Origin: a virus
Strand: one strand, 5' to 3'
Virus record (IMG/VR): IMGVR_UViG_3300013006_000083
Coordinates: 1-32,593 of that record
Length of the DNA stretch: 32,593 bases
Shown here piece by piece: positions 1 through 32,593 of the stretch. The position numbers were made by a program, and so were the translations under genes. The stretch's first letter is position 1, and each line of letters begins with the position of its first letter. The notes under the pieces were generated by a model. That model saw only the letters and a list, made by a program, of their open reading frames with translations. It was not told where the DNA came from and made no database searches.

Positions 1-633
1 ATTGGCAAACGCCTCGCAAGAGAGCAACGTAAGTGGGAACGAGATCAAGCACAGCGCCAGTCTGAACAACAGACGCTGAGAGCCGCCCCAACAGCATCCG
101 CTGATCAGTTTGAGTCTACCGAAGCGTACACGGAAGCGTTGGCGCTACAAAAGGCTGAAGAACTGATTGCAAAGCGTGAAGCTGCCAAGCAGCACTCTGC
201 TATTCTCGAAAGTTATCAGGAACGCGAAGAAGCAGCGCGGGACAAGTACGATGACTTTGAACAAGTCGCCTACAACCCAAAACTGCCAATCACGAACGTG
301 ATGGCTGAAACGATCCAGTCTTCGGACATTGGGCCTGAGTTAGCTTACTATCTCGGCTCTAACCCCAAAGACGCGGAACGCATCTCACGCATGACGCCAC
401 TCGGTCAAGCGAAAGAGATTGGAAAGATTGAGGCCAAATTGGCCGCAGAACCTCCGGTCAAACGAACAACGTCAGCGCCAGCGCCGATTTCACCTGTTAC
501 CGCCCGAGCCACTGGTTCGCCAGCACTTGACACTACAGACCCACGCTCTATCAAGAGCATGACGGCCTCGCAGTGGATTGAAGCTGAACGCGTAAGGCAG
601 ATGAAGAAGTGGGAAGCACAACGTATCCGCTAA
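1..633 (+). CDS. Head scaffolding protein, N-terminus cut by window edge
   Basis: The frame is open from base 1 to the stop at 631-633, so the gene starts before the window; the TTG at 139 is not needed as a start. The 210 visible residues are highly charged and rich in Gln, Glu, Lys and Ala at the N-terminal side (coiled-coil-like), with a Pro/Thr/Ala-rich linker near residues 150-175 and a basic, helical C-terminal tail (IEAERVRQMKKWEAQRIR). This composition, and the position directly before the coat gene, fit a P22-like scaffolding protein, whose basic C-terminal helix binds coat protein during procapsid assembly. The function rests on context and composition; no catalytic motif is expected. 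Confidence 0.75.
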   Translation: MGKRLAREQRKWERDQAQRQSEQQTLRAAPTASADQFESTEAYTEALALQKAEELIAKREAAKQHSAILESYQEREEAARDKYDDFEQVAYNPKLPITNVMAETIQSSDIGPELAYYLGSNPKDAERISRMTPLGQAKEIGKIEAKLAAEPPVKRTTSAPAPISPVTARATGSPALDTTDPRSIKSMTASQWIEAERVRQMKKWEAQRIR

Positions 634-654
634 CTTTTTTTAGGAAATTTACAA

Positions 655-1866
655 ATGTCAAACTCGATTCTTACCATCGACATGATCACCCGGAAAGCTC
701 TCGAAATCCTCGAGAACAACCTGGTGCTCACCCGCAACGTCAATCGCCAGTACGACGACAGCTTTGCTGTTGAAGGCGCTAAGATTGGCTCCACCCTGCG
801 TATCCGTCTGCCTGACCGCGCTCTGGTTACTGACGGCGCCGCCCTGCAAGTTCAGGACGACAACGAGCAGTTCACCACTCTGGCTGTTTCTACCCAAAAG
901 CACATCGGTGTCAACTTCACATCTGCTGAATTGACCATGCAATTGGATGACTTTGCAGAGCGTGTTCTCAAGCCGCGTATCAGCCAGTTGGCCTCCAGCA
1001 TTGATGCTGACGTTGCCAATGCGTACAAAACCATCGGTAACACCGTTGGCACGCCCGGCACCACTCCTTCGACTTCGCTGGTGCTGCTCCAAGCCCAACA
1101 GAAGCTGAACGAGAACGCTGCTGTGATGAACCCACGCTACGCTACCGTGAACCCCGCGGCCAACGCTGGTCTGGTTGAAGGTATGAAAGGTCTGTTCAAT
1201 CCGACCGACACTATCTCCAAGCAGTTCAAGAACGGCATGATGGGCACTGGCGTGTTGGGCTTTGACGAGATCAACATGTCTCAGTCGATCAAGCAGCACA
1301 CCACTGGATCACGTAGCGCAAGCGCTTCCACACTGGTGAAGACCCCAGGCGTTACTGCCGAAGGCGCTTCTACCATCCTGTTGGAACAAGGCTCTGTGTC
1401 TACCACCATCAAAGCTGGTGACGTGTTCACAGTCAGTGCTTGCAATGCTGTCAACCCACAAACCCGTGAGTCCACTGGTTCGCTGTTCCAGTTCGTTGCT
1501 CTGGCTGATGCCACCGCTTCGTCCGGCACTTGGACTGTGACTGTTGCTCCGATGTATTCGGCCAACCACGCTCTGGCTACTGTGGATGTGCTGCCTGCAA
1601 CTGGCGCCACTGTGACCTTCGTGGGCGCGGCTTCTACTCAGTACGCTCAGAACTTGGTCTACCACAAGGATGCCATCACGTTCGCCACTGCTGACCTGTT
1701 GCTGCCACAAGGCGTTGACATGGCTGCACGTGCCGTTCATAACGGTATCAGCTTGCGCGTTGTTCGTCAGTACGACATCAACAACGACCGTATGCCTTGC
1801 CGTATTGACGTTCTGTATGGTTTCAGCACCATCCGTCCACAAATGGCTTGCCGCATCTGGGGCTAA
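655..1866 (+). CDS. Major capsid (coat) protein, P22 gp5 family
   Basis: The 403 residue protein begins MSNSILTIDMITRKALEILE and continues with the LVLTRNVNRQYDDSF and GSTLRIRLPDR stretches typical of the P22 coat family (HK97 fold with an inserted I-domain). P22 coat is about 430 residues, so the length fits. The middle section (about 220-340), rich in Thr, Ser, Val and Ala, matches the position of the inserted beta-rich domain. An AGGAAA ribosome site lies 5 to 10 bases before the ATG, and a strong terminator follows the stop, as expected for a gene expressed at high level. It assembles on the upstream scaffold to build the icosahedral head. Confidence 0.93.
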   Translation: MSNSILTIDMITRKALEILENNLVLTRNVNRQYDDSFAVEGAKIGSTLRIRLPDRALVTDGAALQVQDDNEQFTTLAVSTQKHIGVNFTSAELTMQLDDFAERVLKPRISQLASSIDADVANAYKTIGNTVGTPGTTPSTSLVLLQAQQKLNENAAVMNPRYATVNPAANAGLVEGMKGLFNPTDTISKQFKNGMMGTGVLGFDEINMSQSIKQHTTGSRSASASTLVKTPGVTAEGASTILLEQGSVSTTIKAGDVFTVSACNAVNPQTRESTGSLFQFVALADATASSGTWTVTVAPMYSANHALATVDVLPATGATVTFVGAASTQYAQNLVYHKDAITFATADLLLPQGVDMAARAVHNGISLRVVRQYDINNDRMPCRIDVLYGFSTIRPQMACRIWG

Positions 1867-1873
1867 ACCTAAT

Positions 1874-1894
1874 GCCCCTTTGGGGGCGTTTTTT
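1874..1894 (+). terminator. Intrinsic terminator after coat gene
   Basis: Stem GCCCC (1874-1878) and GGGGC (1883-1887) with a 4-base loop, followed by GTTTTTT and a second T run (1898-1907). It lies 8 bases after the coat stop and would trim or end the abundant coat transcript. Confidence 0.85.
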
Positions 1895-1918
1895 AAATTT
1901 TTTTTTAAGGAAATTATC

Positions 1919-2317
1919 ATGGCTCTTCCTAATGGCGCTGGTGGCTACCAGCTTGGTGACGGCAATATCGGTGAAGCTGTTCTGTCGGTTCAAGGTGCTC
2001 CTACTGCCGTGGCTGCTGCCGCGACAATGACGGCTGCTGAACTGTCTAATGGCTTGTTTGTGTTCAACGGCACTGCCGGTAATCTGACTTTGCCCACCGT
2101 GGCACTGGTAGAAGCCGACATCACGGCTGCATCAAAAGTCAACGCTGCTTTTGACTTCATCATCATCAACGCTGATGCAACCACCGATGACGTGACTCTG
2201 GCTGTCGGCACTGGCTGGACAATTGTTGGTAACGCTGTCGTGTCAGAAGCTACTTCTGCTCAGTTCCGCGCCCGTAAAACCGGCGATGGTACTTGGACTG
2301 CGTACCGCATTGCCTAA
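1919..2317 (+). CDS. Small putative capsid-surface (decoration or head-fibre) protein
   Basis: The start is the ATG at 1919 because AAGGAAAT lies just before it; an upstream in-frame extension to 1670 would run backwards through the coat gene. The 132 residue product (MALPNGAGGYQLGDGNIGEA...) is Ala, Thr and Val rich, with almost no Cys or Lys, and looks all-beta (ATTDDVTLAVGTGWTIVGN). Flanked by its own terminator on each side and placed right after coat, it is likely a structural protein made in high copy, such as a decoration or head-fibre subunit. Family membership is not recognised with certainty, so the role is inferred from context. Confidence 0.65.
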   Translation: MALPNGAGGYQLGDGNIGEAVLSVQGAPTAVAAAATMTAAELSNGLFVFNGTAGNLTLPTVALVEADITAASKVNAAFDFIIINADATTDDVTLAVGTGWTIVGNAVVSEATSAQFRARKTGDGTWTAYRIA

Positions 2318-2324
2318 ACCAAAT

Positions 2325-2344
2325 GGGGCTTCGGCCCCGTTTTT
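2325..2344 (+). terminator. Intrinsic terminator with UUCG tetraloop
   Basis: GGGGC (2325-2329), loop TTCG, GCCCC (2334-2338), then GTTTTT. The UUCG loop gives a very stable hairpin. It separates two small structural genes. Confidence 0.85.
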
Positions 2345-2355
2345 AAGGAAACATC

Positions 2356-2829
2356 ATGGCAAATTCAAAACCCGTTGGCGTTGCGTATTCTGATCCAGAA
2401 CTTGTTGCTGGAACTACGATTACTGGCGCTACCATCAGTGGCTCTACCATCAGTGGTTCTACCATCAGTGGTTCTACTTCGACAACTGCCACAGTTAGCG
2501 GCACGTTTACTGGCCCTATTCGCCTTCCTGTTGCCGCTGTTGCGGCGGCTGGCAGTAATCAAGGCGATGCTGCTGCACTAGCCGAGGGTATTAATGTCGT
2601 TTCGGCGGCAGATGGCACTAAGGGCGTGATTTTGCCCACAGCGGTAGCTGGTATGGTAATTATCGTTAAAAACACCGCTGCCGGTGCGCTGAAGATTTAT
2701 CCCGCCACTGGTGGGGCAATCAATGCAGTTGCGGCTAATGGTGCGTATAGCATTACAAACCTTACTAGTTCGTTGTTGGTGGCATCTTCCACTACCCAGT
2801 GGTATTCTGTTCCATTGGTAGCATCCTAA
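2356..2829 (+). CDS. Repeat-containing structural protein, decoration or fibre-like
   Basis: This 157 residue protein has an AAGGAAAC ribosome site. Its N-terminus (MANSKPVGVAYSDPE) resembles that of the truncated gene at the right end of the window (MSNTKATGVAYLDPE), which suggests a shared attachment segment. Residues 21-40 form a run of TI(T/S)G(A/S) pentapeptides encoded by 15-base tandem repeats, a pattern expected for a thin beta-helix or stalk. The C-terminal 100 residues form a beta-rich domain (GMVIIVKNTAAGALKIYPATG) seen in phage head and tail decoration proteins. It is probably a virion surface protein. Terminators bracket the gene. Confidence 0.65.
   Translation: MANSKPVGVAYSDPELVAGTTITGATISGSTISGSTISGSTSTTATVSGTFTGPIRLPVAAVAAAGSNQGDAAALAEGINVVSAADGTKGVILPTAVAGMVIIVKNTAAGALKIYPATGGAINAVAANGAYSITNLTSSLLVASSTTQWYSVPLVAS
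2416..2475 (+). repeat. Four 15-base tandem repeats encoding TIxG(S/A)
   Basis: The unit ACCATCAGTGGYTCT occurs at 2431, 2446 and 2461 with a more diverged unit at 2416. The last two are identical to each other and differ from the first by one base, a sign of recent slippage-type expansion. Confidence 0.9.
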
Positions 2830-2831
2830 AT

Positions 2832-2857
2832 AAAAGGGGGCTAATCACCCCCTTTTT
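2832..2857 (+). terminator. Strong, symmetric intrinsic terminator
   Basis: AAAAGGGGG (2832-2840), 7-base loop, CCCCCTTTT (2848-2856) and a T run. The A and T runs on both sides would allow termination in both directions. It sits only 4 bases before the next start codon. Confidence 0.88.
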
Positions 2858-2860
2858 CTT

Positions 2861-3049
2861 ATGAACATTTATCTTCAGCACCCTGTCCATGGTCGTAAAG
2901 TTGCCACTATGGAACTTGAAGCCGTGTTTGATGAAACAAACGGCTGGACACGCTACAATCCCGACATGCCTTCAGAACCTGAAGAAGCAGTCAACGCGCT
3001 GGAAGTCAAGCGCAAATACACACGCAAGGCTGTAGCCGAAGGAGTCTGA
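2861..3049 (+). CDS. Small protein of unknown function, before the neck genes
   Basis: This 62 residue product starts MNIYLQHPVHGRKVATME and ends with a basic, Lys/Arg-rich tail (EVKRKYTRKAVAEGV). I do not recognise the family. The ATG lies 4 bases after the terminator T run and has no clear Shine-Dalgarno site outside the hairpin, so translation may use the hairpin's distal arm or a near leaderless transcript. The stop is one base before the next start, so it is probably co-translated with the gp4-like gene. In related phages this slot often holds a short conserved virion or assembly protein. Confidence 0.6.
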   Translation: MNIYLQHPVHGRKVATMELEAVFDETNGWTRYNPDMPSEPEEAVNALEVKRKYTRKAVAEGV

Positions 3050-3050
3050 G

Positions 3051-3767
3051 ATGGCAATTTACACGGCGGGCGACCAGATCAACCGAGCGCTTAGATTGCT
3101 TGGCGTGCTAGCCGAAGGTGAAACGGCTTCAGCCGCATTGTCGCAAGACGCCTTGATGGCGATGAATCAGATGATCGACTCATGGAACACTGAGCGCCTG
3201 TCTGTATTCTGCACACAAGATCAGACTTTTACTTGGCCTGCTGGCGAGTACATCCGCACACTTGGCCCTACAGGTAACTTTATTGGCCTTCGCCCTGTGC
3301 TGTTGGACGAGTCAACTTACTTCCGTGACCCTGGCACGAACGTGTCGTTCGGCATCAAGTTTATCAACCAGCAGCAGTACAACGGCATTGCGGTCAAGAC
3401 CGTAACCAGCACCTACCCCCAAGTGATTTTTGTGAACATGGGTTTTCCCAATGTTACGATGTCCATCTACCCCCGCCCTACACGCGATCTGGAATGGCAC
3501 TTTGTCTCGGTTCAAAAGCTGGACGAGCCTGCCACTTTGGTCACCGACATCTTGTTCCCACCTGGCTACTTGCGTGCGTTCACTTACAACTTGGCAATGG
3601 AACTTGCACCAGAGTTTGGCATTGAGCCAAGCCCCCAAGTGCAACGCATTGCCATGACAAGCAAGCGCAACTTAAAACGCATCAACAACCCAGATGATGT
3701 GATGTCGATGCCATACGCCATCGTGGCAACTCGTCAGCGGTTTAACATCTACGCCGGAAATTACTGA
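3051..3767 (+). CDS. P22 gp4-like tail accessory (neck) factor
   Basis: The 238 residue protein opens with MAIYTAGDQINRALRLLGVL and has the helical core followed by PRPTRDLEWHFVSVQKLDEP and LPPGYLRAFTYNLAMELAPEFG-like sections characteristic of the P22 tail accessory factor family. Such proteins form a ring below the portal that closes the packaged head. P22 gp4 is 166 residues, so this version is longer, as is common in relatives outside Salmonella phages. The ribosome site is the GGAG at the end of the preceding gene, and the stop overlaps the gp10-like start by one base. Confidence 0.85.
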   Translation: MAIYTAGDQINRALRLLGVLAEGETASAALSQDALMAMNQMIDSWNTERLSVFCTQDQTFTWPAGEYIRTLGPTGNFIGLRPVLLDESTYFRDPGTNVSFGIKFINQQQYNGIAVKTVTSTYPQVIFVNMGFPNVTMSIYPRPTRDLEWHFVSVQKLDEPATLVTDILFPPGYLRAFTYNLAMELAPEFGIEPSPQVQRIAMTSKRNLKRINNPDDVMSMPYAIVATRQRFNIYAGNY

Positions 3768-5212
3768 TGGACTCGCCAATTCTTGGCTCTAGCTATGTGG
3801 CTCGCAGCGTAAACGCTGCTGACAATCGCATGGTGAACATGTACCCCGAAATCGTGCCCGAGGGGGGTAAGACGGCGGCTTTTCTGTCCCGCTGCCCTGG
3901 CCTTCAACGATTGGTTGCCGTTGGCAATGGCCCGATTCGCGGGTTGTGGGCGCTTAAAGACTACCTGTACGCTGTTTCTGGCGATACGGTGTACCGGCTT
4001 GATGTGGTGGGTAACACTACGCGCTGGCGAATTAAACTTCTGGGCACTGTCACCGGCACCGGCCCCGTGTCAATGTCGGACAACGGCACTCAGATTTTTA
4101 TCGCGTGCAACCCAGACGGGTACATCTACAACTCCACTACACAGGTGTTTGCACAGATTACCGACCCCGACTTCCCAGGCGCGGTCAAAGTCAGCTATCT
4201 TGACGGCTATTTTGTGTTTAATGAACCCAACAGTTCGCGGGTGTGGGTGACTTCGTTGCTGGACGGCCTGTCTGTCGATCCGTTGGATTTTGCCAGCGCA
4301 GAGGGCGACCCAGACGGTTTGGTGTCGCTGATTGTTGACCACCGCGAGGCATGGCTGTTTGGCTCCAACTCTATTGAGGTCTGGTACGATGCTGGCCTGC
4401 CTGACTTTCCGCTACAGCGCATCCAAGGCGCTTTTAACGAGATTGGCTGCGCTGCCCCCTACTCGGTTGCAAAACTTGACAACGGATTGTTTTGGCTAGG
4501 CTCTGACGCCCGTGGACGGGGTATTGTCTATCGGGCCAACGGTTACACAGGCGTACGTGTTTCTACGCACGCTGTTGAGTGGCAAATCCAGCAATACGCC
4601 GATTTGTCTGACGCCATCGGCTACACATATCAGCAAGACGGCCATGCTTTTTATGTGCTGATCTTCCCAAGCGCTCAGACCACTTGGGTCTACGATGTGG
4701 CTACGCAAGCCTGGCATGAGCGTGCGGGCTGGTCTAACGGCGATTTTGTGCGTCATCGTTCTAACTGCCAAGTCGTTTATGACGACAAAGTTATTGTTGG
4801 CGATTTTGAAAACGGCAACATTTACGCTTTCAATATGGACGTGTACGCTGACGATGGCGACATCCAAAAGTGGCTGCGGTCGTGGCGGGCGTTGCCTACC
4901 GGCACAAACAACCTAAAGCGGTCAGCGCAGCACACCCTGCAAATTGATTGCGAAACGGGCGTGGGCCTTAACACCGGCCAAGGCTCTGACCCTCAAATCA
5001 TGCTGCGTTTTTCGGATGACGGCGGGCACACTTGGTCTAACGAGCGCTGGATGTCGATGGGCAAAGTTGGCGAGTATTATAAACGCTCCTTTGCCCGCCG
5101 ATTGGGCATGACACTAAAGTTGCGTGACCGCGTGTATGAAATTTCAGGTACTGATCCGGTAAAAATAGCGATCATGGGCGCTCAACTTTATGTGACGCCT
5201 ACCAATGCCTGA
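3767..5212 (+). CDS. P22 gp10-like packaged DNA stabilisation protein
   Basis: The 481 residue length is close to P22 gp10 (472). The N-terminus MDSPILGSSYVARSVNAADN, then RMVNMYPEIVPEGGK and FLSRCPGLQRL, is a hallmark of the family, followed by repeated beta-propeller-like strands (GPIRGLWALKDYLYAVSGD, SNSIEVWYDAG). It forms the second ring under the portal and keeps DNA in the head after packaging. Its start overlaps the previous stop (TGATGG), so translation is coupled. Confidence 0.9.
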   Translation: MDSPILGSSYVARSVNAADNRMVNMYPEIVPEGGKTAAFLSRCPGLQRLVAVGNGPIRGLWALKDYLYAVSGDTVYRLDVVGNTTRWRIKLLGTVTGTGPVSMSDNGTQIFIACNPDGYIYNSTTQVFAQITDPDFPGAVKVSYLDGYFVFNEPNSSRVWVTSLLDGLSVDPLDFASAEGDPDGLVSLIVDHREAWLFGSNSIEVWYDAGLPDFPLQRIQGAFNEIGCAAPYSVAKLDNGLFWLGSDARGRGIVYRANGYTGVRVSTHAVEWQIQQYADLSDAIGYTYQQDGHAFYVLIFPSAQTTWVYDVATQAWHERAGWSNGDFVRHRSNCQVVYDDKVIVGDFENGNIYAFNMDVYADDGDIQKWLRSWRALPTGTNNLKRSAQHTLQIDCETGVGLNTGQGSDPQIMLRFSDDGGHTWSNERWMSMGKVGEYYKRSFARRLGMTLKLRDRVYEISGTDPVKIAIMGAQLYVTPTNA

Positions 5213-6980
5213 ACAACAAAATATCACTAACATCCCATCTGCGAGGGTCGAAATAATTGACTCTCGCACGGGGATGGTTTCGCGTGAGTGGTATCGGTTT
5301 TTTCTGAATCTGTTTAATCTTGCAGGCAATGGCGGCAATCCAGTATCGCTAGATGACTTGCAAATAGGCCCCCCACCGTCTGCTGACACAATAACTGGCG
5401 GCGGCGGCGGTACTGGAACGGTGACTTATGTGGACATGACTGTGCCCACCGGCCTGTCAGTTTCTGGTAACCCCATCACCACTTCCGGCACACTGGCCGT
5501 TACTTATTCGGCAGGCTACGCTATCCCGACTACCGCTAGCCAAACGCAGTGGGACACCGCGTATTCTGAGCGTCTGCAATGGGACGGTGGAACGACTAAT
5601 TTGGTTGCGGCTACTGGCCGTACATCGCTTGGCGCAACCACTGTTGGCGGCAACTTTTTTACGCTGCCCAACCCAAGCGCGATTACGTTTGTGCAGATCA
5701 ATGCTGACAACACGATTACCACGATGGACGCGCCGACTTTCCGCACGGCCATCGGCGCGGGCACTGGCAGCGGCACAGTTACCGCCGTGTCGGTTGTATC
5801 AGCCAACGGCTTTGCTGGCTCATCAAGCGGCGGCGCAACCCCCGCGTTAACCCTATCAACCAGCATCACCGGCGTGCTTAAAGGCAACGGTACGGCTATT
5901 TCTGCCGCCACGGCGGGCACTGATTATTCTGCGGGCACATCAGCGCTAGCCACTGGTATCCTGAAGTCCACCACTACGACCGGCGCGTTGTCAATTGCCG
6001 TTGCGGCTGACTTCCCCACGTTAAACCAGAACACCACTGGCAGCGCGGCCACCCTGACAACTGGCCGAACCATTGCCATAACGGGCGACCTAGCTTACAC
6101 CAGCCCGTCATTTGACGGCTCAACAAACGTCACGGCTGCGGGCACTTTGGCGACTGTCAACACCAATGTCGGCTCGTTTACAAACGCCAGCGTTACGGTC
6201 AATGGCAAAGGTTTGGTCACTGCGGTGTCTAGCGGCACTGCGCCAGTTACCTCTGTCACCGGCACTTCGCCCGTGGTATCTAGCGGCGGCGCAACACCGG
6301 CCATCAGTCTTGCCGCTGCCTACGGCGATACGCTCAACCCTTATGCCAGCAAGACCGCCAACTTTATATTGGCGGCGCCTGATGGGTCGGCTGGCGTGCC
6401 TACTTTTAGGGCGGTTGTTGCAGCTGACATTCCTACGCTTAACCAGAACACCACTGGAACAGCCTCAAATGTCACCGGCACGGTGGCGATTGCCAACGGC
6501 GGCACGGGCCAAACAACAGCCACCGCCGCGTTCAATGCCCTGTCACCTGTTACATCTACGGGCGACCTGATTATTGGTAACGGCGCGAATAGCGCCACTA
6601 GGTTGGCTATCGGCGCTAACAACTACGTCTTGACATCTAACGGCACTACGGCCACATGGGCGGTGGCTACGGGTAGCGGTGCGACCATTACCAATGACAC
6701 AACCACGGCCACCAACTTATACCCCTTGTTTGCGGCTGCTACATCGGGTGCGCTTGCCAATGTGTACACGAGTAACCCCAAATATTTGTACAAACCTAGC
6801 ACAGGCGAATTGACCGCAAATGCTATGGTTTCTAGCAATGGTATACAGATAAATGCAAATACTGTAACCACAAGCTACACTATCGCCGCCGGAAACAACG
6901 GCTTGTCAGCAGGCCCGGTCAGCGTAGATAGCGGCGTTGCTGTAACAGTGTCTTCTGGTTCAATTTGGAGCGTTGTATGA
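5205..6980 (+). CDS. Long repetitive tail fibre or needle-like protein with conserved virion-binding N-terminus
   Basis: This 591 residue protein overlaps the preceding gene by 8 bases. Residues 1-45 (SREWYRFFLNLFNLAGNGG) form a conserved short adaptor found at the start of many phage tail proteins. The rest is Gly, Thr, Ala, Ser and Val rich with recurring elements: SSGGATPALTLS and SSGGATPAISLA, DFPTLNQNTTGSA and DIPTLNQNTTGTA, and IANGGTGQTT. These indicate a trimeric beta-structured shaft. The C-terminus (SGVAVTVSSGSIWSVV) resembles that of the gene ending at 12020. It probably extends from the tail tip and contacts the host surface. Confidence 0.72.
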   Translation: MPEQQNITNIPSARVEIIDSRTGMVSREWYRFFLNLFNLAGNGGNPVSLDDLQIGPPPSADTITGGGGGTGTVTYVDMTVPTGLSVSGNPITTSGTLAVTYSAGYAIPTTASQTQWDTAYSERLQWDGGTTNLVAATGRTSLGATTVGGNFFTLPNPSAITFVQINADNTITTMDAPTFRTAIGAGTGSGTVTAVSVVSANGFAGSSSGGATPALTLSTSITGVLKGNGTAISAATAGTDYSAGTSALATGILKSTTTTGALSIAVAADFPTLNQNTTGSAATLTTGRTIAITGDLAYTSPSFDGSTNVTAAGTLATVNTNVGSFTNASVTVNGKGLVTAVSSGTAPVTSVTGTSPVVSSGGATPAISLAAAYGDTLNPYASKTANFILAAPDGSAGVPTFRAVVAADIPTLNQNTTGTASNVTGTVAIANGGTGQTTATAAFNALSPVTSTGDLIIGNGANSATRLAIGANNYVLTSNGTTATWAVATGSGATITNDTTTATNLYPLFAAATSGALANVYTSNPKYLYKPSTGELTANAMVSSNGIQINANTVTTSYTIAAGNNGLSAGPVSVDSGVAVTVSSGSIWSVV

Positions 6981-7318
6981 CCGTCACTGCCCGAAATCTA
7001 GTGCCCGCAAAGCTGGTGGAAAACACCCAGACCACCCAGTACATTGTGCCGACCAATGCTACAGCCGTGATCATTGACAAATTTACGGCCACAAACATCA
7101 GTGGTAGCGCGGCTACAATCAGTGTAAACTTGGTCACAGGTTCGGACACCCCAGGCAATAAAAACCTGATAACCAAAACCAAGTCGTTAGCCGCGTCTGA
7201 GGTGTATACATTTCCAGAACTGGTGGGTCAAATTTTGCCAACTGCTGCGTTCATATCAACCATCGCCAGTGCGGCCAGCGCCATCAACATGCGCGTGTCT
7301 GGGCGTGAGGTGACGTGA
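6977..7318 (+). CDS. Small beta-rich tail or virion protein
   Basis: The start is the ATG at 6977, overlapping the fibre stop as ATGA; a TTG 12 bases upstream is less likely. The 113 residue protein (MTVTARNLVPAKLVENTQTT) contains alternating beta strands (TAVIIDKFTATNISGSAATISVNLV) and an Ile/Ala-rich end (INMRVSGREVT). It resembles small conserved phage proteins of unknown function next to fibre genes and may cap or attach the fibre. The role is not established. Confidence 0.6.
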   Translation: MTVTARNLVPAKLVENTQTTQYIVPTNATAVIIDKFTATNISGSAATISVNLVTGSDTPGNKNLITKTKSLAASEVYTFPELVGQILPTAAFISTIASAASAINMRVSGREVT

Positions 7319-7677
7319 TGTCAACGCAATTATTGGATGATCGGGACGCAGCGCTTCGGGTAGGCTACGAGGCAACAGATTGGAGCGCTCCAATATCGTT
7401 TGAGAACTATTGCACTGCGGTAAAAGATTGGACAATAAGCGCAATTAAACGCGATGGAAACATCATTGGCGCGGTGTACAAAAAAGATGACGAGTTACAC
7501 ATTTCAGTGTTGCCAGAGTGGCGTAAGAAATGGCTAACAAAAAGCCTGTGGAAAAACTTTTTTCAGTCTGGTAGAGTGACTACAAAAGTTACGCCTGGGC
7601 ATGACTACATGTACGATATTTTAAAACGGCTTGGGTTTAAAGAGTCTGTCAGCGGTATGCTGATCAAGGAGAGTTAA
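7318..7677 (+). CDS. GNAT-like acetyltransferase-fold protein in the virion gene cluster
   Basis: The ATG at 7318 is preferred because GAGGTG lies 5 bases before it; a GTG at 7315 is too close. The 119 residue protein has a small GNAT-like pattern: a beta strand with an edge (RDGNIIGAVYKKDDELHISVLPEWRKKW), a helix, and a C-terminal strand-helix-GFK element (MYDILKRLGFKES). The classical acetyl-CoA loop (R/Q-x-x-G-x-G/A) is poorly kept, so activity is uncertain. Many podoviruses have such a protein near the internal virion genes. The assignment rests on the fold pattern only. Confidence 0.5.
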   Translation: MSTQLLDDRDAALRVGYEATDWSAPISFENYCTAVKDWTISAIKRDGNIIGAVYKKDDELHISVLPEWRKKWLTKSLWKNFFQSGRVTTKVTPGHDYMYDILKRLGFKESVSGMLIKES

Positions 7678-7679
7678 AA

Positions 7680-8378
7680 ATGGGCATTGAAACAGCAATC
7701 ATAGGCAGCGCCATACTTGGCGCCGCAAGTTCGCGCAGCGCCGCACGTACACAAGCCAGCGCGGCTGACCGTGCGGCTCGACTGCAAAAAGAGCAGTTTG
7801 ATCGTCAAGTCGAATTGCAAGCCCCGTTCCGCGAGGCCGGTGTCCGTGCGTTGCCAGAACTGGAAGCCGCATCTAGGTACACAAACTTTGGCATGGATCA
7901 GTTTCAAGCTGACCCAGGTTACGGTTTTCGTTTGGCTGAAGGCCAGAAAGCACTTGACCGTCAAGCTGCTGCCCGTGGCGGGCTGATTTCTGGTGCCGCC
8001 TTAAAAGGCGCTCAACGCTTCGGCCAAGAAATGGGCAGCCAAGAGTACACCAACGCTTTTAATCGCTACCAGACCGAGCGCCAAGCCCGCCTTAACCCCT
8101 TGCAAAGCCTTGCTGGTATGGCTCAAACTTCTGTAGGTCAGCTAGGCCAAGCCGGTCAAGCGTATGCAACTAATGTTGGTGAGGCTGGTGCTCAAGCAGC
8201 GCAGGCCCGCGCCTCTGGCTATATGGGCGGTGTTAACGCGCTGACGCAGGGTTTGGGTCAGTACATAAACTACGGCCAAGGGCAACAACGTAACGCACTA
8301 CTGCAACAAGCTATCGGCCAACGCGGAATGTATAGCGACCCTACATTGATTCCAATGCAGCTTGGTGGAGGTTCCTAA
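7680..8378 (+). CDS. DNA transfer (ejection) protein, P22 gp7-like
   Basis: The 232 residue protein begins with a hydrophobic Gly/Ala segment (IGSAILGAASS) followed by a Gln, Ala and Arg-rich helix (QASAADRAARLQKEQFDRQ) and the conserved GYGFRLAEGQKALDRQAAARGG region seen in phage DNA transfer proteins. Glycine and glutamine-rich helices follow (GQLGQAGQAYATNVGEAGAQ). Such proteins are packaged in the head and form part of the channel for DNA entry. The ribosome site AAGGAG precedes the ATG. Confidence 0.8.
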   Translation: MGIETAIIGSAILGAASSRSAARTQASAADRAARLQKEQFDRQVELQAPFREAGVRALPELEAASRYTNFGMDQFQADPGYGFRLAEGQKALDRQAAARGGLISGAALKGAQRFGQEMGSQEYTNAFNRYQTERQARLNPLQSLAGMAQTSVGQLGQAGQAYATNVGEAGAQAAQARASGYMGGVNALTQGLGQYINYGQGQQRNALLQQAIGQRGMYSDPTLIPMQLGGGS

Positions 8379-8380
8379 TC

Positions 8381-9694
8381 ATGGCACTTGTAAACCCAAA
8401 CATTGCGATGAGTTATCGCGCTCCTGAAATTCAGCAACCAAACATGTTGGCTGACTATGCTGCCATACAGCAGATTCAAGGTGGGCGGCAAGCGCAAGAA
8501 CTAAACGCGCTGAAGATGCAAGAAGCGCAAGCGGCGTTGACCGAACGTAACGCGCTTCGTGGCTTAGACCCATCGGCAGCGGATTACGAAAACCAGCTGT
8601 TTCGCGTAAACCCAACATTAGGAATTGCGTACCGCAAAGAAGCCGCGTCTACTGCCGCACAACAAGCAGCAACTACAGCCAGCCAAGCAGCGCAAGCAAA
8701 ATCTGCATTTGACCTCAAAGCCGCGCAACGTAAATTTGGCGATGATCTTAAACGCGGTTTGTCGGCAAATCCCTCGGACGAGAATATCATTGCATTTGGT
8801 CAAGATGCTGTGCTGCAAGGTTTGTACACGCCAGATCAAGTAAAGTCTACGGTTGATCAGTTGTTGGCGTTACCCGCTTCTGACCGTGTGCGTATTCTTT
8901 CGCAAGCAGGCGCAACTGCCGGGGAATTGCGGCCTGTTGCGGTGGGAAGCTCACTTATGACGCCGCAAGGTCAATTGCTTGCCACTGCACCTCGGCAGTC
9001 GCAGCTTCTTACGCCGGAAGAAGAAGCGCAAAAAGCACGGATTGCATTGGCTGGGCGCCCGCCCGCGCAACCTGTTGCGCCAACAATTACAACCATTGTT
9101 GACCCGCTTAACCCAAATCAAATGATCACTATTGACGCCCGCCGCTATAAAAGTGGTGGTGCTGGATCGCCAGGCGTTATTGGCGTAGCGGGTAAAGAGC
9201 CCGGTGCAGCGTTGCGCCAAAATAAAACAGAAGCCGGTAAGACACAGCTTGCGGATGATCTGGATAATCTTCGCGCGTCGTTTCAGGCTTTGGACACAAT
9301 GCGCGCAATTCCAAGCACAGAACGCAACGTAGTGTCTAATCTTATGTCGGCAACCGCTGCTTCCGGCGTAGGCCAAGCGCTCAGTAGAGCAGGCGGTAGC
9401 CCAGAGCAAGTTGAGCGCGATGTCATTAATAGCGCGCGGATGCGATTGGTCAATTCTATTAAAAATGCTACCGGCATGTCGGCGCAGCAACTTAACTCCA
9501 ATGTGGAATTGCAAACCATGTTGAAATCAATTTCTGACCCCGGTCAGTCTGTGCAAGCCGCTTTGCGTATCATTGATGACATTGACAACGCGTATGTTAA
9601 AGGTGATGGCAAGCTGCCTAAACGTGGCGCGCCTGCCGCTGCCGGCGCTGCGCCTGCGCCTAACATTGATGCGCTTCTCAACAAGTACAAATAA
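8381..9694 (+). CDS. Putative internal virion or ejection protein
   Basis: The ATG follows GGAGG with good spacing, 3 bases after the previous stop. The 437 residue product is mostly helical and rich in Ala and Gln (residues 30-130 contain AQELNALKMQEAQAALTERNAL and a run of AAQQAATTASQAAQA), with a Pro-rich middle and an Ala/Pro tail. Size, composition and position between a gp7-like and a larger ejection-type protein suggest an equivalent of P22 gp16 or gp20. I see no recognised catalytic motif. Confidence 0.6.
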   Translation: MALVNPNIAMSYRAPEIQQPNMLADYAAIQQIQGGRQAQELNALKMQEAQAALTERNALRGLDPSAADYENQLFRVNPTLGIAYRKEAASTAAQQAATTASQAAQAKSAFDLKAAQRKFGDDLKRGLSANPSDENIIAFGQDAVLQGLYTPDQVKSTVDQLLALPASDRVRILSQAGATAGELRPVAVGSSLMTPQGQLLATAPRQSQLLTPEEEAQKARIALAGRPPAQPVAPTITTIVDPLNPNQMITIDARRYKSGGAGSPGVIGVAGKEPGAALRQNKTEAGKTQLADDLDNLRASFQALDTMRAIPSTERNVVSNLMSATAASGVGQALSRAGGSPEQVERDVINSARMRLVNSIKNATGMSAQQLNSNVELQTMLKSISDPGQSVQAALRIIDDIDNAYVKGDGKLPKRGAPAAAGAAPAPNIDALLNKYK

Positions 9695-9696
9695 TC

Positions 9697-11340
9697 ATGG
9701 CAACTATCGAAGAACTCAGCGCGGCGTTGGTTAAAGCTGATGCAGCCGGTAACGCTGCGGATGCCAAAGCGTTTGCTGACGCTATTCGACAGATGCGCGT
9801 TGCCGCGCCTAGCAGCGGCGTCCCCACTGGCCGTGGGGGCGTCAACCAAATTCCAACTGAGCCAGGCGCTAACTTGGTGCCTACGGTTGCACCGCCGCTT
9901 TCTACGGCGGACAAAATTCGCGGCGTAATTGAAACGCCGTTTGCTGTTGGCGCGGCGGCGCTGTCCGGCATACCAATTTATTTGTCCGGCGCCGGTGGGC
10001 CAGAATTTCAACGCAAAGTTGCTGGCGAGATTCAATACCAACCCCGCACTCAATTGGCGCAAGAAGCGGTTGAATCAGTTGGCCGCGCGGCAGAAGCAGC
10101 AAAAATACCGCCGTACCTTTCTGGTGGTTTTGGTGGCGCTTTTGCGCCAAAAGTAATGCCTGCCGTCCGTGCAGTAACCGATGTCGCGCGCGCTGAAGGC
10201 GCGTTAGTCGGCAACGCTTTAGCAAACCCATTAGCCGCGCGCGGCGCGCGCATTGAAGCCGCAAATGTTGCCGGTTCTTATGCTGCCGCGCCAATCATAG
10301 ACGCCGCGCAAGCCGCGCAACGAATTGGCGCTGCGGTGCCGCCAGCTATTTCAAACCCAACTACATCCAACGTATTGATGGGCAAAATTGTTGGGCCAGA
10401 ATTAAAAGCAAAATTTGCCAAGGTCAATGAAACAGCAGTCACGGATGCTATTCGTAAAGACTTAGGTCTTGAGCCTAGCGCACGGCTAAACGCCAGCGCA
10501 ATAGATCAGGCGTTAGACACCGCAGGTAAACCCTACGATGCGGTTAAAAAAATTAAAATGCTGACGCCCGACGCCGATTTCATAGCGCAACTTCAAAGCC
10601 TAAAAAAACCTGCTTCGGCGGTTTCCAAAGGCCGCGTTGAAGCCGCAAATACTTTGATCGACAACATGACGAATGAAATAAGCCTCGGCCGAAGCGGCGT
10701 TGATGTGCTTAACGACATTCGCACGCTTCGCAAAGAAGCCGTTGACGTTTACAAACGTAGAGACAAAGGTGTCAACCCACCATCAGCCCCTGAAATGGCC
10801 GAAGCTGAAACGCGCATGGGCATTGCCGACGCGTATGAAAAATTGATTGATGCAAACGTAACAGACCCAAAAGTGTTGGCCGGCATTCAAGCAGCGCGAA
10901 CTAAGCAAGCGCAAATTTATCAGCACGCCCGCGCTTTAGATTACGGCCAAGAAAAAATTGACCCGCAAGCGTATGTCAAAATGAACCAAGAAAGCAGAGG
11001 CCGGATAACAGGCGTTGGCGCCGACATTGCTAAGGCGGCGGCTAATTTTCCTGAATATTTCACGCTGGCCCCCGCCGATGTTGGCGGTTTGCCTCGGCTT
11101 TCGCGGGGTAGCATTGGCGGTGCTTTTGGTGCTGCTTTGGGCGCACCGCTTGGCCCTGCCGGCGCAGCGGCGGGTTTGGCTACCGGCATCGCTGCTGGCA
11201 GCACGATAAGTGGGCTTGCGGCCAAGCGCATGGCAACGCCAGCGTATCAAGCCGCAAATGCTATGCCGAAGGACTACCGGCCAGTTAATGCGTTGCGGCC
11301 TTCAGAAGTACAAATTCAGAACGCTTTGATCGGAAAATAA
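9697..11340 (+). CDS. Putative large ejection protein with C-terminal hydrophobic segment
   Basis: This is a 547 residue protein. Residues 1-33 (IEELSAALVKADAAGNAADA) form a short helical-pair module that occurs at the start of many phage internal virion proteins. A Pro-rich linker, a hydrophobic segment near 80-100, a long helical centre (DNMTNEISLGRSGVDVLNDI) and a Gly/Ala-rich membrane-compatible stretch near 465-505 (GGAFGAALGAPLGPAGAAAG) follow. This fits a protein carried in the head and inserted into the cell envelope during DNA delivery. No lytic transglycosylase motif is evident. Confidence 0.6.
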   Translation: MATIEELSAALVKADAAGNAADAKAFADAIRQMRVAAPSSGVPTGRGGVNQIPTEPGANLVPTVAPPLSTADKIRGVIETPFAVGAAALSGIPIYLSGAGGPEFQRKVAGEIQYQPRTQLAQEAVESVGRAAEAAKIPPYLSGGFGGAFAPKVMPAVRAVTDVARAEGALVGNALANPLAARGARIEAANVAGSYAAAPIIDAAQAAQRIGAAVPPAISNPTTSNVLMGKIVGPELKAKFAKVNETAVTDAIRKDLGLEPSARLNASAIDQALDTAGKPYDAVKKIKMLTPDADFIAQLQSLKKPASAVSKGRVEAANTLIDNMTNEISLGRSGVDVLNDIRTLRKEAVDVYKRRDKGVNPPSAPEMAEAETRMGIADAYEKLIDANVTDPKVLAGIQAARTKQAQIYQHARALDYGQEKIDPQAYVKMNQESRGRITGVGADIAKAAANFPEYFTLAPADVGGLPRLSRGSIGGAFGAALGAPLGPAGAAAGLATGIAAGSTISGLAAKRMATPAYQAANAMPKDYRPVNALRPSEVQIQNALIGK

Positions 11341-11342
11341 AC

Positions 11343-12020
11343 ATGGCATCACTTTCCCCGACCCCCAAGCTACAGTTCTTCGGAACTGACGGTCTGCCTC
11401 TTGTGGGCGGTAAGCTGTACACCTACCAAGCGGGCACGACAACGCCTATCGCTACATACACCGACTACACCGGCGTCACGCAGAACACCAACCCGATTAT
11501 TTTGGACTCGGCGGGCCAAGCGAATGTGTGGCTGACTGACACGACCACCTACAAGTACATCCTAAAAACCGCCGCCGAGGTGACCTTGTTTACGGTGGAC
11601 TATGTGTCCGTGCCCGTCACCGCCAACTCGTTTGCATCGCCCCCGCCCATTGGCAGCAGCACACCCAACGAAGGCACCTTTACCAATCTAAATGTGGTGG
11701 ACTTGCTGACGCTGGAGTCCACGGGCGCGGCGATTTTGAACGTGGGCACCACGGGTGAGCGCCCCGTAGTGGCCGAAGAGGGCATGGTTCGCTACAATAG
11801 CACCACGACCAAGTTTGAAGGCTATAACGGCGCTTGGGGCGCGTTAGGCGGCGGTGCAACTGGTGGCGGTTCGGATACGGTGTTCTTTGAAAACAGCTTG
11901 ACTGTGGCAGTGAATTACACCATCCCTTCCGACAAGAACGCCGGTACTTTTGGGCCTGTCACCATAGCTAACAGCATCACCGTGACCGTACCGGCCACCA
12001 GCGTCTGGTCAATCGTTTAA
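11343..12020 (+). CDS. Tailspike or fibre protein with virion-binding N-terminal domain
   Basis: The first 95 residues match the common phage tailspike attachment pattern: LQFFGTDGLPLVGGKLYTYQ, AGTTTPIATYTDYTG, NPIILDSAGQANVWL and TTYKYILKTA. A linker and short repeats follow, then a beta-rich C-terminus ending TVTVPATSVWSIV, like the C-terminus of the fibre gene ending at 6980. At 225 residues it is short for a tailspike and carries no enzyme domain; it may act as an anchor for the fibre proteins encoded next. Confidence 0.75.
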   Translation: MASLSPTPKLQFFGTDGLPLVGGKLYTYQAGTTTPIATYTDYTGVTQNTNPIILDSAGQANVWLTDTTTYKYILKTAAEVTLFTVDYVSVPVTANSFASPPPIGSSTPNEGTFTNLNVVDLLTLESTGAAILNVGTTGERPVVAEEGMVRYNSTTTKFEGYNGAWGALGGGATGGGSDTVFFENSLTVAVNYTIPSDKNAGTFGPVTIANSITVTVPATSVWSIV

Positions 12021-12029
12021 GGAATTAAT

Positions 12030-12527
12030 ATGCCGTTAAAATTAAATGCTACGGGTGGCGGTTCGGTTAGCATTGACCCGCCAGCCACAGTCAGCAACTT
12101 CACGGCAACAATGCCAGCGGCCACGGGCACTGTAGTCCTTGATTCGGCTACACAGACGCTAACCAATAAAACGCTGACCACACCAAACATCAACTCGGCG
12201 CAATTTGCCACCGTGACCGGCACAGCGCCAATTTACCCCTGCCGCGCCTGGGTAAACTTTGACGGCACTGGCACCGTGGCAATTCGTGGCAGTGGAAATG
12301 TGACAAGCATCACGGATAACGGAACTGGCGACTATACAGTGAACTTTACAACTGCTATGCCTGATGTAAATTACGCCATTACCGCTTTTGCTGCGCTGTC
12401 TTCGCAATCGGGCAACTTTGCAGTTACCGGCCCAGCCACATTCAGTACTACAAGTGTGCAGTTCAATACGCGAACCACTCAGAATGTGGCCGATGCACCT
12501 ATTGTGGGTATCGCAGTTTTCCGATAA
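12030..12527 (+). CDS. Tail fibre module protein, first copy
   Basis: The 165 residue protein has the fibre motif ATQTLTNKTLTTPNINSAQF followed by a receptor-end domain, RAWVNFDGTGTVAIRGSGNV and SITDNGTGDYTVNFTTAMPD, typical of small phage tail proteins. The central part is nearly identical to the protein encoded at 13275-13712. GGAAT precedes the ATG. It is the first gene of a duplicated three-gene cassette (see 12537 and 12713). Confidence 0.75.
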   Translation: MPLKLNATGGGSVSIDPPATVSNFTATMPAATGTVVLDSATQTLTNKTLTTPNINSAQFATVTGTAPIYPCRAWVNFDGTGTVAIRGSGNVTSITDNGTGDYTVNFTTAMPDVNYAITAFAALSSQSGNFAVTGPATFSTTSVQFNTRTTQNVADAPIVGIAVFR

Positions 12528-12536
12528 GGGCCAACC

Positions 12537-12722
12537 ATGCACCAACGAATAATCTACCCCACCGACGATGGCGTTGCCATCATTGTCCCCGCCGCCGAGT
12601 GCGGCCTGACAATCGAAGAGATCGCAGCCAAAGACGTGCCAACGGGTAAGCCCTACCAGATTGTGGATGTTGCAGACATTCCATCAGACCGCACATTTAG
12701 AGGAGCATGGACATGGGCATAG
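12537..12722 (+). CDS. Tail assembly chaperone-like protein, N-terminal half, copy 1
   Basis: The 61 residue product (HQRIIYPTDDGVAIIVPAAE ... DRTFRGAWTWA) resembles the N-terminal half of phage proteins that I know as single chains of about 110-130 residues located after fibre genes, where the FRxAW motif is followed directly by a MxKAxxIHxxRxR-type helix. Here that second half is in a separate overlapping reading frame (12713-12937). Function is unproven; a role in fibre folding or assembly is inferred from position. Confidence 0.6.
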   Translation: MHQRIIYPTDDGVAIIVPAAECGLTIEEIAAKDVPTGKPYQIVDVADIPSDRTFRGAWTWA

Positions 12723-12937
12723 TAATTGACTTGGGCAAGGCCAAAAATATCGCACACGGCGTTCGGCGCGGTGCGCGGTCGGTAGAATTTGCACCATTGG
12801 ATGTAAAGGCTAGCATCCCCAGTGAAGCGGCAGCAGCCGAAGCCGCCCGCCAACTGGTGCGCGACAAATACGCAGCCATGCAAACGGCTATTGACGCCGC
12901 AACAACACCAGAACAAATTAAGGCGGCAATGCCATGA
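12713..12937 (+). CDS. Tail assembly chaperone-like protein, C-terminal half, copy 1
   Basis: The ATG at 12713 is chosen over 12707 because AGAGGAG ends 7 bases before it and the same site is conserved in copy 2. The 74 residue protein starts MGIVIDLGKAKNIAHGVRRG and is a helical Ala-rich chain (EAARQLVRDKYAAMQTAIDA). It overlaps the upstream partner by 10 bases in the -1 frame and the next gene as ATGA. It corresponds to the second half of a chaperone-like protein that is usually one chain; no enzyme motif. Confidence 0.6.
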   Translation: MGIVIDLGKAKNIAHGVRRGARSVEFAPLDVKASIPSEAAAAEAARQLVRDKYAAMQTAIDAATTPEQIKAAMP

Positions 12938-13263
12938 CCACAAAAATTGACGGCAACAACGGCGTCTTGCAGTCGTATGACTACCAGGTTCTGACGACTG
13001 GGTTCTCGTACACCTTTGCGTCTGGCATCACCACGCTGATCATCAACCCAGCGGGGACGCTGGCAACGGGCACGGTCACTATGCCAGCCGCCCCCGCAGA
13101 TGGCATGGTAGTCGCGCTTAGTTCAACGCAAATTATTACCCTTTTAACAGTAAGCGCAAACACCGGCCAAAGCATCGTCAACGCGGTGACTACGCTTGCG
13201 GCGGGGGGCGGCGCTAATTACATTTACCGATTGACAAATACCACTTGGTATCGCACAGCATAA
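12934..13263 (+). CDS. Small tail fibre domain protein
   Basis: The 109 residue protein starts in an ATGA overlap. It is a single beta-rich domain (TTLIINPAGTLATGTVTMPA, MVVALSSTQIITLLTVSAN, ending YRLTNTTWYRTA). The same type of domain is found at the C-termini of larger phage fibres, so this may be an independent tip or capping protein inserted between the two copies of the fibre cassette. Confidence 0.6.
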   Translation: MTTKIDGNNGVLQSYDYQVLTTGFSYTFASGITTLIINPAGTLATGTVTMPAAPADGMVVALSSTQIITLLTVSANTGQSIVNAVTTLAAGGGANYIYRLTNTTWYRTA

Positions 13264-13274
13264 AAGGATAAGCC

Positions 13275-13712
13275 ATGCCAATAACAATCAACGGAAGCGG
13301 CACCATCACTGGTGCATCAACGCTGGCGACAACTGTTGCCAGCCCCACGCTGACCACACCGAACATCAACTCAGCGCAGTTTGCCACGGTGACCGGCACA
13401 GCGCCTCTGTATGCCGCTAGAGCATGGGTAAACTTTAATGGCACTGGCACTGTGGCTATTCGTGCAAGTGGGAATGTGTCAAGCATTACGGATAATGGTA
13501 CGGGTGATTACACCGTCAACTTTACGACTGCAATCGCTGATGCTAATTATTCTGCGGTAGGCACTGCTGGTTTTGCAACGGCTTCAAGACTTTATATATT
13601 GCAATCTCAATATGCCGCAGCCCCAACAACCAGTGCTTTACGCCTTACTGTTGCGGGGGATACCTCAACCGCATTAGACCCTGATTATGTAAACATGGCA
13701 ATCTTCCGCTGA
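13275..13712 (+). CDS. Tail fibre module protein, second copy
   Basis: The 145 residue protein is a paralogue of the one at 12030-12527. The section SPTLTTPNINSAQFATVTGT and the AWVNFNGTGTVAIRASGNVS and SITDNGTGDYTVNFTTA stretches match nearly residue for residue, while the N-terminal 25 and C-terminal 50 residues differ. The DNA is also closely similar (13349-13407 against 12173-12231 differ at only a handful of positions). Divergent ends around a conserved core fit domain shuffling of receptor-binding parts. Confidence 0.75.
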   Translation: MPITINGSGTITGASTLATTVASPTLTTPNINSAQFATVTGTAPLYAARAWVNFNGTGTVAIRASGNVSSITDNGTGDYTVNFTTAIADANYSAVGTAGFATASRLYILQSQYAAAPTTSALRLTVAGDTSTALDPDYVNMAIFR

Positions 13713-13721
13713 AAGAACACT

Positions 13722-13895
13722 ATGCAAAGAATTATCTACAAGACAGCAGACGGCGGCGTAGCCGTCATCGTCCCCGCAGACACCATTGAAGCCTGCATGA
13801 AAGACATTCCAGAGGGCGCTGAGTACGCCATCGTGGACACAGCAGACATTCCAGAAGACCGTACATTTCGAGGAGCGTGGACATGGGCATCGTAA
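13722..13895 (+). CDS. Tail assembly chaperone-like protein, N-terminal half, copy 2
   Basis: This 57 residue ORF (MQRIIYKTADGGVAVIVPAD ... DRTFRGAWTWAS) is the paralogue of 12537-12722, with the same final FRGAWTWA motif and the same -1 frame overlap with its partner. The conserved layout in both copies argues that it is a real gene despite its size. It lacks an insertion of about 7 residues (around IEEIAAKDVP) present in copy 1. Confidence 0.65.
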   Translation: MQRIIYKTADGGVAVIVPADTIEACMKDIPEGAEYAIVDTADIPEDRTFRGAWTWAS

Positions 13896-14116
13896 TCGAC
13901 CTGACCAAAGCCAAAGTCATCACGCATGATGCACGCCGTGCTGCACGCTCTGCTGAGTTTGCGCCGCTAGATGTGAAGGCTACCATCCCATCTGAGGCCG
14001 CAGCCGCTGAAGAAGCGCGTGCTGCTGTCCGTACCAAGTACGCCGACATCCAAACGGCTGTTGACGCTGCCGCTGATGTGGCCGCGTTGAAGGGCATCAT
14101 GGAGCAATTGGTGTGA
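13883..14116 (+). CDS. Tail assembly chaperone-like protein, C-terminal half, copy 2
   Basis: This 77 residue paralogue of 12713-12937 begins MGIVIDLTKAKVITHDARRA and continues ARSAEFAPLDVKATIPSEAA. The start at 13883 has GAGGAG 7 bases upstream, exactly as in copy 1; there the alternative ATG of copy 1 is a GTG, which supports the inner start. It overlaps the partner by 13 bases and the following gene as GTGA. Confidence 0.62.
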   Translation: MGIVIDLTKAKVITHDARRAARSAEFAPLDVKATIPSEAAAAEEARAAVRTKYADIQTAVDAAADVAALKGIMEQLV

Positions 14117-15102
14117 GTTTACTGGCCGTACAAGGGGGCGCTACCGGCACAGGTACGGTCACCCTGTTAGCCCCTGTCACAAACACAAACCGCACGTTGA
14201 CACTGCCTGATGAAACAACTACGGTAGTTGGTACAGACGCAACCCAGACGCTGACAAACAAAAGCATAGCTGTTACACAATTAACAGGCACTCTTCCTGT
14301 TGCCAACGGCGGCACTGGCGCTGCCACGCTGACAGCAAACAATGTGCTGCTTGGAAATGGCACATCAGCTTTGCAGGCTGTAGCGCCAGGCACTACAGGA
14401 AATGTGCTCACATCTAACGGGACAACATGGCAAAGTACTGCCCCAGGAGGCGGCGCGTATGTTGGCGATAGAGGCCAAGTATTTACAAGCTCTGGAACAT
14501 TTACTGTACCTACGGGAGTCACAGCAGTCAAAGTAACTGTCATTGGTGGCGGGGGTAGCGGGGGCAATGTTACAGGCACAGGTTCGGCTGCTGGCGGTGG
14601 TGGTGGTGGTGGTGTTGCTATTGAATTTGTTACCGGACTCACACCTGGCGGCACTGTAACCGTAACGGTTGGCGGTGTTGCTGGCACATCTTCATTTGGC
14701 GCATTTTGTTCAGCTACTGGGGGCGCAACCGCTGCAACCGTAACTGCTAATACCACCGCAGGTGCGGCAGGCGCTGGAGGCGCAGGGTCTGGTGGAGATA
14801 TAAATATATCTGGGGGCGCTGGGTCGGCGGGTAATGTGACCGGCACTAGCGGCGCTGGTTCTGGCGGCGGGTCGTCTGGATTAAGTGCTGCTAGAACAGC
14901 CTTTGCCATTGACGGCTCTACACAGGTTTCCTTTCCAGGCTCTGGATATTTAGGTGGTGTGGGGGGTATAGGCACTCCTAGTGGTGGTAATGGAACTGCG
15001 GCGACCGGATTTGGCAATGGTGGGGGTGGTGCGTATGCTGACACTGCTACCGACCGCACTGGCGGCGCGGGTTCTGGCGGTATTGTTGTTGTGGAGTTTT
15101 AA
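14113..15102 (+). CDS. Glycine-rich tail fibre adhesin
   Basis: Start is GTG at 14113, overlapping the preceding stop. Residues 1-110 are a fibre shaft with DATQTLTNKSIAVTQLTGTL and VANGGTGAATLTANNVLLGN motifs. From about residue 120 a C-terminal domain begins with GTFTVPTGVTAVKVTVIGGG and carries many glycine runs (SAAGGGGGGGVAIEF), ending GGAGSGGIVVVEF. This is the glycine-rich phage fibre tip domain, probably made of polyglycine helices that display receptor-binding loops. It is the best candidate for the host-range determinant. Confidence 0.78.
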   Translation: MSLLAVQGGATGTGTVTLLAPVTNTNRTLTLPDETTTVVGTDATQTLTNKSIAVTQLTGTLPVANGGTGAATLTANNVLLGNGTSALQAVAPGTTGNVLTSNGTTWQSTAPGGGAYVGDRGQVFTSSGTFTVPTGVTAVKVTVIGGGGSGGNVTGTGSAAGGGGGGGVAIEFVTGLTPGGTVTVTVGGVAGTSSFGAFCSATGGATAATVTANTTAGAAGAGGAGSGGDINISGGAGSAGNVTGTSGAGSGGGSSGLSAARTAFAIDGSTQVSFPGSGYLGGVGGIGTPSGGNGTAATGFGNGGGGAYADTATDRTGGAGSGGIVVVEF

Positions 15103-15104
15103 AC

Positions 15105-15353
15105 ATGAAAAACGCGTTAATTTCCCCAAACGAACAAGTTTCATACATCTCTGCATGGGATGGGCAAAAGCCTGTTTACACTGTACTCGGCCAGCGCGTG
15201 GCAGAAGTTGCAGACGCTCAGTTTGAAGTTGCTCCACCATTGTTCTGGCTTGCATGCGCGGATGATGTAACCGCAATAAGCTTTTACTACGATGCAACAA
15301 GTCTGACAATCGTTCAGATTCCAGAGTCGCCACCAAAACCTGAATTGATTTAA
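15105..15353 (+). CDS. Small protein following the fibre adhesin, unknown function
   Basis: The 82 residue protein (MKNALISPNEQVSYISAWDG) is preceded by GGAG inside the end of the adhesin gene. It is compact, with aromatic residues in ISFYYDATSLTIV and PPLFWLACADDV. Short proteins of this type follow glycine-rich fibre genes in several phages and may be assembly factors, but I cannot name a family with certainty. Confidence 0.6.
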   Translation: MKNALISPNEQVSYISAWDGQKPVYTVLGQRVAEVADAQFEVAPPLFWLACADDVTAISFYYDATSLTIVQIPESPPKPELI

Positions 15354-15396
15354 TCTCTTAAAAGTATTTTTTGAATTTGTTTTCTGAAGGCAAGCT

Positions 15397-15624
15397 ATGA
15401 CCGAAGATGTGACGCACCGCGAAATCTATGACCGCCTGGTGGCTGTCGAGGGGAAGGTGGACGCGCTGACCAAAAGCACCGCTGATGTCACGGCCGCGTT
15501 TGCTGCGGCTCGCGGCGCTTTTGTGGTGCTCGAAACGCTTGGCAAGCTAGCCAAGCCATTGCTGTGGCTGGGTGGCCTGTTTGCGGCCACTGCGGCCTTC
15601 TGGGATCACTTCAAGGCACGCTGA
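15397..15624 (+). CDS. Single-pass membrane protein, possible lysis accessory
   Basis: This 75 residue protein has a charged N-terminal helix (THREIYDRLVAVEGKVDALT, likely coiled coil) and one hydrophobic segment near residues 50-68 (KPLLWLGGLFAATAAFW) ending HFKAR. A GAAGG site precedes the ATG. Its position at the start of the lysis block suggests an antiholin, a holin of the one-helix type or a membrane anchor. The choice is not decidable from sequence. Confidence 0.6.
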   Translation: MTEDVTHREIYDRLVAVEGKVDALTKSTADVTAAFAAARGAFVVLETLGKLAKPLLWLGGLFAATAAFWDHFKAR

Positions 15625-15625
15625 G

Positions 15626-15745
15626 ATGGAAGCGCTGCCGCCGCCACCGCCAGCAGCCAAATCGCCCATCTTTGAGTGCATCAAATGGACGTGGACACCT
15701 GACCGGCTGCTGGTCTGGTGCTTGCAGTGGAGAGTCAAGAAATGA
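15626..15745 (+). CDS. 39-residue proline- and tryptophan-rich small protein
   Basis: An uninterrupted ORF encodes MEALPPPPPAAKSPIFECIK followed by a Trp-rich basic end (WTWTPDRLLVWCLQWRVKK). It starts one base after the previous stop and ends in an ATGA overlap with the next gene, so it fills the gap exactly. The C-terminal part is amphipathic rather than a clear membrane span. A lysis or membrane role is only a guess. Expression needs confirmation. Confidence 0.5.
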   Translation: MEALPPPPPAAKSPIFECIKWTWTPDRLLVWCLQWRVKK

Positions 15746-16212
15746 TCGACCCTCTAACGGCCCTAGCAGGCATACAGGCAGCAGTTGCGCTGATTAAGAA
15801 GGTCAGCAAGACCGTTGATGACGTGTCCTCGCTCGGGCCTGTTCTGGGCAAGTATTTCGACGCGAAGTCCACGGCCACCAAGGCTGTTGTTCAGGCCAAG
15901 AAATCCAAGTCATCAATGGGCACGGCCATCCAGATTGAAATGGCCTTGGATCAAGCCAAGCGCTTTGAGGATGAGTTGCAACTGCTGTTCATGCAGGCGG
16001 GGAAAATAGATGTCTGGAACCGTATTAAGTCTCGTGCAGCAGCGATGGACGTAGAGTCTGCCCATGACGCCAGACGTGAGCGCGAGGCGGCAAACAAACG
16101 CAAAGCAGAAATGGATGAGGCCATCGAACTTACGCTGTTGGCGGTCATCTTCTTCAGCTTGGTCGGGGTGATCTTGTACTTCACCATCGGCATCCTTGAG
16201 CAGCAAAGATGA
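15742..16212 (+). CDS. Coiled-coil protein with C-terminal membrane anchor
   Basis: The ATG at 15742 (ATGA overlap) is chosen over an in-frame start 24 bases upstream, which would run through the 39-residue ORF. The 156 residue protein has a helical Ala/Lys-rich N-terminus (DPLTALAGIQAAVALIKKVS), a charged helix (RREREAANKRKAEMDEAIEL) and a C-terminal membrane span (LLAVIFFSLVGVILYFTIGI). Similar tail-anchored proteins occur in phage lysis regions; the function is unknown. Confidence 0.65.
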   Translation: MIDPLTALAGIQAAVALIKKVSKTVDDVSSLGPVLGKYFDAKSTATKAVVQAKKSKSSMGTAIQIEMALDQAKRFEDELQLLFMQAGKIDVWNRIKSRAAAMDVESAHDARREREAANKRKAEMDEAIELTLLAVIFFSLVGVILYFTIGILEQQR

Positions 16213-16817
16213 GCGCCGAGCACTTAAGCCTAGTTGACAAGGTGCTGGCGTATGTCAGCAGCCCCTTCCGTCTGTTCGCAATGGTACTGATGGCCGTGCT
16301 GACCTTCGCCGGCTATTTTGTATACACAAACCAAGAACTGCTGATCGGCGCCTACAAGGAATCCAAGAAGATACCAAGCATCGCTGAAGATCGCGTAGAA
16401 GACGCCGCCGCCCACCTGTTCAAACAGTCCGGCGCGCTGGTGGTGGCGGTCTTTAAGGTCAACAGCATGTTTGGCACAAGGGTGCTGTACCGCGCCTATG
16501 GCAAGAACGGCAGAGACAAGACTAATGACGGGCTGGACGTGGGCCTGTTCACCCAGAACGCCGCCAACAACAGCGATGTGGTCAAGCTGATGGCAAACGA
16601 AATTCCATGCAGCGAGTACAAGTCAGCGCAGAGTGAAATGGGGCTTTGGTATATCGCAAAGGGCGTGGCCTACACTTGCCGCATCAGCGTCCCGCCGGAG
16701 CCTGGGCGCTTTGTCGGCCAGATCACGGTCGGCTGGGCCACCCAGCCAGAGGACATGGACAGCACCCGCGCCATGTTACAAATCGCAGCAACCATGCTTT
16801 CAAGGAGTAAACAATGA
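16209..16817 (+). CDS. N-terminally anchored membrane protein, unknown function
   Basis: The 202 residue protein has one membrane span near residues 20-42 (FRLFAMVLMAVLTFAGYFVY) and then a soluble domain of about 150 residues, probably on the periplasmic side, with two Cys that could pair (IPCSEYK and AYTCRIS). No lipobox or spanin pattern is seen. It overlaps both neighbours by 4 bases (ATGA), placing it within the lysis operon. Confidence 0.6.
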   Translation: MSAEHLSLVDKVLAYVSSPFRLFAMVLMAVLTFAGYFVYTNQELLIGAYKESKKIPSIAEDRVEDAAAHLFKQSGALVVAVFKVNSMFGTRVLYRAYGKNGRDKTNDGLDVGLFTQNAANNSDVVKLMANEIPCSEYKSAQSEMGLWYIAKGVAYTCRISVPPEPGRFVGQITVGWATQPEDMDSTRAMLQIAATMLSRSKQ

Positions 16818-17224
16818 TTGGACTCGACGCGCTCTTAAACGTGGGCGGCAAACTCATCGACAAGCTGATACCCGATCCAGAAGCCAAGGCTCGGGCGCAG
16901 TTTGAACTGACCAAGATGGCGCAAGACGGCGAGTTAGCCAAGATGGCAAACGACACGGACTTGTACAAGACGGAGCAGAACAACCTGACTGACCGCCTGA
17001 AGTCAGACATGAGCAGCGACTCTTGGCTGTCCAAAAACATCAGGCCCATGACGCTGGTCGCCATCTTCATCGGCTACTTCGTGTTCGCCATGATGAGCGC
17101 CTTCAAACTGGACGCCAACGAAGTCTACGTCACCCTGCTGGGCCAGTGGGGCATGCTGGTCATGTCCTTCTACTTTGGTGGCCGCACACTTGAAAAAATT
17201 ATGGACATGAAGAGCAAAAAATGA
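16814..17224 (+). CDS. Holin with phage or GTA three-helix holin pattern
   Basis: The 136 residue protein has a charged helix (LIDKLIPDPEAKARAQFELT), an amphipathic Met/Lys region, the conserved SWLSKNIRPMTLV motif, and hydrophobic spans (LVAIFIGYFVFAMMSAF and LGQWGMLVMSFYFGGRTLEK). This is the pattern of the 3TM holin family known from gene transfer agents and many proteobacterial phages. It forms lesions in the inner membrane that release the endolysin encoded immediately downstream (ATGA overlap). Confidence 0.85.
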   Translation: MIGLDALLNVGGKLIDKLIPDPEAKARAQFELTKMAQDGELAKMANDTDLYKTEQNNLTDRLKSDMSSDSWLSKNIRPMTLVAIFIGYFVFAMMSAFKLDANEVYVTLLGQWGMLVMSFYFGGRTLEKIMDMKSKK

Positions 17225-17631
17225 CACCACATTTCACCCTTGCGGAACTGACCGCAACAAGCCACCGCCAGTTTGACAACACGCCCAACGAGAAAGAACT
17301 CGCCAACTTGCAAAAGCTGGCTGAGTTCTTGGAGCAAGTCAAGACCACGCTGGACGGCAAGCCCATCATGATCAACTCAGCATTTCGCAGTAAGGCCGTG
17401 AATGACAGCGTAGGCAGCAAGGACACCAGCCAGCACCGTCTGGGCTATGCGGCTGACTTCAAGGTGCCAGGCATGACGCCAGATCAAGTTGTGCGCGCCA
17501 TCATTGACTCTGACTTGCAGTTTGACCAGATCATCCGTGAGTTTGACGCGTGGACGCACATCAGCATCAGCCCCTACCCTCGCCGTCAGGCGCTGATCAT
17601 TGACAGGGCGGGCACTCGCCCTTTCGCATAA
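17221..17631 (+). CDS. Endolysin, M15-type peptidase
   Basis: The 136 residue single-domain enzyme has SAFRS (Arg56), SQHRLGYAADF (zinc ligands His72 and Asp79) and WTHIS (His113), the pattern of the M15 D-Ala-D-Ala carboxypeptidase-like family, which cleaves peptide links in peptidoglycan. There is no signal peptide, so it depends on the upstream holin. Its 3' end overlaps the opposing minus-strand gene by 35 bases. Confidence 0.92.
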   Translation: MTPHFTLAELTATSHRQFDNTPNEKELANLQKLAEFLEQVKTTLDGKPIMINSAFRSKAVNDSVGSKDTSQHRLGYAADFKVPGMTPDQVVRAIIDSDLQFDQIIREFDAWTHISISPYPRRQALIIDRAGTRPFA

Positions 17632-17770
17632 GCGCTCGGTACGCTGCAATGGCGTCCTTGAGGTCGCATTGAAGCTGTTGAATCCGGTCGTCTTGCTCAA
17701 CCATCTTTGCGTTCGCTTCTTGGGCGAACTGCGCTAGGTTTTCTTGTGTCCAAGTTTTGAAGTTTGACAT
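17597..17770 (-). CDS. Small helical protein, unknown function
   Basis: The start at 17770 is chosen over 17848 because GGAAG lies 5 bases before it and MSNFKTWTQENLAQFAQEAN looks like a natural N-terminus seen in other phage small proteins. The 57 residues form one or two charged helices (EQDDRIQQLQCDLKDAIAAY) with a final CPPC pair. Its first 74 bases overlap the zinc-ribbon gene out of frame. It ends the block-4 operon. Confidence 0.6.
   Translation of the reverse strand: MSNFKTWTQENLAQFAQEANAKMVEQDDRIQQLQCDLKDAIAAYRALMRKGECPPCQ
17605..17622. terminator. Possible hairpin at convergent gene ends
   Basis: AGGGCG (17605-17610), 6-base loop, CGCCCT (17617-17622), followed by TTTC on the plus strand. 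It lies inside the overlapping ends of the lysis operon and the minus-strand operon. The weak T run makes it a poor terminator. Confidence 0.35.
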
Positions 17771-17885
17771 GTTCTTCCGTTGTGAATTTATGGCCGTTGC
17801 CGCACTCTCGGCGGCGTAGTGTAAAGGAGCCTTTGTTTCGACTATCAATGATGCTAGTCCAGACGTTGCAAGTTGGGCAGTTCAA
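17697..17885 (-). CDS. NrdR-like zinc ribbon protein
   Basis: The proposed start is TTG at 17885, which overlaps the previous gene's stop as TTGA and has GGAG 9 bases upstream; it gives an N-terminus MNCPTC, matching the family. The 62 residue protein reads CPTC, SIIDSR, LRRREC, GNGHKFTT, as in the zinc ribbon of the repressor NrdR, with the last Cys replaced by His (ligands Cys3, Cys6, Cys28, His32). NrdR's ATP-cone domain is missing. It probably binds DNA or modulates host transcription of ribonucleotide reductase genes; that is inference. Confidence 0.65.
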   Translation of the reverse strand: MNCPTCNVWTSIIDSRNKGSFTLRRRECGNGHKFTTEEHVKLQNLDTRKPSAVRPRSERKDG

Positions 17886-18025
17886 ATCAGTAAACTCCAA
17901 ACCCACAGGCCAGTAAAAAACAGCACTAGGCAAATCGCAAACAGCACCACCAGCACAAAGCCAACCATCACGCTGCCAATCACTTGCCATATGTCTGACA
18001 CGGGTTCGATGTCGTCGGGTATCAT
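17882..18025 (-). CDS. 47-residue single-pass membrane protein
   Basis: The ORF encodes an acidic N-terminus (MIPDDIEPVSDIWQ) and a long hydrophobic segment (VGFVLVVLFAICLVLFF) ending WVWSLLI. It starts in an ATGA overlap with the upstream gene and ends in a TTGA overlap with the zinc-ribbon gene, so both neighbours support it. The product would sit in the inner membrane. Function unknown. Confidence 0.6.
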   Translation of the reverse strand: MIPDDIEPVSDIWQVIGSVMVGFVLVVLFAICLVLFFTGLWVWSLLI

Positions 18026-18219
18026 GCTGATGCCTCCAGATACGCCTTCAGGCGCTTGATGCGGTTCTTGTTGTAGGTCACCATCGACTGCGCGTACTCC
18101 ACGCCTGTCTCGGCTTGCAGCAGGGCGTGTTCGGCATGGATTAGTTCATGCGCTATGGCTTGCGCTGGCGTGACGGTTTTGAGCATCGTTCGCAACTCTG
18201 TCCAGATGTACTTAAGCAT
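18022..18219 (-). CDS. Small helical phage protein, unknown function
   Basis: The 65 residue protein (MLKYIWTELRTMLKTVTPAQ) continues with a helix-rich segment, LIHAEHALLQAETGVEYAQS, and ends NKNRIKRLKAYLEASA. Short proteins of this pattern recur in phage early operons next to helicase and VRR-NUC genes. The start overlaps the upstream gene by 8 bases and the stop overlaps the next as ATGA. No function can be named. Confidence 0.65.
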   Translation of the reverse strand: MLKYIWTELRTMLKTVTPAQAIAHELIHAEHALLQAETGVEYAQSMVTYNKNRIKRLKAYLEASA

Positions 18220-18400
18220 GTTTCGCCTCCTGTAATAGTTCGATCCGTTCGCGGCTGACCCGCAGCGTGTTGTAGCGTTGGTGCAGGCGCTCCAAGACCG
18301 ACACGCGGCGCTGGTTCTTGCGCTCCTCCATCAACATGTCCAGCACTTGCTCCTCGGTCAGTGTCCGCAGTTCTGCGTTAAGACTTCGCCATGTAGTCAT
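18212..18400 (-). CDS. Small helical phage protein, unknown function
   Basis: A 62 residue, highly charged, probably coiled-coil product (EEQVLDMLMEERKNQRRVSV, then RHQRYNTLRVSRERIELL-like helix). AGGAAA lies 5 bases before the ATG on the minus strand. It overlaps its upstream neighbour by 23 bases. It may act as a small regulator or helicase partner; nothing in the sequence settles this. Confidence 0.62.
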   Translation of the reverse strand: MTTWRSLNAELRTLTEEQVLDMLMEERKNQRRVSVLERLHQRYNTLRVSRERIELLQEAKHA

Positions 18401-18539
18401 AAATTTTCCTTTCTAGCTTAATAATTATTTTGTCCAACCTGGCGACAGTGCGCGTTGCCGCGTTTGCCTCCCTCTGCCGTATCTTCATCTCAGCCAGCGC
18501 CGCCTTTAGCTGCGCCTTCCATAAATCAATCCGTCTCAT
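18378..18539 (-). CDS. Small basic helical protein downstream of helicase
   Basis: The start at 18539 is chosen because it overlaps the helicase stop as ATGA; a longer in-frame version starting at 18596 would run through the helicase gene. The 53 residues (MRRIDLWKAQLKAALAEMKI) are rich in Lys and Arg and helical throughout (RTVARLDKIIIKLERKIYDY). It could be a DNA- or helicase-binding accessory factor, based only on composition and position. Confidence 0.6.
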   Translation of the reverse strand: MRRIDLWKAQLKAALAEMKIRQREANAATRTVARLDKIIIKLERKIYDYMAKS

Positions 18540-19816
18540 TTCAAAGCCTCCAATGCAATGTCCGACAATGTGCGCTTGTCGTGTAGCGCCCCCCAAATCT
18601 TCTCGTCAACCGTCTTGTGCGTCAGCATGACGTAGCACCAGACCGCGTTCTTCTGGCCGCTGCGGTGCAGCCGGCCAATGGTCTGCTCGTAGAGTTCCAG
18701 CGACCACGGCAACGACAAGAACACGATGTGGTGCCCGCCGTGCTGTAGGTTCAGGCCGTGCCCCGCTGACTTCGGATGCACCAGCAGCAACTCAACTTGG
18801 CCGGCGTTCCAGCGCTCAATGACGCCCGCATCGTCCAGCGTCTGTGCGCGTGGGAGCCGGCGCTGGAGTTCAGCCAGTTCTTCTTTGTACTGGTACACGA
18901 CAATCGTGTTGGCCCGCTGGTTCTCGGCCAGCAAGTCCTCCAGCCGGTCAAACTTGTGGTTGGACAGCCAAACGGGGCCATTGTCGGTGTACAAGAACCC
19001 GCTTGCCATCTGTTGCAGCTTCTGCGTCACGACAGCCGCGTTGACAGCCACCACATCGTTTAGCACGAAGTCCTTCTTCATGGTGTTGTAGTCCGTCATG
19101 TCCATGTCGCAACGCAACTCGACCGTGTGCAGTGGCGGCAGCGTGTCCTTGTAGTCGCTTGGCTCCAATAGATAGGTGGCCGGCTTGATGCGCTCCATGA
19201 CTTGCGCCAGTGAGCCAGGGCGCGGCGCCCAATCGCCGTACTCTTTGTTGATCAGGATGAAATACTGCTGCTGGAACGCGCCCTTGCTGCGGCCAAGCAG
19301 CGACTGATCAACGATCTTGCATTGACCGAATACGTCCTCAAGGCCGTTGCTGGTAAAGCTGCCGGTCAAGCCCCAGCGGATATTGATCTTGTCGATGACT
19401 TTATTGAGCGCCTTGAATCGAGCACCGGACGGGTTCTTCAGCTTGGTCAACTCGTCGTAGACGATGCCGTCGATGTGCGCCAGCGTCTGCGTTGCCAGCC
19501 ACTGGATGTTGTCGTAGTTGGTCACGATGATCTGCGCGCCGCTGTACAGCGCCGCCTTGCGCTGTGCAGGCGTGCCCACCGCCACGGCCAGCGTCAGACT
19601 TGGTGCCCACTTGGGCTGCTCGACCGGCCACACGTCCGTGCAGACGCGCTTGGGCGCTAGCACTAAGAAGCGCTCGACCACGCGGTCAGCCAGCATTGCC
19701 TGCATGGCCGTCAGCGTGATGGCCGTCTTGCCTGCGCCCACGGGCGCCAAGATCATGGCGCGGTCGTGTTCGTACAGGAAGTCAACCGCTGTCTCTTGGT
19801 AGTCACGCAACTTCAT
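18536..19816 (-). CDS. SNF2-type DNA helicase or translocase
   Basis: With the start at the inner ATG (MKLRDYQETAVDF), the protein has 426 residues; an ATG 12 bases upstream is possible. Motif I APVGAGKT (24-31), motif II DELTK (121-125, in place of DEAH), motif III LTGS (150-153) and motif VI QTIGRLHRSGQ (378-388) mark a superfamily 2 SNF2-like ATPase with both RecA-like lobes present. In phages this gene sits beside a VRR-NUC nuclease, as here with a 14-base overlap, and is thought to act in DNA replication or recombination. Confidence 0.88.
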   Translation of the reverse strand: MKLRDYQETAVDFLYEHDRAMILAPVGAGKTAITLTAMQAMLADRVVERFLVLAPKRVCTDVWPVEQPKWAPSLTLAVAVGTPAQRKAALYSGAQIIVTNYDNIQWLATQTLAHIDGIVYDELTKLKNPSGARFKALNKVIDKINIRWGLTGSFTSNGLEDVFGQCKIVDQSLLGRSKGAFQQQYFILINKEYGDWAPRPGSLAQVMERIKPATYLLEPSDYKDTLPPLHTVELRCDMDMTDYNTMKKDFVLNDVVAVNAAVVTQKLQQMASGFLYTDNGPVWLSNHKFDRLEDLLAENQRANTIVVYQYKEELAELQRRLPRAQTLDDAGVIERWNAGQVELLLVHPKSAGHGLNLQHGGHHIVFLSLPWSLELYEQTIGRLHRSGQKNAVWCYVMLTHKTVDEKIWGALHDKRTLSDIALEALK

Positions 19817-20078
19817 TGAGCCACCCATTGATCTGATCCTTGTTCCATAGGCATACGTAGTTCTGATTCATGCGTGCCATGTCCGACATGAAAACCTTCT
19901 GCAAGGGCGACAGCCTGCCGCTTTCGGTCTTGACCTCAACAAACCATGTCTGGCCGTTAGGAAAGCAAACGATACGGTCAGCCACACCACGGTGCGCGGG
20001 GCTGGTGAATTTGTAGGCCACACCGCCAATCGCTTTGACACGATCAACAAGGTAGCGTTCGATTTGTTTTTCAAGCAT
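19803..20078 (-). CDS. VRR-NUC domain nuclease
   Basis: The 91 residue single-domain protein contains RGVADRIV (Asp34), WFVEVKTESGRLSPLQ (Glu48, Lys50, Gln60), the catalytic pattern of the VRR-NUC branch of PD-(D/E)XK nucleases, which cleave structured or flap DNA. It is the first gene of the minus-strand operon and overlaps the helicase gene. It probably works with that helicase on recombination intermediates or on phage DNA ends. Confidence 0.9.
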   Translation of the reverse strand: MLEKQIERYLVDRVKAIGGVAYKFTSPAHRGVADRIVCFPNGQTWFVEVKTESGRLSPLQKVFMSDMARMNQNYVCLWNKDQINGWLNEVA

Positions 20079-20145
20079 GTAAAAAAGTTTAGCACACTTT
20101 TATTTTTTATGCTAAGATCAAGGCTCATTAATTAAAGGACAGTAC
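20079..20145. promoter_or_regulatory. Divergent control region with TTAGCA/TGCTAA dyad
   Basis: This 67-base AT-rich gap separates the VRR-NUC gene (minus) from the DUF2800 gene (plus), so promoters for both must be here or inside the flanking genes. A perfect inverted repeat, TTAGCA (20089-20094) and TGCTAA (20110-20115), has half-site centres 21 bases apart, about two helical turns, as expected for a dimeric repressor or activator. On the minus strand TAAACT at 20091-20086 could be a -10 box but no good -35 goes with it. The AAAGGA before 20146 is the ribosome site. Confidence 0.55.
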
Positions 20146-21240
20146 ATGCAACACTCAAAGATCGTCGGCGGCTCAACCGCCAAGCGCGTCATCAACTGCC
20201 CAGGCTCAGTGGCCTTGGTGGCCGAGATGCCGCCGCAGCCCAGCAGCAGCTACGCCGAAGAAGGCACACTGTTGCACGATGAGATCAGCCGCTTTTTAGG
20301 TGATCTCGAATACAGGTTTACTTGCAGCCAAGAACTTATCCAAGACAAACTCTGGCCCGCCTTAGACTTGCTTGATGAAATAGACCCCGACAAGACAATG
20401 GAGTACGCAGTCGAAACCCGTGTCGGCTTTGGTGATCTGCTGCCTGGTGTCTTTGGCTCGACCGACCTGATGGGCCGCATTGGCAATAAGGCCATCATTC
20501 TTGATTGGAAGTTTGGCTCTGGCGTGCCGGTGCCCGCCGAGGAGAACGAGCAGCTTATGTTCTACGCAGCCGCCGCCATGCGTACCCCCGAGGCGCAGTG
20601 GGTGTTTGACGGCGCAACCGAAGTCGAGTTGGTCATCATCCAGCCGCCCACCATCAAGCGCTGGACGACCACCATCGAACGCATTAAGCAGTTTGAGCAG
20701 ACGCTGATCAGGGCTGTCAAGCTGGCCCAGCAGCCTGACGCGCCCCTGAAGAACGGCGACCACTGCCGCTGGTGTAACGCCAAGCCGGTGTGCCCCATAA
20801 TGACCGGCGCTGTTGATCGGGCCGTTGCCATCAAGATGGATGCGATAGACGTTGACAAGATCGGCGCGTATCTACACAATGCAGACCTCTTGGAAGCGTG
20901 GATCAAAGACCTTCGCGCTTTGGCCGAGGAGATGATGAAGAAGGGCAAGCCCGTTACGGGCTGGAAGATGGTGCCCAAGCGGGCCACAAGATCGTGGGTG
21001 AAGGAGGAGGACGCCAAAGCGGCGCTGCTCCAGCACCTCAAAGAATCTGAAGTGATCGAGACGAAGTTGGTCAGTCCGGCTGCTGCCGAGAAGCTGCTTA
21101 AAGCGCAGAAACTCAAGCTGCCTGACGGGCTGACAGTAGCGATCAGTTCGGGTAACACAATTGCACCGGAGAGCGATCCTCGGCCAGCAGTTGTACTAAT
21201 CGGGCAGCAGTTAAACGCCGCTCTTTCTAAAATAATGTAA
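20146..21240 (+). CDS. Cas4/RecB-like nuclease, DUF2800 family
   Basis: The 364 residue protein has GSTAKRVINCPGSV (Cys18), EEGTLLHDEI, FGSTDLMGRI and IILDWKFGSG (Asp120 and Lys122 of the PD-(D/E)XK core), then HCRWCNAKPVC (Cys207, Cys210, Cys216). One early and three late Cys are the usual arrangement for an Fe-S-cluster nuclease of the Cas4/AddB type. In phages this family is found beside the polymerase and primase genes and is likely to process DNA ends for recombination-dependent replication. Confidence 0.87.
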   Translation: MQHSKIVGGSTAKRVINCPGSVALVAEMPPQPSSSYAEEGTLLHDEISRFLGDLEYRFTCSQELIQDKLWPALDLLDEIDPDKTMEYAVETRVGFGDLLPGVFGSTDLMGRIGNKAIILDWKFGSGVPVPAEENEQLMFYAAAAMRTPEAQWVFDGATEVELVIIQPPTIKRWTTTIERIKQFEQTLIRAVKLAQQPDAPLKNGDHCRWCNAKPVCPIMTGAVDRAVAIKMDAIDVDKIGAYLHNADLLEAWIKDLRALAEEMMKKGKPVTGWKMVPKRATRSWVKEEDAKAALLQHLKESEVIETKLVSPAAAEKLLKAQKLKLPDGLTVAISSGNTIAPESDPRPAVVLIGQQLNAALSKIM

Positions 21241-21250
21241 AGGTAAAATC

Positions 21251-21898
21251 ATGTCATTGACAGTTTTCAAATCCGCTGGCCTTCCAGCAGTCTCCTCCCT
21301 CGCTACTTCCCTGCGTTCTATCGCCACTGATGTTGGCCCAGCCGGCGTTGTCATCCTCAAGATGGACAAGACCGGCCATTGGGTGTTCGGCGCTGATCAG
21401 ACCGAAGTCGAAGACGAAGCCACCTGGGCCGTCAATCCTTTCTCGTTTGTCCACGGCTTTATCGCTTGGGGTGACGGTGAAGTGTTAGGCGAGAAGATGG
21501 CAAGCGTAAGCCAGCCACTGCCTGAACTTGACATTGCACCGCCGAGCGCCAAAAAGGGCTGGGAGACGCAAGTCGGCATGTCGCTCAAGTGCCTGTCTGG
21601 TGAAGACAAGGGCATGGAAGCGCGGTTCACCACCACCAGCGTGGGCGGCAAGCGCGCCGTGCAAGCCTTGGCAGTCGCCTTGGCCGAGCAAGTCGAGAAG
21701 GATCAGACCAAGCCAGTGGCTATCATTAAGCTGAAGAAAGACCACTACGCGCACAAGTCATACGGCAAGATTTACACGCCGGTCTTCAGCGTGGTCGAGT
21801 GGGTTGGTATGGATGCGGATGAAAAGCCCGCAGAGGCTGAAGCTGCGCCCGCTGAAGAAGCGCCAGCGCCAGCCGGACGCCGCCGCCGCGCAGCGTAA
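21251..21898 (+). CDS. Replication-module protein, possible single-strand DNA-binding protein
   Basis: A 215 residue protein lies between the DUF2800 nuclease and the polymerase, the slot where many phages carry a DUF2815-type single-strand DNA-binding protein. It has a compact N-terminal domain (GVVILKMDKTGHWVFGADQT), a beta-rich middle (KPVAIIKLKKDHYAHKSYGK, YTPVFSVVEW) and a disordered Glu/Ala/Pro tail ending RRRRAA. An acidic tail is common in SSBs, but the basic final residues are unusual. The ribosome site is AAAGGTAA. Function is inferred from position. Confidence 0.55.
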   Translation: MSLTVFKSAGLPAVSSLATSLRSIATDVGPAGVVILKMDKTGHWVFGADQTEVEDEATWAVNPFSFVHGFIAWGDGEVLGEKMASVSQPLPELDIAPPSAKKGWETQVGMSLKCLSGEDKGMEARFTTTSVGGKRAVQALAVALAEQVEKDQTKPVAIIKLKKDHYAHKSYGKIYTPVFSVVEWVGMDADEKPAEAEAAPAEEAPAPAGRRRRAA

Positions 21899-21909
21899 GC
21901 CTTTCCTGA

Positions 21910-21931
21910 TGCCCATTCGCAAGAGTGGGCA
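21910..21931 (+). other. RNA hairpin with GCAA tetraloop before the polymerase start
   Basis: TGCCCATTC (21910-21918), loop GCAA, GAGTGGGCA (21923-21931). In RNA this is a nine-pair stem (one G-U) capped by a GNRA loop. It sits 7 bases before the preferred polymerase ATG, so it could protect mRNA or control ribosome access. There is no T run, so it is not a standard terminator. Confidence 0.6.
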
Positions 21932-21938
21932 TTGGAAA

Positions 21939-23867
21939 ATGCTTTACCTAGACTTCGAAACCCGCAGCCACTGTGACCTTAAAAAGCACGGCGTCTACAA
22001 CTACGCCCAACACGCCTCGACCGAGGTGCTGTGCATGTCGTACGCCTTTGGCGAGGGTGAGGTGCAGACGTGGCTACCCAGCCAGCCGTTCCCTGATGAA
22101 GTGCGTCAGTACGCCGGCTTGATCTACGCCCACAATGCCGCCTTCGAGCGCCTGATCTTCTGGTATGTCCTACAGATCGACTTCAAGCTGGAGCAGTTCT
22201 ACTGCACCGCCTCGCAGGCCAGAGCCAACTGTGCGCCTGGTAGCCTAGAGGACGCTGGCCGCTTTGCTGGCGCCAGCATGAAGAAAGACCATCGCGGCAG
22301 TCAATTGATCCGGCTGCTGTCAGTTCCGCAAATTAATGGTCAGTTCCGCGAGGACGCCACGCTCATGGCCGAGATGGTGGCCTATTGCGAGGCGGACGTG
22401 CGCGCCATGCGGGCCATCAGCCAAGCCATGCGGCCACTGTCCGATCAAGAACTACAGGACTACCACGTCAACGAGCGCATCAACGACCGAGGCGTGCTGG
22501 TAGACGCCCCGCTATGCGCCGCCGCCGTGCGCTTTGCCGCCGCTGAGACAGAAGAAATCCAGCAGATCGTGGCCGAGGTGACTGAGGGCCAGATCACCAG
22601 CGTGCGCTCGCCTAAGATGCGCGAGTGGGTCTTGGAGCGCGTAGGCCCAGAGGCCAAGAAGTTGATGTGGAACGGCGAGAAGTATTCGATTGACAAGACT
22701 GTGCGGGCTAACTTGCTTGCGATGGAGAACCACGATGAGATTCCGGCCCATGTTGCGGACGTTATTCAATGCGCGGACGACCTCTGGGCGTCTTCGGTTG
22801 CGAAATTCAGTCGCCTTGAACAGCTTGCCGATGAGGAGGATCACCGAGTCCGAGGCGCTTTCGTTTTTGCTGGAGGGTCTGCCACCGGACGTGCATCAAG
22901 CTATGGCGCACAGGTTCACAACTTTACCCGCAAATGCGCCAAAGACCCTGATGAAGTACGCAACGCTATGGTGCGCGGACACACAATCACACCAAGATTT
23001 GGAAGACGCATTACGGATGTTCTCAAGGGAATGCTCCGGCCCTCACTGATCGCCAAGCCTGGGCATGTCCTGATTGCCTACGACTGGTCGGCCATCGAAG
23101 GCCGCGTGCATCCTTGGCTGTCCAAGTGCGCCGCCGGCGAGGCCAAGCTGGACGTGTTCCGCTCGGGCCTTGACCCCTACAAAGTCAACGCCACGGCCAC
23201 CTTTCGTGTACCTTACGCCGAGGTGTCCGGCGACCAGCGCCAGGTCGGCAAGGTGCAAGAGTTGGCCCTTGGCTTTCTGGGTGGGGCTGGCGCCTTTGAG
23301 GTGTTTGGCCGCGCCTACGGCATACACCTGTCCGGCGCAGAAGTCCAGCGCGCTGTGGACGGCTGGCGTAGGGCAAACCCTTGGGCCATGCAGCACGGCA
23401 GCGCCTTGGAGGGCGCCTACATGCGTGCCATGCGAAATAAAAACCATGAATTTAGCGCGGGTCGGGTTACCTACATGTTTGACGGCCAGATGCTCTGGTA
23501 CAGTCTTCCTTCCGGCAGGGTGCTGTGCTATCCCAACGCCAAATTCGATGACGAAGGCAATGTGACTTACACCAAAGCTGCTTGGAAACCCGCCGCCGAT
23601 GCCAAAGAATGGCCGCGTGCCCGCCTATGGCGCGGCTTGGCTTGCGAGAACATAACGCAGGCCGCGGCCCATGACATCTTGCGCCATTCCCTGCGCCAGA
23701 TAGATGATGTCGTCCTACATGTACATGATGAGATCGTTGTCGAGTGCCCTGCCCCTGTGGCCGAGGCAGTCGGCGCGCGCATGCACCGCGTCATGTGCGA
23801 ACCACCAGCTTGGGCCGATGGCCTGCCGCTGGCGGCTGAAGGTGTGATCACAACAAGGTATTCGTAA
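21939..23867 (+). CDS. Family A DNA polymerase with 3'-5' exonuclease domain
   Basis: The ATG at 21939 gives MLYLDFETRSHCDLKKHGVY, the natural N-terminus of this phage polymerase group; an alternative ATG at 21909 lies at the base of the hairpin. The protein has 642 residues. Exonuclease motifs: LYLDFET (Asp5, Glu7), AHNAAFE (from 64) and YCEADVRA (Asp153). Polymerase motifs: A IAYDWSAIEGRV (Asp382), B RQVGKVQELALGF, C VLHVHDEIVVE (His596, Asp597). There is no 5'-3' exonuclease domain. It is the replicative polymerase. Confidence 0.93.
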   Translation: MLYLDFETRSHCDLKKHGVYNYAQHASTEVLCMSYAFGEGEVQTWLPSQPFPDEVRQYAGLIYAHNAAFERLIFWYVLQIDFKLEQFYCTASQARANCAPGSLEDAGRFAGASMKKDHRGSQLIRLLSVPQINGQFREDATLMAEMVAYCEADVRAMRAISQAMRPLSDQELQDYHVNERINDRGVLVDAPLCAAAVRFAAAETEEIQQIVAEVTEGQITSVRSPKMREWVLERVGPEAKKLMWNGEKYSIDKTVRANLLAMENHDEIPAHVADVIQCADDLWASSVAKFSRLEQLADEEDHRVRGAFVFAGGSATGRASSYGAQVHNFTRKCAKDPDEVRNAMVRGHTITPRFGRRITDVLKGMLRPSLIAKPGHVLIAYDWSAIEGRVHPWLSKCAAGEAKLDVFRSGLDPYKVNATATFRVPYAEVSGDQRQVGKVQELALGFLGGAGAFEVFGRAYGIHLSGAEVQRAVDGWRRANPWAMQHGSALEGAYMRAMRNKNHEFSAGRVTYMFDGQMLWYSLPSGRVLCYPNAKFDDEGNVTYTKAAWKPAADAKEWPRARLWRGLACENITQAAAHDILRHSLRQIDDVVLHVHDEIVVECPAPVAEAVGARMHRVMCEPPAWADGLPLAAEGVITTRYS

Positions 23868-23871
23868 AAAA

Positions 23872-23894
23872 GCCCCCGTGGATTAGACGGGGGC
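23872..23894. terminator. Hairpin after polymerase, T run only on the minus strand
   Basis: GCCCCCGT (23872-23879), 7-base loop, ACGGGGGC (23887-23894). On the plus strand there is no T run; the A run 23866-23871 would give a U run only for minus-strand RNA. It may therefore attenuate or process plus transcripts, or stop antisense transcription. Confidence 0.55.
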
Positions 23895-23920
23895 TAACTC
23901 AACTTCAAGGAGAGAACAAC

Positions 23921-26203
23921 ATGATCGAGTTTATAGCATCTTTGGCCCCAGAGGGTGAAACAGCGCTGATAGTCAGGCAAAAACCTAAATTAAAAGACGG
24001 AGCGTTGGATTTTCACGCCGATGGGGCCGTCAAGGCCACTTGGCCGGCGTTCTTGCCCAGCCACAGAACCAAGGCCGGCGAGTCGTGGTACGGCAACACC
24101 GCCAGCTTTATCGTGGAGCGTTTCAAGGACGGCCATGTCAGCGCCAGCGCAGCGAACTGCGAGTACATCTTGGTGATGATGCTGGACGACATAGGCACCA
24201 AGAGCAAGACCCCGCCCCTGCCGCCGACATGGATCATGGAGACATCAGCCGGCTCGTTCCAGTGGGGCTACGCCTTCAACGAGCAGCCCACCAAAGGCGA
24301 GTTCAGCGCGGCCATCAAGGCCATCGCAGACGCTGGCTACACAGACCCTGGCGCCATCAATGCCGTTCGCAACTTCCGTCTGCCTGGCTCAGTCAACCTG
24401 AAGCCTGGGCGTGATAACTTTGAAGCCCGTCTGGTTGAGTTCCACCCAGAGCGTGACTACAGTCTGCCCGAGATATGCGCCGCTCTGGGCGTGACGCCAG
24501 CGGCTGCTGACAGCCTGACCCTGCGCCCCATTCGCATCAGTGACGATGGCGCAGATGATGTGCTGGCGTGGCTGTCAGCGCAGGGGCTGCTGCTGTCCAA
24601 ACCGAACCAAGAGGGCTGGGCCGGCGTAATCTGCCCCAACAGTGAGCAGCACAGCGATGGAAACCCCGAGGGGCGCTACATGCCCGCCAATCGGGCGTAC
24701 TGCTGCCTTCACGGCCACTGCGTTGATCTGGATTCTCGCACCTTCTTAGATTGGGTGGCCGAAAATGGTGGCCCCAAGCACACGCCTGGGCTGCGTGAAG
24801 AACTGTTTACGGCCGCAATGGAGGGCGCGCTTGCCAAGCTGACGCCGAACGATGTCTTTACAGACGCCGCTGCCGAGCGTATCGCCGAGGTCGAGCGCAA
24901 GGAATTAGGCCGCATTGAAAAGGCCGACTGGTACGAGCGCTTCGCCTACATTCAGGACGATGAGTCGTATTTCGACATGCAAGACCGCCGCGAAGTCTCC
25001 CGTCAGACCTTCAATGCCCTGTTCAGGCATATTTCGTGCAAGTCGATCCACACCGGACGCAAGATCGAAGCGTCTATCTGCTACGACGAGAACCGCCAAG
25101 CCAAGGGCGCCAAGGCGCTGGTTGGCATCACCTACGCCGCCGGCGAGTCGGTGTTGGTTACCCGAGACGGCGACATCTACGGCAACCGCTGGCGCGATGC
25201 GCGGCCAGCAACCGCAGCCGGCGATGTCACCCCTTGGCTTGAGCACTGCCGCGCTTTGGTGCCCGAGGCCAAAGAGTTAGAGCACATCCTGGATGTGATG
25301 GCGTTCAAGTTGCAGCACCCCGAGATCAAAGTCAATCACGCGATTTTGCACGGCGGCGATCAAGGCAGCGGCAAGGACACCATGTGGGCGCCGTTCATCT
25401 GGTCGGTCTGTGGAGCGCACCTCAAGAACAGGGGCTTGCTGGACAATGACACCATGAGCAGCCAGTTTGGCTACGCCTTGGAGTCTGAGATTCTGATTCT
25501 GAACGAGTTGAAAGAACCAGACGCCAAGGAGCGCCGCGCACTGGCTAACCGCTTGAAGCCTATCATCGCAGCGCCGCCCGAGATGCTCACGATCAACCGT
25601 AAGGGTTTACACCCATACGCGATGGCAAACCGCGTTTTTGTGCTGGCGTTCTCCAATGACCCCGTGCCCATCAGTTTGGACAGTCAGGACAGGCGCTGGT
25701 TTTGCGTGTGGTCGCATGCCCCCAGAATGACACCAGACGCTGCCGCCAAGATGTGGGCTTGGTACAAGGCCGGTGGCTTTGCAGCAATCGGGGCATGGCT
25801 TGCTGCGCGTGATGTATCGGCGTTTAATCCTGGTGCAGCGCCAATGATGACCGAGTTCAAATTGAACCTTGTCGAGCATGGCTTGAGCATCGCAGAATCG
25901 TATCTAGTCGAGGCCATGCGCTTGAAAGTAGGCGAGTTCAGCAAAGGCGTTATCGGTAGCCCCTTTCACGCTGTCTGCGACCGACTGGCAGGGTCAGCAC
26001 CAGCAGGCGTTAAAGTGCCGCAGCAGGCGCTGTTGCATGCGTTCAAAGAGGCCGGATGGGTTGACCTTGGCCGCGTAGCGTCTTCAGACTATCCAAGCAA
26101 GAAACACCTGTACTGTGCGCCTGACATGGCCGGCGGCAATAAGTCCAATTTACGCCGGCTTGTTGAGGATGCGCCGCCGGCTGGCTTAGTTAGGGTCAAG
26201 TAA
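23921..26203 (+). CDS. Primase-helicase, RepB-primase/DUF5906-like
   Basis: The 760 residue protein has a strong AAGGAGAG site. The N-terminal part has the RepB-like primase pattern: YILVMMLDDIGTKS and later FRLPGSVNLKPG. A zinc-binding cluster follows near residues 237-267 (CPNSEQH, YCCLHGHC). The C-terminal ATPase has Walker A GGDQGSGKDT (near 478), Walker B EILILNELKE and a LAFSND sensor-like element, as in phage and virus superfamily 3-type helicases. It probably primes and unwinds DNA for the adjacent family A polymerase. Confidence 0.85.
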   Translation: MIEFIASLAPEGETALIVRQKPKLKDGALDFHADGAVKATWPAFLPSHRTKAGESWYGNTASFIVERFKDGHVSASAANCEYILVMMLDDIGTKSKTPPLPPTWIMETSAGSFQWGYAFNEQPTKGEFSAAIKAIADAGYTDPGAINAVRNFRLPGSVNLKPGRDNFEARLVEFHPERDYSLPEICAALGVTPAAADSLTLRPIRISDDGADDVLAWLSAQGLLLSKPNQEGWAGVICPNSEQHSDGNPEGRYMPANRAYCCLHGHCVDLDSRTFLDWVAENGGPKHTPGLREELFTAAMEGALAKLTPNDVFTDAAAERIAEVERKELGRIEKADWYERFAYIQDDESYFDMQDRREVSRQTFNALFRHISCKSIHTGRKIEASICYDENRQAKGAKALVGITYAAGESVLVTRDGDIYGNRWRDARPATAAGDVTPWLEHCRALVPEAKELEHILDVMAFKLQHPEIKVNHAILHGGDQGSGKDTMWAPFIWSVCGAHLKNRGLLDNDTMSSQFGYALESEILILNELKEPDAKERRALANRLKPIIAAPPEMLTINRKGLHPYAMANRVFVLAFSNDPVPISLDSQDRRWFCVWSHAPRMTPDAAAKMWAWYKAGGFAAIGAWLAARDVSAFNPGAAPMMTEFKLNLVEHGLSIAESYLVEAMRLKVGEFSKGVIGSPFHAVCDRLAGSAPAGVKVPQQALLHAFKEAGWVDLGRVASSDYPSKKHLYCAPDMAGGNKSNLRRLVEDAPPAGLVRVK

Positions 26204-26204
26204 A

Positions 26205-26224
26205 AAAGCCCCGTGAGGGGCTTT
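26205..26224. terminator. Bidirectional terminator between convergent operons
   Basis: AAAGCCCC (26205-26212), loop GTGA (GNRA-type on the plus strand), GGGGCTTT (26217-26224). On the minus strand the stem is followed by a run of T, so it ends the small-gene operon; on the plus strand it ends the primase-helicase transcript less strongly. Confidence 0.85.
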
Positions 26225-26282
26225 ATAGTTTGAGAATGATGGCGAGTAGTGCGGCAGCCAAGACCGCCAGCGCTACGGCCAT
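26223..26282 (-). CDS. Possible 19-residue hydrophobic peptide
   Basis: The ORF reads MAVALAVLAAALLAIILKL. It starts 7 bases before the upstream gene's stop ends, in a different frame, and its stop codon lies in the terminator stem. The sequence is a near ideal short membrane helix with one Lys near the C-terminus. A random ORF of this size is not rare, so this is low confidence, but placement and composition fit a translated membrane microprotein. Confidence 0.35.
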   Translation of the reverse strand: MAVALAVLAAALLAIILKL

Positions 26283-26476
26283 CGGGCGCGTTCCTCAAGT
26301 TCTTGCACAACCGCAGGGTCAATTATGGCCGTGACGTTCACCCCGTCCAGCCATGCGCCGGTGAGCGTGTAGATGTCAGGCCAGCCCGGATCGTCCAGCG
26401 TCTGCGGCTCGCCAGCTTCAAATTCAAATTCGCATTCGAGGGTCAGCCCTCGCACGACATATGGCACGCCTTTCAT
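26273..26476 (-). CDS. Small protein of the minus-strand early array, unknown
   Basis: The 67 residue acidic product (MKGVPYVVRGLTLECEFEFE) has a beta-strand-rich first half, a GWPDIYTLTGAWLDGVNVTA section and an acidic helix at the end (VVQELEERARWP). The ATG overlaps the upstream stop as ATGA. I do not recognise the family beyond generic phage early proteins. Confidence 0.58.
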   Translation of the reverse strand: MKGVPYVVRGLTLECEFEFEAGEPQTLDDPGWPDIYTLTGAWLDGVNVTAIIDPAVVQELEERARWP

Positions 26477-26622
26477 ACGTCAACCCCTAAATTTTCCAGC
26501 AGCGAGCGCGCTTGTTCCACGCTTGCAATGCCCTCCTCAAGCTCGTTATTAGCTAGCTCGCAAAGAGCTACGTTCAATAATTGCAGAACTAGCCCGTATG
26601 AGGGTACGTGTAAATCAATCAT
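26473..26622 (-). CDS. 49-residue helical early protein, unknown
   Basis: The ORF (MIDLHVPSYGLVLQLLNVAL, then acidic ELANNELEEG and ASVEQARSLLENLGVDV) joins both neighbours through ATGA overlaps and uses a GAGGTA ribosome site inside the upstream gene. The tight packing on both sides supports it strongly despite its size. The N-terminal part is hydrophobic, the rest amphipathic. Confidence 0.62.
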   Translation of the reverse strand: MIDLHVPSYGLVLQLLNVALCELANNELEEGIASVEQARSLLENLGVDV

Positions 26623-26828
26623 GCTGTTACCTCCACAATCCGGTAATCGTCAGGGCTGTAATCGGTCAGATCGCCAGTTTTGACAAAATACGCAAGGTCT
26701 GCCAAGTAGCCCGCGAGTTCTTCCTGCGCGGCTTCGTAGGTGTCGAACGTCACCAAGGTGTCGCCGTCATCCGTCCAGACGTTTTCCCACCGGTTGAGGA
26801 AAGTTAGGGTTTGCACTTCGTAGGTCAT
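26619..26828 (-). CDS. Small acidic early protein, unknown
   Basis: The 69 residue protein starts MTYEVQTLTFLNRWENVWTD and is rich in Asp, Glu, Thr and Tyr. The pattern strand, FDTYEAAQEELAGYLADLAY helix, DDYRIVEVTA strand suggests a small alpha/beta fold of the type often found in phage early genes. It begins in an ATGA overlap and ends in the recurring EVTA junction. An acidic DNA-mimic or inhibitor role is possible but not shown. Confidence 0.62.
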   Translation of the reverse strand: MTYEVQTLTFLNRWENVWTDDGDTLVTFDTYEAAQEELAGYLADLAYFVKTGDLTDYSPDDYRIVEVTA

Positions 26829-27106
26829 GCTTCTACCTCGTAAGCATCAAAGCCTTGCGGCTCGCTGACATGCTCAGTCAAGGGTTGCCAGTCCCAAGCG
26901 CCGATTTTTAGGTTGTCGTTCGCTACTTGGTAAGAGTTGACATAATCGGCGGTGCTCATACGGTCGCCGCTTTTGGGGAATAGGCGCTTTTCGCCGCCTT
27001 TGCTTTTGACCGGCCTATGCTTGCCGGTGCACTTGGCATGGTCTGCAAAAATAGTCGAAGTGTCGCGCAGTTTGTAAGTAGTGCGCCCGATTTTGATTGT
27101 GTTCAT
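26825..27106 (-). CDS. Small early protein, unknown
   Basis: The 93 residue protein (MNTIKIGRTTYKLRDTSTIF) has a basic centre (CTGKHRPVKSKGGEKRLFPK) and an aromatic, acidic end (WDWQPLTEHVSEPQGFDAY). Both ends are ATGA overlaps. The lone Cys and scattered His do not form a zinc motif. No family is recognised. Confidence 0.6.
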   Translation of the reverse strand: MNTIKIGRTTYKLRDTSTIFADHAKCTGKHRPVKSKGGEKRLFPKSGDRMSTADYVNSYQVANDNLKIGAWDWQPLTEHVSEPQGFDAYEVEA

Positions 27107-27318
27107 GCTGTTACTCTTTCAAAATGTGATTTAGTACTGTTGATAAATTCGGCGACATGTTCCAACGGGAAACTTTCGGCGGCTTCCCAGACTGAAATGC
27201 TCTCCGCGCGCCATGTGTTCTCAGGGTCTTGCAAAATAGCGATGACTTCCGCATAAGTGAGGTTGTCAGGATATTCCGTGAGCCATTGGTCAAGTGCAAA
27301 ATGTTCTGCTGTTTTCAT
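27103..27318 (-). CDS. Small early protein, unknown
   Basis: The 71 residue protein (MKTAEHFALDQWLTEYPDNL) contains a helical pattern LTYAEVIAILQDPENTWRAE and FPLEHVAEFINSTKSHFERV. AAAGGGGAC precedes the ATG. It may be a small helix bundle that binds a host protein. It ends in the VTA junction and overlaps the next gene. Confidence 0.62.
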   Translation of the reverse strand: MKTAEHFALDQWLTEYPDNLTYAEVIAILQDPENTWRAESISVWEAAESFPLEHVAEFINSTKSHFERVTA

Positions 27319-27328
27319 GGTGTCCCCT

Positions 27329-27493
27329 TTATAAAACGCGTTGCCAAACTGAAATAACCCGCTGATTTTCCGCTAGATCGTCAAATGCGTAGGCTTGCGC
27401 CTCGCTTGAACTAAGCGCGTTGTACTCTACAAAGTCCCGCGCAATGTCGCCGTTTTCGTGTTCGGTTTCAATGGTTGCAATGTATTCGTTCAT
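27329..27493 (-). CDS. Small acidic early protein, unknown
   Basis: The start at 27493 is preferred over an in-frame ATG at 27520 because AAGGAC lies 9 bases before it. The 54 residues (MNEYIATIETEHENGDIARD, then SSSEAQAYAFDDLAENQRVI) have a strand-helix-strand pattern and a net negative charge. Similar short acidic proteins appear in phage early arrays; the target is unknown. Confidence 0.6.
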   Translation of the reverse strand: MNEYIATIETEHENGDIARDFVEYNALSSSEAQAYAFDDLAENQRVISVWQRVL

Positions 27494-27504
27494 GGTGTTA
27501 GTCC

Positions 27505-27828
27505 TTAAAATGATGAGCAATAAATAAAGCAGGTCGCAGTCTCACCGACAATGGTTGTATGGTTGTCGAGGTAATCGCGCACCATTTCTCTGTGCACAAT
27601 TTCGTCGTCGTTTTCGGATAACTCAATTCCGTAGGCTTTAGCGATGTCCTCAAAGCTATCTTCGCTGTAGTCGCAACAAAGCGCGATGACATCCAATTCA
27701 TACCCGCCGCCGTCGAAGTCCTCTAAGTAGTCAAATAGAGCGCCTAAGCCCTCATAACTGAACTGGTCAGCGCGGCCATGTGCGCGGAAGGCATCGCGGA
27801 AGTCTGAAACATTGATTGTCTGAATCAT
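27505..27828 (-). CDS. Conserved phage or plasmid early protein, unknown
   Basis: The 107 residue protein contains FRDAFRAHGRADQFSYEGLG, ALFDYLEDFD, ELDVIALCCDYSE and FEDIAKAYGIEL. This order of motifs recurs in many phages and plasmids of Gram-negative bacteria, where the function has not been established as far as I know. GGAG lies upstream of the ATG. High acidity and the wide spread suggest interference with a host process, which is inference. Confidence 0.72.
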   Translation of the reverse strand: MIQTINVSDFRDAFRAHGRADQFSYEGLGALFDYLEDFDGGGYELDVIALCCDYSEDSFEDIAKAYGIELSENDDEIVHREMVRDYLDNHTTIVGETATCFIYCSSF

Positions 27829-27846
27829 AATTTACTCCATTGTTAT

Positions 27847-27887
27847 CGGGACAATTTCCCGCCTATGCGCCCGACATGGGGCGCATA
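27847..27887. other. Two adjacent intergenic hairpins
   Basis: Hairpin 1: CGGGA (27847-27851) and TCCCG (27857-27861). Hairpin 2: TATGCGCCC (27864-27872) and GGGCGCATA (27879-27887), nine perfect pairs. They fill the one larger gap in the lower array (27829-27898). There are no T runs, so processing sites or regulatory RNA elements are likelier than terminators. Confidence 0.55.
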
Positions 27888-27898
27888 AGCTGGCATTG

Positions 27899-28087
27899 TC
27901 AGGCTTTGATTGTCTCCACCAGATCGACAGCGCCGCCCGCGTAGCGCAGAACCTCGATAGTGTGGTATCCGTCAGCAAGTAGGTTATGCGCCCAAACTTG
28001 CGCTTTTAATAGCGTAGCGAATTGATACTTAAGTGACGGGAACCCGTCAGCGTAGCATTTCAGGGAATAGTAGGGTTTCATAGTCAT
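27899..28087 (-). CDS. Small early protein, unknown
   Basis: The 62 residue protein starts MTMKPYYSLKCYADGFPSLK; the outer ATG overlaps the upstream stop as ATGA, while the inner Met at 28081 has better spacing from GGTGA. A QVWAHNLLADGYHTIEVLRY section and VDLVETIKA end suggest alpha/beta structure. Function unknown. Confidence 0.6.
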   Translation of the reverse strand: MTMKPYYSLKCYADGFPSLKYQFATLLKAQVWAHNLLADGYHTIEVLRYAGGAVDLVETIKA

Positions 28088-28224
28088 TTCACCAGTACAT
28101 CAAAATACGCGAGCAGCAGCACTACGCCGCCGCCTATGAGCAGCAGCGCGCCTAGTGCACTGAATAGCGCGCCGATTAGTTCGCGCAAAGCCGGCGCGCG
28201 GCGGGTGAAAATATTGCGGTTCAT
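28084..28224 (-). CDS. 46-residue single-pass membrane protein
   Basis: The ORF has a basic N-terminus (MNRNIFTRRAPALRELIG) followed by a hydrophobic helix (ALFSALGALLLIGGGVVLLL) and a short acidic end (AYFDVLVK). It uses a GAGGTGACAGC ribosome site and ATGA overlaps at both ends. The positive N-terminus predicts that it is cytoplasmic. It could be an inner-membrane effector such as a superinfection or toxin-like factor; unproven. Confidence 0.62.
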   Translation of the reverse strand: MNRNIFTRRAPALRELIGALFSALGALLLIGGGVVLLLAYFDVLVK

Positions 28225-28391
28225 GCTGTCACCTCTATGCTTTGCAGTTCCCAGTTCGCGTCACCCTCGCCCCAGCTACCGTCAGAGGCTAGCTCGCCCC
28301 ATGCGAGCGCCTCCGCTTCTTCTAGGCTTTCCGCTTCGATGTTCATGTTTACATAGCTTGTGCGCTTGAGTTCTACTTGATAACTTTGCAT
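28221..28391 (-). CDS. Small acidic early protein, first gene after promoter
   Basis: The 56 residue protein (MQSYQVELKRTSYVNMNIEA, ESLEEAEALAWGELASDGSW) ends QSIEVTA. It matches the layout of a short family in phages: a beta hairpin and the EEAEALA helix. An AAAGGGGC site precedes the ATG. It is the first gene downstream of the promoter at 28424-28452 and so probably among the earliest expressed. Confidence 0.65.
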   Translation of the reverse strand: MQSYQVELKRTSYVNMNIEAESLEEAEALAWGELASDGSWGEGDANWELQSIEVTA

Positions 28392-28423
28392 GGTGTTGCC
28401 CCTTTGAGTTGATTGATAGCTTT

Positions 28424-28452
28424 ACTGTAAAGAATTCTTTTGCATGTGTCAA
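28424..28452 (-). promoter_or_regulatory. Sigma70-like promoter for the lower minus-strand array
   Basis: On the minus strand TTGACA (28452-28447) is a perfect -35, followed after 17 bases by TACAGT (28429-28424), a 4 of 6 match to TATAAT. Transcription would start near 28417 and read the gene at 28391 and onward to the terminator at 26205. Confidence 0.8.
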
Positions 28453-28471
28453 CACCTATTTTCTAGGTGTT
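28451..28471. promoter_or_regulatory. Operator-like palindrome overlapping the -35 box
   Basis: AACACCTA (28451-28458), 5-base centre, TAGGTGTT (28464-28471), eight perfect pairs. It shares two bases with the -35 element, so a bound protein would block RNA polymerase. It may also form a hairpin in transcripts from upstream and end the preceding operon in part. The right arm contains the stop codon of the gene at 28471-28695. Confidence 0.65.
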
Positions 28472-28695
28472 TACCCTTGCATCGCCGCATGGTTAGCGGC
28501 GCGGTTTTCGTTTGTAAATTTAACGGCGGAAATGACCCGCACGCCGCGCGTATCAGTGACGGCGCGGGCGTGGCGAAAATCGGCGGCTAACGCATCGGCG
28601 GCGGGCTTTGTTTGCGCGCCTTGAACCGTGAACCAACCCGCCACGCCCATATACGCATTGTTGGTTTGTATCTGAATAAGATATTTTGCTTTCAT
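28471..28695 (-). CDS. Small basic early protein, unknown
   Basis: The 74 residue product (MKAKYLIQIQTNNAYMGVAG) has WFTVQGAQTKPAADALAADF and RGVRVISAVKFTNENRAA, an alpha/beta pattern with a central helix. GGAG lies 9 bases upstream of the ATG. Its end runs into the operator palindrome. It is transcribed from the upstream promoter at 29228-29255. No family is recognised. Confidence 0.6.
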   Translation of the reverse strand: MKAKYLIQIQTNNAYMGVAGWFTVQGAQTKPAADALAADFRHARAVTDTRGVRVISAVKFTNENRAANHAAMQG

Positions 28696-28716
28696 TTTTT
28701 AAGGCTCCGTTGTAAG

Positions 28717-29004
28717 TTAAGCTGCAATGTAGTTAGTGCAACGCTCGCGGCGGCGCGAATCGTAGCCCGCCGGTTTACGTTGACCGCGCCATAACATAGC
28801 GTCAATGGAAAAGCCCTTACCGGCTTCAAATTCGCGTGTTTTGATAAGTTCCTCGCGTAGCTCCATAACGCGCTTACCTACGTTTTCTAGTGTTCCCTCG
28901 AATTCCTCGCGGTGTACAGTAGCCATTGGATAAGTAGTGACGAAGCCCTCCATTGCCCCGCGCTCTGACGGCGAAGCGTGGATAGTGAATTTATATGCTT
29001 TCAT
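28717..29004 (-). CDS. Small early protein, unknown
   Basis: The 95 residue protein begins MKAYKFTIHASPSERGAMEG and has a strong charged helix (ENVGKRVMELREELIKTREF) plus a basic end (RGQRKPAGYDSRRRERCTNY). The start overlaps the upstream stop as ATGA. The basic C-terminus could contact nucleic acid. Function unknown. Confidence 0.6.
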   Translation of the reverse strand: MKAYKFTIHASPSERGAMEGFVTTYPMATVHREEFEGTLENVGKRVMELREELIKTREFEAGKGFSIDAMLWRGQRKPAGYDSRRRERCTNYIAA

Positions 29005-29198
29005 GCTGTCACCCCCTCAATGGCTGGCATGTCAGTACAAATACACACGATGCGTTTGAAACGTGGCGCGCCTGGTAATGTGACGGCGGTCACGTTGCGC
29101 CCTGTGTGCGTGTAGCTTTCCACGCGCATCGGCGCGCCGTGTACTTGAATAATTTGCCCGATTTTGTATGCGGCCTTTGGAATGAATGCGAATGCCAT
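29001..29198 (-). CDS. Small early protein, first gene of the upper array
   Basis: The start at 29198 has a good AAAGGAG site 6 bases before; a longer in-frame version from 29255 would begin in the promoter. The 65 residue protein (MAFAFIPKAAYKIGQIIQVH, GAPMRVESYTHTGRNVTAVT) looks like a small beta-barrel, SH3-like, with a Cys pair (IVCICTD). It is the first gene behind the promoter at 29228-29255. Confidence 0.65.
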   Translation of the reverse strand: MAFAFIPKAAYKIGQIIQVHGAPMRVESYTHTGRNVTAVTLPGAPRFKRIVCICTDMPAIEGVTA

Positions 29199-29227
29199 GC
29201 TAGCTCCTTTGGGTTGTTGATGTATGT

Positions 29228-29255
29228 AGTGTAAGGGAATTATTTGCAATGTCAA
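29228..29255 (-). promoter_or_regulatory. Sigma70-like promoter for the upper minus-strand array
   Basis: On the minus strand TTGACA (29255-29250), 16 bases, TACACT (29233-29228). The perfect -35 and a 4 of 6 -10 predict transcription starting near 29221, 23 bases before the first start codon. Confidence 0.78.
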
Positions 29256-29266
29256 GGGCTAAATGC

Positions 29267-29281
29267 TAGGGACTTTCCCTA
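29267..29281. promoter_or_regulatory. Short palindrome upstream of the promoter
   Basis: TAGGGA (29267-29272), CTT, TCCCTA (29276-29281). It lies about 45 to 60 bases upstream of the predicted start, where activators or repressors bind. Confidence 0.45.
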
Positions 29282-29303
29282 TGTAAACTTATCTTTTACA
29301 GTG

Positions 29304-29669
29304 TTTAGGTCATTTGTGCCAAAAGTTAAGCCGTGATTTAGGCGGTTTTGGCCTATGCGTGCCTCGAATGAAATGCTAGGGTTTTGGGTCTTTTGGGTCA
29401 TTAGATATATAAACTGATGTTAAATATAGTGTATACAATACTGTATACGGTAACTGTATACAATGTTATAAGCTAGCGACTGCGTTAGGTCAACCTAAAT
29501 GACCCATAACCCGCCGCGCCGATAAGCCCCGCGCAAAATGGCTTTGTGTCTTTTGGGTCAATGCTTTGCACATGGCCTAAATGACCCAAAGGCCAAAGGC
29601 CGCGCGCGCATGCTATCGGCTCGCATGTTGCAATGTGTTGACTTGTTTAGGTCAACCTAAATGACCCAT
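29304..29669. repeat. Array of TTTRGGTCA / CCTAAATGACCCA repeats
   Basis: CCTAAATGACCCA occurs exactly at 29494, 29576 and 29656, spaced 82 and 80 bases apart. The first and third are part of a 23-base exact repeat (29485-29507 and 29647-29669) that opens with the palindrome TTAGGTCAACCTAA. TTTTGGGTCA in the other sense stands at 29391 and 29551, with related TTTAGGTCA at 29304 and TTTTGGGTC at 29382. Together with the AT-rich block between them this looks like a replication origin or a multi-site operator. This is the main content of the gene-free stretch. Confidence 0.82.
29401..29470. other. AT-rich segment with three GTATAC sites
   Basis: GTATAC occurs at 29431, 29443 and 29456, spaced 12 and 13 bases, inside about 70 bases that are mainly A and T. 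It is flanked by the GGGTCA repeats. It may be a DNA unwinding element or a cluster of protein sites; TATACAAT-like runs could also act as -10 boxes. Confidence 0.6.
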
Positions 29670-29693
29670 GCCCACACGTTGCCGGATAAGTTA

Positions 29694-29786
29694 GTCAGCA
29701 CTCACTCACCAGGTTGTAAGTGAGTGCTAACTGGGGCGGTGCATGTGAGTAAGTGCTTACATACCAGGCTGTAAGTAAGTGCTTAC
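29694..29786. repeat. Four 16-base repeats GTRAGTRAGTGCTNAC before terS
   Basis: One inverted copy (29694-29709) and three direct copies (29716-29731, 29745-29760, 29771-29786). The first two form a long hairpin (AGCACTCACT and AGTGAGTGCT). CCAGGYTGTAAGT precedes the second and fourth, so a unit of about 23 bases is duplicated 55 bases apart. Position about 120-210 bases before the terminase small subunit gene fits a cos/pac recognition site; an operator is the alternative. Confidence 0.75.
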
Positions 29787-29791
29787 TAACT

Positions 29792-29850
29792 TAGGGGGTG
29801 GGGGTAGGGCCGGCGGCCAGGGGGCCACGGTGGCGGAGGGGCTACAAACA
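29792..29850 (+). other. G-rich tract, possible quadruplex or end-cleavage region
   Basis: Runs of five G at 29794, 29800 and 29820 with GGG at 29807 and GGGG at 29838 satisfy a loose G-quadruplex pattern. The tract adjoins the 16-base repeats and ends before the AT-rich leader of terS. Confidence 0.5.
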
Positions 29851-29902
29851 AAATTTTTTTTAATGTAAACTGCACGCACACGTACCAGTGGCTGGAGAAT
29901 CC

Positions 29903-30349
29903 ATGTTTTACTCGCTTCCATTTGAGGCGCGCAAAGTCGAAGCGACAGAGGCGCGCTTAAACCGAATCTACGACGCTGCCAAGCTGGGCTTGAAGGGCGA
30001 CACATTAGCTATGGCTGCGGGCATGTTGCCCACCGAGTACCGCCAACTGTGCCAGCTTGACCCGATTGCCGAGGTCGCCGCGTTGAAGGGCAAGGCCGAT
30101 GGCGAGATAGAAGCCTCACGCCAACTGCACAAAGCCGCCGCCGAAGGGGACGCCAAAGCCAGTCTGGCGATCTTGCAGCATGTCCACGGTTGGGTCGCCA
30201 AACAGGCCATTACCATCGACGTGGATCAGCGCATCTCGATCACCGCCGCCCTGGCCGAAGCCGAGCGGCGCGTCATGGACGTTATTGAGAACAACCCAAG
30301 TGAATACCTCACGCCAAAACTAGATGCAGTCCACCAAGTACAGCGCTGA
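29903..30349 (+). CDS. terS: Terminase small subunit
   Basis: The ATG at 29903 has GGAG 5 bases before it; a GTG at 29888 would put that site inside the gene. The 148 residue protein (MFYSLPFEARKVEATEARLN) carries a helix-turn-helix-like part (RIYDAAKLGLKGDTLAMAAG, MLPTEYRQL) then helices (EIEASRQLHKAAAEGDAKAS, LAILQHVHGW). The position directly before the large subunit and the match to the small-subunit layout support the call. It would recognise packaging DNA, most likely in the repeat region just upstream. Confidence 0.8.
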   Translation: MFYSLPFEARKVEATEARLNRIYDAAKLGLKGDTLAMAAGMLPTEYRQLCQLDPIAEVAALKGKADGEIEASRQLHKAAAEGDAKASLAILQHVHGWVAKQAITIDVDQRISITAALAEAERRVMDVIENNPSEYLTPKLDAVHQVQR

Positions 30350-31853
30350 AGACGAACAAGAGTTGATGGCGCGGCTGTGGTCGCCCCAGATCAAGGACAA
30401 CCCGCTGGCGTTCGTGATGCTGCTGTTTCCGTGGGGCGTCAAGGGCACGCCGCTGGAGCATTTCAGCGGGCCGCGCAAGTGGCAGCGCGAGGTGTTGCAA
30501 GACATCGCGGCGCACATCAAGCAGAACAACGGCAAGATTGACTTTGATACCCTGCGCGAAGCGGTCGCGTCAGGCCGTGGTATCGGCAAGTCGGCGCTTG
30601 TGAGTTGGCTGGTAATCTGGATGCTGTCCACGCGGATCGGCTCGACAACCATCGTGTCGGCCAACAGCGAATCGCAGTTGCGTAAGGTGACCTGGGCCGA
30701 GATCACCAAGTGGCTGGCGATGGGGCTAAACAGCCACTGGTTCGAGGTCAGCGCCACCAGTCTGCAACCGGCCAAGTGGCTGACCGAGTTGGTCGAGCGC
30801 GATCTGCGTAAGGGCACCAGGTATTGGGGCGTTGAGGGCCGGCTGTGGTCGGCTGAGAATCCAGACGCGTTTGCCGGTGTGCACAACATGGACGGCGTGC
30901 TGGTCATCTTTGACGAGGCCAGTGGTATTGATGACGCCATCTGGGCGGTGACGGCGGGTTTCTTTACGGAGAACACGCCCAACAGGTTCTGGTTTGCGTT
31001 CTCCAACCCCCGCCGCAACACGGGGTACTTTTACGAGACGTTCCACTCCAAGCGCGACTTCTGGAACACCAAGGTGGTGGACGCCCGCACGGTCGAGGGG
31101 ACAGACAAGGCGGTCTACCAGCAGATCATCGACGAGTACGGGCCGGACTCGGCCCAGGCGCACGTCGAGGTGTACGGCCAGTTCCCGAGCGCAGGCGACG
31201 ATCAGTTCATTGGCGCCAATACGGTGGACGAGGCCATGAAGCGGGTCAAGTACCAAGACATGAGCGCGCCGATTGTGATCGGTGTCGATCCGGCGCGGTT
31301 CGGCGCGGACGCTACGGTGATTGCGGTCAGGCAAGGGCGCGACATTGTGAAGATCATCAGGCACCGAGGCGACGACACCATGACCGTGGTGGGGTATGTG
31401 ATCGACGCCATTGAGGAATACAAGCCCACGCTGGTCGTCATCGACGAAGGCGGGCTGGGCGCGGGCATTGTGGACAGGCTCAAAGAGCAGCGCTACAAGA
31501 TCAAGGGCATAAATTTTGGCAACAAGTCCAAAAACCCGATAATGTATGGCAACATGAGGGCGCAAATGTGGGGTGATATGCGGGAGTGGTTGAAAACGGC
31601 CAGTATTCCGAACGACAGGTTCTTGAAGACGGACTTAATTTCGCCTATGATGAAGCCTGATTCACGTGGAACAATCTTTTTGGAGTCGAAAAAAGACATG
31701 AAATCACGCGGTTTAGCCTCGCCAGACGCTGCGGACGCTATTGCAGTGACGTTTGCCTTTCCCGTGGCCCATCGGGGCGAGTACAATGCGCGCACAACCA
31801 CCCGCCGGACGTATTCAGACACTTCGGCCAACACATCTTGGATGGGAAGCTAG
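30324..31853 (+). CDS. terL: Terminase large subunit
   Basis: The 509 residue packaging motor overlaps terS by 26 bases. The ATPase has SGRGIGKSAL (Walker A, 83-92) and VLVIFDEAS (Walker B, 192-200). The RNase H-like nuclease has GVDPARFGADA (Asp322), LVVIDEGGLGAG (Asp374) and SPDAADAIAV (Asp468, Asp471). It cuts and pumps DNA into the procapsid through the portal, which is not in this window. Confidence 0.94.
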   Translation: MQSTKYSAEDEQELMARLWSPQIKDNPLAFVMLLFPWGVKGTPLEHFSGPRKWQREVLQDIAAHIKQNNGKIDFDTLREAVASGRGIGKSALVSWLVIWMLSTRIGSTTIVSANSESQLRKVTWAEITKWLAMGLNSHWFEVSATSLQPAKWLTELVERDLRKGTRYWGVEGRLWSAENPDAFAGVHNMDGVLVIFDEASGIDDAIWAVTAGFFTENTPNRFWFAFSNPRRNTGYFYETFHSKRDFWNTKVVDARTVEGTDKAVYQQIIDEYGPDSAQAHVEVYGQFPSAGDDQFIGANTVDEAMKRVKYQDMSAPIVIGVDPARFGADATVIAVRQGRDIVKIIRHRGDDTMTVVGYVIDAIEEYKPTLVVIDEGGLGAGIVDRLKEQRYKIKGINFGNKSKNPIMYGNMRAQMWGDMREWLKTASIPNDRFLKTDLISPMMKPDSRGTIFLESKKDMKSRGLASPDAADAIAVTFAFPVAHRGEYNARTTTRRTYSDTSANTSWMGS

Positions 31854-32114
31854 ATGGCAACGAAAAAAACTGTTTCTTTGTCTGTCGGACGCGGTGAAAA
31901 ATTGCCCGTATCCAAAGGCGCCGGCCTGACTGCCAAAGGCCGCGAGAAATACAACGCTGCGACTGGCTCAAACCTCAAGGCGCCAGCCCCAAACCCCAAG
32001 ACCAAGGCAGACCAAGGCCGCAAGGATTCATTTTGTGCAAGAATGGGCGCCGTAGCGGCCAACGCCAAAGACGGCGAACGCGCTAAAGCAGCCCTTAAAC
32101 GATGGAAGTGCTAA
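31854..32114 (+). CDS. Small basic phage protein, DUF6321-like
   Basis: The 86 residue Lys-rich protein contains KGAGLTAKGREKYNAATGSN followed by LKAPAP, KDSFCARMGAVA and ends AALKRWKC, the set of motifs conserved in this family of phage proteins downstream of terL. The basic charge suggests nucleic acid contact, possibly as a minor capsid protein. The ATG immediately follows the terL stop. The function is not known. Confidence 0.78.
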   Translation: MATKKTVSLSVGRGEKLPVSKGAGLTAKGREKYNAATGSNLKAPAPNPKTKADQGRKDSFCARMGAVAANAKDGERAKAALKRWKC

Positions 32115-32116
32115 TC

Positions 32117-32269
32117 ATGGCGACAAAACCTGGCCTCTACGCAAACATTCACGCAAAACAGGCGCGCATCGCCGCTGGCTCTAAGGAAAAGATGCGTAAA
32201 CCAGGCGCGCCTGGCGCACCGACAGCCAAGGCGTTCAAAGAGTCAGCTAAAACTGCGAAGAAAAAATAA
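32117..32269 (+). CDS. 50-residue basic phage protein
   Basis: The ORF (MATKPGLYANIHAKQARIAA, then GSKEKMRKPG, APGAPTAKAF, ending KTAKKK) matches a common small phage gene type in which GLYANIH, RxxAGS, MRKPG and PTAKAF are conserved. Very basic, likely DNA-binding or virion associated. The start is 2 bases after the previous stop, and the final A of its TAA stop begins the next ATG. Confidence 0.72.
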   Translation: MATKPGLYANIHAKQARIAAGSKEKMRKPGAPGAPTAKAFKESAKTAKKK

Positions 32270-32593
32270 TGTCTAACACCAAAGCAACGGGCGTTGCGTA
32301 TCTAGACCCAGAGTTCACCACTTGCTATGCCAGTGAAGAAATTGGCTACGCCCTTGCTGGGCAAGGCGCGGTAACTCAAGAGACAAGCAAGTCAACTGGC
32401 GTCACGCTTAATACGAGCATGGGCCGAATCACAACAAACAGCGCAACGCTCAACACGTTGACCAACGTAACTTTTACGTTGACCAACAGTTTGATCAGCG
32501 TTAAAGATGTGATTATTTTGAACGTAAGTTCTGGCGCTACATCGGGCGCGTACAACTGCTGGATTAGCAGCATGAGCGCGGGCACTTGCACAA
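32269..32593 (+). CDS. Decoration-like structural protein, C-terminus beyond window
   Basis: Its start codon shares one base with the previous stop. The 108 visible residues open MSNTKATGVAYLDPEF, like the protein at 2356-2829, and continue with QGAVTQETSKSTGVTLNTSM, GRITTNSATLNTLTNVTFTL and VKDVIILNVSSGATSGAYNC. This beta-rich pattern is common in phage and prophage structural proteins of unknown exact role, probably on the capsid surface. No stop before the window end. Confidence 0.7.
   Translation, partial: MSNTKATGVAYLDPEFTTCYASEEIGYALAGQGAVTQETSKSTGVTLNTSMGRITTNSATLNTLTNVTFTLTNSLISVKDVIILNVSSGATSGAYNCWISSMSAGTCT

Follow-up and report, generated by a model that had tools for sequence, protein, structure and literature searches.

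Iterons upstream of the terminase genes of freshwater phages: a probable replication origin whose letters vary with the primase-helicase

The locus and its repeats

The window analysed here was a whole IMG/VR virus record (IMGVR_UViG_3300013006_000083; 32,593 bases). Since relatives that are complete or nearly so measure ~36-39 kb, it is probably a fragment. Its genes include terminase, major head protein, DNA polymerase and helicase, and no integrase was noticed in the subset of open reading frames searched. MW202483, a relative from GenBank, is annotated with P22-like coat and portal proteins. Relatives from genome collections were MAG contigs, several of them labelled Rhodoferax or other Betaproteobacteria; judging from these labels, the host is likely a freshwater betaproteobacterium.

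The repeat array (29304-29669) occupied part of a 632-base gap (29256-29887) bordered by small minus-strand genes on one side and by plus-strand terS and terL on the other. Gene terL (30324-31853, plus strand) matched the terminase large subunit in PHROG and was used as a control. The probable terS (29888-30349, plus strand) is a small reading frame directly before terL and served as landmark for locating the array in relatives; a PHROG search returned no match for it, while its orthologue in OR003940 is annotated at the position of the terminase small subunit. A consensus scan pointed to a sigma-70-like promoter (TTGACA-16-TACACT; 29228-29255, minus strand) that adjoins the array and would drive the small genes leftward, and a resembling sequence was present in relatives L058 and L034.

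The repeats described in an earlier note on this DNA were all recovered. Three copies of CCTAAATGACCCA started at 29494, 29576 and 29656 (spacings of 82 and 80 bases) and were absent from the rest of the window; an exact 23-bp repeat, TTAGGTCAACCTAAATGACCCAT, beginning with the palindrome TTAGGT-CA-ACCTAA, covered 29485-29507 and 29647-29669; and TTTTGGGTCA stood in opposite sense at 29391 and 29551. The underlying unit was a 9-bp iteron, TGGGTCATT, the 13-mer CCTAAATGACCCA being composed of one full unit and a truncated second one. Many relatives had an intact tandem partner nine bp further on (TGGGTCATTTGGGTCA); the partner in the window was degenerate (TGGGTCATTTAGG). Full or one-mismatch copies of TGGGTCA were found on the plus strand at 29306, 29385, 29394, 29486, 29554 and 29648, and on the minus strand at 29500, 29582 and 29662, each of the latter with a degenerate partner nine bp away. 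The unit was not scattered elsewhere. Outside the intergenic gap, TRGGTCA was so rare in the window that 0.12 copies would be expected inside it, against eight observed. A search of Rfam gave no match.

An AT-rich block announced for the array was also found, at ~29400-29480 (73 % AT). It overlapped the most AT-rich 100-bp stretch of the window, which had iterons on both sides, and by composition and position it is a candidate unwinding element. Three GTATAC were lined up inside it (29431, 29443 and 29456, spanning 29431-29461) in steps of 12-13 bp. The GC skew proposed as a check was uninformative: the window, three near-complete relatives and MW202483 displayed no consistent switch at the array.

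Two further elements separated the iterons from terS. The first was a second array (29687-29793) of AAGTTAGTAAGTGCTTACTAACTT-like palindromic repeats with a step of ~29 bp and strong hairpin potential; its copy number varied in part of the relatives, others lacked it, and it displayed no strict link to TerS identity. The second, directly before terS (29793-29862), consisted of a GC-rich stretch leading into an A/T tract (ACAAACAAAATTTTTTTTAAT). This tract motif was present in 161 of 177 relatives, and the element is a candidate packaging site or promoter.

Layout and iteron classes in relatives

Searches with TerL and the primase gathered ~300 loci, to which two later scans added 146. The second palindromic array had confused the first automatic calls in some loci and was masked for iteron calling. 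Iterons of the first set were called from a seed pattern with several constrained positions, whereas positions 2, 4 and 6 were left free in the later test.

Related phages do carry repeats at the place of the array, the layout upstream of terS being encountered in well over a hundred contigs. That the array should be a product of chance or of assembly was refuted by this recurrence: two other 13-mers also occurred three times in the window, but many contigs assembled separately carried the array at the corresponding place, and it was far denser than expected, which leaves such an explanation a practically negligible probability. The common order upstream of terS was as follows: outer units, an inward-facing pair, an AT-rich gap (median 104 bp), an opposite inward-facing pair and further pairs. 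Relatives displayed clearer tandem pairs facing the AT-rich block than the window did. Inward-facing units lay on both sides of the gap in 105 of 132 loci; the other 27 had none at the called gap, possibly due to iteron calling. The best 40 bp of the gap had a median of 82 % AT, against 51 % around it (132 relatives). The nearly constant step of about 80 bp, read earlier as eight helical turns favouring looping, lost its support here because the distance between iteron groups varied from phage to phage; the conserved distance was the 9-bp step between tandem units. Four near-complete genomes with TGGGTCA-class iterons had tandem pairs in the array region alone, and the reversed pattern was never found in them.

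The AT block harbored a palindrome resembling a LexA/SOS box (CTGT-N8-ACAG) in 18 of 132 loci, against 0.12 expected from shuffles. Carriers included L003, L013, L058 and L061, and a GTATAC-like sequence lay roughly at the corresponding place in L008 and L107. The palindrome suggests, from sequence, that some of these phages may have host LexA or a similar regulator acting at their origin.

Iteron letters differed between phages, close ones included (TGACCCA, TGTCCACA, GCCAACA, GCCGACA, GCCTACA, TGTCCATA and GACTACA). Cores of the first set were GTCCACA, ACCCAAA, GCCCACA, GCCAACA, ACCCACA, GCCTACA, ACCTACA, GTCCATA, GCCGACA and others, and the later set added GACTACA. They could be summarised as [GA]1-[TCA]2-C3-N4-A5-[CAT]6-A7, in which C3 and A5 hardly varied. 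A TGACYCAC class, represented by L064, L065 and L076, apparently displayed a tandem step of 10 rather than nine bp; the wing of the primase-helicase (see below) read GLLKSRAHTTKKH in L064 and L065. MW202483 (L082) combined a divergent primase C-terminus with GTAAACA-like repeats, and encoded a stand-alone protein with the C-terminal helix-turn-helix of DnaA (UOF77628.1, 1838-2134; Bac_DnaA_C, E 1e-17).

The sequence TTGTCCACA of iteron class TGTCCACA (e.g. L073 and L026) was one mismatch away from the bacterial DnaA box, TTATCCACA. This closeness is possibly an ancestral state or a coincidence. Host DnaA was rejected as the binder because the other classes were unlike the DnaA box and because the letters followed the wing of the primase.

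Co-variation with the primase-helicase

Besides terS and terL, the gene most consistently found in relatives that reached far enough was that of the primase-helicase (23921-26203, plus strand; 760 residues), which is proposed here as the initiator. It contained a primase plus a helicase core, as expected of a D5/SF3-like primase-helicase initiator, with DUF5906 above cut-off, a PHROG match to DNA primase and a RepB_primase match below cut-off. Its C-terminal part varied with the iteron class. An AlphaFold2 run on the C-terminus predicted a winged helix at residues 657-750 (25889-26170, plus strand), with pLDDT values mostly of 79-90. The full-length run displayed the same C-terminal elements; its mean pLDDT was 57, and acceptable quality was confined to parts of the helicase and the C-terminus, which is why the C-terminal run alone was used. 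Profile and fold searches against solved structures gave nothing significant for this domain, and sequence and family searches found no described relative. Residues 720, 722 and 725 were placed in the predicted loop between the two wing strands, behind a nearly invariant helix; the wing would presumably touch the bases.

Co-variation with the iteron letters was computed in a first set of 143 reliable, de-duplicated loci, using normalised mutual information over all 760 primase columns. The top columns were residue 722 for iteron position 6 (0.68) and residue 720 for position 2 (0.43); position 4 had no single clear partner, gap-rich C-terminal columns confusing the signal. A sliding-window partial Mantel test, controlled for primase residues 101-640, peaked at residues 716-730 (r 0.644, range 0.64-0.65; reached in 0 of 500 permutations). 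The corresponding wing codons lie at 26066-26110 (plus strand) and specify Ala720, Ser722 and Pro725 in the window. Values were about zero in the rest of the primase, with a 95th percentile of 0.137 for its other windows. The earlier note saw no gene for an origin-binding protein, a statement that finds no support here, as this C-terminal domain tracks the repeat sequence. Its suggestion of a small early protein as binder was rejected, these genes being patchy among relatives and devoid of Pfam domains above cut-off in the seven tested.

At single residues, Arg722 accompanied C6 in 105 loci of the first set and another residue accompanied A6 or T6 in the remaining 38. For position 2, Lys720 was found with T2 in 50 loci and with C2 in ten, other residues with C2 in 83 and with T2 in none. 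On a tree of residues 1-640, seven of seven and 11-12 of 13 independent pairs changed in the expected direction and none in the opposite one. The later scans contributed 67 reliable loci gathered with new queries; they were partly related to the first set and are therefore a check rather than a fully independent sample. All 67 displayed Arg722 with C6 (no locus of this set lacked Arg722), so that this pairing was without exception in 210 reliable loci. T2 again occurred with Lys720 alone (33 of 33), and Thr720 with A2 (ten of ten), a pairing absent from the first set. Residue 725 followed position 4 as a tendency: Gln with A, Asp with C, and Ser and Pro with T, Gln being also found with C, T and G. 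Wing-loop residues changing in step with repeat letters suggest, at the level of sequence comparison, a simple protein-DNA recognition code.

Near-identical phages differed at the wing and the iterons together. Between the window and L092, whose TerL are 98.8 % identical, the primase displayed no difference at residues 661-715 and about a dozen at 716-746, and iterons were ACCCAAA in the former and GTCCACA in the latter. Likewise, L062 and L054 had TerL identical over 508 residues and primases differing by 1.7 % at residues 101-640, with different wings and iterons. As this part of the genome is mosaic, wing and iterons could be linked as one recombining block, without direct recognition. This is very unlikely: terS adjoins the array while the primase gene ends ~3 kb away, which makes TerS and TerL a control for linkage, and the nearer terS was uncoupled from the letters (partial Mantel values at most 0.10 for TerS and 0.058 for TerL). 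Moreover, the small genes between primase and array were shuffled in pairs with equal as well as with different iterons, and the same residue-base pairs recurred on separate branches of the tree.

The control values bear equally on a possible role of the array in packaging (pac/cos) or terminase binding. Its position just upstream of terS would suit this function, as would the conservation of a separate GC-rich/A-tract element directly before terS; however, the letters followed neither TerS nor TerL, the latter being identical in L062 and L054 despite their different iterons. A packaging role of the iterons thus has a very low probability.

A multi-site operator is improbable as well, if less so. 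The array would then be bound by the C-terminal domain of the primase-helicase or by another phage regulator, would control the leftward early or the rightward late promoter, and replication would start elsewhere. The flanking gene blocks diverge and a promoter-like site is close by, which, like the LexA-type palindrome in the AT block of part of the relatives, speaks for such control; however, the partner tracking the letters was the primase-helicase and not a regulator, small early genes were patchy among relatives, and two iteron sets flanking an AT-rich block suit an origin better. An additional operator role beside the origin may exist.

The proposed origin and known systems

The iteron origin beside an unwinding-prone block, one of the possibilities raised at the outset, is strongly supported by the conserved position, the layout, the AT block and the co-variation with the primase-helicase. 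DNA copying in this freshwater phage very probably starts at the repeats. We consider it highly likely that the array is an origin recognised by the phage's own primase-helicase and organised like those of phage-inducible islands. The C-terminal winged helix would bind the 9-bp iterons that flank the AT block, and the primase-helicase would assemble there, by analogy as two rings, one on each side; it would then melt the AT block, load itself, prime and start replication. Assembly and melting are proposed by analogy because C-terminal domains of SaPI Rep and Cch2 bind iterons (PMC7581432) and, in island origins, an AT-rich region is flanked by two sets of iterons (PMC6092414).

Recognition would be divided: little variation is displayed by the helix preceding the wing and by bases C3 and A5, whereas wing residues 720, 722 and, less cleanly, 725 follow positions 2, 6 and 4, respectively. 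As a tentative reading, plausible though not yet favoured, these phages display a natural code in which site recognition by an undescribed winged helix relies mainly on the wing loop. Within it, Arg722 would pair with C6 (G on the other strand), Lys720 with T2 and Thr720 with A2, while Gln725 would tend to A4 and Asp725 to C4. Changes of specificity would have arisen repeatedly among close relatives, each altering the wing jointly with about ten iterons. Pressure may have come from satellites, rival phages or origin-directed nucleases exploiting the origin.

An iteron origin with a self-encoded primase-helicase as initiator is of a known kind. The alpha protein of satellite phage P4 is a primase-helicase recognising iterons itself, and P4 ori also needs a second site, crr. 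Comparative pairing of amino acids with bases was reportedly carried out for geminivirus Rep and its iterons by Arguello-Astorga and Ruiz-Medrano in 2001. That protein is a rolling-circle Rep of plant viruses, with a fold and mechanism unlike those of the primase-helicase considered here.

PICI/SaPI elements possess element-specific iterons recognised via the C-terminal domain of an initiator helicase, sometimes fused to a primase (PMC6092414, PMC7581432), and share with these phages the two iteron sets flanking an AT-rich region. Their origin lies directly 3' of rep, whereas here it is found upstream of terS, the array starting (29304) ~3 kb from the end of the initiator gene (26203) with opposite-strand genes between. 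They are carried by integrated islands with int and a master repressor, in contrast to the virus records with terminase and virion genes described here, which are also distinguished by 9-bp tandem pairs and a residue-level rule in a wing. In SCCmec Cch2, which has a D5/SF3-like helicase, the isolated C-terminal domain binds AAGTG direct repeats, the comparable domain being predicted here; it differs by a separate primase protein, only three iterons and its staphylococcal cassette (PMC7581432). PLE RepA and the ICP1 Odn modules of Vibrio cholerae resemble the present case in that near-identical elements have undergone joint swaps of initiator specificity and origin iterons, but RepA belongs to another protein family, with a RepA_N domain and semi-palindromic iterons of ~30 bp (PMC8263062). 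The primase-polymerase of phage NrS-1 is likewise a phage primase fused to a related helicase (PMC7102993); the sequence match to chains 6k9c/6k9e of this type was limited to the helicase part (residues 449-595) and did not include the winged helix.

Within the literature searched, to which most subscription literature did not belong, the new elements are the occurrence in free phages, an array apart from the initiator gene, a large number of interchangeable specificities and a rule in a wing that links residues to bases. At least eight specificities in one layout are naturally available for studying how an initiator and the numerous copies of its site come to switch specificity in concert. 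The rule is directly testable because near-isogenic pairs differ mainly at wing and iterons. With the present reading, an origin could be assigned to a large group of freshwater phages of which few members have been described, and a type of origin organisation reported as peculiar to phage-inducible islands (PMC6092414) would also exist in free phages.
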